Shown here: positions 1 through 64,000 of the stretch, piece by piece | How the letters are laid out: every line of letters starts with the position of its first letter | Numbering within the stretch: the stretch's first letter is position 1 | Assembly: GCF_000510645.1 (NCBI RefSeq) | Contig: NZ_KI783301.1 | Location: 503,104 to 567,103 of the forward strand | Direction of reading: 5' to 3' | Length of the DNA stretch: 64,000 bases | DNA from: Thermicanus aegyptius DSM 12793 | GTDB taxonomy: Bacteria > Bacillota > Bacilli > Thermicanales > Thermicanaceae | Notes under the pieces: generated by a model | What the model was told of the DNA's origin: nothing | Seen by the model: only the letters and a program-made list of their open reading frames with translations | Databases searched by the model: none | Program-made: the position numbers and the translations under genes

Positions 1-663
1 ACCTATTTTGCAGGTCTGTTTTATGCCACGATCATTAACCATAAGCGGATCCGCCTGAAGAAGCTTTGGCGCTCAATCTTTATCCTTCCCTGGGCCATTC
101 CCCAATTTATCGCCATTCTTATCTTCCGCAATATCTTTAACGGGCAATTTGGCCCCATCAACAAGATGTTAATGGATATGGGCTTTCAAGGAATTCCTTG
201 GCTGTCCGATCCTTTTTGGGCCAAGGTAACCATCATTGTCGTAAATATCTGGTTCGGATTTCCCTACTGGATGGCCCTCATGTCGGGTGTTCTTACGGGG
301 ATCGATCGGGAGATGTATGAAGCGGCCGATGTGGATGGTGCCACGGGGATGCAGAAGTTCTGGAAGCTTACCGTACCCATGGTTCTCTATGCAACCATGC
401 CCCTCCTCATCATGTCCTTTGCCTTTAACTTTAATAACTTCAACATGATCTACCTGCTCACTTCCGGAGGACCGGCCAACCCCAATTACAGTTTTGCCGG
501 CTCTACCGATATTTTGATCAGTTGGATTTATAAGCTTACACTGGATCAGAGCCAATTTAATATGGCCTCCGTCGTTTCCATACTGATCTTTATTGTGGTG
601 GCCACCTTCTCCATTTGGAACTTTAGCCGGACCAGGGCGTTCAAAGAGGAGGATATGATGTAA
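1..663 (+). CDS. malF: MalF-type sugar ABC transporter permease, 5' partial
   Basis: The frame is open from base 1 to the stop at 661-663, so the gene starts upstream of the window; 220 residues are visible, probably the C-terminal half to two thirds. The product is an inner permease subunit of a binding-protein-dependent sugar importer. The binding-protein-dependent permease EAA loop is clear (MYEAADVDGATGMQKFW, about 105 residues into the visible part) and is followed by hydrophobic segments and the phrase LTSGGPAN typical of MalF-like subunits. The partner permease starts 1 base after the stop. Maltose or maltodextrin specificity is inferred from the adjacent GH13 enzyme and LacI regulator, not from the permease itself. 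The usual binding protein gene is not in view and presumably lies upstream. Confidence 0.9.
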   Translation, partial: TYFAGLFYATIINHKRIRLKKLWRSIFILPWAIPQFIAILIFRNIFNGQFGPINKMLMDMGFQGIPWLSDPFWAKVTIIVVNIWFGFPYWMALMSGVLTGIDREMYEAADVDGATGMQKFWKLTVPMVLYATMPLLIMSFAFNFNNFNMIYLLTSGGPANPNYSFAGSTDILISWIYKLTLDQSQFNMASVVSILIFIVVATFSIWNFSRTRAFKEEDMM

Positions 664-664
664 C

Positions 665-1507
665 ATGAGGAAAAATGTGAAAATCAGAGAAAATCTAACC
701 GTGGCGCTCATCTACCTGATCCTGTTTGTAACGGCCATATTTGTCCTCTATCCCATCGTATGGATCATCGTGGGATCGATGAATCCGGGGGATACCCTCT
801 TTAGCTCCACCTTTTTTCCGCAACGGTTAAGCTTGGATCATTATATTCAACTTTTTACCAATACCCAATATCCGCTTTGGTACGCCAATACCTTAAAGAT
901 TGCCACGGCGAACATGATTCTCTCCACCCTCCTGATCGTAACCGCTGCTTATGCATTCTCGCGATTCCGTTTTCCGGGAAGGCGCCAAACCCTGATGGCC
1001 ATGTTAATTTTACAGATGTTTCCTGGTTTTATGGGAATGGTGGCCATCTATATCTTGCTTCTGCAAATGGGACTTTTAGATAATCACTGGGGGCTCATCC
1101 TCGTCTATGCGGGGGGTTCCATCCCCTATGGGACTTGGCTGGTAAAAGGATATTTTGATGGGCTGCCTCGGAGTTTAGAAGAGGCGGCCAAGATGGACGG
1201 TGCCACCCATACCCAGATCTTCTTCAAGGTGATGTTTCCCCTCTCCTATCCCATCTTAACCTTTATTGCCTTAAATAATTTTATCGGCCCATGGATGGAC
1301 TTCATCTTTGCCCGCCTCGTCCTTCGCAGCAATGAAAACAAAACCTTGGCGGTGGGACTGTATGAGATGGTTACGGGCCGCGGTAATACGGAATTTACCA
1401 ATTTCGCCGCAGGGGCGGTATTGGTTGCGGTCCCCATTACCCTCCTATTCCTCTTCCTGCAGAAATACTTGATTGAAGGGGTTACCGCAGGAGCCAATAA
1501 AGGATAA
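665..1507 (+). CDS. malG: MalG-type sugar ABC transporter permease
   Basis: A 280-residue inner-membrane protein, usual length for MalG. About six hydrophobic segments can be traced: residues 13-37, 80-98, 108-135, 140-157, 195-212 and near the C-terminus. The EAA loop that docks the ATPase lies at about residues 173-192 (EEAAKMDGATHTQIFFKV). The ATG follows the upstream stop codon by one base, so translation is probably coupled to the first permease. No MalK-type ATPase gene is in the visible part of the operon; many Firmicutes energise several sugar importers with one distant MsmX-type ATPase, and that is the likely arrangement here (inference). Confidence 0.92.
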   Translation: MRKNVKIRENLTVALIYLILFVTAIFVLYPIVWIIVGSMNPGDTLFSSTFFPQRLSLDHYIQLFTNTQYPLWYANTLKIATANMILSTLLIVTAAYAFSRFRFPGRRQTLMAMLILQMFPGFMGMVAIYILLLQMGLLDNHWGLILVYAGGSIPYGTWLVKGYFDGLPRSLEEAAKMDGATHTQIFFKVMFPLSYPILTFIALNNFIGPWMDFIFARLVLRSNENKTLAVGLYEMVTGRGNTEFTNFAAGAVLVAVPITLLFLFLQKYLIEGVTAGANKG

Positions 1508-1512
1508 GGGAG

Positions 1513-3105
1513 ATGGGGATCGAGATGAACTTGAGAAATAAGGCGGTTTGGGGCATATCCATTTTCTTTACCGTTCTTGTTATTGCATTTTCGGTTCGTA
1601 TGCTTTGGCTGGGGACTGCAGGACCGATTAAACCCTTGGAAGAATTAAACCGGGATTGGCCCCAGGGGGTCAATTACGAAATCTTCGTCCGCTCTTTCTA
1701 TGATTCAAATGGAGATGGGATCGGAGACCTGAATGGGGTTACGGAAAAGTTGGATTACTTGAAGGATTTAGGCGTCGAAGGGATATGGCTCATGCCGATT
1801 CAGCCTTCTCCCAGCTACCATGGATATGATGTGACCGATTATTACGGAATCAATCCGGATTATGGGACGGTGGAAGATTTTAAGCGGCTGATCACCGAAG
1901 CCCATAAGAGGAACATCCGAGTGATCATTGATTTAGTGTTAAACCACACGAGCAAGGAGCATCCTTGGTTTCAAAAAGCCTTGGCCGGCGATCCGAAATA
2001 CCGAAATTGGTATATTTGGGCAAAGGAGGGGGATGAACCGATCGGATGGGATTCATTAGGTTCCTCCCCCTGGCATGGGAGCGGCAATAACCGCTATTAT
2101 GGCCTCTTCTGGGAGGGAATGCCCGATCTCAATTACGACAACCCGGAGGTCCGGCAGGAAGCGATAAAGATCGGCCAATACTGGTTAAAGGAGATGGGAG
2201 TAGACGGGTTTCGCCTTGACGCGGCCAAATATATTTATCCCACAAAGGAAAAGGAGAAAAATTACACCTGGTGGCAGGAGTTTCGCCAAGCGATGGATCA
2301 GGTGAACCCCAATTTCTTCATGGTGGGAGAGGTATGGGATTCTCCTTCGGTCATAGGCCCATATCTGAAAGGAGGACTTCACTCCGCCTTCAATTTCGAC
2401 CTCTCTGCGAAAATTCTCGCTTCCGCCAAGGGTGAAGAGGATGCAGGAATTGGAGCGTATTTAACAAGGGTTCGCGATTTTTACAAGAAAATGGATCAAA
2501 ACGCGATCGACTCCATTTTCATCACCAATCATGATATGAATCGAACCATGAGCGAATTAAATGGGAACCTGAATCAAGCCAAGATGGCGGCCTCTTTGCT
2601 CCTCACGCTTCCCGGGGCTCCGTTTCTCTACTATGGGGAAGAGATCGGCATGGAGGGAAAAAAACCGGATGAGAGCATCCGGGAACCGATGCGCTGGTTT
2701 AAGGAGGCGGGGAAACCTGGAGAAACCACTTGGGAACGCCCCATCTATAATGGGCCCAATTCTCCATCGGTGGAGGAGGAGATGGAGGATCAAGCCTCCC
2801 TCTACCGGCATTATAAGACGTTTATTTATCTGCGCCGCTCCCTTGAACCTCTCGCCAAAGGGGAGATTGAGGAAAGCATGATCCGTCAGAAAGGAATCGT
2901 CGCCTTCAAGAGGGTGCTGGAGAATGAGTCGATCCTTGTTATTCACAATATGACAAGAAATCCGATCCAAGTTTCCATTCCGGAAAAAGAGGCGGATTTC
3001 GGGAAGGTTCTTTACGCCAACCATCCGGATAATCGTATAAAAAGAGAGAAGGGGGGGCTCACTCTTACGACAGCGCCCTACACTACGACCCTCCTGGCCA
3101 AATAA
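1513..3105 (+). CDS. Membrane-anchored GH13 alpha-amylase family enzyme
   Basis: A 530-residue glycoside hydrolase family 13 protein. Residues 1-35 contain an uncleaved-looking signal anchor (hydrophobic core about 12-33, no lipobox), so the enzyme should sit on the outer membrane face. GH13 landmarks are all present: region I with D140, N144 and H145; the nucleophile D236 in GFRLDAAK; the general acid E273 in MVGEVWD; and the transition-state Asp D341 in TNHD. The QPSPSYHGYDVTDYYGI stretch places it with oligo-1,6-glucosidase, neopullulanase or cyclomaltodextrinase-like members. It probably trims maltodextrins before uptake by the two upstream permeases. ATG 1513 or ATG 1525 could be the start; neither has a clearly better ribosome site. 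Exact bond specificity cannot be read from sequence. Confidence 0.88.
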   Translation: MGIEMNLRNKAVWGISIFFTVLVIAFSVRMLWLGTAGPIKPLEELNRDWPQGVNYEIFVRSFYDSNGDGIGDLNGVTEKLDYLKDLGVEGIWLMPIQPSPSYHGYDVTDYYGINPDYGTVEDFKRLITEAHKRNIRVIIDLVLNHTSKEHPWFQKALAGDPKYRNWYIWAKEGDEPIGWDSLGSSPWHGSGNNRYYGLFWEGMPDLNYDNPEVRQEAIKIGQYWLKEMGVDGFRLDAAKYIYPTKEKEKNYTWWQEFRQAMDQVNPNFFMVGEVWDSPSVIGPYLKGGLHSAFNFDLSAKILASAKGEEDAGIGAYLTRVRDFYKKMDQNAIDSIFITNHDMNRTMSELNGNLNQAKMAASLLLTLPGAPFLYYGEEIGMEGKKPDESIREPMRWFKEAGKPGETTWERPIYNGPNSPSVEEEMEDQASLYRHYKTFIYLRRSLEPLAKGEIEESMIRQKGIVAFKRVLENESILVIHNMTRNPIQVSIPEKEADFGKVLYANHPDNRIKREKGGLTLTTAPYTTTLLAK

Positions 3106-3128
3106 TGGATATCTGCCGCTTGGTATGC

Positions 3129-3134
3129 TATACT
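3129..3134 (+). promoter_or_regulatory. Candidate -10 box of the lacI-type gene
   Basis: TATACT preceded by TGC gives an extended -10 element about 37 bases before the regulator start. No good -35 hexamer is seen at 16-18 bases upstream, as expected for extended -10 promoters. It suggests the regulator can be transcribed separately from the transport genes. Confidence 0.4.
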
Positions 3135-3170
3135 ATCGTAAGTATTCATAGGAAGTTCGAGGGATGAGCA

Positions 3171-4190
3171 ATGACGGTTACGATCAAAGATGTGGCACGG
3201 GAAGCAGGAGTTTCTCCCTCCACCGTTTCCCGGGTGATCTCGGGAAATTCCCGAATCAGCGAGGAGACAAAGAGACGGGTTCGAAAAGTGATGGAGGAGA
3301 TGGGATATCACCCCAATATGAACGCCAGGAGCCTGGTGGTAAAAAGCACGGAGACCATCGGGCTGATCATGCCCAGGTCGGCGGAGAATACTTTTCTAAA
3401 CCCGTTTTTTCCGGAGGTGCTCAGGGGAATTGGGGCGGCCGCCCAGGAGAGGGGGTATTCCCTTCTTCTCTCTACCGGACGAGATGATGGGGAGAAGAAA
3501 GAGACGGTTGTCAAGATGGTGCAGGGAAAACAGGTGGATGGGGTGATTCTTCTAAATTCCAGAATTCGTGATCCCATCCTGGCTTATCTGAAGAAACAAC
3601 GCTTTCCCTTTGTCATGGTGGGCCGTCCCCTTGAGAAGAACATCACTTATGTGGATAACGACAATGTCACCTCTGCCAAAGAAGCAACCCGTTATCTGAT
3701 TGAAATGGGGCACCGTTCCATTGCTTTTGTGGGAGGAAATCCGGAGTATACCGTCACCCATGACCGATTAGAAGGGTATAAGGAAGCCTTGAAAGAGGCA
3801 GGTCTTCCTTACCACCCCTCCCAAGTTTTAAGCGGCGACTTTTTGGAGGAAGGGGCGTATGAGGCGGTGCGGGCCCTCCTCTCTCTGGGGCAGAGGCCAA
3901 CCGCCTTCCTCGTTACCGATGATCTGATGGCACTCGGGGTGATCAGTGCATTGAAAGAGATGGGACTTAATGTGCCGGAGGATGTCTCCATTGTCTCCTT
4001 TAATAACGTCTTTCTTGCCCGTCTCTCTTCTCCTCCCCTGACGACGGTCGATATTGAGATCTTTCAACTAGGGTACCAGGCTGTACAAAAGTTATTCGAG
4101 CGGATCCATTATCCTGAGATTGCTTCCAGCCATACCCTGATCAAGACCTGCCTCGTGGAAAGGCAATCGGTCCGCAGGCTGGAGAAATAG
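3171..4190 (+). CDS. LacI/GalR-family transcriptional regulator (MalR-like)
   Basis: A 339-residue protein of normal length for the family. The N-terminal helix-turn-helix (VTIKDVAREAGVSPSTVSR, residues 3-21) and hinge (SRISEETKRRVRKVMEEMGY) are canonical, followed by a periplasmic-binding-protein-like effector domain (IGLIMP at about 53 through TTVDIE near 290). The start is ATG 3171 with GAGGGATGAG just upstream. It lies directly downstream of the maltose-type permeases and the GH13 enzyme on the same strand, so it most likely controls that block in response to maltose or maltodextrin (inference from position). It could also control the GH65 phosphorylase at 15.5 kb. No operator was identified with certainty. 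Confidence 0.88.
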   Translation: MTVTIKDVAREAGVSPSTVSRVISGNSRISEETKRRVRKVMEEMGYHPNMNARSLVVKSTETIGLIMPRSAENTFLNPFFPEVLRGIGAAAQERGYSLLLSTGRDDGEKKETVVKMVQGKQVDGVILLNSRIRDPILAYLKKQRFPFVMVGRPLEKNITYVDNDNVTSAKEATRYLIEMGHRSIAFVGGNPEYTVTHDRLEGYKEALKEAGLPYHPSQVLSGDFLEEGAYEAVRALLSLGQRPTAFLVTDDLMALGVISALKEMGLNVPEDVSIVSFNNVFLARLSSPPLTTVDIEIFQLGYQAVQKLFERIHYPEIASSHTLIKTCLVERQSVRRLEK

Positions 4191-4347
4191 CCATTTCACT
4201 TGCAAATGAATCACAAAGGTGAGGGAGAGTTCGTTCCGCTTTGACCCAATACTAGGGTAAGGCGGTTTATTTTTTCATCCCGGTCGATTTTACGCATCAT
4301 GACTCGGAGAGCGGATGCATAAGGTTTGGTGTATGAGAATGAGAGAT

Positions 4348-4998
4348 TTAGTCTCTATTTCCGGTAATGGCCGCAACGAAGCGGAGAATGTAGAGAAAGA
4401 GGTTGACGATATCCAGATAAAGATTTAGGACCACGAAGGGAACTTCCCTTTCATCGACGCCGTAGCGATATTGGGAGACATCATAAAGGATCCATCCGCT
4501 GAAGATGAGGATCCCGCCGACAGCCCAGACCAGGTTTAAGGTCCCTCCGATATCGATAAAAAGGGCAACGAGCCCCATAATGATGAGTCCGATGGTCCCA
4601 GCGAATAAGAAGCCGAGCAGATAGCTGAAATCTCTGGCCGAGCGGTAAGCATAGAAGGAGAGGGCGGCAAAGATCCCGGCGGTGGCTAAAAAGGAAGCAG
4701 AGACCAGGTTAGCACCGATTTGTGCTCCATAATACATGATGATGGGGTACAGGGTAATCCCTGAGATACCGGTAAACGCATAAAGGAAACCATATCCGAT
4801 AAATTTCCCTCGGATTCGGATCACAACCGCGGCGATAATCATTATGAGTTCTACGATGCTTAACAGAGAGGCAAAGGCAGGGGGGATGAAGAAAGCGCCG
4901 ATCAGGGTTCCTGCGAAGGAGACGAGTAAAGATAGGGCCAACACCTGAAGGATATTTCCAAAACTGCCTGTGTTTCTATTCACCAGTACATGTTCCAT
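4348..4998 (-). CDS. Bax inhibitor-1/YccA-family membrane protein
   Basis: A 216-residue protein with about seven hydrophobic segments and the family signature near the C-terminus (LNLYLDIVNLFLYILRF), which places it in the BI-1/YccA/YetJ group. Members studied in Bacillus act as pH-sensitive calcium leak channels; the aspartates of YDVSQYRYGVDE and LYLDIVN match the region that carries the pH sensor. The ATG at 4998 has a strong ribosome site on the minus strand (AAGGAGGT about 9 bases upstream). It is transcribed away from the radical SAM gene, with the shared upstream region 4999-5173 between them. No operon partner is visible. Confidence 0.88.
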   Translation of the reverse strand: MEHVLVNRNTGSFGNILQVLALSLLVSFAGTLIGAFFIPPAFASLLSIVELIMIIAAVVIRIRGKFIGYGFLYAFTGISGITLYPIIMYYGAQIGANLVSASFLATAGIFAALSFYAYRSARDFSYLLGFLFAGTIGLIIMGLVALFIDIGGTLNLVWAVGGILIFSGWILYDVSQYRYGVDEREVPFVVLNLYLDIVNLFLYILRFVAAITGNRD

Positions 4999-5173
4999 TG
5001 ATCCAAACCTCCTTATTCCATATTTCCTTATTTGACATTTATTCTATCATAAGGAAGCATTCCATTTCCATCTTAATCGCCTATCCGTTAAAATATACAT
5101 GTCGTTATTTTAAATCCGTTTTTTCACTTCTTTTACCCCATTTCATAGAGGCCCATTTTCCCTGGAGGGATGG

Positions 5174-6901
5174 ATGATGAAGGTGGTTTTAGCTACATTA
5201 AATGCAAAATATATCCATATGTCGTTGGCGCTTAGGTACTTGAAAGCCTATAGCGGACGGGAATTCTCCATTGATTTGGTGGAATATACCATAAAAGATC
5301 CCCCATTGCAGGTGGTAGCCGATCTCTATGAACGGAATCCCGATGTCCTCGGGCTTTCTTGCTATATTTGGAATATCGAAGAGACGATTACGATCTTGCG
5401 CCTGTTGAAGAAGGTAAGGCCTGATCTCCCGATGATCTTGGGAGGGCCGGAAGTTTCGTATGATGTGAAGGAGTGGTTAACACGTCTTCCGGAAGTCGAT
5501 TTTATCGTCATGGGGGAAGGGGAGGAAACATTCCATCATCTGCTTACGGTTCTTCGGGATGGAGGGGAGATCGGTGAGGTGACGGGAATTGCTTATCGGG
5601 ACGGGGAGGGGAGGATTGTGATTCATTCCCCCCGGGGGAAGGTAAATCTCAAGGAGATTCCCTCTCCCTATCGCTTCCCCGAAGACATTCCTCACCTATC
5701 CAACCGCATCGTTTATATGGAAACGAGCCGGGGATGCCCTTTTACCTGCCAGTTTTGTCTTTCCTCCGTTGAAACGGGAGTCCGTTATTTCGATCTGAAA
5801 AAAATAAAAGAGGATATTCTTTATCTGATCGATCACGGGGCGAGGACGATTAAATTCGTCGATCGTACCTTTAATCTCAAGAAGGATATTGCGATCGATA
5901 TGTTCCGTTTTCTCGCGGAAAACCATCGGGGTACCGTTTTTCAATTTGAGATTACGGCCGATATCCTTCATCCCGACGTGATCCGTTTTCTGCAGGAGAA
6001 GGCCCCTCCAGAAATCTTTCGCTTTGAGATTGGGGTTCAGTCTACCAATGAATGGACCAATCGGTTGGTGAAGCGTAGACAAAATTTCGAAAAACTCTCA
6101 AGAACCGTTCGGATGATCAAAGAGAGCGGAAAGATTACGCAACATCTGGATCTCATCGCCGGCCTTCCCGAAGAGGATTATGATTCTTTTCGAAAAACAT
6201 TTAACGATGTTTTTACCTTGGAACCGGAGGAGTTGCAACTGGGTTTTCTCAAGATGCTCCGGGGGACGGGAATGCGGGCCATGGCTGAAGATTTTGGCTA
6301 CATATACATGGATCAAGCCCCCTATGAGATTCTAGGAAACCGGGTCCTTCCTTTTGCCGATGTGATCCGCATAAAACGGGTAGAGGATATTTTGGAGAAG
6401 TATTGGAATCATCACCGCATGGACCACACGATTCGGTATCTTGTACGGGAGGTTTTCCCTACTCCCTTTGATTTTTTCCAGGATTTTGGAGATTATTGGG
6501 CGGATAAGGGTTGGAGCCGAATTGGCCATCAACTGGAAGATCTCTTTCTTCGCTTATCCCAATTTTTGCAAGATAAAGGGGTGAAGGATTGGACGGTGGT
6601 GGAAGGGTTGATGAAGATCGACTATTTCCTCGCCCATCGCCATAAACCGAGAAAGGTATGGTGGCAGGTCTCCCTTTCAAAGGGAGAACAGGCAGATTGG
6701 ATCAAGAAGTTGGCGGAGAAGGGGAAGACGGAACAGGAACTTCATAAGCATGTGATGCTGGAAACGGTCCCTTTCGACGCAGAGATGTTTCTTAGCCAGG
6801 GAATGATCCGTAATTCACCCTCTCTTCTCGTTGCTTATTATCGTCCGGAGGAGGGAGAGGGACCGCTCCTTTTTTCCATTCCTTTGGCAGGATCGTGTTA
6901 A
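5174..6901 (+). CDS. B12-binding radical SAM protein (DUF4080 type)
   Basis: A 575-residue cytoplasmic protein. The first 130 residues form a cobalamin-binding-like Rossmann domain (VVLATLNAKYIHMSLALRYL; ILGGPEVS). The radical SAM core has the cluster motif C188-x3-C192-x2-C195 (RGCPFTCQFC), followed by the FEITADIL and GLPEEDY strands of a B12/radical-SAM enzyme. The C-terminal third (about 380-575; WNHHRMDHTIRYL) fits the DUF4080 extension. The N-terminal MMK offers two ATG codons with GGAGGGATG just upstream. The substrate is unknown; related B12-radical SAM enzymes do methylations and ring rearrangements. Its stop overlaps by 4 bases the stop of the convergent sspI gene. No biosynthetic partner genes lie nearby. 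Confidence 0.85.
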   Translation: MMKVVLATLNAKYIHMSLALRYLKAYSGREFSIDLVEYTIKDPPLQVVADLYERNPDVLGLSCYIWNIEETITILRLLKKVRPDLPMILGGPEVSYDVKEWLTRLPEVDFIVMGEGEETFHHLLTVLRDGGEIGEVTGIAYRDGEGRIVIHSPRGKVNLKEIPSPYRFPEDIPHLSNRIVYMETSRGCPFTCQFCLSSVETGVRYFDLKKIKEDILYLIDHGARTIKFVDRTFNLKKDIAIDMFRFLAENHRGTVFQFEITADILHPDVIRFLQEKAPPEIFRFEIGVQSTNEWTNRLVKRRQNFEKLSRTVRMIKESGKITQHLDLIAGLPEEDYDSFRKTFNDVFTLEPEELQLGFLKMLRGTGMRAMAEDFGYIYMDQAPYEILGNRVLPFADVIRIKRVEDILEKYWNHHRMDHTIRYLVREVFPTPFDFFQDFGDYWADKGWSRIGHQLEDLFLRLSQFLQDKGVKDWTVVEGLMKIDYFLAHRHKPRKVWWQVSLSKGEQADWIKKLAEKGKTEQELHKHVMLETVPFDAEMFLSQGMIRNSPSLLVAYYRPEEGEGPLLFSIPLAGSC

Positions 6902-7119
6902 GATAAATTCTCCACCATGATATCCAACATCTCTTGCTGCTTTTGGTCTGAACTGTTTTGCCATAAGATTTCAAACAGGACACCAAGGCCGGGAAGCGTT
7001 TTTTCCTCTTTTGATTGGATGGCATCGGTGATGGTTTCCCGTAAGCTCTCCTGGTTGACTCCGTTCAGCTTGGCTATAATGGCTTGCCGCAGGTCCAAAT
7101 CTTTGATCGAGATCGCCAT
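6898..7119 (-). CDS. sspI: Small acid-soluble spore protein, SspI family
   Basis: A 73-residue protein matching the minor spore protein SspI along its length: the LRQAIIAKLNGVNQESLRETI start, the DAIQSKEEKTLPGLGVLFE core and the IMVENLS-type end. Such proteins are made in the forespore and packed in the spore core. The minus-strand ATG at 7119 is preceded by AAGGAGTG at good spacing. The gene is convergent with the radical SAM gene and the two stop regions overlap by 4 bases. In Bacillus sspI also lies near the rRNA methyltransferase and pheST genes, as here, which supports the call. A forespore sigma-G promoter would be expected; only a possible CATAGTA -10 element (minus strand, near 7160) was seen. 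Confidence 0.9.
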   Translation of the reverse strand: MAISIKDLDLRQAIIAKLNGVNQESLRETITDAIQSKEEKTLPGLGVLFEILWQNSSDQKQQEMLDIMVENLS

Positions 7120-7274
7120 CCTGACACACTCCTTTTGCGATGTGAAAATGATCCGTACTATGAAGTAGTTTGCTCAACCTCGGACGGTTCATCCAAAAAA
7201 AAGTAATAAGGATGAAATAGGGTGGGGCAAAAGAGAGAGAGGACAATGCTTGGAGAATCTTAAGCCAGGTATGG

Positions 7275-7280
7275 TATAAT
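7275..7280 (+). promoter_or_regulatory. Extended -10 promoter before ktr gene
   Basis: TATAAT preceded by TGG, i.e. an extended -10 element. A TTGGAG hexamer lies about 19 bases upstream as a weak -35. Transcription from here would leave a leader of about 95 bases before the preferred start at 7382. Confidence 0.5.
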
Positions 7281-7381
7281 AATCGGAGCAAAAGAAGAGG
7301 ATGAAATGGTGGAGAACCATGGGGAAATTCGATCGGTTTTCCGAAAAGATCGGCTCCATTTTTAATTCCGGGAGGATGCCT

Positions 7382-8038
7382 ATGCAGAAGAAAAGTTTTG
7401 CCATTATCGGATTGGGTCGCTTCGGGTTAAGCGTAGCGAAAACCTTATACGATTCGGGCTATGAAGTGGTAGGAATCGATTCCGATCCCGAATTAATACA
7501 GGATTATGCAGAGCAGCTTACCCATACGGTCCAGGCGGATGCAACGGATGAATTGGCCTTAAAGGATTTGGGAATTCGCAATTTCGACGTGGTGGTCGTG
7601 GCCATCGGCCAGGATATCCAGGCTTCCATCTTGACGACGCTCATGCTAAAGGAACTGGGGGTACGCTACATCGTCGTAAAAGCGCAAAATGAACGGCATG
7701 GAAAGGTTCTTTACAAGATTGGGGCGGACAAGGTGGTGTTTCCTGAGCGGGATATGGGGGTTCGGGTGGCCCACAATCTCATCTCTCCGAATATCCTCGA
7801 TTTCATTGAGCTTGCCCAGGATTACAGCATTATGGAGATTATGGCTCCTTCCTTTACGGAAGGGAAGACACTGATCGAACTTAATTTCCGGGCTCGTTTC
7901 GGGGTAAACGTAATGGCCATCAAATCGGGAAATAGGGTAAACGTGGCCCCAGGAGGAGAAGATCGCATTCAGAAGGGAGATATCTTGGTCGTGATCGGCC
8001 ATAACGACGACATCAAGAAATTGGAGCAAGCCTCATGA
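7382..8038 (+). CDS. ktrC: KtrA/KtrC-type potassium uptake regulatory (RCK) protein
   Basis: 218 residues, close to Bacillus KtrC. The N-terminal RCK_N Rossmann domain has the nucleotide motif GLGRFG at residues 10-15 and an acidic strand end (VVGIDSD); the C-terminal part from about residue 135 is an RCK_C domain (IMEIMAPSFTEGKTLIELNF). It forms the cytoplasmic gating ring that binds ATP/ADP and c-di-AMP and opens a KtrB/KtrD membrane subunit, which is not in the window. A longer reading from ATG 7301 exists, but the GGGAGG site 6 bases before ATG 7382 and the usual N-terminus favour the shorter protein. It overlaps the methyltransferase start by 4 bases (ATGA), so the two are translationally coupled. 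Confidence 0.88.
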   Translation: MQKKSFAIIGLGRFGLSVAKTLYDSGYEVVGIDSDPELIQDYAEQLTHTVQADATDELALKDLGIRNFDVVVVAIGQDIQASILTTLMLKELGVRYIVVKAQNERHGKVLYKIGADKVVFPERDMGVRVAHNLISPNILDFIELAQDYSIMEIMAPSFTEGKTLIELNFRARFGVNVMAIKSGNRVNVAPGGEDRIQKGDILVVIGHNDDIKKLEQAS

Positions 8039-8817
8039 TCACTTCCGACCGAAATCCCAGGGTGAAAGAATGGGCAAAGCTTCTGCGTAAGAAAGGGAGA
8101 GAGGAGGAGAAACGCTTTCTCATCGAAGGTGTCCGTCTGGTTGAGGAAGCTCTCCGGAGCGGCGCACCGGTGGAGGTGCTTCTTTTTCAGTCAGGCCGAG
8201 ATTATTTCCTACTCCGTGATCTTCCCCCCGGGATAGAGACTTGGGAGGTCAGCGAAGCGGTCATCCGGAAACTAGCCGCAACGGAGGAGACACAGGGCAT
8301 CATGGCGGTGGTGAGGATGGAGGTGGAGGGTCCTTTTTCTTCTTTCCTCGCCGGCGAAAGGGAAAAGCACTCCTCCCTTCTCCTCTTCGTGGACGGGGTA
8401 CAGGACCCTGGAAATCTGGGCACGATCATCCGCACGGCGGATGCGGCGGGAGCCGATGGGGTTCTTTTGGGAGAGGGGACGGTTGACCTTTATAATCCGA
8501 AGACGGTACGAAGCACGATGGGGTCGCTCTTCCATCTCCCGATCCGAAGGGTCAATGGGGCCTGGACCCTTACGAAGCTAAAAGAGGCAGGGTATCAAAC
8601 GGTGGCGGCCAGCTTGAAGGGAAGTGCCGATTATCGGGAGGTGGATTATGGCGAGCGTGTCGTGGTGCTGGTGGGGAATGAAGCACACGGCCTTTCCCCT
8701 CAATTGGAGAAGATGGCCCAGATCAGGGTGCGGATCCCCATTTACGGGAAGGCGGAATCCCTCAATGTGGCTATTGCGACAGCGCTCATGTTATATGAAG
8801 TTCAAAGGGGGAGGTAA
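8035..8817 (+). CDS. TrmH/SpoU-family RNA 2'-O-methyltransferase
   Basis: 260 residues with the two-part layout of RlmB-like enzymes: an N-terminal substrate-binding domain (VKEWAKLLRKKGREEEKRFLIEG) and a C-terminal SPOUT knot. The three SPOUT motifs are visible: DPGNLGTIIRTADAAG near residue 125, VVVLVGNEAHGLS near 205 and IPIYGKAESLNVAIATALMLYE at the end. It should use S-adenosylmethionine to methylate a ribose in rRNA or tRNA. The Bacillus counterpart is YsgA, which lies between sspI and pheS as here. The start ATG overlaps the ktr stop (ATGA). The exact target nucleotide is not deducible. Confidence 0.9.
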   Translation: MITSDRNPRVKEWAKLLRKKGREEEKRFLIEGVRLVEEALRSGAPVEVLLFQSGRDYFLLRDLPPGIETWEVSEAVIRKLAATEETQGIMAVVRMEVEGPFSSFLAGEREKHSSLLLFVDGVQDPGNLGTIIRTADAAGADGVLLGEGTVDLYNPKTVRSTMGSLFHLPIRRVNGAWTLTKLKEAGYQTVAASLKGSADYREVDYGERVVVLVGNEAHGLSPQLEKMAQIRVRIPIYGKAESLNVAIATALMLYEVQRGR

Positions 8818-8819
8818 GA

Positions 8820-9689
8820 ATGGAGAGAAGAGAGCATCGCAAGCATTCTTCGCTGAAAGCGGCATGGAGATTCTTGATGTTGACGATCGGCTCCTTCTTG
8901 GTGGCGATCGGATTGGAACAGTTTCTGATCCCCAATACGGTGATCGACGGGGGAGTGGTAGGCGTATCGATTATCGTAAGCCATCTGACCGGTTTTCCCC
9001 TGGGTCTATTTATCTCGTTATTGAATCTACCCTTTCTTATGATCGGGTATAAGCACATCGGAAAGACCTTTGTCCTCTCTACCCTTTTTTCCGTGCTGTT
9101 GCTTTCGCTCTTTACCACGCTGCTACAACCGGTCGGCGCCGTTACCTCCTCCCATTTTTTAGCGACGGTCTTCGGCGGGGTGATCTTGGGAATCGGCGTT
9201 GGGTTGATCATTCGAAACGGGGGTTCCTTGGATGGAACGGAGATCGTGGCGATTCTCCTTAACCGCCGCCTTGATTTTTCGGTGGGGGAGATCGTCATGT
9301 TCTTTAATCTCTTTATCCTGGGAAGCGCCGCTTTTTTCTTCAGTCCTGAGAGCGCGATGTACTCGTTGATTGCCTATTTTATCGCTTATAAGACGATCGA
9401 TATCGTCATGCAGGGACTCGATGAATCGAAATCGGTCACCATCATTGCCAAAGATCCGGGTCCTTTGGCGGAAGCGATCATGGCCCGCTTAGGGAGAGGG
9501 GTGACGCATGTCTATGGGAAAGGCGGTTATACGGGGGAGGAGAAGGAGATCTTGTACTGCGTCATCAACCGGTTAGAGGTGGCGAAGTTAAAGAACATTA
9601 TCGAGGAGTTTGATCCCGATGCCTTCGTCACCATTGAAAACGTGCACGATGTGATGGGCGGGAGATTTAATAAACGGTCGATTCATTAG
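8820..9689 (+). CDS. YitT-family membrane protein with DUF2179 domain
   Basis: 289 residues. Residues 18-185 hold about five hydrophobic segments of the YitT_membrane family (LEQFLIPNTVIDGGVVGVSIIVS is the usual second-segment text), and the last 80 residues form the cytoplasmic DUF2179 domain (VTHVYGKGGYTGEEKEILYCVINRLE, then DAFVTIENVHDVMGG). The ATG begins 2 bases after the methyltransferase stop with GGGGGAGG upstream, so the gene is in the same operon. Members are widespread and uncharacterised in Bacillales. No specific partner is implied by the neighbours. Confidence 0.87.
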   Translation: MERREHRKHSSLKAAWRFLMLTIGSFLVAIGLEQFLIPNTVIDGGVVGVSIIVSHLTGFPLGLFISLLNLPFLMIGYKHIGKTFVLSTLFSVLLLSLFTTLLQPVGAVTSSHFLATVFGGVILGIGVGLIIRNGGSLDGTEIVAILLNRRLDFSVGEIVMFFNLFILGSAAFFFSPESAMYSLIAYFIAYKTIDIVMQGLDESKSVTIIAKDPGPLAEAIMARLGRGVTHVYGKGGYTGEEKEILYCVINRLEVAKLKNIIEEFDPDAFVTIENVHDVMGGRFNKRSIH

Positions 9690-9784
9690 TTTTGCAGTTT
9701 TCTCCTGTCCCATAGTGACATATTCTCTGAAGCGTTACGATATGACAATATCACGGACGTACAACACAATGGGGAAGGCGAGGG

Positions 9785-9813
9785 TTGTAAAAAGCGCCGG
9801 CGTTCGTTATAAT
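9785..9813 (+). promoter_or_regulatory. Sigma-A promoter of the pheST operon
   Basis: TTGTAA at 9785-9790 and TATAAT at 9808-9813 with a 17-base spacer. The start of transcription would be near 9820, just before the T-box stem I. Confidence 0.75.
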
Positions 9814-9839
9814 GTATGATATCGTTTCGAATTGTAATC

Positions 9840-10080
9840 GTGAAAACGATGAGGGAGAAGAGTAGATCTTCCGCTCCCTGACAGGGATAAGGGGTCGGCG
9901 ATTGAGAGCCCCTTACAGGTGATGAAGATGGAATTCACTCCTGAGTGAGCCCTTGAACGATTTAGAGTAGAGGGCTACGGTGAGAGCCGTTATCTGTTTG
10001 AGGTGGAGCAGAATATTCTGCTCAATAAGGGTGGTACCGCGAACCTTTCGTCCCTGACGGATGAAAGGTTTTTTTATTTT
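9840..10080 (+). promoter_or_regulatory. T-box leader (phenylalanine-responsive)
   Basis: A tRNA-sensing leader directly before pheS. The invariant T-box AGGGTGGTACCGCG lies at 10028-10041 and is followed at once by the antitermination hairpin. Stem I occupies about 9845-9965. A UUC triplet at 9934-9936 within GATGGAATTCACTCC is the likely Phe specifier codon. Uncharged tRNA-Phe should pair with the specifier and T-box and prevent termination, so pheS and pheT rise when phenylalanyl-tRNA is scarce. Confidence 0.93.
10042..10080 (+). terminator. T-box regulated terminator
   Basis: AACCTTTC (10042-10049) pairs with GAAAGGTT (10063-10070), with an inner TCC/GGA extension and a CTGAC loop, followed by a T-rich tract. 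It is mutually exclusive with the antiterminator formed by the T-box sequence just upstream. Confidence 0.9.
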
Positions 10081-10103
10081 ATACATTAAAGGAGGAGTGA
10101 GTT

Positions 10104-11138
10104 ATGAGAGAGAAACTTTTAATACTGGAAGAGGAAGCCATAAAAAGAATTGAAAATACGAAGGATCTCAAGGAGCTTCAGGAAGTTCGGGTCCATTATT
10201 TGGGGAAAAAGGGCTCCTTGACGGAGGTATTAAGGGGAATGGGCCGTTTAAGCCCCGAAGAGCGGCCCGTCATTGGGCAGTTGGCCAACCAGATCCGGGA
10301 TCGGTTGGAGGAAAAACTCGCTTTGAAGGAGAAAGAGTTGGAGGAGAAGGAATTAAATCAAAGGCTCGCTTTGGAGTCCATCGACATCTCTCTGCCCGGG
10401 AGACGACCTCCTCGAGGGGCTCTTCATCCTTTAACCCGCATCATACAAGAGATCGAAGAGATCTTCGTCGGCATGGGGTTTACCATCGCCGAAGGGCCGG
10501 AAGTGGAACTCGATTATTACAATTTCGAAGCCTTAAATCTTCCGAAGGATCATCCTGCCCGAGATATGCAGGATAGCTTCTACATTACCGAAGAGATGCT
10601 TCTGCGTACCCACACCTCCCCTGTGCAGGTGAGGACAATGCAGGCCATGGAAGGGAGGGTGCCTGTGAAGGTGATCTGCCCTGGTGTCGTCTATCGGCGG
10701 GACACGGATGATGCGACTCATTCCCATATGTTCACCCAGGTGGAAGGACTCGTGGTGGATGAGGGGATCCGTATGAGCGATTTAAAAGGCATCCTTCTGA
10801 ACTTTGCGCGGCGTATGTTTGGAGAAGAGACTTCCATTCGTCTCCGCCCAAGCTTCTTCCCCTTTACTGAACCAAGCGCCGAGGTTGATGTGACTTGTTC
10901 CTCTTGTCACGGGACGGGGTGCAGGGTGTGTAAACAAACCGGCTGGTTGGAAATATTAGGATCCGGCATGGTGCATCCCAACGTGTTGGAGATGTCGGGA
11001 TATGACCCGACCCGATATACCGGTTTTGCCTTTGGTATGGGAGTAGAACGGATTGCCATGTTGAAGTATGGTGTAGACGACATACGCCATTTCTACACCA
11101 ATGATCTCCGGTTCATTGGACAATTTGCAAGGCTGTAA
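10104..11138 (+). CDS. pheS: Phenylalanyl-tRNA synthetase alpha subunit
   Basis: 344 residues, full length for bacterial PheS. The N-terminal coiled coil (residues 1-85, rich in E/K/L) binds tRNA. The class II catalytic core contains motif 2 ([21 protein letters not shown]) and motif 3 ([17 protein letters not shown]), plus the Cys-rich [16 protein letters not shown] insert usual in Firmicutes. It charges tRNA-Phe as an alpha2-beta2 tetramer with PheT. The ATG at 10104 is preceded by AAAGGAGGAG. Expression is under the T-box upstream. A 106-base gap separates it from pheT, a little longer than usual. Confidence 0.97.
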
Positions 11139-11244
11139 AGGAAGAATTTCTTTAAAGGGAAAAGAAGAGTGGGGAAAATTTACCCAATGAAATGTTTCAA
11201 TAGAACAAAGATCACAAAGGTTTTATCAGAAAGGAGCAGGCTTG

Positions 11245-13668
11245 ATGAGGGTCTCTTTTGCATGGTTATCTCAGTATGTGGACTTAACAGGGATTACTCC
11301 CCGGGAGCTGGCGGAGAAACTTACCCGTAGCGGGATAGAGGTAGATGCGGTAGAAGAACGAAATAAAGGGGTAGAGGGCGTCGTGATCGGCTATGTGGAG
11401 GAAGTTCTTCCCCATCCGAATGCAGATCGTCTTAAGGTATGTAAGGTGAAAGTTGGCGAGGGAAAGGTGAATACCATCGTAACCGGTGCCCCCAATATTG
11501 CAGCAGGACAATACGTGCCGGTAGCGGTCGTGGGGGCGAAGCTTCCCGGGGGAGTGAAGATTGGTATGAGCAGCTTTCGGGGGATTGAATCGGAAGGGAT
11601 GATCTGTTCCGCCCAGGAATTAGGGATAGAAGGGAAATATTTTCCCAAGGAGATTCAAGAGGGAATTCTTACTCTTCCTTACCACGCAGAAGTAGGGGAA
11701 GATGCCGTGAAGGTGTTCGGATTAGATGATGTTGTTTTAGACCTTGACCTGACCCCGAACCGGAGCGACTGCCTGAGCATCTATGGTGTTGCCTATGAGG
11801 TGGGCGCGATACTCGGCAGAGAGGTAAAAGAATTCGGAGGGAAAACATTTTCCCATGCACCCCTTCCGGAATGGAAGATTGAGATTGAGGCGACAGAGGA
11901 TTGTCTGGAGTATCAAGCCGCTCTCATTGAGGGAGTAAAAATCGCCCCTTCACCCCAATGGATGCAAAACCGTCTCATTGCCGCAGGAATCCGCCCGATC
12001 AATAACGTTGTAGATATCACCAACTACGTCATGTTGGAGGTAGGGCAACCTCTCCATGCGTTCGATGCCGATAAGGTGGGTACAGGAAAGATCCTGGTCC
12101 GCCGGGCAAAACGGGGAGAGCATCTGATCACCTTGGACGGGGTAGATCGGGAATTGGATGAAGAGATGCTTCTGATTACCGATGGAGAGCGAGCCATTGG
12201 TCTTGCAGGGGTAATGGGTGGAGAGGAGACGGAAGTGACGCAGGGGACGACCACCATCCTTTTGGAATCGGCTTATTTCGCCGGTCCTTCCATCCGTAAG
12301 ACGGTAAGGAAATTAGGCCTTCGCTCCGAAGCAAGCCTTCGCTTCGAGAAGGGAGTCGACCCTGCCCGCATCCGGCTTGCCCTAAGGCGGGCGGTCGAGT
12401 TGATGGAGGCAATAGCCCAGGGAAAAGGGAGGAAGGAACTTGCCGCGGAGAAGGTAAAAGAACAGCCGTTGGAATGGACCGTGGAAACCTCGCTGCCTAG
12501 AATTCAACAAGTGTTGGGAATGGAGTTATCCCTGGAAGAGGTTATGGGCGTATTCCAACGTCTAAAACTTCCTGTGGGTTTAGAGGGAGAGCGGATCAGG
12601 GTGACCACCCCATCCCGGCGCCCTGATCTCACCATCGAAGCAGATCTCTTTGAAGAGGTGGCACGCCTTATCGGTTACGACAAGATTCCCATAACCTGGC
12701 CCGCAGGGGAACAGACCCAAGGCGGTTGGACGAAGGCGCAGACCCTTCGAAGAAAGATCAGGGAGTATCTCGTTTCTGTAGGCTTCTTTCAGGTTTCTAC
12801 TTATTCCCTCATTGACCCGAGAATGGAAGGTCTCTTTGCCCCCATCGCCGAGGAGAAAAAGGCGATTCCGGTGGTTTGGCCCATGAGCGAAGAGCACAGC
12901 CATCTTAGGACGACCCTCCTTCCCTCCCTGTTGGAGGTTGCCCGTTATAATCTGAATCGAAATGTGGATCATCTCTTCTTCTTTGAATTAAGCAAGGTTT
13001 TTCATTCTACTGCATTCGGGGAAAAGGTTCTTCTCCCTGAAGAACCTTATTACCTAGCCGGATTGGCTGCCGGGGAATATCTCTCCCATCCTCTAACAGG
13101 AGAAAGGGTGATGGCTGATTTTTATTTCGTGAAGGGAATCCTGGAGGAACTTTTCCAGCTTCTTTCCTTGAAGATTCATTTTAAAGGGGAGAGCATCAAA
13201 GGATTTCATCCTGGGAGAGGCGCCTTGATTTTCCTAGGGGGTGAGAAGATCGGATACGTAGGGCAAATCCATCCTTCCGTAGCGAAAGAGGCAGGGGTTC
13301 GGGATGATACGATCCTCTTCCAACTTAATGTAACTTCCATCTTAGAACAGGAGGAGGAGGAACTCTTTTATCAACCGATCCCGAGATTCCCGGGCAGCCG
13401 GAGGGATATCAGCTTTCTGGTCGGAGAGAAAGTACCTGCTGAAGCGCTTATGGAGAGCATGAAGGAGGGGACAACTCTCCCCTTGGAGGAGGTAAAGCTT
13501 TTTGACGTATATCAAGGAGAACATGTCCCGGCAGGGATGAAAAGTATGGCTTTTACGCTCTTCTTCCGCCATCCTGAGCGTACCTTAAGCGATGACGAGG
13601 TTCAAAAGGAAGTGGAACGGATTATTGATTTACTCACGGAAAGGTTCGAAATCAAGCTGCGGGGGTAA
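11245..13668 (+). CDS. pheT: Phenylalanyl-tRNA synthetase beta subunit
   Basis: 807 residues, full length. Domains in order: an N-terminal tRNA-binding (EMAP-like OB) domain at about 40-150 (VEEVLPHPNADRLKVCKV), the B3/B4 editing region (about 210-390), the B5 DNA-binding-like domain (about 400-475), a class II-like core without catalytic motifs (about 490-690), and a C-terminal ferredoxin-fold anticodon-binding domain (YQPIPRFPGSRRDISFLV to the end). TTG 11242 and ATG 11245 are both in frame; AAGGAG at 11231-11236 sits 8 bases from the ATG, which is preferred. It is co-transcribed with pheS. Confidence 0.97.
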   Translation: MRVSFAWLSQYVDLTGITPRELAEKLTRSGIEVDAVEERNKGVEGVVIGYVEEVLPHPNADRLKVCKVKVGEGKVNTIVTGAPNIAAGQYVPVAVVGAKLPGGVKIGMSSFRGIESEGMICSAQELGIEGKYFPKEIQEGILTLPYHAEVGEDAVKVFGLDDVVLDLDLTPNRSDCLSIYGVAYEVGAILGREVKEFGGKTFSHAPLPEWKIEIEATEDCLEYQAALIEGVKIAPSPQWMQNRLIAAGIRPINNVVDITNYVMLEVGQPLHAFDADKVGTGKILVRRAKRGEHLITLDGVDRELDEEMLLITDGERAIGLAGVMGGEETEVTQGTTTILLESAYFAGPSIRKTVRKLGLRSEASLRFEKGVDPARIRLALRRAVELMEAIAQGKGRKELAAEKVKEQPLEWTVETSLPRIQQVLGMELSLEEVMGVFQRLKLPVGLEGERIRVTTPSRRPDLTIEADLFEEVARLIGYDKIPITWPAGEQTQGGWTKAQTLRRKIREYLVSVGFFQVSTYSLIDPRMEGLFAPIAEEKKAIPVVWPMSEEHSHLRTTLLPSLLEVARYNLNRNVDHLFFFELSKVFHSTAFGEKVLLPEEPYYLAGLAAGEYLSHPLTGERVMADFYFVKGILEELFQLLSLKIHFKGESIKGFHPGRGALIFLGGEKIGYVGQIHPSVAKEAGVRDDTILFQLNVTSILEQEEEELFYQPIPRFPGSRRDISFLVGEKVPAEALMESMKEGTTLPLEEVKLFDVYQGEHVPAGMKSMAFTLFFRHPERTLSDDEVQKEVERIIDLLTERFEIKLRG

Positions 13669-13700
13669 CCGATCAAAGGGATTCGATAATAAGCAGTCCC

Positions 13701-13745
13701 AAAAAAAGGCTCCTCCCTTGAAAAGCTCAAGGTGAGGAGCCCACG
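13701..13745 (-). terminator. Strong hairpin terminator between pheT and the convergent gene
   Basis: GGCTCCTC (13708-13715) pairs with GAGGAGCC (13734-13741), extended by CCTTGA/TCAAGG. On the minus strand the stem is followed by seven T residues, giving a classic terminator for the phosphodiester glycosidase gene. It may also stop pheT transcripts, although the plus-strand T tract is poor. Confidence 0.85.
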
Positions 13746-13782
13746 ATTTCAAGAAAATCGATATTTGCGTCGGTTTCTTCGT

Positions 13783-14799
13783 TCATCCTTTTGATTTCGT
13801 ATCCGAAGGTTTTTGTACGATTTTAATCTCCTGGTTTTCATCAGGGATTACGACCCAAGCATTGGGTAAAAAGCGGGAAATATTGCCCTGGGACGAGGGT
13901 GTGGTGATGGTTTCACCATTCAGGTACATGATGGAGGAGGATCCGCCATCCATGCAGATGGCATTTACGACTCCCCTTTCGTAGAGAAGATCTTGCACAT
14001 CCTTTAGGGTAGCGCCTAAGCTCTGAACCTGTCTTCCTTCGATCACAATCATGACGATGGTTCCATCTTCCTTTTGGCCGATGGCGGTTCGGGGGGCAAT
14101 TCCCCAGCCCCCGTTTCCTTTTTTAATCATCTTTTCTCCATTGACGATCAGTTGGGGCTTAAAGCCGCCTGCATCTGTCACCCCCATCCTAATCAGTTCA
14201 TGAGCACTGTAAAATCCGGTGATAAGCACTCCGTCTTTTGTCAGGCCTGCCACATAATCTTTCTCATCGGGGTTATTGTCGGGCGCATTCATAATGACGC
14301 CGTTTTCGATGATGATGCCGAGAGGAATCCCTCCGTTTCCCTGACCATTAGGGTCATGAAAGCCGTTCGCGTTGATGGCCGCTATAGCACCGCTCTTTTT
14401 GGCTAGGACCTGGATCTGCTCTCCTTGGTTTGGGGTGGTGGAGGTTACCATTTTTACCATTTTTGGATCAGGAATATAAAGAATTTTTCCCTTAAAATAA
14501 TGATCAGGCCCATAATTTCTCTCTATCGATTCTACTTCAATGGAAAGAGTACTTTGCTTTTGCTTTGGAGTTGAAATCAGGTCGGCCGGTAGGTTCTTAA
14601 AAGCAGGACGATCGATGTTCTCCTGAATCGCCTTTAATTCCTCAGGGCTTAAGAAGGTTAGCCATGCGAGTTGACGATGTTGGGAGGACAGAATCATTTC
14701 AGCTGCAAGTTTGCGATATTGATAGCCTGGTCCGAAGGAGAAGAACCAAACGGAGAAGACAACCAAAATCAGAAGAAGGACTCTCCATCTCTTTTTCAC
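13783..14799 (-). CDS. Phosphodiester glycosidase family protein (NAGPA/DUF2233 domain), secreted
   Basis: 338 residues. Residues 5-24 form an N-terminal membrane anchor or signal sequence. From about residue 85 the protein shows the NAGPA-type fold: IAAINANGFHDPNG, APRTAIGQKEDGTIVMIV and the hallmark ICMDGGSSSIMYLNG near residue 290. The human relative removes GlcNAc from phosphodiester-linked mannose-6-phosphate; bacterial ones are thought to act on cell-wall or exopolysaccharide phosphodiesters, outside the membrane. It is a single-gene unit convergent with pheT, ended by its own terminator. The substrate here is unknown. Confidence 0.85.
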   Translation of the reverse strand: MKKRWRVLLLILVVFSVWFFSFGPGYQYRKLAAEMILSSQHRQLAWLTFLSPEELKAIQENIDRPAFKNLPADLISTPKQKQSTLSIEVESIERNYGPDHYFKGKILYIPDPKMVKMVTSTTPNQGEQIQVLAKKSGAIAAINANGFHDPNGQGNGGIPLGIIIENGVIMNAPDNNPDEKDYVAGLTKDGVLITGFYSAHELIRMGVTDAGGFKPQLIVNGEKMIKKGNGGWGIAPRTAIGQKEDGTIVMIVIEGRQVQSLGATLKDVQDLLYERGVVNAICMDGGSSSIMYLNGETITTPSSQGNISRFLPNAWVVIPDENQEIKIVQKPSDTKSKG

Positions 14800-15063
14800 A
14801 GTTTTTCTCTCCTATCTTCTAAAGTCTGCGAGAATTAAATTCCTTCTATCCTCTCTTTCTGTCATACGTTGTATTATAGTATAAAAAGAGTGAAAAAGCA
14901 CATTAATTTTTGGTAATGAAATCTAAAAAATTGATTAAAGTTCGCGGAAAGGAAGTAGGATGGATCCGCCAAACTTGAGAAGGAAGAAGAGGGAGAAAGG
15001 TTGCACAGATTGACTCCGTAATAGGAATCGAATACCCTAATAGAGAAATGGGGAGGGAAAAAC

Positions 15064-15327
15064 GTGAAAGAGCGAACCAACTCAGCACGCGTGGTTATCT
15101 ATGGTGAACCCTATCTCCTGAAAGGAGAGGCATCCAACAGCCATCTCCATCAGGTGGCGGAGTGGGTAGACCAGAAGATGAAGGAGATCGCGAAGAGAAA
15201 TCCTAAATTGGATCACACGAGAATTGCAGTTCTTGCTGCGGTGAATATTGCCGACGAGCTTTTGCGAGTGCGAAGGGAGTTGGAGGAATTGTATCAGATG
15301 ATTGATGAGGAGAAGGGAGAGGTGTGA
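15064..15327 (+). CDS. zapA: Cell division protein ZapA
   Basis: 87 residues, normal for Bacillus ZapA. The N-terminal strand (RVVIYGEPYLLKGEA) is followed by the helix HLHQVAEWVDQKMKEIAKRNP and the C-terminal coiled coil DELLRVRRELEELYQMIDEE. ZapA cross-links FtsZ protofilaments at the division site. The GTG start at 15064 has GGGAGGG about 7 bases upstream. Its position downstream of pheT matches Bacillus, but the usual following genes (CvpA-like, polX, mutS2) are absent, replaced here by a phosphorylase gene. Confidence 0.88.
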   Translation: MKERTNSARVVIYGEPYLLKGEASNSHLHQVAEWVDQKMKEIAKRNPKLDHTRIAVLAAVNIADELLRVRRELEELYQMIDEEKGEV

Positions 15328-15500
15328 TGAAGGGCCATCGCTTACGAAATCACTCCTCGTGTCCTCCAGATCGTGTCCTTCAGACGGTGAAGGATCACTT
15401 TTCGTTTCGTATAACGCCTTTCCATTTCTTCTGTAACCTAATCCTGTTTTGGCTAACCATAACATATGCTCCTGTATCCCATGAAATCCTAATCGAATAG
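15327..15500 (+). CDS. Possible small protein coupled to zapA
   Basis: An open frame of 57 codons begins at ATG 15327, overlapping the zapA stop (TGATG), with AAGGGAGAGG about 7 bases upstream, and ends at TAG 15498-15500. It starts basic and polar (MKGHRLRNHSSCPPDR) and its C-terminal half has a hydrophobic run (FHFFCNLILFWLTITYAPV). I do not recognise it, and it does not look like CvpA, the usual neighbour. It may be a chance frame or the decayed start of a former neighbour. Confidence 0.2.
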   Translation: MKGHRLRNHSSCPPDRVLQTVKDHFSFRITPFHFFCNLILFWLTITYAPVSHEILIE

Positions 15501-15519
15501 AAAAAGAGGAGGAGTTACG

Positions 15520-17856
15520 GTGCGTACTTATCATCGCAACAGAGAGGCCATTTATCCTTATGATCCTTGGGCGGTTCGAGAAACTCATTTCGACATAGAA
15601 AGCAATTACCGGGATGAAACCATCTTTGCCCAAGCAAACGGGTACGTTGGGATCCGGGGCAATCTGGAAGAGGGGTATAACGGGCCTAAAGGTACCTCTT
15701 TTTCGGCTACATATATCAATGGGTTTTATGAAAGCTATCCGATTCTTTATCCGGAAGGAGGGTATGGGTTCGCTCACACAGGACAGACCATGATTAATGT
15801 AACCGATAGTAAGGGAATGAAGGTTTTCCTTGAAGGAGAAGAGTTTTCCCTGATGTCGGGAACGGTTCATCATTATGAACGAAAGCTGGATCTGAAGAAA
15901 GGGGTTGTAACCCGGCAGGTGATATGGGAATCGCCGAAAGGGAAAAAGGCGGAGATCACTTTCCTTCGCCTTGTCTCCTTTAAACGACCGCACCTGATCC
16001 TCTATTCGACTTTTATTAAGCCTCTCAATTTCTCCGGGGAAATAAGGCTCATTTCCCGCATCGACGGAAATGTAACCAATGGAAATGAGACCGATGATGT
16101 CCGGGTTTCTTCCCATGTAAGCGGGAAAGTGTTACGTACCCTTGATCTGCACGTAGGGGAAAGCGGGGGTTGGATCAAGCAACAAACGAAGCGGAGCCGT
16201 CTTACCTTGCTTTGTGCCGTCTTGCATGAATTTATCCCGGAGAATAGTGGCGAACTCTCGATGCGAAAAGAGGAGGAGGCCCTGGTGGGGGAGATCTCCT
16301 TTTTTGGGAGGGAAGGAGAGCCTCTCCAGGTAAATAAGTATGTGGCTTATCTGGATTCCCGCTCCTATCCGGAGGAACGGCTGCCTTCCACAGCGGAGAA
16401 TCTTCTCATGCAGGCGAGGGCCGATGGCAGGCAGGTTTTGATGAGAGAGCAGGAGGAATATCTCGCTTCCTTTTGGGCCGAAGCGGATATTGAGATCGAT
16501 GGGGATGAAGCTTTGCAACAAGGGGTTCGGTTTAATGCCTTTCACCTTCTCCAATCTGTGGGTCGAAACGGATTTACCAGCATCGGGGCAAAGGGTCTCA
16601 CCGGAGAAGGGTATGAGGGGCACTATTTCTGGGATACGGAAATCTACATCCTTCCCTTTTTCCTCTATACCCAACCGGAATTGGCGAAATCCCTTCTCCT
16701 CTTCCGGTATCATCTCTTGGATGCGGCAAGGAAGAGAGCGAGGGAATTAAAACATAAAGGGGCCCTTTTTCCATGGAGAACGATTGATGGTCCTGAATGC
16801 TCCGCGTTTTTTCCCGCGGGGACTGCCCAATATCATATCAATGCGGATGTGATTTATGCGTTAAAGCGATATGTGGAAGGAACGGGGGATGAGGAGTTCC
16901 TCTTCTCTTATGGATCGGAGATGCTGGTGGAGACCGCCCGCTTCTGGGTAGATCGGGGGACTTTTAGTCCGGCTAAAGGAGGAAAATTTTGCATCCATAC
17001 GGTAACAGGCCCCGATGAATATACGGCACTGGTCGATAATAATGCATTTACCAATTACATGGCCAGGATGAACCTGGAGTATGCGGTGAGGACTTTGGCA
17101 CGGATGAAGGAAGTGGTCCCTGATCGGTATAGAGAGCTGGTGGATAAACTGAATCTGGCGGATGGAGAGATGGAATGGTGGAGGAAGGCGTCCGAGGAGA
17201 TGTACCTTCCCTATTCCGAAGAACTAGGGATTATTCCCCAAGATGATACTTTTTTACAGAAGGAACGGCTTATGGTAGATGAGCTCCCGGCCGATGAGAT
17301 TCCCCTTCTCCTCCATCGCCACTATCTGGATATTTATCGCTATCAAGTCTGCAAGCAGCCTGATGCTCTACTGGCCATGTTTTTACTGAGGGAACTTTTT
17401 ACCGTCGAGGAGATTCGGAGAAATTACGATTATTACGAACCGATCACGACCCATGACTCTTCTCTCTCTCCCGCCATTTTTAGCATCCTGGCCAATGAAA
17501 TCGGGTATGGGCAGAAAGCGTATGAGTACTTCATGCAGACCGCCCGTATGGATCTGGATGATTATAATCAAAATGTAAAGGATGGTATCCATACGGCCAG
17601 CATGGCCGGTACATGGCTGGCGATCGTTCAGGGATTTGGCGGTGTAAAATTCCTTCCGGACGGCATTCATGTCACACCCCATCTTCCGGCCCGGTGGAAG
17701 GCCCTTCGCTTTACGCTACGGTATCGGGGAAGAAAACTGATGATTGCTCTTGCGAAAGAGGAATGCCGGTTTCAACTCATCGAAGGAGATCCTATCGAGA
17801 TCACCTATAGAGAGGAGAAATTTACCTTAACAGGGGAGGAAGTCTTTCCGGTCTAG
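15520..17856 (+). CDS. Glycoside hydrolase family 65 phosphorylase (probable maltose phosphorylase)
   Basis: 778 residues, the length of maltose, trehalose or kojibiose phosphorylases. An N-terminal beta-sandwich domain (about 1-270) precedes the (alpha/alpha)6 catalytic barrel, which contains HTVTGPDEYTALVDNNAFTN with the general acid E500; the phosphate-binding text HDSSLSPAIF lies near residue 647; a short C-terminal beta domain follows. The reaction would be disaccharide + phosphate giving beta-glucose-1-phosphate + glucose, in the cytoplasm. GTG 15520 is preceded by AGAGGAGGAG. Maltose specificity is inferred from the maltose-type importer at the window start; no beta-phosphoglucomutase gene is adjacent. 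It stands alone with its own terminator. Confidence 0.88.
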   Translation: MRTYHRNREAIYPYDPWAVRETHFDIESNYRDETIFAQANGYVGIRGNLEEGYNGPKGTSFSATYINGFYESYPILYPEGGYGFAHTGQTMINVTDSKGMKVFLEGEEFSLMSGTVHHYERKLDLKKGVVTRQVIWESPKGKKAEITFLRLVSFKRPHLILYSTFIKPLNFSGEIRLISRIDGNVTNGNETDDVRVSSHVSGKVLRTLDLHVGESGGWIKQQTKRSRLTLLCAVLHEFIPENSGELSMRKEEEALVGEISFFGREGEPLQVNKYVAYLDSRSYPEERLPSTAENLLMQARADGRQVLMREQEEYLASFWAEADIEIDGDEALQQGVRFNAFHLLQSVGRNGFTSIGAKGLTGEGYEGHYFWDTEIYILPFFLYTQPELAKSLLLFRYHLLDAARKRARELKHKGALFPWRTIDGPECSAFFPAGTAQYHINADVIYALKRYVEGTGDEEFLFSYGSEMLVETARFWVDRGTFSPAKGGKFCIHTVTGPDEYTALVDNNAFTNYMARMNLEYAVRTLARMKEVVPDRYRELVDKLNLADGEMEWWRKASEEMYLPYSEELGIIPQDDTFLQKERLMVDELPADEIPLLLHRHYLDIYRYQVCKQPDALLAMFLLRELFTVEEIRRNYDYYEPITTHDSSLSPAIFSILANEIGYGQKAYEYFMQTARMDLDDYNQNVKDGIHTASMAGTWLAIVQGFGGVKFLPDGIHVTPHLPARWKALRFTLRYRGRKLMIALAKEECRFQLIEGDPIEITYREEKFTLTGEEVFPV

Positions 17857-17927
17857 GGATTCATTTCTCTCGCTGCTGCATACCTCTCCCCTTTAAGTAA
17901 GAAAAAGGGAGAAAACATGTGGAAGTC

Positions 17928-17970
17928 AAAGGCTTGAGTCTTTTGAATTCAAGCCTTTTCTTTTTTTATC
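17928..17970 (+). terminator. Terminator of the GH65 gene
   Basis: AAAGGCTTGA (17928-17937) pairs with TCAAGCCTTT (17949-17958), followed by TCTTTTTTTA. It may also serve the convergent PilZ gene on the other strand, though with a weaker T tract. Confidence 0.88.
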
Positions 17971-17985
17971 GGATGGCGTCCAAGG

Positions 17986-18525
17986 TTAATTCGTTTTCTT
18001 CTCCTGCTCAATCACCAAGTACTGTAATACTTGATATAATTTTTGTTGTTCACTCACTTTCATGTCGGTAAATTCAATACCATAATGGAACTCATTGATT
18101 AAATCTTCCTTTCGCACAATTTTCCCCAGTACGGTAAATTCCTCATCTTTAATCGCAAATTCGATTTGCAGGATGATTCCTTTTCGAATGGGTAAATCAT
18201 ATTGACAAGCCATTTTTATGCCGGTCCAGCTTATGTCCCTAACCCAACCTTTTCCTTTTTTATTCTTCAACGGCTCAAGATTTTTATCATTGGAATCAAT
18301 CAGTGTAAAGGAACATTCCGTATCGGTCAGCTTTACCCGAAACCCCCTCCTTTTTTCCATCTCTTTCACTTTCGTTTGCAGTTCATCTAAGGATTCTTCC
18401 ATCGAAATGATTTGTTCGTCCTTCTCACTTAATTTTTTCTTATAGTTCTTATGAATTAGAAGGAAAAGGAATAACGAAATTACGGCAAAAATACCTCCCA
18501 CAATGACGATCTCCATCGCTTTCAA
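17986..18525 (-). CDS. Membrane-anchored PilZ-domain protein (c-di-GMP receptor)
   Basis: 179 residues. Residues 5-24 form one membrane helix, 30-58 a short coiled coil, and the rest a PilZ domain with the two ligand motifs: the arginine motif RRGFR at about residue 59 and D-I-S-W-T-G (the D/N-x-S-x-x-G motif) near 97, ending with HYGIEFTD. It should bind cyclic di-GMP on the inner face of the membrane. It overlaps the upstream EAL gene by 4 bases (18522-18525), so enzyme and receptor are made together. No effector domain other than PilZ and the coiled coil is present. Codon use is more A/T rich than the flanking genes. Confidence 0.85.
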   Translation of the reverse strand: MKAMEIVIVGGIFAVISLFLFLLIHKNYKKKLSEKDEQIISMEESLDELQTKVKEMEKRRGFRVKLTDTECSFTLIDSNDKNLEPLKNKKGKGWVRDISWTGIKMACQYDLPIRKGIILQIEFAIKDEEFTVLGKIVRKEDLINEFHYGIEFTDMKVSEQQKLYQVLQYLVIEQEKKTN

Positions 18526-19244
18526 CTCCTTGTTCCATGAATTTCGCTTATAGGTTTGGGCATCCCCAATAAATAACCTTGTCCAATATCCACCCCTAAA
18601 GCCTTGGCGATGGCTAAATCAACGGGCTTTTCAATTCCTTCCAATATTATCTTTATCTTCTTTTTCTGAAAGATATCGATGAGAATGCGAATAATCTTTT
18701 TTTTATTCTCTGAACTCGCTAAATCGGTGGCAAAGTATCGGTCCAATTTCACAAAGGAAGGTTCTAAATAGAGGGCGGTACTTAGCGACGTTTCCCCCTT
18801 TCCAAAGTCGTCGATGGCGATGGTGTACCCTTTTTCTTTCATTCGGTTTACGGCCGATCGAAGCAGCTTTGGGTCTTGAATCAATTCTCCTTCGTTAATT
18901 TCAAACACAATGTTATGATGAGGATAAGGAAGATGATCCAGTAAGAGATGAAAAGAGGGGTGAATTGCCGTGGATGGATAGATGTTCAAAAAAAGTTTAT
19001 TCGTCGGTTCCAGTGTAAAAGAGGAGACCGCTTTGATCACCGAACCGGTTTCAAGCTCATACAATCGATTTTTCTCCATGGACAAATGGAAAAGTGATTC
19101 GGGATCTTGAAAAAAAGAAGAGCGAAGGAGCGCCTCGTATCCTAGTAATTTCCAGCTGCTTAAGACATATAATGGCTGATATAAATGATGAAATCCTCTA
19201 TTTGCCATGATCTCTTCAAAATGGAGATCGTTTTGGTTGGACAT
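18522..19244 (-). CDS. EAL-domain c-di-GMP phosphodiesterase
   Basis: 240 residues, a stand-alone EAL domain. Motifs in order: YEALLR (EAL motif), NIYPSTAIHPSF (metal Asn), FEINEGEL (metal Glu), AIDDFGKGETS (metal Asp pair), VKLDRYFA (Lys-x-Asp), LEGIEKPVDL (catalytic Glu) and IGQGYLLGMP. All key residues look intact, so it is probably active in cutting c-di-GMP to pGpG. No sensor domain precedes it. Two in-frame starts exist, TTG 19250 and ATG 19244; GGGGAG lies 8 bases before the ATG, which is chosen. It is the first gene of a two-gene operon with the PilZ protein. Confidence 0.88.
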   Translation of the reverse strand: MSNQNDLHFEEIMANRGFHHLYQPLYVLSSWKLLGYEALLRSSFFQDPESLFHLSMEKNRLYELETGSVIKAVSSFTLEPTNKLFLNIYPSTAIHPSFHLLLDHLPYPHHNIVFEINEGELIQDPKLLRSAVNRMKEKGYTIAIDDFGKGETSLSTALYLEPSFVKLDRYFATDLASSENKKKIIRILIDIFQKKKIKIILEGIEKPVDLAIAKALGVDIGQGYLLGMPKPISEIHGTRS

Positions 19245-19453
19245 AGGCAATTCTCCCCGATTGGTTGAATGGGCTTCTCTTAAAGGAGCACCTAAACGTT
19301 TTCTTTTTTAATTCGACAAAAACCCACAGGAAAAGAGGTAATTAACCATTCTTCACTATGATATTTATAGTATACATTTTTTTAATTTAAATATCTATCG
19401 TCTCTTGGGTATTCTGAAGAAGTTCATTTAGTCTTACCTAAGAGGTGGTAAAA

Positions 19454-19792
19454 ATGGGGAATTTGCCAAAAATAATCGGAGAGAGAATCAGAAAATATCG
19501 TAAAGAGAGGGGGTTAAGTCAAGAGGAACTGGCCTATATGGCCAATCTTCACACGTCTTATATTGGGCAACTGGAACGGGGAGAGAAAAACGCGACTTTG
19601 GAGAGTATTGAAAAAGTGGCGAATGCCCTTGGGATTACCCTGGAACAATTATTCCGTTCGATTAAGACCGATTCGAATTCAAAAGACGATACGTTAACTC
19701 AAATTGTTACTCAGCTGCAAGCAAGGAGCATAGAAGATCAGACGATCTTCCTTCAAATGCTTAACCTATTGCTCGTATGGAAGGACCGTTAA
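19454..19792 (+). CDS. XRE-family helix-turn-helix regulator (SinR-like)
   Basis: 112 residues. Residues 6-65 form a Cro/CI-type helix-turn-helix (IRKYRKERGLSQEELAYMANLHTSYIGQLERGEKNATLESIEKVANALGI splits into the usual five helices); the remaining 45 residues are a polar helix ending LQMLNLLLVWKD, which could dimerise. The preferred start is ATG 19454 with AAGAGGTGG 5 bases upstream; GTG 19445 is in frame but overlaps that ribosome site. It is divergent from the EAL/PilZ operon, with a shared 200-base AT-rich control region, so it may regulate that pair (inference). Confidence 0.8.
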   Translation: MGNLPKIIGERIRKYRKERGLSQEELAYMANLHTSYIGQLERGEKNATLESIEKVANALGITLEQLFRSIKTDSNSKDDTLTQIVTQLQARSIEDQTIFLQMLNLLLVWKDR

Positions 19793-19949
19793 ATCCCAAA
19801 AGCGATGAGAGGAAGTTGACTAGCCGAAATCTTTGCGCTTCTGAGATTTGAAAAAGGATTGGTAAAGAAGAACGAGGTAAGATAGAAGTATAGGAATCGA
19901 TTCAAGGGAAGCTGATTTGAATACGATGGAATCGTAGGGAGGGAGTACC

Positions 19950-20927
19950 GTGGTGAAAGATCACTTAGAAAAAGCAACCTTTGCGGGAGGATGCTTCTGG
20001 TGCATGGTAAAGCCTTTTGATGAGATGCCGGGCATTGTGAAAGTGGTTTCAGGTTATACGGGAGGAGATGTGGAGCATCCAACCTACGAGCAGGTGTTGG
20101 CGGGGAAGACGGGGCATGTGGAAGCCGTGGAGATTACATATAATCCGCAGGTTATTTCCTATGAAAAAATACTCCACATCTACTGGCGCCAAATCGACCC
20201 CACCGATCCGGAGGGACAGTTTGCCGACAGGGGCTCCTCTTACCGTACGGCCATTTTTTATCATCATGAGAAGCAACGGGAATTGGCAGAACGATCCAAG
20301 AAGGAACTGGAACAAAGCGGAAAATTTACGGGGCCGATCGCAACCGAAATCTTGCCGGCAAAGCCCTTTTACCCAGCCGAAGAGTATCATCAGTACTATT
20401 ACAAGAAAAATCCGTTTCATTATGAACGGTATTACATCGGATCGGGAAGGAAAGATTTTTTGGCCAGAACTTGGAGGGTGGAGAAGAATGAAGAGGAGTT
20501 AAGAAAACGGCTTACTCCCATTCAATTTGAAGTGACGCAGCGAAACGGTACGGAGAAGCCATTTGCCAATGCGTATTATCAAAACAAGAGAGAGGGGATC
20601 TATGTAGACATCGTCTCAGGGGAACCTCTTTTTAGCACCCTGGACCAATATGATGCGGGTTGTGGTTGGCCTAGTTTTACAAAGCCTATACATACCGCGC
20701 ACATTGTGGAAAAAATCGATCTCAGCCATGGAATGATTCGGACGGAGGTGCGAAGCTTTTACGGAGATTCCCATTTGGGGCATCTCTTTGAGGATGGACC
20801 GATAGAGAAAGGGGGGCTTCGTTACTGCATTAATTCCGCGGCTCTCCGCTTTATCCCGAAGGAAGATTTGGAGAGGGAGGGGTATGGGGAGTACCGATCC
20901 CTGTTTGATAAGCACCCTCTTTCTTAA
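19950..20927 (+). CDS. msrAB: Bifunctional methionine sulfoxide reductase MsrA-MsrB
   Basis: 325 residues made of two fused repair enzymes. MsrA (about 1-160) has the catalytic motif GGCFWC with Cys15 and reduces methionine-S-sulfoxide. MsrB (about 180-320) has the CGWPSF strand, the [10 protein letters not shown] loop and the catalytic Cys in [11 protein letters not shown] and handles the R form. The zinc-binding Cys pairs of some MsrB proteins are absent, as in Bacillus MsrB. Two GTG codons (19950 and 19953) follow AGGGAGGGAG. No signal peptide is seen, so it is cytoplasmic. It is convergent with the methyltransferase gene. Confidence 0.93.
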
Positions 20928-20933
20928 AAATCT

Positions 20934-21494
20934 CTATCGTTGGGCCAAGATCAAGTAATAATCTCCGAGGTCCTTTCTTTTTATGATGTGCATCTGTTGA
21001 CCGGTCAACAAGATTTCCATTTCTTCGGAGGAGATCCGGTGCTCCAGAGGAGGTCCGCCATTCGTCTGTTTTTTCTCCCAGTCGAGAATGGCGATGAGAC
21101 CTCCTTTTTTTGTGATTCGCTTTAGTTCCGCCAAGCCTTCATTTAGGTCCTCCACCTCATGGAGCACATGGGAGCAGAAGAGAAGATCCATCGATTCATC
21201 CGGAAATGGAGTTTTCTCTAAAGGAGAGAGGATCTTTTCAATATGATCAACTCCTTCTTCCCTTATCCGTTCATCAAGATATTGGAGCATCTTCTCCTCC
21301 ACATCGACGGCGTAAACTTTTTTAACCCGCCTGGCCAATGGAATCGTAAAATATCCGCTGCCGGCCCCCATGTCGGCTACGGTCTCATCGCCGGTAAGGG
21401 GGATCTCGTTGATGATCTTGTCGGGTGGCAATTTTCTCCTCCGCTGTTCGTTCTCTAAGTTCTTGACGTTTCTAGGATCGAAACGATGGCTCAT
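20934..21494 (-). CDS. Class I SAM-dependent methyltransferase
   Basis: 186 residues with a Rossmann-type methyltransferase fold: motif I DMGAGSGYFTIPLA near residue 43, motif II acidic end VYAVDVEEKML, and the motif IV region DLLFCSHVLHEVEDL. The N-terminal HRFDPRNVKNLENEQRRR and the layout resemble the UbiE/COQ5-like group of small methyltransferases found in anaerobes and Bacillales. The start ATG 21494 follows AAGGAGATC by about 9 bases; a longer in-frame start at 21536 lacks such a site. The substrate cannot be named. It is divergent from lutABC. Confidence 0.82.
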   Translation of the reverse strand: MSHRFDPRNVKNLENEQRRRKLPPDKIINEIPLTGDETVADMGAGSGYFTIPLARRVKKVYAVDVEEKMLQYLDERIREEGVDHIEKILSPLEKTPFPDESMDLLFCSHVLHEVEDLNEGLAELKRITKKGGLIAILDWEKKQTNGGPPLEHRISSEEMEILLTGQQMHIIKRKDLGDYYLILAQR

Positions 21495-21682
21495 CTTAGG
21501 GGATCTCCTTTCCGTAGGGTTTTTATATTTTATCATAACTTAGGGAAAAAGAAAGGATTGAAGAAGGAGAAAAGATCATTGTATAAAAATTACCCCATTT
21601 GAATCAGTAGGTGGTTCCTTATTTATTTTCCCGTAGTTTTGGAGGGGATGAGGGGAGGCTATCAGCTGGTACGATAAAAAGG

Positions 21683-21688
21683 TATAAT
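21683..21688 (+). promoter_or_regulatory. Candidate -10 box of lutABC
   Basis: A consensus TATAAT lies 48 bases before the preferred lutA start. The -35 region is not clear, which may point to activator or repressor control. No LutR-type regulator gene is in the window. Confidence 0.45.
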
Positions 21689-21735
21689 AGAATATGTTTA
21701 ATGTTGGTTCGCACCAAAGAGGGGGAGAAGAGTTG

Positions 21736-22461
21736 GTGAAGGCATCTTTATTTATTACCTGCTTGGCGGATCTTTTTTATCCGCAGGTAGGAAAGAGTGT
21801 CGTGGAGGTTCTGGAACATTATGGCGTCGAAGTGGATTTCCCCATGGGACAAACTTGTTGTGGGCAGCCTGCCTATAACAGCGGTTACCACGAGGAAGCG
21901 AAGAAGGCAGCTGAACAGATGATCCGTGTTTTTGAAGGGAGTACCTATGTCGTCTCTCCTTCCGGTTCCTGTGCTGCCATGTTCCGCGAAATTTATCCTC
22001 AATTGTTCCGAGAAGATGAGGAGTGGCGGGAAAGGGCGGAGAAATTGGCCCAAAAAACATATGAGTTCTCCGAATTTCTCGTCAAGGTATTGGGAGTGAA
22101 GGTGGAGGCTGCCTTTCCCGCCACAGCCACCTACCATCACTCTTGCCATATGAACCGATTCCTCGGGGTGAAGGAGGAGCCGATTACCCTTTTAAACCAG
22201 GTCGAAGGTTTAACCTTGAAGGATTTGCCCTATTCCCACGACTGCTGCGGTTTTGGGGGGACTTTCTCCGTAAAGATGAAGGAGATCTCCACCGCGATGG
22301 CGGATACGAAACTCTCTCATGTCGAAGAGACGGATACGGAGATTCTCATCGGTTCCGACCTCGGCTGTCTCATGCATCTTGGCGGAAGGCTTCACCGGCA
22401 AGGGAAAGAGATTAAAACCATGCACGTGGCGGAAGTGCTGGCGAAGGGGTTGAAAAAATGA
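21736..22461 (+). CDS. lutA: L-lactate utilisation protein LutA (Fe-S oxidoreductase)
   Basis: 241 residues with two CCG domains: GQTCCGQPAYNSGY near residue 37 and HDCCGFGGTFSVKM near 170, plus CHMNR at about 137. These cysteines bind a non-cubane iron-sulfur cluster in the LutABC lactate oxidase, which turns L-lactate into pyruvate. GTG 21736 with GGGGGAG 8 bases upstream gives the N-terminus (MKASLFITCLADLFYP) expected from LutA of Bacillus; an upstream ATG at 21694 would add 14 unlikely residues. It is first in the three-gene operon and overlaps lutB by 4 bases. Confidence 0.93.
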   Translation: MKASLFITCLADLFYPQVGKSVVEVLEHYGVEVDFPMGQTCCGQPAYNSGYHEEAKKAAEQMIRVFEGSTYVVSPSGSCAAMFREIYPQLFREDEEWRERAEKLAQKTYEFSEFLVKVLGVKVEAAFPATATYHHSCHMNRFLGVKEEPITLLNQVEGLTLKDLPYSHDCCGFGGTFSVKMKEISTAMADTKLSHVEETDTEILIGSDLGCLMHLGGRLHRQGKEIKTMHVAEVLAKGLKK

Positions 22462-23870
22462 CGGCAAGGAGGAAGGAATTTCATCAAAGAGTGGAAGAGG
22501 CCTTTGCCAATCCCCAGATGAGGAAATCGGTCCCCATCACCCAGGATAACCTCCGCTTTGGTCGGATCCGGGCGATGGAGGAATTGAAAAACGGGGAAGC
22601 CTGGCGGGAAATTGCCTCCCAGATACGAAATCACACCCTGGATCATCTCCAAGAATATGTAAATGAACTGATCACAAACTTTGAGAAGAACGGGGGAAAA
22701 GCCCACTTTGCCAAAAATGGGGAAGAAGCGGTCCAAACGGTCCTGAGCATTGCCAGGAAACATCAGGCGAAGCGGGTTGTGAAGTCGAAGTCGATGGTGA
22801 CCGAAGAGATCCATTTAAACCATGCCTTGGAAGAAGACGGGATCAACGTGGTTGAAACCGACCTGGGTGAGTTTATCATCCAGTTGGCGGGGGAGACGCC
22901 ATCCCATATTCTGGCTCCTGCCATCCATAAGAGCCGGCAAGAGGTGGCGGAGCTCTTCTCCAAGGAGGCGGGGCGCCCTCTCACCGATCGAACGGAGGAT
23001 TTAACCCGGTATGCCCGGGAGAGATTGCGGCAGGAATTTCTCGACGCGGATCTCGGCATCACCGGCTGCAATTTTGCCGTCGCTGAATCGGGCTCCATCA
23101 TTCTGATCAGCAATGAAGGAAATGCGAGGATGACCTCTTCCCTTCCCAAGGTTCATATTGTGGTGATGGGGATGGAGCGGGTGGTTCCCACCTGGGCAGA
23201 GCTGGATGTACTGGTAACGATGCTGACGAGAAATGCGACGGGGCAAAAGCTCTCCGTCTATATGACGGCGATTAGCGGCCCTAGGCGGGCAGGAGATCTG
23301 GATGGGCCGGAGGAGGTTCACCTCATCATCTTGGATAACGGCCGTTCCGACATATTAGAGAGCAAATATAGAGAGGTGTTAAAGTGTATCCGCTGCAGCG
23401 CTTGCGTCAATGTCTGCCCGGTTTATCGGGAGATCGGCGGACACGCTTACGGTGGTGTCTACAGCGGGCCCATCGGAGCGGTCCTTACCCCCCTCCTCGA
23501 TGGAATGGAGAAAAATAAAGAATTACCTTTTGCCTCCTCCCTGTGTGGGGCATGCACGGAGGTTTGCCCTGTGAAAATTCCTCTCCATCACTACCTGATC
23601 GAAGAGCGGAAAGACCTGGTGGAGAAGGGCTTTCTGCCGAAACAGGAACGTGTAACGTTTCAAGCCTTCGCCTTTCTCACCTCCCATCCCCTCTTTTACC
23701 GGAGTGCCGTGAGGGGAGCGGGGCGCTTATCCCCCATGTTCGGCAGAGACGGGGTCTTAAAGAAAGGCCCTGGGATGCTTGCAGGATGGACTGATGGCAG
23801 GGACCTTCCCCTTCCGGCCAAAGAGAGCTTTCATGACTGGTGGCGGCGGCAAAGGGGGGAGAAACGATGA
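22458..23870 (+). CDS. lutB: L-lactate utilisation iron-sulfur protein LutB
   Basis: 470 residues, usual LutB length. An N-terminal LUD domain (about 60-300; AESGSIILISNEGNARM) is followed by two four-cysteine 4Fe-4S motifs: CIRCSACVNVCPVYR near residue 309 and CGACTEVCP near 361, and a C-terminal tail ending HDWWRRQRG. It passes electrons from lactate through the LutABC complex. The ATG overlaps the lutA stop (ATGA) and the next start overlaps its own stop, so the operon is tightly coupled. Confidence 0.94.
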   Translation: MTARRKEFHQRVEEAFANPQMRKSVPITQDNLRFGRIRAMEELKNGEAWREIASQIRNHTLDHLQEYVNELITNFEKNGGKAHFAKNGEEAVQTVLSIARKHQAKRVVKSKSMVTEEIHLNHALEEDGINVVETDLGEFIIQLAGETPSHILAPAIHKSRQEVAELFSKEAGRPLTDRTEDLTRYARERLRQEFLDADLGITGCNFAVAESGSIILISNEGNARMTSSLPKVHIVVMGMERVVPTWAELDVLVTMLTRNATGQKLSVYMTAISGPRRAGDLDGPEEVHLIILDNGRSDILESKYREVLKCIRCSACVNVCPVYREIGGHAYGGVYSGPIGAVLTPLLDGMEKNKELPFASSLCGACTEVCPVKIPLHHYLIEERKDLVEKGFLPKQERVTFQAFAFLTSHPLFYRSAVRGAGRLSPMFGRDGVLKKGPGMLAGWTDGRDLPLPAKESFHDWWRRQRGEKR

Positions 23871-24499
23871 GGATTTCCCAATCTTTCATCCTTCCCCCTA
23901 CCCGTTTTTACGATGGGATGGATAGGGAAGAGATGATCAATGGCTTTTTGGAGAGCCTTAAAGCCTTACAGGTGAGGTATGATCGCCTCACTGCGGAGGA
24001 ACTCCCTGCTCGCTTGGGAAAGAGAGTGGAGGAGAAGAAGATACGTTCCCTTATCTATTGGGATGATGCCAGGTTGGAGGCGCTTAGGATTCCCCAAGCG
24101 TTGGAAGGTATCGCTTTCCAAGGGAAAATCGATCGCTCCATACAGTGGGGAGAAGAAAGCGGGGAGGAGCTTCGCCGCTTGGCGGCGGAGGTGGAACTGG
24201 GCATCACCATGGCCGATTTGGGCATCGCGGAGACGGGAAGCCTCATGCTTCTCAATGGAAATGGGAGAGGTCGGCTGGTAAGCTTAACTCCGCCTGTCTA
24301 CTTCGCCATCCTCCACGAGCAGAATATCGTCCCCCGCCTCACCCAAGCCTTTAGCTATATTCAGGATCTCATCCCATCAGGGCTCCCCTCCTGCATCAAC
24401 TGGATCACCGGTCCCAGCCGAACCGCCGATATTGAGGGGGATCTCTCCATCGGCGTCCATGGACCGGGTGAGGTGGAAGTATTCCTCATTCGCTCTTAA
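23867..24499 (+). CDS. lutC: L-lactate utilisation protein LutC (LUD domain)
   Basis: 210 residues. The LUD-type core ends with the family text ADLGIAETGSLMLLNGNGRGRLVSLTPP split over residues 110-140 and SRTADIEGDLSIGVHGPGEVEVFLI at the C-terminus. It completes LutABC. ATG 23867 overlaps the lutB stop (ATGA) and has GGGGAGAAACG upstream. It is about 30 residues shorter than Bacillus LutC; the difference is at the N-terminal side, the conserved core being complete. Confidence 0.92.
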   Translation: MRISQSFILPPTRFYDGMDREEMINGFLESLKALQVRYDRLTAEELPARLGKRVEEKKIRSLIYWDDARLEALRIPQALEGIAFQGKIDRSIQWGEESGEELRRLAAEVELGITMADLGIAETGSLMLLNGNGRGRLVSLTPPVYFAILHEQNIVPRLTQAFSYIQDLIPSGLPSCINWITGPSRTADIEGDLSIGVHGPGEVEVFLIRS

Positions 24500-24538
24500 A
24501 CGCTCTTCTCGCTTTTGAATCGCCTCTTTTTTCGAATC

Positions 24539-24565
24539 GCCCCGGGAGGGGCTTTTTTGTTTTTC
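24539..24565 (+). terminator. Terminator of lutABC
   Basis: GCCCC (24539-24543), loop GGGA, GGGGC (24548-24552), then TTTTTTGTTTTT. Confidence 0.88.
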
Positions 24566-24830
24566 CGCTCTTATCTCATCCTATCGGTGTGCCCTCATCG
24601 GGTTGGTGGCGAAAAAATGATTCATACCGTGGAAAATTGTGAAACATCGTTGATTCCCAAGACGTATAGACTAGAAGAATGAAACGATGAGGTGAGAACG
24701 AAGGAGGAGATGGAAAAAGGCAGAGTGACCGTGTTGAGAAGAGGTGGTGTTCCGGAAGAATGGATTTTGGAGAGAGAAAGAGAAGGAAAAGAGATTGTTC
24801 GGTCTTTACAAAAGAAGGGAGAGGGAATTC

Positions 24831-25733
24831 ATGGCGTTGGTTCTGGAAGATGTGACCAAGAAGTTCGGAGATTTTACCGCCGTAGACCACTTAAGCCTTA
24901 CCATTCCGGAAAAGAAGATCTTCGGACTCCTCGGGGCGAATGGGGCGGGAAAGACGACTACCATTCGCATGATCCTAGGGATTCTGCAGCCCACCGAGGG
25001 AAAGATCCGCTGGAACGGGGAGAAGATCGATTACTCCAACAGTCATCGGGTTGGTTATCTCCCGGAGGAGAGGGGTCTTTATCCCAAACTTACCGTGAAG
25101 GAGCAACTTCTCTATCTGGCCAGGCTGCGCAACATGGGGAAGGAAGAAGCCCTGCGACAAATTGATCTGTGGCTGGAGCGATTTCAGGTTCCGGAGTATA
25201 AAGAGAAGAAAGTGGAAGAGCTCTCGAAGGGGAACCAACAGAAGATCCAATTTATTGCAGCCATTCTACATAAACCCGAGCTCCTCTTTATGGACGAACC
25301 TTTTAGTGGACTTGACCCGGTGAACAGCGACTTGTTAAAAAAAGTGGTCCTTGATTTGGCCGACTCCGGCACCACCATCATCTTCTCCAGCCATCGTATG
25401 GAGCAAGTGGAAGAGTTATGCCAGGATCTTGTGATCCTCCGTCGGGGGAAACCTGTGGTTCAGGGGAACTTAAAGGAGATCAAACGGGCATACGGAAAGA
25501 AGAACATCATTTTGCATGCGGATGGAGATCTCTCCTTCCTCTCCCGGGTAGAAGGAGTTACCCGGGTGGAGAGGACGGCGGTAGGGGCGATTGTGAAGGT
25601 GGTTTCCGAGGAAGTATCACAACGGGTTCTCCAGGAAGCGATGAAAGCGGGCTTTATCACGAAATTTGCGTTGGAGGAACCTTCCCTCCACGAAATCTTT
25701 GTCGAGAAAGTGGGGACTTCCTATGAATCGTAA
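24831..25733 (+). CDS. natA: ABC transporter ATP-binding protein (NatA-like)
   Basis: 300 residues. Walker A GANGAGKTT near residue 39, the Q-loop region ILQPTEGKI, the signature LSKGNQQKIQ near 136 and Walker B LLFMDEPFSGLD near 157 followed by HRMEQ (H-loop). The C-terminal 80 residues are the extra domain typical of NatA/YhaQ-type exporters. ATG 24831 has GGGAGAGGG upstream; a longer reading from GTG 24744 would add a very basic, untypical leader. It pairs with the permease that starts inside its end. Sodium export is the textbook role of NatAB, but substrate specificity here is not readable. Confidence 0.88.
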   Translation: MALVLEDVTKKFGDFTAVDHLSLTIPEKKIFGLLGANGAGKTTTIRMILGILQPTEGKIRWNGEKIDYSNSHRVGYLPEERGLYPKLTVKEQLLYLARLRNMGKEEALRQIDLWLERFQVPEYKEKKVEELSKGNQQKIQFIAAILHKPELLFMDEPFSGLDPVNSDLLKKVVLDLADSGTTIIFSSHRMEQVEELCQDLVILRRGKPVVQGNLKEIKRAYGKKNIILHADGDLSFLSRVEGVTRVERTAVGAIVKVVSEEVSQRVLQEAMKAGFITKFALEEPSLHEIFVEKVGTSYES

Positions 25734-26967
25734 ATTTTGGCTTATTCTCTCCCATTCGTTCCTTACCAACGTGAAGTCGAGGGCATTTATCCTATCGACG
25801 GTTATCATGGGCCTGATCATCGTTGTCATCTTTAACCTGCCTGCCTTAATTCAGTTGTTTAAAAATAACGGGGAAGATCGGGTGGGAATCGTCGATTCCA
25901 CAGGGGAGGTCTATCCCCTCCTGGAGCAACAGGTAAAGGATATGAACCCTGGATTTACCCTCCTTTCCTACGATGAAGAAGGAAAGGCAAAAGAGGAGGT
26001 GATGAATCAGAAACTAAAAGCGTATCTTCTCATTGAGCGCGTCGAGAACGGAACCATTGTAGGAACATTTAACGCCAAGAAGGTGAACGATCAGGAGTTT
26101 TACGGGAAGGTATCGCAAGCCCTGAAACAGGCGCAGTTTCGCCTCACCGCTTCCCATTTGGGGCTTACGCCGGATCAAGCCGCTCTCCTCTTCCAAGATG
26201 TCTCCCTAAAACAGGTTGCTTTAGATCCGGAAGCGAAGACCGTGGAAGAGATGATTCAATCCGGCGTACTTATCTATATACTTCTCTTCGCCCTGTATTT
26301 TGCCGTCCTTTCCTATGGCAGCATGGTGGCCATGGAAGTGGCCAAGGAGAAAAGCTCCCGCATCATGGAGATTTTGATCTCCAGCGTTCCACCGGTGATT
26401 CAAATGTTTGGGAAGATCTTGGGAATCTCATTGGTCGGTCTGTTTCAATTTGCGATTTTTATCCTGATCGGAGGCCTCTCCATGCTTTTTGGGGATAAAA
26501 AGGTGGATTTGGGCGGGCTGGTCGTAGACTTCTCCACGCTTCCCGTAGATATCGTGATCTATGCGGTGATCTATTTCGTGTTAGGCTATCTTCTCTATGC
26601 GACGCTGGCGGCTATGTTGGGCTCCTTGGTGAGCAGCATGGAGGAGATTCAAACGATGATCATGCCGCTTACCATGGTGGTTGTGGTCGCCTTCATGATC
26701 TCCATGTTCGGCCTAACCACCCCCGATGCCCCCTACGTGGTGGTGAGCTCCTATATACCTCTTTTTACGCCCCTCGTCATGTTTCTCAGGGTGGGCTTAT
26801 CCAATCCTGCCTGGTGGGAGGTTCTCATCACCACCGTTCTCCTGATTGGGTCCATCCTCTTATCTGCATATGTGGCGGCGAAGGTTTATAGGGGCGGTGT
26901 CCTCATGTACGGGAAAGCTTCCTTTGCCGGAATTATGAAAGCCATGAAATTTTATAAGGAGAAATAG
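25723..26967 (+). CDS. natB: ABC-2 type permease (NatB/YhaP-like)
   Basis: 414 residues with one N-terminal membrane helix (about 13-40), a large extracytoplasmic domain (about 45-200) and five or six C-terminal helices (about 205-400), including MVAMEVAKEKSSRIMEILISS, the ABC-2 coupling segment. The ATG at 25723 lies 11 bases inside the ATPase gene. Together they form an exporter of the NatAB or bacitracin-type class. The substrate is unknown; no sensor genes are adjacent on the upstream side, although a two-component system starts 560 bases downstream. Confidence 0.87.
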   Translation: MNRKFWLILSHSFLTNVKSRAFILSTVIMGLIIVVIFNLPALIQLFKNNGEDRVGIVDSTGEVYPLLEQQVKDMNPGFTLLSYDEEGKAKEEVMNQKLKAYLLIERVENGTIVGTFNAKKVNDQEFYGKVSQALKQAQFRLTASHLGLTPDQAALLFQDVSLKQVALDPEAKTVEEMIQSGVLIYILLFALYFAVLSYGSMVAMEVAKEKSSRIMEILISSVPPVIQMFGKILGISLVGLFQFAIFILIGGLSMLFGDKKVDLGGLVVDFSTLPVDIVIYAVIYFVLGYLLYATLAAMLGSLVSSMEEIQTMIMPLTMVVVVAFMISMFGLTTPDAPYVVVSSYIPLFTPLVMFLRVGLSNPAWWEVLITTVLLIGSILLSAYVAAKVYRGGVLMYGKASFAGIMKAMKFYKEK

Positions 26968-27024
26968 GTCCCGGTAGGGAAATGGTCATCGCATCGAGCT
27001 GTAAAGAGGTATTCTTAGTATTAC

Positions 27025-27056
27025 ATGTCGGGTTTGTTGCCCGACATTTTCATTTA
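27025..27056 (+). terminator. Terminator of the NatAB-like operon
   Basis: ATGTCGGG (27025-27032) pairs with CCCGACAT (27040-27047), followed by a short T-rich tail (TTTTCATTT). Confidence 0.8.
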
Positions 27057-27529
27057 ATCTGCTATTGTTCCCAAAATTTAACCATACTTCGATAACCGAT
27101 GAAAGATAATATGGGAACCGCCAATAACCCCAAAACCAATCATGCGATTTTTACCAACCGAAAAAGCGCTTCGCAAAAGAATTAAAAAGTTCTACGAAAT
27201 TACGCTTATTTTTTGACATTCCTCCGTGCACCCTCTTTTTTTCTCTGATTATACCTTGTTGCATCTTTTTTTCCAATCCGTCTCTTTTTCAAGAAAGGAG
27301 ATGATGGGAAGGAAAGAGTGTAGTACAATAAATACAAATTTCATTTCATTGACCCGGGAGAGTATGGATGGGACAAATCCTTCTTTTATGCACCGATCCA
27401 TATGAAAGTTTTTCATAAAGGAGGGTGTAAGAAATCGTTCAAAATGAAAAAAGGGTAAAATTAGAATACGACAAATTTCCGAATCGGAAACGGGAACCAG
27501 AGAGATTGAAGTGAAAATGGCACTGAAGA
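27057..27529 (+). other. Intergenic control region before the two-component system
   Basis: No protein-coding frame of note. It contains a TACAAT -10-like box near 27322, an AAAGCGCTTCGC stretch near 27166 that only loosely resembles a catabolite-response element, and a well-formed AAAGGAGGGTG ribosome-site-like sequence at 27418-27428 that is not followed by a credible long frame. The kinase start at 27530 has no good ribosome site, so the true 5' arrangement of this operon is uncertain. Confidence 0.5.
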
Positions 27530-28381
27530 TTGAGAAAACCGGCTGGTGATTACAAGTTGCTGTCCTACGGATGGTTTTTTTTAATTGTGCTGGTAAGCAT
27601 TTTAAGTCCGGTGATTGGGATCCTCTTGATCATCTTTTATCATCTGTATGAACAAAAAGTTTATTTGCTCCAGATGGAAAACAGGAGGATCAACTTGGAG
27701 CGGGAGCTGCAAAGGATCGAATATATTCAGCTTTCGCAGCAAATCCAGCCCCATTTTCTGTTTAATGCGTTAAACTCTTTGTTAAGTTTGGCCCGCCTGA
27801 AAAGGCTGAACGATTTGATCACCTCATTTGAACATCTTGCTCTGTTTATCCGTTATAAATACCAACCCAAGAAACAGCTGGTTCCCCTTTTTCAGGAGAT
27901 TGACCATATACGGCATTACATCGCTATTCAAAAAATGCGCTTTGGTGACCGCCTCGAAGTTCGTTGGGACGTTGAACCATCGTTAACGAAGGCGGGGATT
28001 CCTCCCTATTTGCTGCAAACGTTAGTGGAAAATGCCTTCAAGCATGGATTGGAGCAGGTGGAAGGTAAAGCAATTTTGTTGATCCGACTTTCCCTTTCCG
28101 CCGAAAACGATAATAAGATGGTCCATTTGATGGTCAAAGACAATGGACCGGGGTTTTCTCCGGTGGTTTTGGACAGTTTGAAGAAGAATCGAGAAGGAGA
28201 CCCAAGCTCTGCCGGTGTTGGATTAAAAAATATTGAACGACGCTTGGATTTGCTGTTTCCTGGCAGGGGAAAGCTGATGATCTCATCGGACAAAAATAAG
28301 GAATCCGGAGGGATAATCACGGTTTCGTGGCCATTGGTATTGATTGAGGAAGATTTACTTGAGCGGGGTGAGAACCGATGA
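27530..28381 (+). CDS. Sensor histidine kinase, LytS/YesM type
   Basis: 283 residues. Residues 10-35 form one membrane helix; a short linker leads to the His_kinase (PF06580) domain with the phospho-acceptor H75 in QIQPHFLFNALNSL, then a HATPase_c domain with the N box LVENAFKHGL near 165 and the G boxes DNGPGFSP and GVGLKNIERRL. There is almost no extracytoplasmic domain, so the signal is probably sensed in the membrane or through a partner. The only in-frame starts are TTG codons (27530 or later) because TGA lies at 27524. It overlaps the response regulator by 4 bases (ATGA). Confidence 0.85.
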   Translation: MRKPAGDYKLLSYGWFFLIVLVSILSPVIGILLIIFYHLYEQKVYLLQMENRRINLERELQRIEYIQLSQQIQPHFLFNALNSLLSLARLKRLNDLITSFEHLALFIRYKYQPKKQLVPLFQEIDHIRHYIAIQKMRFGDRLEVRWDVEPSLTKAGIPPYLLQTLVENAFKHGLEQVEGKAILLIRLSLSAENDNKMVHLMVKDNGPGFSPVVLDSLKKNREGDPSSAGVGLKNIERRLDLLFPGRGKLMISSDKNKESGGIITVSWPLVLIEEDLLERGENR

Positions 28382-29091
28382 ACGTCCTTTTGTTGGATGA
28401 TGAACCTCTGGAGGTGGACCAGTTGGAATATCTCATCCATTCCCATTATCCCATGTGGCAAGTCATCAAAGCGACCAATGCATCAGAAGCCATGGAGAAA
28501 TCGAAATGGATGGTAAAACAGGGAAACTCGCTTCATCTGGGATTGATCGATATTAAACTGCCCGGTAAAACGGGTCTGGAAGTAGCTGCCGAATTGAAGT
28601 CTTTATTTCATGAGATGGATATCATTATTATTTCCGCTTTTCAGGATTTTCACTATGCTCGGTCCTCGATTCAATTGGGAGTTCTGGACTATTTGGTAAA
28701 GCCCGTCCTGGAAGAAGAGCTCTTCAAAATCTTAAAGCGCTATGTGAATCAGCATCCGGAATTTGAGGCCAAATCCCACATGATTCAGAAAGTGCTGCAG
28801 ATTGTCCACGATCATTATAAAGAAAAATTAAATCTTTCCGAGATCGCTTCGGAACTTCACATCAACACCTCTTATCTGAGCCGCCGGTTCCGGGAGGATA
28901 TTGGGTTATCCTTTTCAGATTACTTGCTCAAGTATCGCATTGAGGTGGCCAAGACCCTCTTACACAAAAACCGGGACTGGAGTATGCAAAGAATCGCTGA
29001 AGAGGCGGGCTTTAACAGCCAAAATTATTTCAGCAGCGCCTTCAAAAAACTTACCGGATTATCTCCGAAGGAGTATCAGAATCAATTATGA
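28378..29091 (+). CDS. Response regulator with AraC-type DNA-binding domain (YesN-like)
   Basis: 237 residues. The receiver domain (1-120) has acidic pocket D7/D8, phospho-acceptor D58 in LIDIKLPG and the conserved Lys in DYLVKPV. The C-terminal AraC domain (about 138-237) has two helix-turn-helix units: LSEIASELHINTSYLSRRF and MQRIAEEAGFNSQNYFSSAFK. This kinase/regulator pairing commonly controls adjacent ABC importer operons. It is coupled at both ends: 4-base overlaps with the kinase and with the membrane protein gene. The peptide ABC operon downstream is the likely target. Confidence 0.9.
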   Translation: MNVLLLDDEPLEVDQLEYLIHSHYPMWQVIKATNASEAMEKSKWMVKQGNSLHLGLIDIKLPGKTGLEVAAELKSLFHEMDIIIISAFQDFHYARSSIQLGVLDYLVKPVLEEELFKILKRYVNQHPEFEAKSHMIQKVLQIVHDHYKEKLNLSEIASELHINTSYLSRRFREDIGLSFSDYLLKYRIEVAKTLLHKNRDWSMQRIAEEAGFNSQNYFSSAFKKLTGLSPKEYQNQL

Positions 29092-30314
29092 ATCGTGGAA
29101 AACCGGTCTCCGTCGTACATGTGATCTCTGTCTGGCTATATGGGAGTTTAATTCTCATTTCTGGGGAAACCACCCTGCGATTGGGAGCATTTGGAGGAGC
29201 AGTTTTGTCTGGCAGCTTCTGGTTATCTTATTTTCTTATGTTCTTATGGTTTTGGAAAAAAGGGGAATTTCCCATCGTCAATCCGCGCAAGCGAGATCGA
29301 ATGGGGGAAAAGCTGCTTGCTCTGAGTTACCGCGTGGAGATCGTCACGTTCGAGCTTGTATTGGCGGGGATGCTTCTCCATCTGGTTTTAAACCTCTCGG
29401 TGTTTCAAGCGTACGTCCTTACACTTTTAGCGAGCCTTGCCCTCTTGCTGTTGGCATTCCGGATTCAGCCCGATTTTCGCTGGAACAATTTGGTTCGCTT
29501 GGTGCTTTCGTTGATCTTGGCTTTTTTTCTTCCCATCTACACCTATTTGCAAATAGGTCTAGAAACCGTATATCACAACCTTTTGCATTACCATCCGAAA
29601 GTTTTGCATTTGGAACAATCCGGCCTGCTTCCTTTTCTCATTGCCGGCACCTGCATCCTTTTCGCCAACATGGTTGCCTATTTCATGAATCAGCCGGCTA
29701 GGAGTGTCGATCCGCCCTCTTTTTTGCGAGATCTATGTCTAACCGCCGTCATCTGGTCGGCAGCTGTGATGGCTTTTTCCAGCATCGCTATCGTTGCGAT
29801 CACGGAAAAGATCGAACCTTCTTTCCTGAATGAATTATCCATTTTATTGATGAAAGAGATATCTTCGTCACCGGTCTTTTTCATTTTTTCTGTCATGTTG
29901 CTATTGATTTCCTTTTCCTCTTTAAGTGCTCCCGCCTTTTTGGTGGGAGGATGGAGAGGCCACTCGAAGGAAGTGCAAAAATTAAATCTTTTTGAAGTTC
30001 TGCTCCCTTTCCTGGGAGGAGCGGCGGGGTTGATGACCATTTTTTATTTTCATTGGTCTCTTTTAGATTTTTTTATTCTGTTTGGGATTTTTCAGGGGCC
30101 GTTGGGGGTTTGGAACATGGGGAATCTGTTTCTTCTTGGGGAGAAAGGGGGGGGCATGTGGATTCCTGCTACTGGAGTTTTTGTGGCGATCTTGGCCCAT
30201 ATATTTGCCTCTGCCTCGAGGGATGAAATGGTCATTTGGTCCACAGGGACTGCCTTGGTCTTCTTGCTTGTTACCAGGGTGTTGGGCTCATTCAAACGAG
30301 TAATAAAAGTGTAA
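29088..30314 (+). CDS. Polytopic membrane protein of unknown function
   Basis: 408 residues with about ten to eleven hydrophobic segments spread from end to end (for example 15-30, 37-53, 83-130, 143-165, 183-205, 220-245, 260-285, 305-345, 360-385). I recognise no family: there is no transporter signature, no ABC coupling motif and no peptidase motif. The ATG overlaps the response-regulator stop by 4 bases, so it is made with the two-component system. It could be the sensory partner for a kinase that itself lacks an input domain, or a transporter controlled by it; both are inference. A promoter for the binding-protein gene follows it. Confidence 0.75.
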   Translation: MNRGKPVSVVHVISVWLYGSLILISGETTLRLGAFGGAVLSGSFWLSYFLMFLWFWKKGEFPIVNPRKRDRMGEKLLALSYRVEIVTFELVLAGMLLHLVLNLSVFQAYVLTLLASLALLLLAFRIQPDFRWNNLVRLVLSLILAFFLPIYTYLQIGLETVYHNLLHYHPKVLHLEQSGLLPFLIAGTCILFANMVAYFMNQPARSVDPPSFLRDLCLTAVIWSAAVMAFSSIAIVAITEKIEPSFLNELSILLMKEISSSPVFFIFSVMLLLISFSSLSAPAFLVGGWRGHSKEVQKLNLFEVLLPFLGGAAGLMTIFYFHWSLLDFFILFGIFQGPLGVWNMGNLFLLGEKGGGMWIPATGVFVAILAHIFASASRDEMVIWSTGTALVFLLVTRVLGSFKRVIKV

Positions 30315-30356
30315 AAAATAGAAATAAAATTGAAATACAGGATGAGACCAATCTTT

Positions 30357-30362
30357 TATAAT
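30357..30362 (+). promoter_or_regulatory. Candidate promoter of the peptide ABC operon
   Basis: TATAAT 60 bases before the binding-protein start. The hexamer 17 bases upstream (AATACA) is a poor -35, as expected for a promoter that needs an activator such as the adjacent AraC-type regulator. Confidence 0.5.
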
Positions 30363-30422
30363 ACCCCTTAAAGATATTCATCTTTAAAGTTTTTCTTCTT
30401 TTTTGAAAAAGGGGGTATACAG

Positions 30423-32024
30423 ATGAGATGGTTTTTTCGTGTAATGATAACCGTTTTTGTACTAGGTGCAATCGTTGCAGGATGTTCTTTCAATTCGCCG
30501 CCACAATCAGCCGGTGAAAACGCTGCTCGGGAAAAGTCGATTGTGATCGGGTTACAGGCTGAGCCGACCTCTTTGGATGCCCATCAGATTTCGGATTACA
30601 ATTCCAGCCGGGCAGCGATGGAAATGTATGACCAGCTGGTACAGTTTAAAGATGAGAGTACGGAGATTGAGCCCGATCTAGCGGAAAAGTGGGATGTGTC
30701 CAAGGACGGCTTGGAATACACGTTCTATTTGCGGAAAGATGTCAAGTTTCATGATGGAACTCCTTTTAATGCAGAAGCGGTAAAATTCAGCATTGACCGT
30801 CAAATTGATCCAAAACATCCCTACCATGATTCCGGCCAGTTCGCTTACGCCGAGTTTACGTTTGGCATGGTGGATCATGTGGAGGTGGTGGACGAGTATA
30901 CCGTAAAAATCGTGCTGAAGGAGCCGTATGCTCCGTTTTTAAGCAATTTGGCCATGCACGCAGCCAGCATTGTCAGTCCGACAGCCGTCAAGCAATACGG
31001 AAAGGATTTCTCAAGACATCCGGTCGGAACCGGTCCATTCAAGTTTGTGAGCTGGAATCCCGGGGTAGAAGTGATTCTCGAAAAAAATCCGGAGTATTTT
31101 AAAGGGGCTCCCAAGATCGACAAGCTTATCTTCAAGCCCATTACGGAAGACCAAACCCGTTTGACCGAATTGGAAGCGGGGAATCTGGACTTGATTGTCA
31201 ATGTCCCGCCCGATGACTTGGAAAGGTTGAAGGCAGACCCTAATCTACAGGTGATTGAGCAATCGGGGATGCACGTCTGGTGGACAGCCTTTAATACCCA
31301 AAAGAAACCTTTTAATGATGTACGGGTAAGGCAAGCGGTCAATTATGCCATCAACAAAGAAGCGATCGTAAACGAAATTTTGAAAGGGACGGGGGAACTT
31401 GCCAATTCTCCTTTGCCGCCAAGCATCTGGGGGCATAATCCCAATGTGAAAAACTACGAGTACAATCCGGAAAAAGCAAAACAGCTTTTGGCGGAAGCGG
31501 GTTACCCGAACGGGTTTGAAGTAACGTATGGGGTGCCTGAATCTGGATCGGGCATGCAACAGCCAACCACGATGGCCGCTGCCATCCAAGCGGATCTGGA
31601 AAAAGTAGGCATACGTGTTAAGATACAAACGTTCGAATGGGGATCTTACCTGGATAAGGTTTTTGTACCATACGATCAACAAAAGGATATGGACATGCAT
31701 CAGATGTCCTGGATCGGAGATAACGGGGACCCGGATAATTTCCTCTATATCTTGTTTAGCAGCAAGCAATGGCCGACCGCCGGTTTTAATGATGCTTATT
31801 ACAAGAATGAAGAAGTGGATAAATTGCTGGATGAGGCCCGGGTGACGAATGATAAGAAGAAACGAACCGAACTGTATGAAAAAGCCCAGGAATTGATCTT
31901 AAAAGATGCTCCATGGATTATCGTTGATCATGAAAAACAGATTGTGGTTGCCCAAAAGAACGTGAAAAACTTCAAGCTGCATCCAACGGGAGTTTTCCGA
32001 TTTGCCAATGTCGATGTTGATTAA
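30423..32024 (+). CDS. Peptide ABC transporter substrate-binding lipoprotein
   Basis: 533 residues of the SBP_bac_5 (OppA/DppA/NikA) family. A signal peptide with lipobox VAGC (Cys at about residue 20) anchors it to the membrane. Family text: YTFYLRKDVKFHDGTPFNAEAVKFS, HPVGTGPFKFVSW, and the C-terminal YEKAQELILKDAPWIIVDHE. It captures peptides, or possibly glutathione or nickel-type ligands, for the permeases that follow. ATG 30423 has AAAAAGGGGG upstream. It is separated from the permease gene by 237 bases that contain a structured element. It is about 40 percent similar by eye to the binding protein at 41.3 kb. Confidence 0.92.
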   Translation: MRWFFRVMITVFVLGAIVAGCSFNSPPQSAGENAAREKSIVIGLQAEPTSLDAHQISDYNSSRAAMEMYDQLVQFKDESTEIEPDLAEKWDVSKDGLEYTFYLRKDVKFHDGTPFNAEAVKFSIDRQIDPKHPYHDSGQFAYAEFTFGMVDHVEVVDEYTVKIVLKEPYAPFLSNLAMHAASIVSPTAVKQYGKDFSRHPVGTGPFKFVSWNPGVEVILEKNPEYFKGAPKIDKLIFKPITEDQTRLTELEAGNLDLIVNVPPDDLERLKADPNLQVIEQSGMHVWWTAFNTQKKPFNDVRVRQAVNYAINKEAIVNEILKGTGELANSPLPPSIWGHNPNVKNYEYNPEKAKQLLAEAGYPNGFEVTYGVPESGSGMQQPTTMAAAIQADLEKVGIRVKIQTFEWGSYLDKVFVPYDQQKDMDMHQMSWIGDNGDPDNFLYILFSSKQWPTAGFNDAYYKNEEVDKLLDEARVTNDKKKRTELYEKAQELILKDAPWIIVDHEKQIVVAQKNVKNFKLHPTGVFRFANVDVD

Positions 32025-32065
32025 CAGCGGGAGGAGGGGGGATTTCCCTCGTTAACCATCTATGA

Positions 32066-32240
32066 GTGCCGGGCATGGGTGTGATCTCTAGGATGGATGT
32101 CCCAAACGGTGCTGGCGAGCGCCTACCTTATACAGAGCGTAAGGGTGTCCGTACGGAACAGCCCCGGGAGACGTACCGTCTAGTTCGGGGACCGCATGCT
32201 AGATGATGAGGACGGGGGAATGGCCCCCTCCTATTCGAAT
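32066..32240 (+). ncRNA. Structured RNA, possible 5' fragment of a group II intron
   Basis: The space between the binding-protein and permease genes holds a GC-rich, hairpin-dense block. It opens with GTGCC at 32066, the kind of start group II introns use, then GGCATGGGTGTGATCTCTAGG and a GTCCC, text that resembles intron domain I. Clear local pairs: TCC-GTAC-GGA (32148-32157) and CCCCG/CGGGG enclosing AGAC/GTCT (32163-32190). There is no reverse transcriptase frame and no domain V, so if it is an intron only a 5' piece remains. The alternative is an unknown operon-internal RNA that lowers expression of the downstream genes relative to the binding protein. Confidence 0.4.
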
Positions 32241-32261
32241 GAAAACGGGGAGGAGTCATCG

Positions 32262-33206
32262 TTGGGGATCTATGTTGTGAAACGTCTACTCGCATTGATA
32301 CCCGTTCTGCTCGGCGTAACGATTTTAACCTTCTCCATCATGCATCTTTCTCCGGGGGACCCTGCCAAGATCATTTTGGGTTCCAAGGCGACGGAAGAGT
32401 CTATCCGTCAGCTCCGGGCAGAACTTGGACTGGATCTCCCCATATACCAGCAATATTTGCGCTGGTTGGGAAACATCTTGAGAGGAGATTGGGGGCGTTC
32501 GATTCAGATGAAGATGGAGGTGCTTCCTTTAATCTTGAATAGGTTTGGAGCCACTTTGATTCTCACTTTGGCAAGCGCCGGTTTGGCAACGGTTTTTGGA
32601 GTGCTGTCGGGAATCATAGCTGCCCAAAAGAAGTATACCTGGATTGATCGATTGCTCATGTTGATTGTTCTTGTGGGCTTTGGTATGCCGGTGTTCTGGT
32701 TGGGAATTTTGTTGCAAATCACCTTTGGCTTAAAATTGAATATATTGCCAATTTCGGGTATGTATTCTCCCGGCCAAAACGGTTTTTTGGATCTCTTCAA
32801 ACATCTGATTCTTCCTTCCATCAGCTTGGCTGTCGGTTCGGGGGCAATCATCGCCCGCATGACCCGTTCAAGCATGCTCGAAGTCTTTGGGCAAGACTAT
32901 ATTCGCACCGCACGGGCTAAAGGATTACGGGAGAAAAAAGTCATATACAAGCACGCATTGAAGAATGCATTTATTCCGATTATGACCGTGATCGGGATGC
33001 AGATTGGCTTTTTGTTGGCAGGTGCGGTGTTGGTGGAGATGGTTTTTTCTTGGCCCGGTATCGGCACCTTGATGGTGAACGGAATTTTGGCCCGGGATTT
33101 TCCCTTGGTTCAGGGAATTATTCTCTTTGTTGCAACTTCCTACGTCCTGATCAACTTAGTTGTGGACATTTTGTATGCATATTTGGATCCTAGAATTTCT
33201 TATTAA
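32262..33206 (+). CDS. Peptide ABC transporter permease, DppB type
   Basis: 314 residues with six membrane segments. The N-terminus KRLLALIPVLLGVTILTFSIMHLSPGDPA and the ELGLDLPIYQQYLRWLGNILRGDWG loop are DppB hallmarks; the EAA-type coupling loop DYIRTARAKGLREKKVIYKHALKNA lies near residue 215. TTG 32262 has GGGGAGGAG 6 bases upstream and gives the usual N-terminus; an ATG at 32196 would add 22 hydrophilic residues encoded by the structured block and is less likely. Confidence 0.92.
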   Translation: MGIYVVKRLLALIPVLLGVTILTFSIMHLSPGDPAKIILGSKATEESIRQLRAELGLDLPIYQQYLRWLGNILRGDWGRSIQMKMEVLPLILNRFGATLILTLASAGLATVFGVLSGIIAAQKKYTWIDRLLMLIVLVGFGMPVFWLGILLQITFGLKLNILPISGMYSPGQNGFLDLFKHLILPSISLAVGSGAIIARMTRSSMLEVFGQDYIRTARAKGLREKKVIYKHALKNAFIPIMTVIGMQIGFLLAGAVLVEMVFSWPGIGTLMVNGILARDFPLVQGIILFVATSYVLINLVVDILYAYLDPRISY

Positions 33207-33222
33207 GTAGGGGTTGAAAAAG

Positions 33223-34125
33223 ATGGAAATGCCTGAAGTGGAGAAAAAAGGGATGGCAGCCGCGGATGGGAAGAAGAAGCACCCCGGGCCATGGGCTTTG
33301 GCTTGGAAGAAGTTAAAAAAGGACAAAGCAGCGGTTTTTGGAGGCATCATTTTATTGGTGATCATCGCACTCTCCCTTCTTGCCCCGATTTTACCTTTAC
33401 AAGATCCGGAAGCGACCAATCTGGGCAAGCGTTTGTTGCCTCCGGGGACGGAGGGGCATCTCCTGGGCACGGACCAGCTGGGTCGGGACCTGTTCAGTCG
33501 CTTAATTTGGGGAGGTCGCGTTTCCGTTACCGTGGGTTTTTTCGCCGTGTTCATCGCAATGGCGATCGGAACGTTATTGGGTTTGGTGGCAGGATATTTC
33601 CAGAAGTTTTTCGACAGCTTGATCATGCGGACGATGGATATTTTGATGGCCTTCCCATACGTTCTGTTGGCGATCGCCATCATCGCAGCTTTAGGACCGG
33701 GGCTAATGAATACCATGATTGCGGTAAGCATGGTTGGGATACCATACTATGCGCGCATCGTGAGGGGTAGCACCCTCTCTTTCCGGGAAATGGAGTTTGT
33801 CCTAGCGGAACGTGCAATGGGCGCAGGCCATGGACACATTATCCTCTATCATATTCTTCCAAACTGTTTGCCTCCATTAATCGTAGCTGCCAGCCTGGAT
33901 GTGGGATGGATGATTCTGGCCGCTTCCGGGATGAGTTTTCTGGGGTTGGGTGCTCAGCCGCCCATGGCAGAGTGGGGTGTTATGTTGAGTGAAGGCCGGA
34001 AATTTATCCGGGTTGCCCCGCATGTCAGCGTATTGCCGGGAATGGCCATCTTCTTGGTGGTTTTGGCACTTAATCTCGTAGGAGATGGACTTCGCGACGC
34101 TTTGGATCCCAAAGCGAAAGCATAA
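33223..34125 (+). CDS. Peptide ABC transporter permease, DppC type
   Basis: About 300 residues. A hydrophilic N-terminal tail precedes the first helix (AVFGGIILLVIIALSLLAPILPL); the GTDQLGRDLFSRLIWGGRVSV text marks DppC-type subunits, and the coupling loop FVLAERAMGAGHGHIILYHILPN lies near residue 205, followed by GMSFLGLGAQPPMAEWG. ATG 33223 follows AGTAGGGGTTG; ATG 33214 is an alternative. The stop is 23 bases before the DUF1028 start. Confidence 0.92.
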   Translation: MEMPEVEKKGMAAADGKKKHPGPWALAWKKLKKDKAAVFGGIILLVIIALSLLAPILPLQDPEATNLGKRLLPPGTEGHLLGTDQLGRDLFSRLIWGGRVSVTVGFFAVFIAMAIGTLLGLVAGYFQKFFDSLIMRTMDILMAFPYVLLAIAIIAALGPGLMNTMIAVSMVGIPYYARIVRGSTLSFREMEFVLAERAMGAGHGHIILYHILPNCLPPLIVAASLDVGWMILAASGMSFLGLGAQPPMAEWGVMLSEGRKFIRVAPHVSVLPGMAIFLVVLALNLVGDGLRDALDPKAKA

Positions 34126-34148
34126 AAGCAAAGGGAAGGATGATCCAC

Positions 34149-35006
34149 ATGACTTTTTCCATTGTCGGTTTTGATCCGAAAACAGGAGAATTGGGCGTTG
34201 CCGTCGCTTCCAAATTCCTTGCGGTCGGTTCTTTGGTGCCCTGGGCTAAGGCGGGCGTCGGAGCGGTGGCAACCCAATCGTGGGCTAATGTAGATTATGG
34301 ATACAAAGGCTTGGAACTCCTCGCAAAAGGAAAATCGGCCCAAGAGGTATTAAATCAGCTTGTTGCGGAAGATGAGCACAAGGAAGTTCGACAGGTGGGG
34401 ATGGTCGATGCCATGGGTAATGCGGCAACCTATACCGGGGAAATGTGTTATCCGTGGGCGGGTGGAATTACAGGACCTAATTTTTCTTGCCAGGGGAATA
34501 TCCTGGTGAGTGAAGAAACGGTGAAAGCTATGGCCAATACGTTTCAGCATGCCGAAGGGACGTTGGCCGAACGCTTGCTGAAAGCTTTGTTGGCGGGAGA
34601 GAAAGCAGGAGGGGACAGCCGGGGGAAACAGTCGGCTAGCCTGTTGGTGGTGAAGAAAGGAGGAGGTTATGGCGGAAATCACGACCGCTACATCGACCTG
34701 CGTGTGGATGACCATGCCGAACCTGTAAGTGAATTGCTCCGGATCTATGGATTGCATCAACTTTATTTTAACCGCACTCGTCCGGAAGACCTCTTACCAG
34801 TCGAAGGAGAGTTGAAAACGAGGCTGATGGAATATTTGCTGAAACTCGGTTACGTAAAATCGGTCGAAGTCAATGATCATGAACTGTACGAAGCCGTAAA
34901 ATCATTCCATTTGATCGAGAATTTTGACGAGCGCGTTCAGGAACCGGGTTGGATCGACCGGAAAGTGGTTGAATTTATGGAACAGCTTGTGACGACAAAA
35001 GGGTGA
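34149..35006 (+). CDS. DUF1028-family (Ntn-hydrolase-like) protein
   Basis: 285 residues. The N-terminus MTFSIVGFDPKTGELGVAVASKFLAVGSLVPWA and the ATQSWANVDYG segment identify DUF1028; the last 70 residues add a peptidoglycan-unrelated helical tail (YLLKLGYVKSVEVNDHELYEA). The family has an Ntn-hydrolase fold in known structures, where a Thr or Ser after the initiator Met could act as nucleophile; T2 is present here if ATG 34149 is the start, which has AAGGGAAGG 9 bases upstream. The family often lies in peptide ABC operons, so a role in processing an imported peptide or amide is likely (inference). Biochemical function is not established. Confidence 0.83.
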   Translation: MTFSIVGFDPKTGELGVAVASKFLAVGSLVPWAKAGVGAVATQSWANVDYGYKGLELLAKGKSAQEVLNQLVAEDEHKEVRQVGMVDAMGNAATYTGEMCYPWAGGITGPNFSCQGNILVSEETVKAMANTFQHAEGTLAERLLKALLAGEKAGGDSRGKQSASLLVVKKGGGYGGNHDRYIDLRVDDHAEPVSELLRIYGLHQLYFNRTRPEDLLPVEGELKTRLMEYLLKLGYVKSVEVNDHELYEAVKSFHLIENFDERVQEPGWIDRKVVEFMEQLVTTKG

Positions 35007-35011
35007 AAAAA

Positions 35012-35980
35012 ATGGCCAAGTTGTTGGAGGTCAAGAATCTCAAGGTCTCCTTTCGGCAAGAAGAAAAACAGGTGAATACCATCAATGGAGTCGGCTTTAC
35101 TCTAAATCATGGCGAAACGTTGGGAATCGTAGGGGAGTCGGGATGCGGGAAGAGCGTCACCTCCTTATCCGTCATGGGGCTTCTTCCTAAAGAAAATTTC
35201 ACAATCGAGGAAGGGGAAATCTGGTTCGACGGCAAGAACCTTCTTGAGATGACGGATGAGGAATATTGCAAGATTCGCGGGAAGGAGATCGCCATGATCT
35301 TTCAGGAGCCGATGACTTCGTTGAATCCGGTGTTCACGATTGGCAACCAGCTGATTGAAACCATCATGGAACACAGTTCTCTGAGCAAAAAGGATGCGTT
35401 TCGCAGGGGAGTCGAAATGTTGAAAAAAGTGGGCATCCCCCGGGCCGAGGAGATCATGTCGGAATATCCCCATCGGCTGTCAGGAGGCATGCGCCAGAGA
35501 GTCATGATTGCGATGGCGATGGTGTTAAATCCCAAACTGCTCATTGCGGATGAGCCGACAACCGCTCTTGATGTGACGATCCAGGCACAAATACTCGATC
35601 TGATGAGAAGCCTGAAAAATGAGTTGAATACTGCCATCATCATGATTACGCATGATCTGGGGGTGGTTGCGGAAATCTGTGACCGGGTGGCGGTGATGTA
35701 TGCAGGAGAGATCGTCGAGGAAGGCGGAATCAGGGAGATTTTCAAAAACCCGAAGCACCCGTATACCCTCGGTCTCTTCCAGGCAATGCCGAGCATGCGA
35801 GAAGAACAGGAACGCCTCTATTCGATTCCAGGGTCGGTGCCGACACCCGATGAGATGCCGATTGGATGCCGTTTTGCCCCCAGATGTGAGCACGCCAAAC
35901 CGGAATGCCATGTCCAATCTCCCAAAAGGGTACAGGTTGGACCGGATCACTCTACCTGTTGTTGGCTCTATTCTTCATAA
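35012..35980 (+). CDS. Peptide ABC transporter ATPase, DppD/OppD type
   Basis: 322 residues: Walker A GESGCGKS near residue 39, signature [14 protein letters not shown] near 153, Walker [13 protein letters not shown] near 172, H-loop [11 protein letters not shown]. The C-terminal oligopeptide-transporter domain has the cysteine cluster [14 protein letters not shown]...CC that holds an Fe-S site in DppD-type proteins. ATG 35012 has AAGGG 8 bases upstream; GTG 35003, overlapping the previous stop, is also in frame. Confidence 0.94.
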
Positions 35981-35993
35981 GGAGAGAAAATGT

Positions 35994-36974
35994 ATGGAAA
36001 GAAAACCGCCTTCGGACTATCTGCTCAATGTAAAAGGATTAAAGGTATATTTTCCCGTCCGCAAGGGGTTCATGCGCCGGATCGACGGCTATGTGAAAGC
36101 TGTGGATGACGTCAGCTTCGCTTTACATGAAGGGGAAACACTGGGATTGGTCGGGGAAAGCGGCTGCGGAAAATCGACGACGGGCCGTGCAATCCTTCAA
36201 TTAATCCGTCCGACGGCCGGAGAGGTCATCTATCAAGGGAAAGATTTGACAAAGTTAAGCTTCAAGGGGATGCGCCCAATCCGCAGGGACATTCAGATGA
36301 TCTTTCAAGATCCGTATTCTTCCCTGAACTCGAGGATGACTATTCGGAACATCCTATTGGAACCTATGAAAATTCACGGGATTTTTACCAGGAAAGAGCG
36401 GGAAGAGCGAGTGGAGTATTTGTTGGAAGTGGTGGGATTGAGCGGCGCGTATGCCAACCGCTACCCGCACGAGTTTAGCGGAGGTCAAAGACAGCGGATC
36501 GGAATTGCGCGGGCGTTGGCGTTAAACCCTAAACTGATCATTGCCGATGAGCCGGTTTCTGCGTTGGATGTGTCGGTGCAAGCGCAAGTGTTAAACTTGA
36601 TGCAAGAGCTACAAGAAAAGTTCCGGCTTACGTATATTTTTATAGCTCATGACCTGAGCGTTGTGAAACATTTCAGCACCCGGGTGGGAGTCATGTATTT
36701 GGGTAGGCTGGTGGAATTGGCCGATAAAAAGCGTTTATATCAGTCCCCAAAACACCCGTACACCCAGGCGCTGCTATCGGCGGTTCCGGTTCCGGACCCA
36801 GATGCCAAGAGGGAAAGAATGATCCTTTCCGGGGAAGTTCCCAACCCAAAAAATCCGCCTGCCGGTTGTGCCTTTCAAACTCGGTGTGCCGCCTGCATGG
36901 AGATTTGCAAAATAGAGAGGCCGCCTCTTAAAGAGATCGGGCCCGGACATTTTGTTGCTTGCCATCTCTATTGA
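35994..36974 (+). CDS. Peptide ABC transporter ATPase, DppF/OppF type
   Basis: 326 residues: Walker [10 protein letters not shown], signature [17 protein letters not shown], Walker [16 protein letters not shown]-loop [10 protein letters not shown], and the C-terminal Cys-rich [17 protein letters not shown] 35994 has AAGGAGAG 7 bases upstream. It completes an operon with binding protein, two permeases, two ATPases and a DUF1028 protein under probable control of the upstream two-component system. No clear terminator follows. Confidence 0.94.
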
Positions 36975-37057
36975 AATCTCTATTGAACTTTTTAAAAGAA
37001 AAGTCTTTTGAATAAGATGTCTTTCTTAGATGTTGTTCCTTGACGAGCTTCTCCTTG

Positions 37058-37086
37058 TTTACATCTCCCGCAAAAGGTGATAAAAT
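37058..37086 (+). promoter_or_regulatory. Sigma-A promoter of the thiamine-transport operon
   Basis: TTTACA (37058-37063), 17-base spacer, TAAAAT (37081-37086). Transcription would start just before the TPP riboswitch. Confidence 0.7.
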
Positions 37087-37097
37087 TCGAGGTGAAC

Positions 37098-37196
37098 GTT
37101 CCATCACAGCAGGGGAGCTGAGTCCGCTCGGCTGAGAGGGCACCAAATGGGGTGCCGACCCTTCAACCTGATCTGGGTAATGCCAGCGTAGGGAAC
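37098..37196 (+). promoter_or_regulatory. TPP riboswitch (THI element)
   Basis: The two conserved arms of the thiamine-pyrophosphate aptamer are present: GGGGAGCTGAGTCC with CTGAGAGGG (THI box) and ACCCTTCAACCTGATCTGG with GTAATGCCAGCGTAGGGAA. GTTCC at 37098 closes P1 with GGAAC at 37192-37196. Binding of TPP should shut off the thiamine-precursor importer downstream, through the terminator at 37364-37391 or an alternative pairing in the 165-base stretch between them. Confidence 0.95.
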
Positions 37197-37363
37197 ATCG
37201 ACGCCGCTCTTCATTCTCTTAGTGTTCTACAATTGAGCAGTCTATCCCTATTTCGGGTCTCCGACTCGCACAGATTCGGCGAGTTCGGGAAAGGCCGTAA
37301 CGACTCTTTTCGGGGATGCGCATGACGGGGAACAGGAGAGAATATGTGTGCCATGTACTTACG

Positions 37364-37391
37364 AAGGCTATCCAGCAGGATAGCCTTTTTT
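37364..37391 (+). terminator. Terminator after the TPP riboswitch
   Basis: AAGGCTATCC (37364-37373), loop AGCA, GGATAGCCTT (37378-37387), then six T residues. It lies 55 bases before the first gene and is the likely off-switch. Confidence 0.88.
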
Positions 37392-37445
37392 GGTGTGATC
37401 AGGTTTTCATGGAAAGACTATGATGAGAAGAAAGGAGGTATCGGG

Positions 37446-37733
37446 GTGCCGATCGTCAATGTGGGGTTTCAAGTGATCCCAAAGACAAAAGAGGGAAACT
37501 CCTATGAGTTGGTGGACAAGGCCATTGAGGTGGTCTCCAAATCGGGGGTGAAGTATGAGGTAGATCCCATGGAGACTGTGATGGAGGGAGAATACGATAA
37601 ACTGATGGAGATTGTGAAGGAAGCCCAGGAGGCGGTCATCGCAGCCGGAGCGCAAGAGACAATGACGTTTATCAAGGTGCATTACCGGCCTGAAGGGGTT
37701 ACGATTGATGAAAAAGTGGCCAAGTATCGCTAA
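37446..37733 (+). CDS. MTH1187-family thiamine-binding protein
   Basis: 95 residues of the small ferredoxin-like YqgV/MTH1187 family (PF01910): VNVGFQVIPKTKEGNSYELVDKAIEVVSKSGVKYEV, split as strand-helix-strand, then METVMEGEYDKLMEIVKEAQEA. Members bind thiamine-type ligands. GTG 37446 with AAAGGAGGT 6 bases upstream is chosen; a longer frame reaching into the terminator hairpin at 37344 is not credible. It overlaps the permease by 26 bases. Its place under the TPP riboswitch with an importer supports a role as a cytoplasmic HMP or thiamine binder. Confidence 0.88.
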   Translation: MPIVNVGFQVIPKTKEGNSYELVDKAIEVVSKSGVKYEVDPMETVMEGEYDKLMEIVKEAQEAVIAAGAQETMTFIKVHYRPEGVTIDEKVAKYR

Positions 37734-38472
37734 GGCAGGGGGAAGTCTCCTCCTCTTTCTCCTCCTCTGGGAGGGGAGTGTGCAGATGTTTCGCATTGAA
37801 AAATGGATCTTGCCCGCTCCTTCCGATGTGCTGGCAGCCCTTATTCAGTACTTTCCCCTCATCATGATGCACAGCGGGCAAACGGTGATCGAGACCCTGA
37901 TCGGTCTTTCCGTCGCCACTCTTTTGGGGATCGGTCTGGCCACTTTGATGGATCGCTTTCTCCTCCTGCGGGATGCCGTCTATCCCCTGTTGGTGATCAC
38001 CCAAACGATTCCCACCGTAGCTTTGGCCCCCTTATTCATGGTATGGTTTGGATTTGGGATGCTGCCAAAAATCTTGGTGGTGGTGATCGCCACCTTTTTT
38101 CCCATTGTGGTCAGCCTTTTCGAAGGGTACCGGCAAGTAGATGAAGAAAAGGTTCGTCTCCTCGCTTCTATGGGAGCTAACCGGGGCCAAATCTTTCGCT
38201 ACCTGAAGATTCCCGCCTCTCTCCCCTCTTTTTTCGCAGGACTTCGGATCGCGGGGACCTATGGGGTGATGGCCGCCGTCGTCGGAGAGTGGTTAGGCGC
38301 CAATCGCGGCTTGGGGATTCTTCTGATCCGTTCCTCCAAGTCATTCTTAACGGACCAACTCTTTGCCACCATTCTGGTCATTATCCTGCTAAGCCTATTT
38401 CTCTATTGGATCATTGAATGGCTCGCCGCCCTTATCATGCCTTGGCGGCGCTTCTCGGAAGAACGTCATTAA
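37708..38472 (+). CDS. thiX: Thiamine-precursor ABC transporter permease (ThiX-like)
   Basis: 254 residues with six hydrophobic segments and the SsuC/TauC/ThiX-type coupling loop (EEKVRLLASMGANRGQIFRYLKIPASLPSFFAGLRIA, about 145-182). ITQTIPTVALAPLFMVWFG is typical of this permease group. TTG 37705 or ATG 37708 may start the protein. It pairs with the lipoprotein and ATPase that follow to import HMP or formyl-aminopyrimidine thiamine precursors; the assignment rests on the riboswitch and the NMT1-like binding protein. Confidence 0.88.
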   Translation: MKKWPSIAKAGGSLLLFLLLWEGSVQMFRIEKWILPAPSDVLAALIQYFPLIMMHSGQTVIETLIGLSVATLLGIGLATLMDRFLLLRDAVYPLLVITQTIPTVALAPLFMVWFGFGMLPKILVVVIATFFPIVVSLFEGYRQVDEEKVRLLASMGANRGQIFRYLKIPASLPSFFAGLRIAGTYGVMAAVVGEWLGANRGLGILLIRSSKSFLTDQLFATILVIILLSLFLYWIIEWLAALIMPWRRFSEERH

Positions 38473-38503
38473 ATCTGCGATCAATATAAGGAGGGTTTTT
38501 GCT

Positions 38504-39568
38504 GTGGAGAGTAATCAGATCACATCACGTGCCGGTCGTTCTCTCATTCTTTTGATCCTAAGTCTTTTTCTCTTGGGAAGCTTGCTCACAGCCTGCGGGA
38601 GCGGAAATGCAGTTCAACCCAACGCTTCTCAAGGCGGAGCGACCCAAGGGGTAGATGCGAATCAACCTCCGGAAAAAGTGGTGGTTACATTAGACTGGTA
38701 TCCCAATACGAATCATACGGGTCTCTATGTGGCGAAGGAGAAGGGATATTATAAAGAGGAGGGACTTGATGTGGAGATTATCCAGCCGGGGGAAAACAGT
38801 GCCGACCAACTGGTCGCTTCCGGTAAGGCCGATTTTGGTGTCAGTTCGGCGGAAGGGATCACCCAGGCGAGAGCTACCGACCTTCCCCTCGTCTCCATCG
38901 CCGCCGTCATTCAGCATAACACCTCCGCCTTCGCCTCCCTTCCTGAAGCGGGCATTAAGAGCCCGAAAGATTTTGAGGGAAAGCGGTATGGCGGTTGGGG
39001 AAGCCCCACCGAAGAGGCGACGATTAAAGCGTTAATGGAAAAGTATGGCGCCGACAGCACGAAATGGACCAATATTACCTTGGGACAGACCGACTTCTTC
39101 TCCTCCATCGGCAAGCAGGCTGATTTTGAATGGATCTATTATGGTTGGGATGGCGTAGAAGCGGAGCGAAGGGGGATCAAGATCAATACGATCTTTTTAA
39201 GGGATCTAGACCCGGATCTGGATAATTACACGCCAATCCTCGTCACCAATGAAGACCATATCAAAAATAAGCCTGATCTGGTGAAGCGTTTCTTGGCGGC
39301 AACCGCCAAGGGGTATGAGTTCGCAATCTCCAATCCTGATGAAGCGGCCCAGTCTCTCCTCAAGAATGCACCGGAATTAAATCAGGATCTGGTGAAGAGA
39401 TCCCAAGCGTATCTGGCGAAGGAATATCAAAGCGATGCGCCCCAATGGGGGATACAAAAGAAAGAGGTTTGGGAAAGGTACGCCAACTGGCTGATGGATA
39501 AGAATCTCCTTCCCAAGCGGATCGACGTGGATCAACTCTTTACCAATGATTTTCTTCCCAAGAAGTAA
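38504..39568 (+). CDS. thiY: Thiamine-precursor binding lipoprotein (ThiY-like, NMT1/THI5 domain)
   Basis: 354 residues. The N-terminal signal ends in lipobox LTAC (Cys about residue 31). The NMT1/THI5-like domain has VVVTLDWYPNTNHTGLYVAKEKGYY near residue 62 and DFGVSSAEGITQARA, the standard text of pyrimidine-precursor binding proteins. GTG 38504 with AAGGAGG 8 bases upstream is chosen over a longer frame starting inside the permease. It delivers the pyrimidine precursor to ThiX. Confidence 0.92.
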   Translation: MESNQITSRAGRSLILLILSLFLLGSLLTACGSGNAVQPNASQGGATQGVDANQPPEKVVVTLDWYPNTNHTGLYVAKEKGYYKEEGLDVEIIQPGENSADQLVASGKADFGVSSAEGITQARATDLPLVSIAAVIQHNTSAFASLPEAGIKSPKDFEGKRYGGWGSPTEEATIKALMEKYGADSTKWTNITLGQTDFFSSIGKQADFEWIYYGWDGVEAERRGIKINTIFLRDLDPDLDNYTPILVTNEDHIKNKPDLVKRFLAATAKGYEFAISNPDEAAQSLLKNAPELNQDLVKRSQAYLAKEYQSDAPQWGIQKKEVWERYANWLMDKNLLPKRIDVDQLFTNDFLPKK

Positions 39569-39573
39569 GGCCG

Positions 39574-40335
39574 ATGGATATGTTGAAAATAGAAGGGATT
39601 AACAAAGAGTATCTGCAAAGGGATGAAAGCCGCCTTCCCGTCTTAGAGGGGATCACCATGGAGGTGAAGGAAGGAGAGATCGTCTCCTTGGTGGGCCCCT
39701 CCGGATGCGGGAAGAGCACGCTACTAGATATCATCGCCGGGCTTACCATCCCCGATCGGGGAAAGGTGTGGATCGGAGAGGAAGAGGTGACGGGGAAAAA
39801 GGGAAAGGTAAGCTATATGCCGCAAAATGATCTCCTCTTTCCCTGGCGCACCATCCTGGACAATGTGATCCTTCCACTTCAATTGGCGGGCCTCTCGACG
39901 AATAAGGCAAGGGAGGAGGGGAGGAGACTCCTCCCTCTTTTTGGCCTGGAAGGGTTTGCGGAAAGTTACCCTTCCATGCTGTCGGGAGGAATGAGGCAAA
40001 GGGCGGCGCTCCTGCGTACCTATTTGATCCAAAAGGATCCCATCCTCCTCGACGAACCTTTTGGGAGATTGGATGCCTTGACGCGTGCGGAGATGCAGAA
40101 GTGGCTCCTTACCATCTGGGAGAAGATGAGGCGGACGATCCTCCTCGTCACCCATGATGTGGAGGAGGCGATCTTCCTCTCGGACCGGATCTATCTTCTC
40201 TCACCCCGGCCAGGGCGGGTGCTCAAGGAAGTAATTGTTCCTTTACCTCGTCCGCGCACGGAGAGGATGAAGACGGAAGAGGATTTGATAGAGATCAAAC
40301 GGATATTGCTCGAGGCATTGGAGAATAAAGGCTAA
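39574..40335 (+). CDS. thiZ: Thiamine-precursor ABC transporter ATPase (ThiZ-like)
   Basis: 253 residues: Walker A GPSGCGKST near residue 44, signature [16 protein letters not shown] near 138, Walker B ILLDEPFGRLDALTR near 158 and H-loop VTHDVEEA. The layout matches SsuB/TauB/ThiZ-type ATPases. ATG 39574 lies 5 bases after the ThiY stop; ATG 39580 is also in frame. It completes the riboswitch-controlled operon. Confidence 0.92.
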   Translation: MDMLKIEGINKEYLQRDESRLPVLEGITMEVKEGEIVSLVGPSGCGKSTLLDIIAGLTIPDRGKVWIGEEEVTGKKGKVSYMPQNDLLFPWRTILDNVILPLQLAGLSTNKAREEGRRLLPLFGLEGFAESYPSMLSGGMRQRAALLRTYLIQKDPILLDEPFGRLDALTRAEMQKWLLTIWEKMRRTILLVTHDVEEAIFLSDRIYLLSPRPGRVLKEVIVPLPRPRTERMKTEEDLIEIKRILLEALENKG

Positions 40336-40595
40336 CGTAGGCGTTGAGTTTATAGGATAAGGCCCCGTCCCTTTAGAGCAGATATTTTCTCTTCGTCTCT
40401 TGAATCTTTTCGATTAGATCATTTCCCTCTATTAATTTGCTTGCTTCTATTTCCACCTTCTGTAACGTACGGTACGGATTCCTTCTGTTCGTTTTCCGGT
40501 TTTTAACTGCACATCAGCAAGAGCTCGCAATGCTTTAGCGTAGAGATATTCTCGATTTTGGGCACGGAAAAAATGCTTCCTCGCTGTTATTAATG

Positions 40596-40646
40596 AGAGC
40601 ACCTGTCAATATTAGGAATAAAAAACCAGTAGACGAGAGGTGCTCT
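40596..40646 (+). repeat. Inverted repeat at the edge of an ISL3-like remnant
   Basis: AGAGCACCT (40596-40604) and AGGTGCTCT (40638-40646) form a 9-base stem with a 33-base loop immediately before the transposase remnant. It may be part of the former element end or a structure that blocks read-through into the transposase. Confidence 0.5.
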
Positions 40647-40647
40647 T

Positions 40648-41022
40648 ATTTGTTTTCAATCAGTATGAAACAAGGAACTGTCGAAGAACTTCTGCATATT
40701 GCGGAGCCTTGGTACATTGATCGGGTTGAATTTGACCCAGAGAAAAAGCAACTGAACGTATATGTTAAGGTTCTAAAAGGAGAACTTTTCCCATGTTCGA
40801 ATTGCGGTGCTACAGATCAACCTGTCAAAGAGATTGCAGATAAGGACCGCCTTTGGCGTCATTTAAATTTTTTTTGAGTATCCTAGTTACATCCATTGTG
40901 AATTACCAAGAACAAACTGCGGAAATTGCAAAAAATTAATGCGGGTGAATGTTCCGTGGGCATTGGAAAAATCGAAGCACTACTTCACTTTACACTTTGA
41001 TGCTTTAATTAGTTTCCGCTGA
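40648..41022 (+). pseudogene. ISL3-family transposase remnant with a frameshift
   Basis: The frame reading LFSISMKQGTVEELLHIAEP and CSNCGATDQPVKEIADKDRL matches the N-terminal zinc-binding part of ISL3-family transposases. At RHLNFF it hits a stop because an eight-T run (40868-40875) has one base too many; the next frame continues the protein (EYPSYIHCELPRTNCGNCKK, KSKHYFTLHFDALI) to a stop at 41020-41022. The DDE catalytic domain is missing, so this is a dead fragment of about 125 codons. Confidence 0.8.
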
Positions 41023-41328
41023 AAAAATTGAAGAAATTGAACAAAAAAAGGAATTCGCAGCCTTCATGTGGAAATTGTGATTGAGCAGATAACAATCCCG
41101 AGGGGCGAATTATTTGTCTAAGAAGTTCAACATCGCCCTTCGGAAATTCTTCCACGATGTGAAGAAAATATTGAAACTTCTGCAGTCGTGCTTGAATCGG
41201 TGTTCGAAGGATTGGCATTGTATGATTACAGCATCTTAAAAACAATAATTGCAAAAGTCGATCTAATATGTCATAATCGAATTTACTAAGATTTACATAT
41301 TCACTAAATCTTCAAAGGGGGATGCAAG
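41023..41328 (+). other. Intergenic stretch after the ISL3 remnant
   Basis: AT-rich sequence with no credible gene. It may hold decayed transposon ends; a short minus-strand frame at 41009-41254 has no recognised match. A ribosome site (AAAGGGGG at 41315-41322) belongs to the following gene. A promoter for the next operon is expected here but none stands out. Confidence 0.5.
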
Positions 41329-42960
41329 ATGAGAAGGAAAGGAATGCTGCTCTTTTTCGCACTCGTGCTCCTATGGGTTTTAGCGGCTTGCGGGCAACAG
41401 ACTGGATCGAAAGGGGAGCCGGGTCAAGGAGGAACGGCTGCTCCGACGGGAGGAACGCTCATTTTTGGCAGGGGCGCCGACTCTACCGCCCTGGATCCCA
41501 TCAATGTGACCGACGGAGAATCCCTCATCGTTACGGACAATATTTTTAATACGCTGGTCGATTATAAGCCGGATAGCACCGAGGTGGTTCCTTCCTTGGC
41601 GAAGGAATGGAAGTCTTCCGAGGATGGCCTCACCTGGACCTTTAGCCTCCAGGAAGGAGTAAAGTTTCATGATGGGACCGACTTTGATGCGGAAGCGGTG
41701 GTTTACAACTTCAACCGTTGGATGGACCCTAATCATCCTCAGCATAAAGGAGACTTTGGTTATTATGCCTATATGTTCGGCGGATTTAAAGGGGATCCAG
41801 GGCATGTGATCAAAGAGGTGGTGGCCAAGGATAAATACACGGTTGAGTTCCATCTCAATTTCCCGCAAGCTCCTTTCCTGAACAATCTGGCCATGTCCCC
41901 GTTCGGGATTGCGTCACCGGCGGCGATCGAAAAGTATGGGGAGAAATTTGGGGATCATCCTGTAGGAACCGGGCCGTTTAAATTCGTGGAGTGGAAAAAA
42001 GGAGATAGCATCACCCTGGAGAAAAACCCCGATTATTGGAAAAAAGGACTTCCCAAGCTGGATAAGGTGGTCTTCCGCTCCATTCCCGACAACAGCAATC
42101 GCTTCACCGCCTTGAAAAATGGAGAAATCGATTTGATGGATGGTTTAAACCCGGAAGATGTGCCCTCGGTGAAGTCGAACGATAAGCTTCAGCTTTTCTT
42201 GCGTCCCAGTATGAATGTGGCGTATCTTGCTTTTAATACGAAGGTGAAACCTCTGGATGATAAACGGGTACGGCAAGCCTTAAACATGACGGTAAACAAG
42301 AAGGAGATCATCGACTCGTTTTTCGCCGGGCTGGCGGAGCCGGCCAAGAATCCCATGCCGCCATCGCTATGGGGGTATAATGACCAAGTGGAAGATTATC
42401 CTGTTGATCTGGAGAAGGCTAAATCCCTGTTAGCCGAAGCAGGTTACCCGAACGGCTTTGAGACCGACCTCTGGTACATGACCGAACCCCGCCCCTATAT
42501 GCCCAATGGGCAGAAGGTGGCGGAGGTACTGCAGGCTGACTTCGCAAAGATTGGAGTAAAGGTAAATCTGGTTACGTATGATTGGTCCACCTATCTGGAT
42601 AAGACGGGAAATGGGGAACATCCGATGGCTCTCATGGGGTGGACCGGGGATAACGGAGATCCCGACAACTTCCTCTATGTCCTGTTGGACAAAGATAATA
42701 CCCGGACCCCCGATGCCGGGAATATCGCATTCTACGTCAACGATGCCCTTCACGATCTCCTGATCCGGGCACAACGCTCCACAAACCAAGAGGAGAGAAT
42801 CCAGCTGTACATGGAGGCGCAAAAGATCATCCATGAGGATGCACCTTGGATTCCCCTCGTTCATACGACCCCTCCCATCGCGGGGATCAAAGAAATAAAA
42901 GGATATATTCCCCATCCGACCGGCACGGAAAGCTTTGAGAATGTAAGCATCGAAAAATAG
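41329..42960 (+). CDS. Peptide ABC transporter substrate-binding lipoprotein (second set)
   Basis: 543 residues, SBP_bac_5 family. Signal peptide with lipobox LAAC (Cys about residue 21), then a Gly/Thr-rich linker. Family text: WTFSLQEGVKFHDGTDFDAEAVVYNFNRW, HPVGTGPFKFVEWKKGDSI and the C-terminal YMEAQKIIHEDAPWIPLVHT. It resembles the binding protein at 30.4 kb closely, including the NGDPDNFLYVLL segment, so the two systems are probably paralogous. ATG 41329 has AAAGGGGG 7 bases upstream. Confidence 0.93.
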   Translation: MRRKGMLLFFALVLLWVLAACGQQTGSKGEPGQGGTAAPTGGTLIFGRGADSTALDPINVTDGESLIVTDNIFNTLVDYKPDSTEVVPSLAKEWKSSEDGLTWTFSLQEGVKFHDGTDFDAEAVVYNFNRWMDPNHPQHKGDFGYYAYMFGGFKGDPGHVIKEVVAKDKYTVEFHLNFPQAPFLNNLAMSPFGIASPAAIEKYGEKFGDHPVGTGPFKFVEWKKGDSITLEKNPDYWKKGLPKLDKVVFRSIPDNSNRFTALKNGEIDLMDGLNPEDVPSVKSNDKLQLFLRPSMNVAYLAFNTKVKPLDDKRVRQALNMTVNKKEIIDSFFAGLAEPAKNPMPPSLWGYNDQVEDYPVDLEKAKSLLAEAGYPNGFETDLWYMTEPRPYMPNGQKVAEVLQADFAKIGVKVNLVTYDWSTYLDKTGNGEHPMALMGWTGDNGDPDNFLYVLLDKDNTRTPDAGNIAFYVNDALHDLLIRAQRSTNQEERIQLYMEAQKIIHEDAPWIPLVHTTPPIAGIKEIKGYIPHPTGTESFENVSIEK

Positions 42961-42988
42961 GGAAAACAGCCAGTTCGTTGATTCGGAG

Positions 42989-44002
42989 ATGATGCTTTTG
43001 TTTCGGTATATCTTGCGGAGGCTCGTTCTCCTCGTTCCCGTTCTCATCGGCATGTCGATCATCGTCTTCGGCATTATTCACTTCATCCCGGGGGACCCTG
43101 CCAGGGCCATCTTGGGGGAGAGGGCGAGCGAGACGGCTTTGGAGAAATTACGGGAGGATTTGGGACTGAATGAGCCTCTTTTTCTCCAATATGTTCATTT
43201 TATGGGCAATATCTTGCAGGGGAATCTGGGAGAGAGCATGCGCACGAAAGCGCCAATCGCCCAGGAGATCCTCCCCTATTTGGCGGCGACTTTCGAACTA
43301 ACCCTGGCCGCCATGGCGTTTGCCGTTTTTTTCGGCATACATCTGGGAATTTGGGCGGCCTGGAAACAGAATTCCTGGTTTGATTTGGCTTTGATGATGG
43401 CGGCTTTGATCGGCGTATCCATTCCCATCTTCTGGCTGGGGATCATGGAGCAATATCTTTTTGCGGAGAAACTGGGATGGTTTCCTTCCGGAGCGAGGTT
43501 TAACCACCGGGAACCCATTACCGCCATTACAAACTTTTATATCCTGGATACCATCTTGGCAGGGAATTGGAGAGGGCTGGGAGACGTTCTTCGCCACCTG
43601 GTTCTTCCCGCTTTCGCCCTCGGAACGATTCCCTTATCCATCATCGCCCGCATGACCCGCTCCACCGTTTTGGAGGCGCTGAAGTCCGATTACATTCGCA
43701 CAGCCCGAGCGAAGGGGCTTAACGATTTTGTGATCCTCTATCGCCACGCTTTGAAAAATGCGTTCATTCCGATCCTTACGGTGATCGGACTGCAAACCGG
43801 GAGCCTTTTAGGCGGAGCGGTCTTGACGGAGACGATTTTCGGCTGGCCGGGAGTGGGTCGTTATTTATTTGATGCGATTAACAACCGGGACTACACGGTG
43901 ATTCAGTCGGGTATCCTGGTGATCGCCGCCTTCTTCGTCCTGATCAATCTTTTGGTGGACCTGCTTTACGCATTCTATGATCCTCGAATTCGGTACAGTT
44001 AG
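42989..44002 (+). CDS. Peptide ABC transporter permease, DppB type (second set)
   Basis: 337 residues. DppB N-terminus (YILRRLVLLVPVLIGMSIIVFGIIHFIPGDPARAILG), loop EDLGLNEPLFLQYVHFMGNILQGNLGESM, and coupling loop SDYIRTARAKGLNDFVILYRHALKNAFIP near residue 235. It carries an insert around residue 165-195 (FPSGARFNHREPITAITNFYILD) that lengthens it compared with the other DppB copies here. ATG 42989 and 42992 are both possible; the GGAG site is very close to either. Confidence 0.92.
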   Translation: MMLLFRYILRRLVLLVPVLIGMSIIVFGIIHFIPGDPARAILGERASETALEKLREDLGLNEPLFLQYVHFMGNILQGNLGESMRTKAPIAQEILPYLAATFELTLAAMAFAVFFGIHLGIWAAWKQNSWFDLALMMAALIGVSIPIFWLGIMEQYLFAEKLGWFPSGARFNHREPITAITNFYILDTILAGNWRGLGDVLRHLVLPAFALGTIPLSIIARMTRSTVLEALKSDYIRTARAKGLNDFVILYRHALKNAFIPILTVIGLQTGSLLGGAVLTETIFGWPGVGRYLFDAINNRDYTVIQSGILVIAAFFVLINLLVDLLYAFYDPRIRYS

Positions 44003-44013
44003 GGGGGAGAGGG

Positions 44014-44910
44014 ATGGAGATACAGTCTACGAGTGAGATTGGGGGAAGCCTTCCGGAGAAACCGGAACGAAAGCGGAGCCCCTTCCTTAAATCTTTTTCC
44101 AGGTTTCTCCGCCATCCCTTTATCTTATCCGGGGGAGGGATTCTCCTGTTTCTTTTCCTCCTTGCCCTGTTGGCGCCGGTGATCGCGCCGGAAGGGTATA
44201 ACGAGCAGAAGCTCTCCCTCCGCCTTTTGCCACCCAATGGGGAGCATTGGTTTGGCACCGATGATTTCGGGAGGGACATCCTCTCCCGGGTCATCTATGG
44301 AGCCCGCATCTCCCTTCTGATCGGCATCTCCTCCGTAACCGGCTCGATTCTCGTCGGCGCTTTTCTCGGACTCCTCGCCGGATATTACGGGAGATGGGTG
44401 GATACCCTCATCAGCCGTATGTTTGATATGCTCTTAGCCTTTCCTGCCATTCTCCTCGCCATCGCCATCGTCGCCATCCTCGGGCCAAGCCTTTTTAATG
44501 CGCTATTAGCCATCTCCATCGTCAACATTCCCACCTATGGAAGATTGATGCGGGCGAGGGTTCTCTCTTTGCGGGAGGAGGAGTATGTTCAAGCGGCAAA
44601 GGCGGTCGGTTTGAAGGAAAGGCGTATTCTCTTTCGCCATATCCTGCCCAACAGTCTTACGCCCATTCTGGTACAAGGGACGATGGGCATCGGTTCCGCC
44701 GTGCTGGAGGCGGCAGCCTTAGGTTTCCTCGGACTGGGCGCCCAACCTCCGGAGCCGGAGTGGGGCAAGATGCTGGCCGATGCCCGAAACTACATCACAC
44801 AGGCCCCTTGGCTTTCCATCTTTCCCGGGCTTGCCGTCATGGTGACGGTTTTAAGCTTTAATCTCTTGGGAGATGGGCTCCGGGATCTCCTCGATCCCCG
44901 GATGCGGTAA
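44014..44910 (+). CDS. Peptide ABC transporter permease, DppC type (second set)
   Basis: 298 residues with a polar N-terminal tail of 35 residues, then the first helix (GGGILLFLFLLALLAPVIAP), GTDDFGRDILSRVIYGARISL, and the coupling loop YVQAAKAVGLKERRILFRHILPN near residue 190; GFLGLGAQPPEPEWGKML follows. GGGGGGAG lies just before the start. Its stop is 63 bases before the KAS III-like gene. No ATPase gene follows, unlike the other two peptide systems in the window. Confidence 0.92.
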   Translation: MEIQSTSEIGGSLPEKPERKRSPFLKSFSRFLRHPFILSGGGILLFLFLLALLAPVIAPEGYNEQKLSLRLLPPNGEHWFGTDDFGRDILSRVIYGARISLLIGISSVTGSILVGAFLGLLAGYYGRWVDTLISRMFDMLLAFPAILLAIAIVAILGPSLFNALLAISIVNIPTYGRLMRARVLSLREEEYVQAAKAVGLKERRILFRHILPNSLTPILVQGTMGIGSAVLEAAALGFLGLGAQPPEPEWGKMLADARNYITQAPWLSIFPGLAVMVTVLSFNLLGDGLRDLLDPRMR

Positions 44911-44973
44911 AATGAAACTCCTTTGTAACTCCTTTATCGTATGATGGTGGAGAAGATGAAGGAGGTAGGTGAC

Positions 44974-46020
44974 ATGCCCCACCCCCCCATAGGGATTGTG
45001 AGTATCGGCCTCTATTTGCCGGAAAGAAGAATGACGAGCAAGGAGCTGTCGGAGAAGAGCGGAATTCCCCGGGAGATCTTGGAAGAGAAGATGGGGATCG
45101 TGGAAAAGCGCATCCCAGGACCTTCTGACCATACCGCCCAGATGGCCGTTTGGGCGGCCCGGACGGCGATAGAGAGGGCCGGTGTTGATGCGCGGGATAT
45201 TGATCTGATCATTTATTTTGGGGAGGAGCATAAGGAATACCCCCTCTGGACCGCCGGGATTTGGGTACAGCATAAGATCGGTGCCGTCAACGCCTATGCC
45301 TTTGACATCCAGCAGCGCTGCGGGACCGGGGTATTGGCCCTGAAAATGGCGAAAGAGATGATGCTTGCCGATGATGCCCTCCATACGGTCCTCCTCGCCG
45401 GAGGCTACCGGAATGTGGATTTTATCGATTATGCCAATCCACGCACCCGCTTCATGTATAACCTGGGAGCCGGAGGGGGGGCGATCCTCCTGAAGAAGGG
45501 GTGCGAGGCGAATCAGGTGTTGGCAGGGAGGATCATCACGGACGGCTCCTTCTCCGAAGATGTGGCCGTCCCCGTTGGCGGGACGAAGGTGCCCCTCACC
45601 CCGGAACTGTTGCAGCAAGGGAAGTACACCCTCGACGTGATGGATCCGGATGGAATGAAGGCGCGCCTGGAAGAGAAATCGATGCGAAACTTCCTCCGGG
45701 TGATACGGGAGGCGGTGGAGAGAAGCGGCTATCGGACCGAAGAGATCGATTATCTGGCGATTCTTCACATGAAACGCTCCGCCCATCAGTATGTTCTGAA
45801 AGAATTGGGCCTCAGCACGGAACAATCGATTTATCTGGAGCGTTACGGGCATATCGGCCAGATCGACCAGATCCTTTCGTTGGAACTGGCGCTCCAGGAA
45901 GGAAGGGTGAAAGAAGGGGATCTCGTCGTCTTTGTCAGTGCAGGCATCGGTTATGCCTGGGATGCCATCGCCATTCGTTGGGGAAGCCCGGAGGGATCCT
46001 CTCCTATTGCCGCCGTCTAA
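44974..46020 (+). CDS. Ketoacyl-ACP synthase III-like enzyme (FabH/OleA-type thiolase superfamily)
   Basis: 348 residues. The FabH-like fold is clear: GIVSIGLYLPERRM at the start, the nucleophile C116 in FDIQQRCGTGVLALKMA, and a candidate catalytic His in ILHMKR (H265). The third residue of the usual Cys-His-Asn set is in doubt: where FabH has GN, this protein reads YGHIGQID (H293). The ATG at 44974 with AAGGAGGT 6 bases upstream is chosen over ATG 44941. With the SDR and thiolase that follow it may build or break a short acyl chain. The substrate is not deducible. Confidence 0.8.
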   Translation: MPHPPIGIVSIGLYLPERRMTSKELSEKSGIPREILEEKMGIVEKRIPGPSDHTAQMAVWAARTAIERAGVDARDIDLIIYFGEEHKEYPLWTAGIWVQHKIGAVNAYAFDIQQRCGTGVLALKMAKEMMLADDALHTVLLAGGYRNVDFIDYANPRTRFMYNLGAGGGAILLKKGCEANQVLAGRIITDGSFSEDVAVPVGGTKVPLTPELLQQGKYTLDVMDPDGMKARLEEKSMRNFLRVIREAVERSGYRTEEIDYLAILHMKRSAHQYVLKELGLSTEQSIYLERYGHIGQIDQILSLELALQEGRVKEGDLVVFVSAGIGYAWDAIAIRWGSPEGSSPIAAV

Positions 46021-46172
46021 GCGATTGAACCGATCGCGGCCATGGGTTGGAAAGGGAGTGGAGCATCGGCTCTTATCTTTGGGCAGTGGTTGGTCTGTCG
46101 TGAAGAAAAAACAGGGAATGGGCAAATCACTAAATCCATACGACGGTACATCGTTTTGAGGAGGGGAAAGGA

Positions 46173-46913
46173 ATGGGAGTACGAGGAAGGGTTGCCGTCA
46201 TTACAGGGGGAGCGAGCGGGATTGGACTTGCGGCGGTGAAGCGATTTGCCCATGAAGGGGCGAAGGTTGTCATCGCAGATTATAACGAAGAGGCAGGGCG
46301 GGAGGCGGAGAAAACCGTCCGGGAAACAGGAGGGGAGGCTGTTTTCTTTCCTGTCGATGTCTCTAACCGGGAAAGCGTAGACCGCATGGTTGGTTCAGTT
46401 CTGGAGAAGTATGGACAGATCGATATTCTTATTAATAATGCGGGCATTACCCAAGATGCCATGCTCCACAAGATGACGACGGAGCAATGGGAGCGGGTGC
46501 TGGCGATTAACCTGTCCGGCGTCTTCCATTGTACCCAGGCGGTCGTTCGGCATATGCGGGAGCGGGGGTATGGACGGATCATCAATACCTCTTCCGTCGT
46601 GGGGAAATTTGGCAATGTGGGGCAGACCAATTACGCAGCCACCAAAGCCGGGGTCATCGGCATGACCCAGACGTGGGCGAAGGAATTGGGGAGGACAGGA
46701 ATTACGGTAAATGCCGTAGCCCCCGGCTTCATTCGGACGCCCATGACGGCGAAGATGCCGGAGAAGATCCTCAGCATGATGGCGGAGAAGGTAAATGTAG
46801 GGCGTCTCGGAGAGCCGGAGGATGTGGCCTATGCCTATCTCTTTCTCGCTTCCGACGAGGCATCCTATGTGAACGGCATTGTTCTTTCGGTGGATGGAGG
46901 GCTTTCTTTATAA
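46173..46913 (+). CDS. 3-oxoacyl-ACP / acetoacetyl-CoA reductase (SDR, FabG/PhaB-like)
   Basis: 246 residues, classical short-chain dehydrogenase. NAD(P) motif TGGASGIG at residues 11-18, NNAG at about 90, catalytic Ser in NTSSVVG (about 141), Tyr-x-x-x-Lys in NYAATKAG (about 154-158), and the C-terminal YVNGIVLSVDGG. It reduces a 3-oxoacyl thioester to the 3-hydroxy form. ATG 46173 has GGGGAAAGGA upstream. Adjacent thiolase suggests acetoacetyl-CoA as substrate, i.e. a PhaA/PhaB-like pair, but no PHB synthase is present. Confidence 0.88.
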   Translation: MGVRGRVAVITGGASGIGLAAVKRFAHEGAKVVIADYNEEAGREAEKTVRETGGEAVFFPVDVSNRESVDRMVGSVLEKYGQIDILINNAGITQDAMLHKMTTEQWERVLAINLSGVFHCTQAVVRHMRERGYGRIINTSSVVGKFGNVGQTNYAATKAGVIGMTQTWAKELGRTGITVNAVAPGFIRTPMTAKMPEKILSMMAEKVNVGRLGEPEDVAYAYLFLASDEASYVNGIVLSVDGGLSL

Positions 46914-47106
46914 TCCGTATCATTCGTTGGGACTCACCGGGGGGATTCGTTTTCCTATGTAACCGAGGGTGAAATTCTCCGGTTTCCGGCATGGATTTGA
47001 AATCGGGGGAACCTCGGGGAAGCCAACATGCGAAATCGGAATCATTGGTTTTCGGGGCTTTCAACATCATTTGGGGTTTAAAGTGTATATCCAAGGGGGA
47101 GAGAGG

Positions 47107-48294
47107 ATGAAGGAAGCATATATTGTAAGCGCTGTCCGTACGCCGATCGGTTCTTTTCAAGGGAGTCTCTCCGACATTCCGGTGGTGGAACTGGGAGCCA
47201 GGGTGATTCGTGGAGCGATCGAGCGGGCGGGGATAGATGCGGATCGCGTGGAAGAGGTCCTGATGGGAAATGTCTTACAGGCAGGGGTGGGTCAAGGACC
47301 TGCACGGCAAGCGGCTCTACGGGCTGGGCTTTCCGTGGAAGTGCCGGCGACAACGGTGAACAAGGTGTGCGGATCTGGCCTTAAGACGGTCATGATGGCT
47401 GCGCAGGCCATACGGGCAGGGGATCAGGACCTCATCATCGCAGGGGGAATGGAGAACATGAGTCAAACTCCCTATTTGTTTTCTTCGGCACGAAAAGGGA
47501 TGCGTATGGGAAATGCGGAACTTCTGGACTCAATGCTCCATGAAGGCTTAACTTGTGCCATTCACGGGGTTCACATGGGGATCACGGCGGAGAACATTGC
47601 GGAGAAATATGGAATCACCCGGGAGGAACAGGATCAATTTGCGGTTACGAGTCAAAAGCGGGTGGAAAGGGCGAAACAGGAAGGACGCTTTGACGATGAG
47701 ATGATTGGGATCGAGGTGCCCCAGAAAAAAGGGGGATTCTTCCTTTTTCAGGAAGATGAATTTCCCCGCAATGGCGTTACCCTGGAGAGCTTAAGCAGAC
47801 TGAAACCTGCATTTAAGGAAGGAGGGAGCGTTACGGCCGGGAATTCCTCCGGAATCAATGACGGGGCGGCAGCCGTGGCGGTAGCTTCCGAGGACACGGT
47901 GGAAAAATACGGATTGAAACCGATGGCCCGCATCCTGTCCTATGCCTCAGCGGGGGTGGATCCGGCTTATATGGGCCTCGGACCGATTCCGGCCACTCAT
48001 CTTGCGTTAAAGAAGGCGGGGCTTACCCTGGATCAAATCGATCTGATAGAGGCGAATGAAGCGTTTGCCGCCCAATCCATAGCTGTGATGAAGGAGCTCT
48101 CTCTGGATCCCGAGAAGGTCAATGTAAATGGTGGTGCCCTCTCCCTGGGACACCCCATCGGAGCGAGCGGAGCCCGTATCCTTGTAACCCTTCTCTACGA
48201 GATGAAGAGGAGAAAATCTCGTTATGGCCTTGCTACCCTCTGCATCGGCGGAGGACAGGGTGTGGCGATGATCGTGGAAAATACGGAAACATAA
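47107..48294 (+). CDS. Acetyl-CoA C-acetyltransferase (thiolase)
   Basis: 395 residues, usual thiolase length. Nucleophile C88 in [15 protein letters not shown], the NEAFAAQ loop, the His in [17 protein letters not shown] (about 348) and the second Cys in [12 protein letters not shown] (about 378). It condenses two acetyl-CoA or cleaves acetoacetyl-CoA or longer 3-ketoacyl-CoA. ATG 47107 follows GGGGGAGAG; a longer frame from 46969 is not needed. A 190-base gap separates it from the reductase. Confidence 0.93.
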
Positions 48295-48371
48295 ATATAT
48301 AATAACTTAAAAAATGATAGAATATAAATCAAATAAGCTTTAGGTAACCATTTTGTATGTTCTCAATTAAT

Positions 48372-48396
48372 ACCCCCCTGAGAGGGGTTTTCTTTT
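48372..48396 (+). terminator. Terminator after the thiolase gene
   Basis: CCCCT (about 48375-48379), loop GAG, AGGGG, then TTTTCTTTTT. Confidence 0.78.
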
Positions 48397-48470
48397 TATA
48401 GAAAATAAGCAGAATTTGAGAAAGATGAATAATCCTACAAAAATAATCTTTGAAAATATCTTTTTTTTTC

Positions 48471-48499
48471 TTGACGTGAAGAAATCATTGACATATAGT
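48471..48499 (+). promoter_or_regulatory. Sigma-A promoter of the third peptide operon
   Basis: TTGACG (48471-48476), 17-base spacer, TATAGT (48494-48499). It is about 60 bases before the binding-protein start. Confidence 0.75.
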
Positions 48500-48565
48500 A
48501 ATACTAAACGAAAGAGAATTGAAGAATTCGCTTTCTAAATGAAATGAAAAGGGGGATATTTGTTG

Positions 48566-50107
48566 ATGAAAAATATGACAAAAAGTATTTTTACCGTCGT
48601 ATTGTCATTTTTGTTGTTATTGACGGGTTGTAGCAGCGGAGAGAAGACTGCAACGAATGAAGGAGTGTCTCAAGAAAAAACGGGAGGAACCTTAAACATC
48701 TCCCTCGATTCAGATCCACCAAAGCTTGATCCCAGTTTGTCTACCGCCTTAGTAGATCGGATGGTATTTCAAAGTATCTTTGACAAGATGGTGGATATTG
48801 ATGAAAATGGGGAGATTATACCTATGCTTGCAAAGGAGTGGAAAATTTCAGAGGATCTAAGGACTTATACTTTTGTCTTACAGCAAGGTGTTAAATTTCA
48901 TGACGGAACGGATTTTAACGCCGAAGCGGTAAAATTTAATTTTGAGCGGAACATGGATCAAGGTTCACCGAGAAAGAATGAACTTAAGGAAGTAAGCAAG
49001 GTATCGGTTGTAGATCCATATACCGTTCAAGTGGAACTTAAGCGGCCCTTTGCTCCTTTTCTTTCCATTCTTGCTGATCGTGCTGGGATGATGGTTTCCC
49101 CTGCGGCTGTGAAAAAATATGGGGATGATTTCTCAAATCATCCGGTGGGAACCGGCCCCTTTGTCTTTAAAGAAAGGGTGAAGGGATCGTTTATAACTTT
49201 GGAAAAAAATACAAATTATTGGAAGAAGGGGATGCCAAAACTAAATCAAATCGTTTATAAGATTATTACAGATGCAAATGTAGCATTGATGAACCTTAAG
49301 AGTGGACAGGTCGACATGACGAACCGTTTTCCGTTTAAAGAAATTGAAAAATCAAAGAACGATCCGAATTTTACAGTTATAAGTGAACCTGGGCAAGGAT
49401 ACCAGGGGATACATTTAAATGTATCGAAACCTCCCTTTGATCGAAAAGAACTTCGGCAAGCCGTGGACTTATTGATTGATCGAGATGCGATTGTAAACGT
49501 ACTTTTGAGCGGAGCCGGTACCCCGGCGCATTCCCCCTTTTCACCCACCAGCTTTGCCTATGGTGAGAGCGATCGGTATGAAAAACCGGATTTGCAGAAA
49601 GCAAGGGATTTGTTAAAGAAAGCCGGCAAGCCGAATGGTTTCAGTTTTACTTTAAAAATCGGAACATCACCATTAAATCAACAGGTAGGACAAATGATCC
49701 AGACGATGCTTAAACCTGCTGGAATTCAAGTCAATCTTGAAAAAGTAGAGTTTGGGACTCTTCTTGACCAGACCCAAAAAGGAAATTATGAAGCGGCTGC
49801 CATAGGTTGGAGCGGGCGCCCTGACCCGGACCAAAATATTTATGACTTCTATGTAACGGGTGGTCCGCAAAATTATTCCTTTTACAGTAACGCGGAAGTG
49901 GATCGTTTACTTGATGAAGCCCGGGCGGAATTAGATGAAGCGAAACGGAAAACGATTTATGACCAGGCGATGAAGATAATCAATGAAGAGGTCCCGTATA
50001 TTTATCTTTACCATGATCATAACGTTTTCGGAATTTCAAAATCAGTGGATGGTTTTCAATATGTTCCGGATGGTTTGATACGAACTGTGGGAATAAGTAA
50101 GAGATAA
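48566..50107 (+). CDS. Peptide ABC transporter substrate-binding lipoprotein (third set)
   Basis: 513 residues, SBP_bac_5 family. Signal peptide with lipobox LTGC (Cys about residue 22). Family text: YTFVLQQGVKFHDGTDFNAEAVKFNFERN, HPVGTGPFVFKERVKGSFI, and the C-terminal MKIINEEVPYIYLYHDHN. Three in-frame starts exist (TTG 48560, TTG 48563, ATG 48566); GGGGGA at 48551-48556 gives the ATG 9 bases of spacing. The A/T-rich codon use sets this operon apart from the gene block before it. The YwrD-type enzyme in the same operon suggests gamma-glutamyl peptides as possible cargo (inference). Confidence 0.92.
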   Translation: MKNMTKSIFTVVLSFLLLLTGCSSGEKTATNEGVSQEKTGGTLNISLDSDPPKLDPSLSTALVDRMVFQSIFDKMVDIDENGEIIPMLAKEWKISEDLRTYTFVLQQGVKFHDGTDFNAEAVKFNFERNMDQGSPRKNELKEVSKVSVVDPYTVQVELKRPFAPFLSILADRAGMMVSPAAVKKYGDDFSNHPVGTGPFVFKERVKGSFITLEKNTNYWKKGMPKLNQIVYKIITDANVALMNLKSGQVDMTNRFPFKEIEKSKNDPNFTVISEPGQGYQGIHLNVSKPPFDRKELRQAVDLLIDRDAIVNVLLSGAGTPAHSPFSPTSFAYGESDRYEKPDLQKARDLLKKAGKPNGFSFTLKIGTSPLNQQVGQMIQTMLKPAGIQVNLEKVEFGTLLDQTQKGNYEAAAIGWSGRPDPDQNIYDFYVTGGPQNYSFYSNAEVDRLLDEARAELDEAKRKTIYDQAMKIINEEVPYIYLYHDHNVFGISKSVDGFQYVPDGLIRTVGISKR

Positions 50108-50158
50108 TTCTTGTGGGTTTTGGTTGAACCGAAGGAAAGGGAGTGGAGAGAAAGAGAT

Positions 50159-51118
50159 ATGTTAGTATTCTTATTCAGACGGTTATTACTGGCAATTCCA
50201 GTTGTTCTCTTGGTTACCGTGATGGTCTTTTCATTACTCCATATGCTCCCAGGAGATCCGGCAACTGTAATTCTCGGGCAGGAAGCCACGCCAGAAGCGG
50301 TAGAAGCTTTACGTGAGGAGTTGGGTCTAAACAAACCGATCATCCTGCAGTATTTATATTGGTTGGGTGGAGTATTACAAGGGAATCTAGGCCGTTCACT
50401 TGTGGATCATACCCCTGTGTCCGACCTTATTCTTCAACGACTTCCGGCTACACTAGAATTAACCATTGGGACTTTCATCGTAGCCATCCTGATCGCGGTA
50501 CCGACAGGCATTCTTTCTGCCACTCGGCCGGGGAGTTGGGCCGATTATTTAAGCACCACATTTGCCCTGGGTGGTATGTCCATTCCCCATTTTTGGTTAG
50601 GAATGATGTTTATTGTTCTGTTCGCTGTTCGGCTAGGATGGTTACCGGCCTCAGGATATGTTCCTTTTTTCGAGAATCCTGTTGCCAATCTGGCGGCGAT
50701 GATCATGCCCATGGTGGCCACTGGATTAAGAGAATCGGCGATCTTGATGCGAATGATCCGAAGTAGCTTATTAGAAGTGATGCAAGCAGATTATATTCGT
50801 ACAGCTTATTCGAAAGGTTTAAAAGATCGAGCGGTGATCCTTCACCATGCTTTTAAAAATGCCTTGGTTCCTGTGGTTACCACAAGTGGTTTAATTGTCG
50901 CTGGGCTTTTAGGAGGATTAGTAATCACTGAATCGATTTTCTCGATCCCGGGATTTGGAAGACTGATCGTAGAATCCATCTATAATCGGGATTTTGTAAC
51001 GGTGCAAGGGGCGATTCTGGTATCTGCTTTATTGGTCGTTGTCGTTAATTTGGTGGTTGACTTGTTATATGCCGTCATCGATCCCCGTATCAAAGTGGGT
51101 AAGGGGGCAGATGTATGA
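50159..51118 (+). CDS. Peptide ABC transporter permease, DppB type (third set)
   Basis: 319 residues: FRRLLLAIPVVLLVTVMVFSLLHMLPGDPATVILG at the N-terminus, EELGLNKPIILQYLYWLGGVLQGNLG, and the coupling loop ADYIRTAYSKGLKDRAVILHHAFKNALVP near residue 215. ATG 50159 is preceded by GGAGAGAAAGAG; the longer frame from 50111 lacks a ribosome site and adds 16 charged residues. Its end overlaps the DppC start by 4 bases. Confidence 0.92.
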   Translation: MLVFLFRRLLLAIPVVLLVTVMVFSLLHMLPGDPATVILGQEATPEAVEALREELGLNKPIILQYLYWLGGVLQGNLGRSLVDHTPVSDLILQRLPATLELTIGTFIVAILIAVPTGILSATRPGSWADYLSTTFALGGMSIPHFWLGMMFIVLFAVRLGWLPASGYVPFFENPVANLAAMIMPMVATGLRESAILMRMIRSSLLEVMQADYIRTAYSKGLKDRAVILHHAFKNALVPVVTTSGLIVAGLLGGLVITESIFSIPGFGRLIVESIYNRDFVTVQGAILVSALLVVVVNLVVDLLYAVIDPRIKVGKGADV

Positions 51119-52026
51119 ATCAACCGATGAATAGGGTCCAAGAGCCTGATTTCCATTCATTTCCACAACCAATGGCGCGGATGAGGAAGGGAATTACCTT
51201 CCTGCGTCGCTTTGGCCGAAACAAGCTGGCTGTTATTGGAGCGGTCATCATCGGGGTTTTTGTCCTAACCGCTTTATTTGCTCCGATGATTGCCACCCAT
51301 GATCCCATCTATGATCAAGATTATAATTCCGTTTTGCAACCCCCTGGAAATGGGCATCTTCTAGGAACCGATGATCTTGGAAGAGATACTTTTTCCCGCC
51401 TGGTTTATGGAGCCAGGATTTCGCTCCAAGCAGCCGTAATCCCTGTGGGGATTGCCATTATCGTGGGTGTCCCCATTGGCTTATTCACCGGGTACTTTCG
51501 TGGATTTTGGGATGAATGGGTTGTGATGAGAATCGTTGATGCAATGCAAGCTTTTCCTTCCTTAATCTTGGCCTTGGCGATGGCGGCTGCTCTGGGAGGT
51601 GGTTTTATGAATGCCATGATTGCCATTGGAATCGGATTTCTCCCTTCCTTTATTCGAATCACCAGGGCACAGGTTCTGACCGTCCGAAATCTTGAATATA
51701 TACAAGCGGCGAAGGCCATTGGAGCAAGTGATTGGCGGATCATGTTCCTGCATGTGCTTCCTAATTCCATGTCACCTATCTTGGTTCAAATGACGTTGGC
51801 TATGGCTTCTGCCATCATCGCGGAAGCCGGTCTTTCTTATCTGGGACTGGGTGCCCGTCCGGAAGAACCGAGTTGGGGTTCAATGTTAAACATTGCACAA
51901 GGATATTTAAATATTGATCCCATGCTTGCATTCTGGCCTGGAATAGCGATCTTTTTAGTCGTTCTAGGTTTTAATCTGCTCGGGGATGGAATTCGTGAAA
52001 TGCTTGATCCGAAATTAAAACGGTAA
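51115..52026 (+). CDS. Peptide ABC transporter permease, DppC type (third set)
   Basis: 303 residues. First helix LAVIGAVIIGVFVLTALFAPMIA, then GTDDLGRDTFSRLVYGARISL, the coupling loop YIQAAKAIGASDWRIMFLHVLPN near residue 200, and GLSYLGLGARPEEPSWGSML. ATG 51115 overlaps the DppB stop (ATGA). The next gene, the Lrp-type regulator, begins 18 bases after its stop on the same strand. Confidence 0.92.
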   Translation: MNQPMNRVQEPDFHSFPQPMARMRKGITFLRRFGRNKLAVIGAVIIGVFVLTALFAPMIATHDPIYDQDYNSVLQPPGNGHLLGTDDLGRDTFSRLVYGARISLQAAVIPVGIAIIVGVPIGLFTGYFRGFWDEWVVMRIVDAMQAFPSLILALAMAAALGGGFMNAMIAIGIGFLPSFIRITRAQVLTVRNLEYIQAAKAIGASDWRIMFLHVLPNSMSPILVQMTLAMASAIIAEAGLSYLGLGARPEEPSWGSMLNIAQGYLNIDPMLAFWPGIAIFLVVLGFNLLGDGIREMLDPKLKR

Positions 52027-52044
52027 TCGAAAGGGGGATATTGT

Positions 52045-52533
52045 TTGGTTTATAACTATTCTGAGGCAAATGAAATTCCTCCATTAGAATTGGATGAAAT
52101 CGATCATCAAATACTGGAAGCATTGCATGAAAATAGTCGTATATCGTATACGGAACTAGGAAAGAAAATCGGGCTTTCCCGAGTGGCGGTTCAAGCCCGA
52201 ATTAGTGCAATGATTGAAGCGGGAGTGATCGAACGGTTTACGGTGGTCATTAACCCGGCGAAGATCGGCATGCAAGTATCAGCCTTTTTTAGTGTAGACA
52301 TTGAACCGTCTCATTTACATGAAGTGGCGGAGAAACTAGCCAAAGAACCTGCGGTTACCAGTTTATATCACATGACGGGACCCAGCACGCTCCATATGCA
52401 TGGCATCTTCTTAAACAACCAAGATATGGAAAAATTCCTTTTAGAGCGGCTATATACCATGCCTGGAATCATCCGTGTGGAGACGCAAATGCTGTTAAAA
52501 CGGTATAAGAGTCGGATGGGATTAAAATTGTAA
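52045..52533 (+). CDS. Lrp/AsnC-family regulator (YwrC/ChrS-like)
   Basis: 162 residues. An N-terminal winged helix ([50 protein letters not shown], residues 16-65) is followed by the RAM ligand-binding domain (about 75-155). TTG 52045 has AAGGGGG 7 bases upstream. In Bacillus, YwrC (ChrS) is encoded with the two half-size chromate transporters YwrB and YwrA and with the gamma-glutamyltransferase YwrD, the same set seen here, and represses that operon. It probably controls this operon in response to an amino acid or anion. Confidence 0.85.
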
Positions 52534-52547
52534 AGAAGGTGATCCAT

Positions 52548-53144
52548 TTGTTGGGGGGGCTAAAAACGTATAGAGAGATTATTTTGGCAATGGTTCGAAC
52601 CGGAATATTCGGGTATGGGGGGGGACCCTCCGTGATCCCCCTTATTCGATATGAAGCGGTTATTCGATATCATTGGATGGAGGAAGAAGAATTTGGAGAG
52701 GTTCTAGCTCTTGGAAATGCCCTTCCCGGACCAATCGCCACGAAAATGGCCGCTTATATCGGATATCGACAAAAAAGGATCATGGGGGCTATCGTAGCCG
52801 TTTTGGCACATATTTTGCCCACCTCCATCGCCATGGTTGCCCTTTTGGGAGCTCTTTATGCCCTTCGCCACTCCCCCATTGTTTCCGGTATGATAGCAGC
52901 GGTTCGGCCTGTGATCGCAGTCATGCTTGGCCAGATGACGTATGAATTTGCTGAAAAATCATGGAAAGGGTTGGGAAAATGGGTGGCTGTAGGTTTTGGA
53001 TTCGTTGCCTTTTTGATGCTTTCAGTTTGGAACATCCATCCCGCTCTTGTTGTCGCCCTTTTCCTCATCTACGGCTCTTTCCATCTCATGATTTTATCAA
53101 AGATCAAAGAGGCTAAGGAAAGCAGGAAAGGAACGACCCGATGA
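52548..53144 (+). CDS. Half-size chromate-type (CHR) transporter, subunit 1
   Basis: 198 residues, a short-chain CHR protein. Signature: GIFGYGGGPSVIPLIRYEAVIRYHWM and the LALGNALPGPIATKMAAYIGYR loop; about six hydrophobic segments. Two short CHR proteins of opposite membrane orientation work together in Bacillus as a chromate efflux pair. AAGAAGG precedes TTG codons at 52548 and 52551; GTG 52539 is less well placed. Its end overlaps the second subunit by 4 bases. The true cargo in this peptide operon may not be chromate. Confidence 0.85.
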   Translation: MLGGLKTYREIILAMVRTGIFGYGGGPSVIPLIRYEAVIRYHWMEEEEFGEVLALGNALPGPIATKMAAYIGYRQKRIMGAIVAVLAHILPTSIAMVALLGALYALRHSPIVSGMIAAVRPVIAVMLGQMTYEFAEKSWKGLGKWVAVGFGFVAFLMLSVWNIHPALVVALFLIYGSFHLMILSKIKEAKESRKGTTR

Positions 53145-53683
53145 CATTATGGAATTTGTTTTGGGGTTTTTTTGTGGCAAATGTTTTAGGATATGGTGGG
53201 GGACCTGCCTCCATTCCTCTTATGCAAGAAGAGATTGTAAATCATTATAAGTGGATGACCAATGAACAGTTTACTGATATGCTTGCCGTTGCAAATGCAT
53301 TACCGGGGCCTATTGCAACAAAGATCGCCGCTTTCGTCGGTTACCAGGTAGGGGGATGGCCAGGGTTGTTGGTGACCTTGGTCGCCACCGTTGTGCCTTC
53401 TGCCGTTGCCCTAATTGTTTTATTAGGGCTAATTAACCATTATCGTCAATCGAATGTTGTACGAGGGATGACTCTTTTAGTACAACCTGTAATCGCTATT
53501 ATGATGCTGCTTTTAACGTGGGAAATGGGAAAGGTGTCGGTGGATACCATTGGAATCTGGCAATCACTGGGGATTGCGATTCTTTCTTACTTGGCGTTAA
53601 CAAAATGGAGAATGCATCCAGCCTTAGTCATAGTCTTTGCCTTTCTTTATGGTGGACTCGTTTTGCCTTATATAACGATGTGA
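53141..53683 (+). CDS. Half-size chromate-type (CHR) transporter, subunit 2
   Basis: 180 residues, homologous to the preceding subunit: NVLGYGGGPASIPLMQEEIVNHYKWM and AVANALPGPIATKIAAFVGYQVGG at the same positions, with about six hydrophobic segments. The ATG overlaps the previous stop (ATGA), so the two are coupled and probably form a heterodimer. The following gene starts 18 bases later. Confidence 0.85.
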   Translation: MTLWNLFWGFFVANVLGYGGGPASIPLMQEEIVNHYKWMTNEQFTDMLAVANALPGPIATKIAAFVGYQVGGWPGLLVTLVATVVPSAVALIVLLGLINHYRQSNVVRGMTLLVQPVIAIMMLLLTWEMGKVSVDTIGIWQSLGIAILSYLALTKWRMHPALVIVFAFLYGGLVLPYITM

Positions 53684-53701
53684 TGGAAAGGAGAACGGAG
53701 G

Positions 53702-55309
53702 ATGAACTTTGATCCCTTATACTACCCGGAACCGTCCCGGCGCATGTGCCTCTACGCCAAAAAGGGGATGGTGGCTACCTCCCAACCGTTGGCGGCTGAA
53801 GCAGGGATTGAGATTTTAAAAAAAGGCGGAAATGCCATCGATGCGGCCATTGCCACAGCGGCCTGTCTAACGGTTGTAGAACCGACCTCCAACGGAATTG
53901 GAGGAGATGCCTTCGCTTTAGTATGGATGAAAGGCAAATTATATGGGTTAAATGCCAGTGGTCCTGCACCGAGAAGCATTTCTTTGGAAAAACTGAAGGA
54001 AGCAGGAATAGAGGAAATTCCGAAATATGGATGGATACCGGTAACCGTGCCGGGAACCCCTTCTGCTTGGGCTGCATTGTCAGAACGCTTCGGCAGACTT
54101 CCGTTGACGGAGGTCTTACGGCCTGCCATTACGTATGCCGAGGAAGGATTTCCCATTTCACCTATTGTAGGGAAGTATTGGAATCGCGCCTATGAAATTT
54201 ATACAACTCAGTTGAAGGGAAAAGAGTTTCAAGGTTGGTTCCAAACTTTTGCTCCAGAGGGAAGAGCCCCGAAAATTGGGGAGATGTGGCGTTCCGCTGA
54301 CCATGCTGAAACCCTTCGTTCTATTGCTGAAACGAAGGCCGAATCCTTTTATCGCGGTCATTTGGCTGAAGCCATCGATCGATTCTCCAAAGAATATGGA
54401 GGCTATTTACGAAAGGAAGATCTGGCTGAGTATCAACCGGTCTGGGTAGAACCGATACATGTCCAATATCGGGGATATGAGGTTTGGGAGATTCCTCCCA
54501 ATGGCCATGGAATCATCGCTTTGATTGCTTTACAGATTTTAAAAGGATTTGAGTTTACCGATCGCAGCACAGTGGAGACTTACCATAAACAGATTGAAGC
54601 GATAAAACTGGCATTTGCCGACGGAAAAAAATACATCACTGATCCTTCTAAAATGAGCGTACGGGTGGAGGATCTTCTTTCCGAGGACTATGCTGCGGAA
54701 AGGAGAAGACAAATCGGTTCATCTGCCCTTCAACCAGAGGCGGGAACTCCTCCTCAAGGAGGTACCGTCTATCTGGCAACGGCAGATCAGGAAGGAAACA
54801 TGGTATCGTATATTCAAAGCAATTACATGGGCTTCGGATCAGGATTAGTCGTTCCAGGAACCGGGATTGCCCTTCATAATCGGGGTCATAATTTTTCCCT
54901 TGATCCAAACCATGATAACCGATTGGAACCAGGGAAAAAACCTTATCATACCATCATCCCCGGCTTTCTCACCAAGGGAGGAAAAGCGGTAGGACCTTTT
55001 GGGGTGATGGGAGGTTTTATGCAGCCGCAGGGTCATGTGCAAGTTATTATGAACACCATTGATTTTCATCTTAATCCCCAGGCTGCTCTCGATGCGCCTC
55101 GGTGGCAATGGATCCAAGGGAAAACGGTGGAATTGGAACAAGGGATTCCGGCTCATATCGTGGAACTTCTCATCCGAAAGGGACACGACATTCGATACGC
55201 CGTCGGATCAGGGGGGTTTGGCCGGGGGCAAATTATATGGCGGCAGGAGAATGGTGTGTTGGTGGGAGGCAGCGAACCACGGGCTGATGGGTATGTGGCG
55301 ACCTGGTGA
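53702..55309 (+). CDS. Intracellular gamma-glutamyltransferase family protein (YwrD-like)
   Basis: 535 residues of the GGT Ntn-hydrolase family, with no signal peptide. The N-terminal GMVATSQPLAAEAGIEILKKGGNAIDAAIA and the autoprocessing site at T355 (PPQGGTVYLATADQEGNMVS) are present, so the precursor should cut itself into large and small subunits. The C-terminal HTIIPGFLTKGGKAVGPFGVMGGFMQPQGHVQV matches the small subunit. Bacillus YwrD is the cytoplasmic counterpart. It could hydrolyse gamma-glutamyl bonds of imported peptides or glutathione. ATG 53702 follows GGAGAACGGAGG. Confidence 0.92.
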   Translation: MNFDPLYYPEPSRRMCLYAKKGMVATSQPLAAEAGIEILKKGGNAIDAAIATAACLTVVEPTSNGIGGDAFALVWMKGKLYGLNASGPAPRSISLEKLKEAGIEEIPKYGWIPVTVPGTPSAWAALSERFGRLPLTEVLRPAITYAEEGFPISPIVGKYWNRAYEIYTTQLKGKEFQGWFQTFAPEGRAPKIGEMWRSADHAETLRSIAETKAESFYRGHLAEAIDRFSKEYGGYLRKEDLAEYQPVWVEPIHVQYRGYEVWEIPPNGHGIIALIALQILKGFEFTDRSTVETYHKQIEAIKLAFADGKKYITDPSKMSVRVEDLLSEDYAAERRRQIGSSALQPEAGTPPQGGTVYLATADQEGNMVSYIQSNYMGFGSGLVVPGTGIALHNRGHNFSLDPNHDNRLEPGKKPYHTIIPGFLTKGGKAVGPFGVMGGFMQPQGHVQVIMNTIDFHLNPQAALDAPRWQWIQGKTVELEQGIPAHIVELLIRKGHDIRYAVGSGGFGRGQIIWRQENGVLVGGSEPRADGYVATW

Positions 55310-55364
55310 TTCATGGGAGGCAATCAATCATGTTGAACGCAAATGATCCAACAGGAGGAATATA

Positions 55365-56363
55365 ATGGAAAATATACTTCTTCAGGTGGATGGATTGAAG
55401 ACCCAGTTTATCAGTGACGGGCGTGTCATTCCCGCAGTAGACGGGGTGGATCTCACCGTTCAAAAAGGAGAAACCGTAGGATTGGTAGGAGAATCAGGTT
55501 CTGGGAAAAGCGTAACCTCCCTGTCAATCATGCGATTACTTCCGAAGAAGGGAGCGCAAATTACAGCAGGTCATATTTTCTTTAAGGGGAATAATCTGCT
55601 CGAATTACCCGAGGAAAAAATGCGACAAATACGTGGCAATGAAATCGCCATGATCTTTCAAGAGCCGATGACCTCTCTAAATCCTGTTTATACAATCGGA
55701 CAACAAATAGCCGAAACGGTAATCCTTCATCGTGGTTATTCCAAAAAGGAAGCTAGAGCACATGCCATAGAAATGTTAAAAAAGGTGAATATTCCCCGAG
55801 CAGAGAAAATCGTCGATGAATATCCGCATCAGTTATCCGGTGGAATGCGACAAAGAGTAATGATTGCCATGGCGATATCCTGTGATCCGGAACTTTTAAT
55901 CGCCGATGAACCAACCACTGCCCTTGATGTTACCATTCAGGCACAAATCTTGGATCAAATGAAGGAACTTCGGGAAAAGCTAGGGACCTCTATCCTATTG
56001 ATCACCCATGATTTGGGCGTAATAGCCGAGATGTGTAATCGGGTTGTGGTGATGTATGCCGGGCAGGTGGTGGAACATGCCGATGTTTTCACCCTTTTTG
56101 AACAACCGGCTCACCCCTATACAAAGGGATTGATGAAAGCTATGCCTCAAATGGATCAAGATGTGGAAAGACTAGATTCCATTCCTGGTAACGTTCCCCT
56201 TCCGGGAACCATAAAAAAGGGTTGTCGTTTTGCTTCCCGCTGTCTTTATGCTAAGGCCAAATGTCTAGAAGCGGAGCCGCCCCTTTTCACATTGAGAGAA
56301 GGACATCAAAGTAGATGTTGGCTCAACGAAGGTGCCGCCATTAAGGAGGCTATCGGGATATGA
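55365..56363 (+). CDS. Peptide ABC transporter ATPase, DppD type (third set)
   Basis: 332 residues: Walker A GESGSGKS near residue 44, signature [16 protein letters not shown] near 159, Walker [13 protein letters not shown] near 177 and H-loop [11 protein letters not shown]. The C-terminal Cys-rich text [14 protein letters not shown] marks the oligopeptide/dipeptide extension. ATG 55365 has AGGAGG upstream. It belongs with the permeases 3.3 kb upstream; the ywr-type genes lie between. Its stop overlaps the DppF start by 4 bases. Confidence 0.93.
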
Positions 56364-57325
56364 AGAGATTGATGGAAGTTAAGGGGCTAAAGAAATATTT
56401 TCCCATCCGTTCAGGAATATTTGGGAAAAAAGAAGGCTATGTAAAAGCCGTAGATGATGTCTCATTTGCTGTGAATGAAGGAGAAACCCTTGGCATTGTT
56501 GGGGAATCTGGCTGCGGGAAATCAACAACAGGTCGAACGATCATCCGTTTATTGGAACCTACATCTGGGGAAGTCATTTTTCAGGGAGAAAATCTTTTCG
56601 ATTTAAAAGGGGAAAACCTTCGTAAAATGCGGCGTAACTTACAAATTGTCTTTCAAGATCCGTATGCTTCCCTTAACCCGCGCATGACGGTAGGAGCGAT
56701 TTTGGAAGAACCTCTAATTATTCATGGAATTGCCTCAAAAGCGGAACGGAAGGAGAGAGTGAAAGGATTATTGGAGATTGTAGGATTAACTCCCTACCAT
56801 TATAACCGATTTCCACATGAATTCTCAGGTGGGCAGCGACAACGGATTGGCATTGCCAGGGCATTAATTACAAATCCAAAATTAATTGTGGCGGATGAGC
56901 CGGTCTCTGCCTTGGATGTATCCATACAATCTCAAATTCTTAACCTCATGAAAGATCTCCAAGATCAATTTAAGCTCACCTACCTTTTTATTTCTCATGA
57001 TCTATCCGTTGTCCGCTACATTAGTGAGCGGGTAGCCGTCATGTATTTAGGTAGAATGGTAGAAATTGCTCCGAGAAAAGAATTATATAACCAACCTCTT
57101 CATCCCTATACCCAAGCCCTTATGTCGGCTGTCCCTAATAACAATCCTAAGAGAATTAAGGAGCGAATCATTCTTTCGGGGGAAGTTCCTAACCCAGCCA
57201 ATCCACCTACCGGCTGTGCTTTTCATACCCGATGCCGTTTCGCAATGGATCGATGCAAATCGGATCGACCCGTATTAAAGGAAACGGCTTCTGAACATTG
57301 GGTCGCCTGTCATTTATATGAATAA
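56360..57325 (+). CDS. Peptide ABC transporter ATPase, DppF type (third set)
   Basis: 321 residues: Walker [10 protein letters not shown], signature [17 protein letters not shown], Walker [16 protein letters not shown]-loop [10 protein letters not shown] and C-terminal Cys-rich [17 protein letters not shown] 56360 overlaps the DppD stop (ATGA). It ends the third peptide operon, right before a perfect 17-base hairpin terminator. Confidence 0.93.
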
Positions 57326-57380
57326 AGAGATAGACCCTGGGCTCATGATACATCCAGGGTCTATCTCTTTGCTTTTTCGA
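57324..57380 (+). terminator. Terminator of the third peptide operon
   Basis: AAAGAGATAGACCCTGG (57324-57340) pairs perfectly over 17 bases with its complement at 57354-57370, loop of 13; a short T-rich run (TTTGCTTTTT) follows. The stem begins within the dppF stop codon. Confidence 0.88.
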
Positions 57381-57480
57381 ATCATAGTAGCCCAAAAGGC
57401 ACATGGGTAAATCCTTTCACTTCTACATAGAAACGAAGTGATTAGCTACACGGTAAAGATGGATATAGGGAATTATATCG

Positions 57481-57702
57481 ATGATCTCCTTTGCCTTATC
57501 GATCAAAAACGGATGTATTTATGAAGGCTGGGAAGCGAAAAACCCGGCAAAAAAAGAATACCGGCTTAAGAATCCAAAGGTGATCGCCACCACCAACTCC
57601 TCCAAAGAATATTGGGAGAAAGTAGACAACTTTCTTCAAAAGACATATGAAATAGAAAAAGTAGGGCTATTCGTTTTTGGCAGTGACGAAATGAGATATT
57701 GA
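57481..57702 (+). pseudogene. ISLre2-family (UPF0236) transposase remnant
   Basis: A 73-codon frame whose YEGWEAKNPAKKEYRLKNP and EYWEKVDNFLQKTYEIEKV follow the text of ISLre2-type transposases (YEGWE...RYRL.NP...FWE). It has no good start context and stops where the catalytic part should continue, so it is an internal fragment. It marks an old insertion at the boundary between the peptide operon and the accessory genes. Confidence 0.45.
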
Positions 57703-57726
57703 AAATAACGACAGATGAATCTGATG

Positions 57727-57756
57727 TTGACAAACATTAGTGCGTATGCATATAAT
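57727..57756 (+). promoter_or_regulatory. Near-consensus sigma-A promoter of the two-gene unit
   Basis: TTGACA (57727-57732), 18-base spacer, TATAAT (57751-57756). Both hexamers are perfect; only the spacer differs by one base from the ideal. It lies 57 bases before the first gene. Confidence 0.85.
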
Positions 57757-57812
57757 TACTTAGCATAAATGCTGTCCGAAAAAAGTAAGTGATGTGAAAA
57801 GGAGGGGTTGCC

Positions 57813-58952
57813 TTGAGGAACAAAACCCAATTGCGTCTTCATTTGACAGGAGGGCGCTTTGAAACACAAGGCATCCCTCTTGCATTTTTTAATGATCTAT
57901 CTGTTTTAGGGGAAATGATTATTGAGGTCGCCAAATACGAATTTTTAAAGGATCACCCTAACCGCCAACGAATTCCGAAAGGATTTACCGATGAGGTGAT
58001 GGTAAATCTTAGCAATCTGGAAAAAGGCAGCGTAATTTCCGCCATTTCCATTGAGGCTAGAGACAACTTGCTTGTTCCACCCTTAGCTATGGATTACTAT
58101 AAAAAAGCGATTGATTCGATCGTTGATGCCATCTATGCTGCCAATGAAGACGAAAGAATTACAAATTATCTTCCCCCTGAACTTTTGATTTACTTTGATC
58201 GTTTTGGTAGAACATTACGCGAAGATGAAGCGATCGAATTTCCAATGCAAAAGGAGCAGAATAAAGTCGCTAAGCTGACAATGGAAATCCGCAAGAAATT
58301 AATTTTGAATTCTAGGGCTAAGGAAATTACGGATGAAATACAATTACGGGGAACTGTCCCAGAGGTGGATCAAGAAGCCAACACATTCCATATTCAGCTT
58401 TTAGACGGAAGCAAAATAAAAGCGCCGATTGAGGATCAATACTTTGATACTATAAAAAGTGCATTTAATTCCTATCGCGAACCGACACCGGACCGAATTC
58501 TTATTCAAGGAATAGGACGTTTCAATCGTCAAGGAAAACTTCTTGGTATCGATTCTGTGGAACATGTCATTTTATTGGATTCTTTGGATGTTCCGACCCG
58601 CTTAGAAGAACTTAGCTTGTTGAAAGATGGCTGGTTTGACGGTGAGGGAAAAGCGTTAGATAAAAACGGCATCAAGTGGTTTACTGACCTTTTCACAAGA
58701 TTTTATCCGGATGAACTTCCTCTGCCGTATGTTTTCCCAACCATCGAGGGGGACATTCGACTTGAGTGGTCAATAGGTCCATATGAAGCCTCTTTAGAGC
58801 TAAATCTAAACTCCCATGAGGGATATTGGCATGTTTTAAATATCGAAAACGATCAAGTGGAAGAACGTGAACTTTTTCTTGACAAGGAAAAGGATTGGAA
58901 ATTTATTTCTGAACGCATTGAATCTATGTCAAAAGAGGGAACCCACTCATGA
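57813..58952 (+). CDS. Unrecognised 379-residue protein, first gene of a two-gene accessory unit
   Basis: I recognise no family. The protein is soluble, with no signal or membrane helix. The N-terminal part (1-115; LRLHLTGGRFETQGIPLAFFNDLSVLGEMI, DEVMVNLSNLEKGSVISAISIE) looks alpha/beta; residues 155-250 are strand-rich with TFHIQLLDGSKIKAPI and RILIQGIGRFNRQGKLLGIDSVEHVILLD, suggesting a small beta-barrel; the last 100 residues (KNGIKWFTDLFTRFYPDELPLPYVFPTIEGDIRLEWSIG, split) form another domain. TTG 57813 has AAAAGGAGGGG 5 bases upstream. Its stop overlaps the next gene by 4 bases. The pairing, strong promoter and IS remnants on both sides suggest a mobile accessory or defence-type module (inference). 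Confidence 0.8.
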   Translation: MRNKTQLRLHLTGGRFETQGIPLAFFNDLSVLGEMIIEVAKYEFLKDHPNRQRIPKGFTDEVMVNLSNLEKGSVISAISIEARDNLLVPPLAMDYYKKAIDSIVDAIYAANEDERITNYLPPELLIYFDRFGRTLREDEAIEFPMQKEQNKVAKLTMEIRKKLILNSRAKEITDEIQLRGTVPEVDQEANTFHIQLLDGSKIKAPIEDQYFDTIKSAFNSYREPTPDRILIQGIGRFNRQGKLLGIDSVEHVILLDSLDVPTRLEELSLLKDGWFDGEGKALDKNGIKWFTDLFTRFYPDELPLPYVFPTIEGDIRLEWSIGPYEASLELNLNSHEGYWHVLNIENDQVEERELFLDKEKDWKFISERIESMSKEGTHS

Positions 58953-59326
58953 CGCCCCAAACCTTTCTTCATCGACAAGTCCATCCATCTTGGATACAAC
59001 AAGGAAAAATAACTTCACAAACTTTTAAGCCCACACCAAAAGACCAAAGACGATTGTCTGTTTATAATGGTGATATGATCACTCCTTCAAAAGCATGGGA
59101 TCATTATACGGGACAGTTAAAATTACAATCGCGTGGTGTTGTATCGGTTACGGTTGAAGAATGCAATAAACTGGAGTTAAACACATTTGAAGATCCAGAA
59201 CCATTCCCTGAGCATGCGTTCGTAGATTTTCAAGTCCATTCAAATTCCGCCATTGAAAGAAAAGCAAAGTTACTCACACGATACGCTGAGCAAAGAGGGT
59301 GGAGTTATTTACCGCTTTCGTTGTAG
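58949..59326 (+). CDS. Unrecognised 125-residue protein, second gene of the two-gene unit
   Basis: No family recognised. It is a small polar protein with text that looks strongly conserved in style: LHRQVHPSWIQQGKITSQTFKPTPKDQRRLSVYNGDMI, split over residues 6-45, then AWDHYTGQLKLQSRGVVSVTVEECNKLEL and a C-terminal helix ERKAKLLTRYAEQRGW. ATG 58949 overlaps the stop of the first gene (ATGA), so the two are made together, the larger first. No DNA-binding, nuclease or toxin motif can be seen. Confidence 0.78.
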   Translation: MTPQTFLHRQVHPSWIQQGKITSQTFKPTPKDQRRLSVYNGDMITPSKAWDHYTGQLKLQSRGVVSVTVEECNKLELNTFEDPEPFPEHAFVDFQVHSNSAIERKAKLLTRYAEQRGWSYLPLSL

Positions 59327-59346
59327 TTGAATTATTTTGAATTGGT

Positions 59347-59371
59347 GTCCTTCTCAGGGCTCTTTTTTTTT
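59347..59371 (+). terminator. Small terminator after the two-gene unit
   Basis: GTCCT (59347-59351), loop TCTC, AGGGC (59356-59360) with one G-U pair, then TCTTTTTTTTT. A weak stem but a strong T tract. Confidence 0.6.
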
Positions 59372-59613
59372 GTAACAACTCGAACACAAGTGCTATAATA
59401 AAAGAAAACTCGTCGATAGGCGATGAATGGGTTCGCGTCTCCACCATGAGCAGTACATGAATGCCGCATGGAACATATTGAAAGAAGGATTGCCTCGGTT
59501 AGCAGGTTAGCCAACTGAACTGCAGGAACCGCAGGGGTCGCTTGGTCAACTTCGAACCGGAGGGTTCGAATACCCAAGAATCCCCCACCTCTTTAGATGG
59601 TGGGGGTGTTCAA
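59370..59613 (+). mobile_element. Internally deleted IS200/IS605-family element
   Basis: The left part has a promoter-like pair TTGTAA (59370-59375) and TATAAT (59394-59399), 18 bases apart. A 27-codon remnant of TnpB follows, then the right end: a hairpin CCCCCACC...GGTGGGGG (59582-59606) and the terminal TTCAA (59609-59613) typical of IS605-type right ends. TnpA and nearly all of TnpB are missing, so it could move only with help from another copy. Confidence 0.65.
59427..59510 (+). pseudogene. TnpB C-terminal remnant
   Basis: The frame from ATG 59427 ends HEQYMNAAWNILKEGLPRLAG and a TAG. This is the C-terminal end of IS605-type TnpB (usual text H-D-R-D-x-N-A-A-x-N-I). The RuvC III Asp is replaced by Tyr (HEQY), and the rest of the nuclease is absent. 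Confidence 0.75.
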
Positions 59614-59635
59614 GTTAAAATTAAAATATAGGAAA
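59440..59635 (+). ncRNA. Omega-RNA-like right end of the IS605 remnant
   Basis: In IS200/IS605 elements the RNA guide for TnpB comes from the 3' end of tnpB and the element right end, with the guide taken from the flanking DNA. Here that region is intact in layout: the tnpB tail, a GC-rich folded part (CTGCAGGAACCGCAGGGG at 59520-59537), the end hairpin at 59582-59606, TTCAA at 59609-59613 and then flanking DNA from 59614 that would be the guide. Whether it is transcribed is unknown. Confidence 0.5.
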
Positions 59636-59679
59636 TTTTTTGGATTGAATTCGGAAGGCACCTAAGGAAGGGATCAAGT

Positions 59680-61503
59680 GTGGATCGGGTAAAGATAGGC
59701 ATCCTGTTCGTGATCGTTATACTTCTTCTATCTTACATCCTCCTTATCCCTTTATCCACCCCGGTTGTTATCCCCACATCCGCGGGCGATCCGCGGGAAA
59801 ATGGATATTACAGGAAATTATTGGAGTGGAGTGATGAAAGCGTCATTCCTCCAAAGGATCGGCAATTATTTCTTCCCCGGGTGATCGATTCGCCGCTCTT
59901 AAAGATGATGCGCAAGAAGGTCGATCATGGGCCGGGCATCAATCTATCCTTGAAGAAACCATACACGGTAACCATCGAATGGGAGGATTCCTATTTTCAC
60001 AAATTGGAGAATGATTATCCCGATTCCGGCATGGAATTAACGGATGGGATATACGGAACCTTAGATTGGAAAAATGGAAGTAACCCTTGGGTTGGGTTTC
60101 TTCGTCAAGGAGGGCGTTGGATCACGATCGATCTGGGGGAGGTACGGACGATTCATAGTCTCTCTCTCGATTTTCTCCAGAGGTTGGAGGCGGGCATTAC
60201 GGTGCCTGAGTATGTTCGCTATGAGGTCTCCCTCGACGGGGAGAACTGGTTTGAGGTGGGCAAGGTGGATACCACGGTGGGATCCTGGGAGGCAAGACCC
60301 GATTCCGATCCTTTTCTTCTGAAAGATCTTCGTGTGAATGCCCGTTATGTACGAGCCTATTTTCCCACGTCGGTACTGCACTTTATTGACGAATTTGCGG
60401 TCTACGGGGAAACGAAAATGGATCCAAAGGGAAAGGTGAGCATGGTAAAACGGAAGCCTGAACCGATGGCCCGTGGTTATTTAAGACCCTATCGGACGCC
60501 GGAAAGAGTTCACAATCTTCTGCTCCATTATGTGCGCCAAGAAGACTTTCGTGAAGTGAACTTCCAGCCTCTCGTCACCTATATCAACCAGAAGGGGGAG
60601 ATTTCGGATTGGATGTTTGATGCCATCCTCTTTGTTCCCCTTTCCTTGCATACGACGCAAAAAGCATGGAGGGATTGGTTAGATGGAATTTTTTATTCGA
60701 ATCGGCAATTGGAGAAGTTAAATGAGGCGGCGGCGAACGGAAGTGCCGCGTTGGAGGGGAAAAAGTTTGATGCCAAAGATCATAAAATAAAGGTGATTTT
60801 CTCGATCCCTTATCCCAGGCTTACTGCTGAAGATTGGGGAGGGGATGAAGAGAGCCCTATCAGCTTTGATCCTTTTGAAATCGGACAAAAGGAATCTTAC
60901 CTGAATCGGCTGAAAGCGGTGAAATGGTTTATAGAGCAGGCTTTGGCCCGGTGGAATAACGCCCGCTTCGATCACTTGGAGTTGGCGGGCTTTTATTGGG
61001 ATGGAGAGACATTAAACTTAGCGGCCCAGTATGAGAAAAATCTTATTCGGGATACCGCTGATTTTCTCCACGCGAGACAGGAGAAATTTTATTGGATCCC
61101 CTATTATGGAGCGTATGGCGCCGAACAGTGGCGGGAGTTGGGGTTCGATATGGTGATGGTTCAGCCGAATTTTTCCTTCACCCGTGTGGATGTCTCGCGA
61201 TTGGAAAAGACGGCCGAGTGGGCATACCGTTACGGTACCGGGATTGAGATTGAGGCCCATTGGTTTACCACCGCATTGGATAAAAAGGTGGCCACCTATT
61301 ATAAAAACCGGTACTACGACTATTTCACGGCAGGTCACCTGCAAAAGTATGAATATTCCACCCTCAATGGATGGTACTTGAATGTTTCCACATTGGAGGA
61401 TGCTTATGCCAGTCCCGATCCTTTTTACCGGGAGATCTATAATAATACCTATCTCTATCTAAAAGAGATGTGGTCGGAGACGGAGTATCGATCCCATGAG
61501 TAA
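59680..61503 (+). CDS. DUF4855 protein with discoidin-like domain, membrane-anchored
   Basis: 607 residues. Residues 6-28 form an N-terminal signal anchor. Residues about 110-245 look like an F5/8 type C (discoidin-type) carbohydrate-binding domain (MELTDGIYGTLDWKNGSNPWVGFLRQGGRWITIDLG, VRYEVSLDGENWFEVG, RYVRAYFP; pieces). From about 270 the DUF4855 part follows (LLLHYVRQEDFREVNFQPLVTYINQKGEISDWMFDAILFVPL, FYWDGE, WIPYYGAYGAEQWRELGFDMVMVQPNF), which has the look of a glycosidase-like barrel. It is probably an extracellular polysaccharide-active protein. GTG 59680 follows GGAAGGGA. It is a lone gene. Confidence 0.82.
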   Translation: MDRVKIGILFVIVILLLSYILLIPLSTPVVIPTSAGDPRENGYYRKLLEWSDESVIPPKDRQLFLPRVIDSPLLKMMRKKVDHGPGINLSLKKPYTVTIEWEDSYFHKLENDYPDSGMELTDGIYGTLDWKNGSNPWVGFLRQGGRWITIDLGEVRTIHSLSLDFLQRLEAGITVPEYVRYEVSLDGENWFEVGKVDTTVGSWEARPDSDPFLLKDLRVNARYVRAYFPTSVLHFIDEFAVYGETKMDPKGKVSMVKRKPEPMARGYLRPYRTPERVHNLLLHYVRQEDFREVNFQPLVTYINQKGEISDWMFDAILFVPLSLHTTQKAWRDWLDGIFYSNRQLEKLNEAAANGSAALEGKKFDAKDHKIKVIFSIPYPRLTAEDWGGDEESPISFDPFEIGQKESYLNRLKAVKWFIEQALARWNNARFDHLELAGFYWDGETLNLAAQYEKNLIRDTADFLHARQEKFYWIPYYGAYGAEQWRELGFDMVMVQPNFSFTRVDVSRLEKTAEWAYRYGTGIEIEAHWFTTALDKKVATYYKNRYYDYFTAGHLQKYEYSTLNGWYLNVSTLEDAYASPDPFYREIYNNTYLYLKEMWSETEYRSHE

Positions 61504-61582
61504 GATCCGGTATCTTCCCCATGGGGTGATCGAAAGCGACCATGCGGCTATTCGCCCGGAGGATCAAAAGCGGAGGATATAG
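61496..61582 (+). pseudogene. Possible DDE transposase tail fragment
   Basis: A 28-codon frame from ATG 61496, overlapping the DUF4855 stop, reads SKIRYLPHGVIESDHAAIR then RRI and stops. The piece resembles the last catalytic Glu region of IS6-type transposases (x-N-N-x-I-E-x-D-H-x-x-I-K). It is short, so the match may be chance. Confidence 0.25.
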
Positions 61583-61926
61583 CTTGAGCATCCCCGGCGT
61601 AAACGCCATGATTAAAGTTCTCATCTCCCTTAAGACTATAGGGATGACTCAAGGGGCAATCCTGTATCTGGGGAAGACATCTCGTACAGCGGACTAAAAT
61701 CTCATAAGAATCGAAGGACTTCAGCCATGGATCTTGAGTGTGCTCAAATTATTTTAGGGGTTGTTCGGATAATCTGTTGAGTTATCTACTTATCTTTGAT
61801 GGCTTACCGTATGAGTAACTCGATCATACATGCATCATCTAATCGTCAATGCGACGTATGAACTGCCAATGACGTTTCGATCGGCAAGTGATATAATGGG
61901 CAGAGGGAAAGAAAAGGGGTGAAAGC
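61583..61926 (+). other. Intergenic region before the protease pair
   Basis: No credible gene. Its last part contains the promoter of the next operon. The sequence from 61620 to 61760 has no recognised repeat or RNA. It may be decayed insertion-sequence DNA. Confidence 0.4.
61869..61897 (+). promoter_or_regulatory. Promoter of the small-protein/aspartic protease pair
   Basis: ATGACG (61869-61874), 17-base spacer, TATAAT (61892-61897), 30 bases before the first ATG. Confidence 0.6.
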
Positions 61927-62184
61927 ATGTTATGGTCTGAAGTGAGGCAGTTATTTCCCAATCAATTTGTCTTGGTGGAAGAATTAAAATCCCATTACGA
62001 GAACAATAAGCTTCATGTGGAAGAAGTGGCTGTGGTCAGACCGATTCAGGATGCTAAAGAAGCGTGGAAAGAGTTATTTGCCGCCTCAAACGGACGTTTT
62101 GTATACCATACATCAAACGAGAAAATTATCATCGAAGTCAGAAATAAACCGATGATCAGGAGATTTTACAATCATGAATCTTGA
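61927..62184 (+). CDS. Small protein of unknown function linked to an aspartic protease
   Basis: 85 residues: MLWSEVRQLFPNQFVLVEELKSH then HVEEVAVVRPIQDAKEAWKELF and a strand-rich end (FVYHTSNEKIIIEVRNKPMIRRFY). It looks like a small alpha/beta fold. I do not know a named family. AAAAGGGGTG precedes ATG 61927. It overlaps the protease gene by 11 bases, so the two are co-translated. Function unknown. Confidence 0.75.
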   Translation: MLWSEVRQLFPNQFVLVEELKSHYENNKLHVEEVAVVRPIQDAKEAWKELFAASNGRFVYHTSNEKIIIEVRNKPMIRRFYNHES

Positions 62185-62575
62185 GTTGACTGATGGTTTG
62201 TTATTTTCTTCTGTAGTCATAACTTATCGCGGAAAATCGGTGACAATTCGGAATGTGGTGATTGATACAGGTGCGGCTGAGTCCATCATTTCAATCGATG
62301 CGGTAGATGATCTGTTCCACTCTTATGAACCCGATGATCAAATCCGTTTTATGAGAGGAATTGGAGGCAGAGAAGCGGCGATCCGAAGAAAAGTCGATCA
62401 CGTTCGGATGGATACCTTTGTGATCAAAGACTTTCGTATGGATTTTGGACCAATCGGAGAATATGACGGGATTAACGGTCTTATTGGTTTGGACGTGTTG
62501 ATTCCTGGAAAATTTATCGTTGATTTATCTCGAATGCAACTGTATACTGCGGACTCGCAAGTCGATGATAAATAA
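62174..62575 (+). CDS. Retropepsin-like aspartic protease
   Basis: 133 residues, one half of a pepsin-type fold that works as a dimer. The active-site motif is D31-T-G (VVIDTGAAESIIS), and the second signature GLIGLDVLIPGKFIVDL lies near residue 98, as in clan AA single-domain proteases. No signal peptide or membrane helix, so it is cytoplasmic. ATG 62174 has AGGAG about 11 bases upstream, inside the previous gene. Its target may be the small protein encoded just before it, or another cell protein (inference). Confidence 0.82.
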   Translation: MNLELTDGLLFSSVVITYRGKSVTIRNVVIDTGAAESIISIDAVDDLFHSYEPDDQIRFMRGIGGREAAIRRKVDHVRMDTFVIKDFRMDFGPIGEYDGINGLIGLDVLIPGKFIVDLSRMQLYTADSQVDDK

Positions 62576-62837
62576 ATGTGGTTTGAGGGAACCCTTGACG
62601 AAAAAATATCCATTTTTCTGCAGAGAGCTGAACTTCGAATTTTGCGTAGACGGTTTCTTTTGCAAACACTCTGAAACTTGTATTGGACTTGCTTTTTCTG
62701 TTTATTAAGTTCCGCGAAAACGACTGGTCCAAACCCGCCTCAGGGGAGTGAAACTTTTAATTGCAGGAAACGGTATAGATTATAATATAGGAAAAAATAG
62801 TGCTTTTTAATACAAAGAACGGGGGATTCACAAATGG

Positions 62838-62876
62838 AAGGTACTCTCGTGAGAGGTCGAGAGTGCTTTTTGTTTT
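62838..62876 (+). terminator. Hairpin with T tract
   Basis: ACTCTCG and CGAGAGT pair (about 62843-62864) around a TGAGAGGT loop, followed by TTTTTGTTTT. It is a terminator by shape, lying 260 bases after the protease gene. A ribosome site and a 19-codon frame starting at ATG 62834 run through it. Confidence 0.6.
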
Positions 62877-63065
62877 GGCAGTTAACGAGTTGATCAAATG
62901 AATTTCTCCATCTACCCCTCTAGTGGTTGAGAAGAATAGTAAAAGCTGAAAGTAAGCCGAATAATAAGTTATATTTTTTTGAGTTTAACGGATATATTTT
63001 ACAGATAAACGCTCCAAAATGGCCATTGAGCAAATATCAACAAATGCTACCATTTATTATGTATT

Positions 63066-63081
63066 TAGGTAGCGCTTACAT
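63066..63081 (+). promoter_or_regulatory. Possible catabolite-response (cre-like) site
   Basis: On the minus strand the site reads ATGTAAGCGCTACCTA, close to the cre consensus but with two mismatches in the right half. It sits 20 bases before the start of a sugar-type binding-protein gene, where CcpA or a LacI-type regulator could block expression. Confidence 0.3.
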
Positions 63082-63100
63082 CATATTGGAGGGGATATAA

Positions 63101-64000
63101 ATGAAGAAGCGACCGGCACTATTTTTAGTACTGGCACTATTTTTAGTAAGTATGCCGCTTTTGGCTGCGTGTTCTACCGGATCAACAGAAAAAAGTTCCG
63201 GGGGAGCAAATGAAACGAACGAAATAACAGTTTGGGCTTGGGATCCCAACTTTAATATCAAAGCGATGAACCTGGCAAAAGAAGCTTATAAGACGGTAGA
63301 TCCAAATCTAAATGTTAAAGTGATTGAAAACGCACAAGCCGATATTGTTCAAAAGTTAAATACATCTTTAAGTTCCGGCACTACTAAAGGGTTGCCAAAT
63401 ATTGTTCTAATAGAAGATTATCGTGCCCAAAGTTTCCTCAAAGCATATCCTGATGCATTCTATGATTTAAGTGGAACATTTAATGCGAGCGATTTTACTC
63501 AATACAAATTAGCTCCAACCAGTTTTAACGGCAAACAGTACGGTCTTCCATTCGATACCGGTGTTGCTGGACTCTATGTAAGAACCGACTATTTGGAAGC
63601 AGCAGGGTATACAGTAGATGACTTAAAAAATATTGATTGGAACAAATATATTGAAATAGGTAAGAAAGTTACAGAGGCGACCGGTAAAAAAATGCTAACA
63701 CAAGATCCCAAGGACCTCGGACTGATTCGCATGATGATACAGTCGAGTGGTTCATGGTATTTAAAGAATGATGGGACTACACCGAACATTGCAAACAACG
63801 CTGCGCTAAAGGAAGCATTTAAAACTTATAAATCGATTTTAGATGCAGGCCTTGTAAAGCCTGTATCTGATTGGAGTCAGTTTGTTGCAGGCTTTAATAG
63901 TGGTGATGTTGCGTCTGTTCCAACAGGTAACTGGATTACTCCTTCGATCAAAGCGGAAGCATCGCAAGCCGGCAAGTGGGCAGTGGTTCCCTTTCCGAAA
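63101..64000 (+). CDS. Sugar ABC transporter substrate-binding lipoprotein, 3' partial
   Basis: The frame opens at ATG 63101 (TTGGAGGGG upstream) and stays open to the window end, giving 300 residues. A signal peptide ends in lipobox LAAC (Cys about residue 24). The rest is SBP_bac_1 type (ITVWAWDPNFNIKAMNLAKEAYKTV, GLPFDTGVAGLYVRTDYLEAAG, QFVAGFNSGDVASVPTGNW), the family of sugar importers. The gene begins a probable sugar ABC operon beyond the window. Signal-peptide DNA contains an 18-base in-frame tandem duplication (63114-63147). Confidence 0.9.
   Translation, partial: MKKRPALFLVLALFLVSMPLLAACSTGSTEKSSGGANETNEITVWAWDPNFNIKAMNLAKEAYKTVDPNLNVKVIENAQADIVQKLNTSLSSGTTKGLPNIVLIEDYRAQSFLKAYPDAFYDLSGTFNASDFTQYKLAPTSFNGKQYGLPFDTGVAGLYVRTDYLEAAGYTVDDLKNIDWNKYIEIGKKVTEATGKKMLTQDPKDLGLIRMMIQSSGSWYLKNDGTTPNIANNAALKEAFKTYKSILDAGLVKPVSDWSQFVAGFNSGDVASVPTGNWITPSIKAEASQAGKWAVVPFPK
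63114..63147 (+). repeat. In-frame tandem duplication in a signal peptide
   Basis: GGCACTATTTTTAGTA occurs twice with an 18-base period (63114-63129 and 63132-63147), duplicating six residues (ALFLVL / ALFLVS) in the hydrophobic core. Confidence 0.85.

Follow-up and report, generated by a model that had tools for sequence, protein, structure and literature searches.

The 237-nt spacer (32025-32261) between the solute-binding-protein and permease genes of a peptide ABC-transporter operon very probably (about 0.93) harbours the relic of a class C (IIC) group II intron, internally deleted and decayed, with a length of about 177 nt (32064-32240). Positions refer to the window, i.e. the whole 64-kb stretch of DNA that was analysed. 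What carries this reading is that both ends are homologous to class C introns, on one strand and in the expected order, that the same genome contains a full relative, and that related operons lack the element. Group II introns are common self-splicing mobile elements of bacteria, and the relic is an ordinary member of an already known type, the decayed truncated group II intron.

Homology of both ends to class C introns

The upstream gene (30423-32024, + strand) encodes an oligopeptide/dipeptide-type solute-binding protein (SBP_bac_5, E=3.1e-122) and the downstream gene (32262-33206, +) a permease (BPD_transp_1, E=3.8e-47; start by offset analysis), in agreement with the neighbours named in a preliminary description of the block. 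The permease probably starts with TTG at 32262, because of the Shine-Dalgarno-like GGGGAGGAG and the alignment to relatives. Between its second permease gene and an ATPase gene, the same transporter operon also encodes a DUF1028 protein whose C-terminal domain is putatively peptidoglycan-binding (34140-35006, +). Elsewhere in the window, a TPP riboswitch (RF00059, 59.6 bits, 37101-37211, +) lies downstream of the transporter operon, with the next ORFs at 37705 and 38414, and a T-box leader (RF00230, 124.4 bits, 9840-10058, +) stands directly upstream of a 344-aa ORF (10104-11138).

We made covariance models from two alignments of related introns, R2 from 12 intron 5' ends (alignment A2) and R1 from 7 intron 3' ends (alignment A1), with the window excluded from both; the reference rows were not all intact introns, as L010 is a truncated copy and L016 is without reverse transcriptase. 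R2 gave a single match in the 64 kb, at 32064-32152 on the + strand (48.6 bits, E=4.5e-10, a rough value), which corresponds to a class C intron 5' end and the start of domain I. The single R1 match in the window at E<=10 was located at 32173-32234 (+, 36.9 bits, E=7.2e-7, likewise rough). This match, together with alignments (A3 for domain V), delimits a decayed domain V hairpin (32173-32205, +) and a decayed domain VI hairpin with the intron 3' end (32206-32240, +; CCTATTCGAAT vs. CCTACTCGAT). The two ends are on the same strand, in canonical order and 20 nt apart, and the gap between the matches (32153-32172, +) marks the deletion junction region when compared with a full-length copy (locus L009).

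This was further supported by blastn searches in the same genome (3.66 Mb, one contig), where the 5' part matched 1310525 (80% identity, E=1.3e-10) and 1099602 (79% identity, E=3.0e-9), and, about 1.8 kb downstream of 1310525, the 3' part matched 1312338 (77% identity, E=1.6e-6). A full intron copy, which the preliminary description had proposed looking for, was indeed found at G000:C1:1310516-1312410 (L009 1017-2911). It is 1,895 nt long, matches the D1-D4 families RF02001 (128.8 bits) and RF01998 (61.8 bits) as well as RF00029 in domain V-VI (41.7 bits, gathering score 40), and encodes an intact IEP of 476 aa with reverse transcriptase (RVT_1) and group II maturase (GIIM) domains. The intact IEP is located there and not in the spacer, and no reverse transcriptase ORF was found within the 237 nt, as had been described. 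Relative to the L009 copy, about 1.7 kb is absent from the relic, comprising most of domain I, domains II-IV and the reverse-transcriptase gene, domain I being reduced to its initial ~90 nt. The block had been described as a group II intron 5' fragment with no domain V; the 5' ~90 nt are indeed homologous to class C domain I, but the statement on domain V was wrong, as a decayed domain V-VI is retained at 32173-32240. The relic is therefore better read as an intron with a deleted middle than as a 5' fragment, because domain V-VI is also present.

The boundary motifs agree unequally with this assignment. The class C 5' consensus is given as GUNYGCCNRGCAUGG in the parts of PMC4028801 concerned with it, and 14 of its 15 positions were found at 32064-32078 (GAGTGCC...), the mismatch falling within the 5' GU; matches of that quality occur once in the 64-kb window vs. 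0.14 expected by chance. Judged from this alignment, 32064 is more likely to be the intron 5' end than 32066, where the block had been taken to begin and where GTGCC, with GGCATGGGTGTGATCTCTAGG directly after it, is present as described. The other border had been set at the ribosome site of the permease gene, and here the relic 3' end near 32240 leaves about 20 nt to the permease start. At 32230, CCTATTCGAA has two mismatches to the class C 3' consensus CCUACYCGAU, a motif that is not significant alone, since it is at chance level in the window (117 matches vs. 96.8 expected).

Rfam, run on the whole window at gathering score and on the block in E-value mode, reported nothing relevant in the block: the D1-D4 intron families had no match there, and RF00029 gave no report for the relic domain V-VI at E<=10. 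The covariance-model search that had been proposed as a check thus yielded no family from Rfam, and matches to both ends from the models of related introns. Rfam probably missed the relic because it is short and decayed, and it is recovered once simple models are built from related introns. Both the silence of Rfam and the weak 3' motif nevertheless count against the intron-relic reading.

Copies in the genome and the insertion site

R2 recognised 5' ends at five places in the genome and blastn at one more, and R1 recognised domain V-VI at two, which amounts to a single complete intron, the two-ended relic of the window and four relics with a 5' end only (near 134553, 1099593, 2582391 and 3033373). 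Broken class C copies accordingly outnumber whole ones in this genome, and the 5'-only relics (L010 994-1156, L129, L130 and L011) each follow a hairpin, as seen by eye. Weaker reverse transcriptase-like matches were also observed at G000:C1:1111159-1111719 (35% identity to the IEP) and 315263-315745 (38%; three stops). Sister copies sharing the same deletion were not found in 61 genomes, and a search of 398 genomes from the class, in which the two best candidates of each were scored, gave no other match that spans both ends. R1 alone matched in 126 of 299 genomes class-wide, and other short two-ended relics could be among these. An element of about 1.3 kb that resembles a class C intron (L016 1499-2800, in genome G039) has a 5' end and domain V-VI, no reverse transcriptase ORF and a 228-aa ORF inside on the opposite strand; it is an intron relic that is either cargo-bearing or rearranged. 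Our literature searches returned no title on the window relic.

Class C introns insert 3' of intrinsic terminators, according to passages in PMC4028801, PMC4424553 and PMC8919778. Among the introns collected here, all 21 distinct 5' ends lie downstream of a hairpin or inverted repeat that is followed by a T-rich stretch (by eye, unscored); these derive from 28 rows, in which the window is absent, L011 was omitted and six rows are repeat fetches of the same locus. In the spacer, a short inverted repeat of the GAGGG...CCCTC type (32030-32050, +) directly follows the binding-protein stop codon, and the fold of 32025-32063 (-12.0 kcal/mol) gives a hairpin upstream of the relic that is weaker than those in the orthologs. 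This repeat, at the place where relatives carry a terminator-like hairpin, is the probable target hairpin of the intron. It has no T-run, so that the terminator scan did not report it, and it ends about 13 nt before the relic, farther than in most intact copies; both the missing T-run and this distance count against the intron-relic reading.

The ten loci whose binding proteins are closest to this one (best segments, 69-79% identity) have spacers of 30-148 nt, with starts inferred by alignment, and in nine of them a strong hairpin folds shortly after the stop codon, L045 being the exception. When the 177-nt relic is subtracted from the 237-nt spacer, 60 nt remain, which falls within the ortholog range; the nearest ortholog available for this empty-site comparison has a binding protein that is 79% identical, a distance that counts against the intron-relic reading. 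Across 80 related loci, 582,842 bases in total, R2 had no match at E<=1 and R1 had one, in L059 shortly after the binding-protein match, which at E=0.8 we take as chance. Within the loci compared, the insertion appears to be confined to this lineage. Taken together, these observations suggest that intercistronic hairpins inside operons, and not just end-of-operon terminators, can serve as landing sites for class C introns.

Decay, folding and alternative explanations

The relic has lost 13 of the 49 columns that are invariant in the seven reference 3' ends and 6 of the 40 that are invariant in the twelve reference 5' ends. Its scores are correspondingly reduced compared with the intact copy, which is itself among the model-building rows (R1, 36.9 vs. 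101.6 bits; R2, 48.6 vs. 113.9 bits). In a functional group II intron the catalytic triad of domain V is AGC or CGC. The triad was located as CGC by the RF00029 alignment of L009, and at this place the relic reads CGT, accompanied by a compensatory change in the pairing partner. The 5' GT has become GA, so that the GTNYG motif reads GAGTG. Among the features of a functional intron, complete domains I-IV, the reverse transcriptase/maturase of domain IV and an intact triad are all lacking. With most of domain I gone and both the 5' splice-site motif and the catalytic triad damaged, splicing and mobility of the relic are very unlikely. In the domain V stem one pair is lost and another has changed from C-G to T-A, a compensatory change which could mean that the stem was under selection during part of its history and which counts against the intron-relic reading.

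We propose that a class C intron inserted just 3' of the hairpin in the spacer between the binding-protein and first permease genes, that an internal deletion of some 1.7 kb then removed domains II-IV, the reverse-transcriptase gene and most of domain I, and that point mutations decayed what was left. The product would be a dead relic of 177 nt in which the beginning of domain I runs into a damaged domain V-VI, presumably transcribed within the operon mRNA and, judging from the lost parts, unable to splice or move. Any influence on transporter expression would be passive, via the spacer length and leftover hairpins. The target hairpin, the loss of splicing and the lack of function are what we infer.

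A compact ORF-less group II intron, still splicing or mobilised in trans by the intact IEP encoded elsewhere in the genome, would likewise keep both ends, and the genome does encode a related IEP; bacterial ORF-less introns nearly always occur in genomes with related IEPs, as stated in a section of PMC4424553. However, with only ~90 nt of domain I, no domains II-IV, GAGTG in place of the GTNYG motif and CGT instead of CGC, this explanation has hardly any probability left, and no second copy with the same deletion was seen among the best two candidates of each of the 398 class genomes. An unrelated structured leader RNA, such as a riboswitch or attenuator, that resembles a group II intron by chance would suit an intergenic position inside an operon. 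It is about as improbable: it is already refuted by the two model matches, which are significant, independent of each other and correctly ordered, blastn ties both ends to the intact intron of the same genome, and Rfam gives no regulatory family in the block.

The preliminary description had further suggested that the block, with several nested stems, was kept as a control element. Compared with shuffled sequences, the folding of the whole block (32025-32275, z=-1.17) and of the relic (z=-1.13; 5' part, z=-0.34) was no better than chance, so that of the stems only the domain V-VI part stands out as somewhat more stable (z=-2.26, with 11/500 shuffles as low). No Rfam riboswitch or leader reached its gathering score in the spacer, and the best sub-threshold matches were chance-like. 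A regulatory role of the relic is not supported, because there is no family, no conservation (no convincing match in 80 related loci) and no folding beyond that of shuffles; identification of the block as a regulatory RNA was rejected on the same grounds.

Another reading is that the intron relic is kept as an element of the mRNA between the two genes and tunes termination, mRNA stability or translation there, either through its hairpins or because the domain VI 3' arm pairs with the G-rich arm of the hairpin upstream. Its intergenic position would allow this, the domain V-VI folding beats shuffles and includes the one compensatory pair change, and in an unconstrained fold the domain VI 3' arm does pair with the upstream G-rich arm (-98.5 kcal/mol, vs. 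-82.9 kcal/mol with a maximum pairing distance of 70 nt). Such long-range pairing of G-rich and C-rich stretches is, however, expected from composition, the stability of the whole relic is ordinary, related operons have no convincing counterpart, and four other 5' relics of the same intron kind lie at unrelated places in the genome. We consider retention of this kind improbable, and domestication of the relic as an intercistronic RNA switch in this lineage more doubtful still. If true, the domain VI 3' arm would compete for the G-rich arm of an attenuator hairpin downstream of the binding-protein gene, and the ratio of binding protein to permease would shift in this lineage.

Comparison with known systems

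With the dead mobile-element relic as the preferred reading, the puzzle posed by the block is resolved, and its importance beyond annotation is little. Class C introns such as the L009 copy share with it the domain I start and domain V-VI, and probably the boundary motifs and insertion after a hairpin, whereas the relic is some 1.7 kb shorter, has neither the IEP gene nor the greater part of domain I, and is damaged in its 5' motif and triad. Circularly permuted group II RNAs, as presented in portions of PMC8637638, are likewise group II derived and non-canonical, but in the relic domain I comes before domain V-VI, and this candidate was rejected for the canonical domain order. The group III introns of Euglena chloroplasts are of similar scale, being very short degenerate group II derivatives; they are excised with the help of trans factors and have no domain V, as outlined in part of PMC4424553, whereas the relic has no sign of splicing. 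Truncated copies form the majority of bacterial group II intron copies, according to an excerpt of PMC4028801, and truncated bacterial fragments are, like the relic, partial, decayed and intergenic. The four other relics of this genome retain a 5' end only, whereas the relic in the window keeps both ends around an internal deletion.
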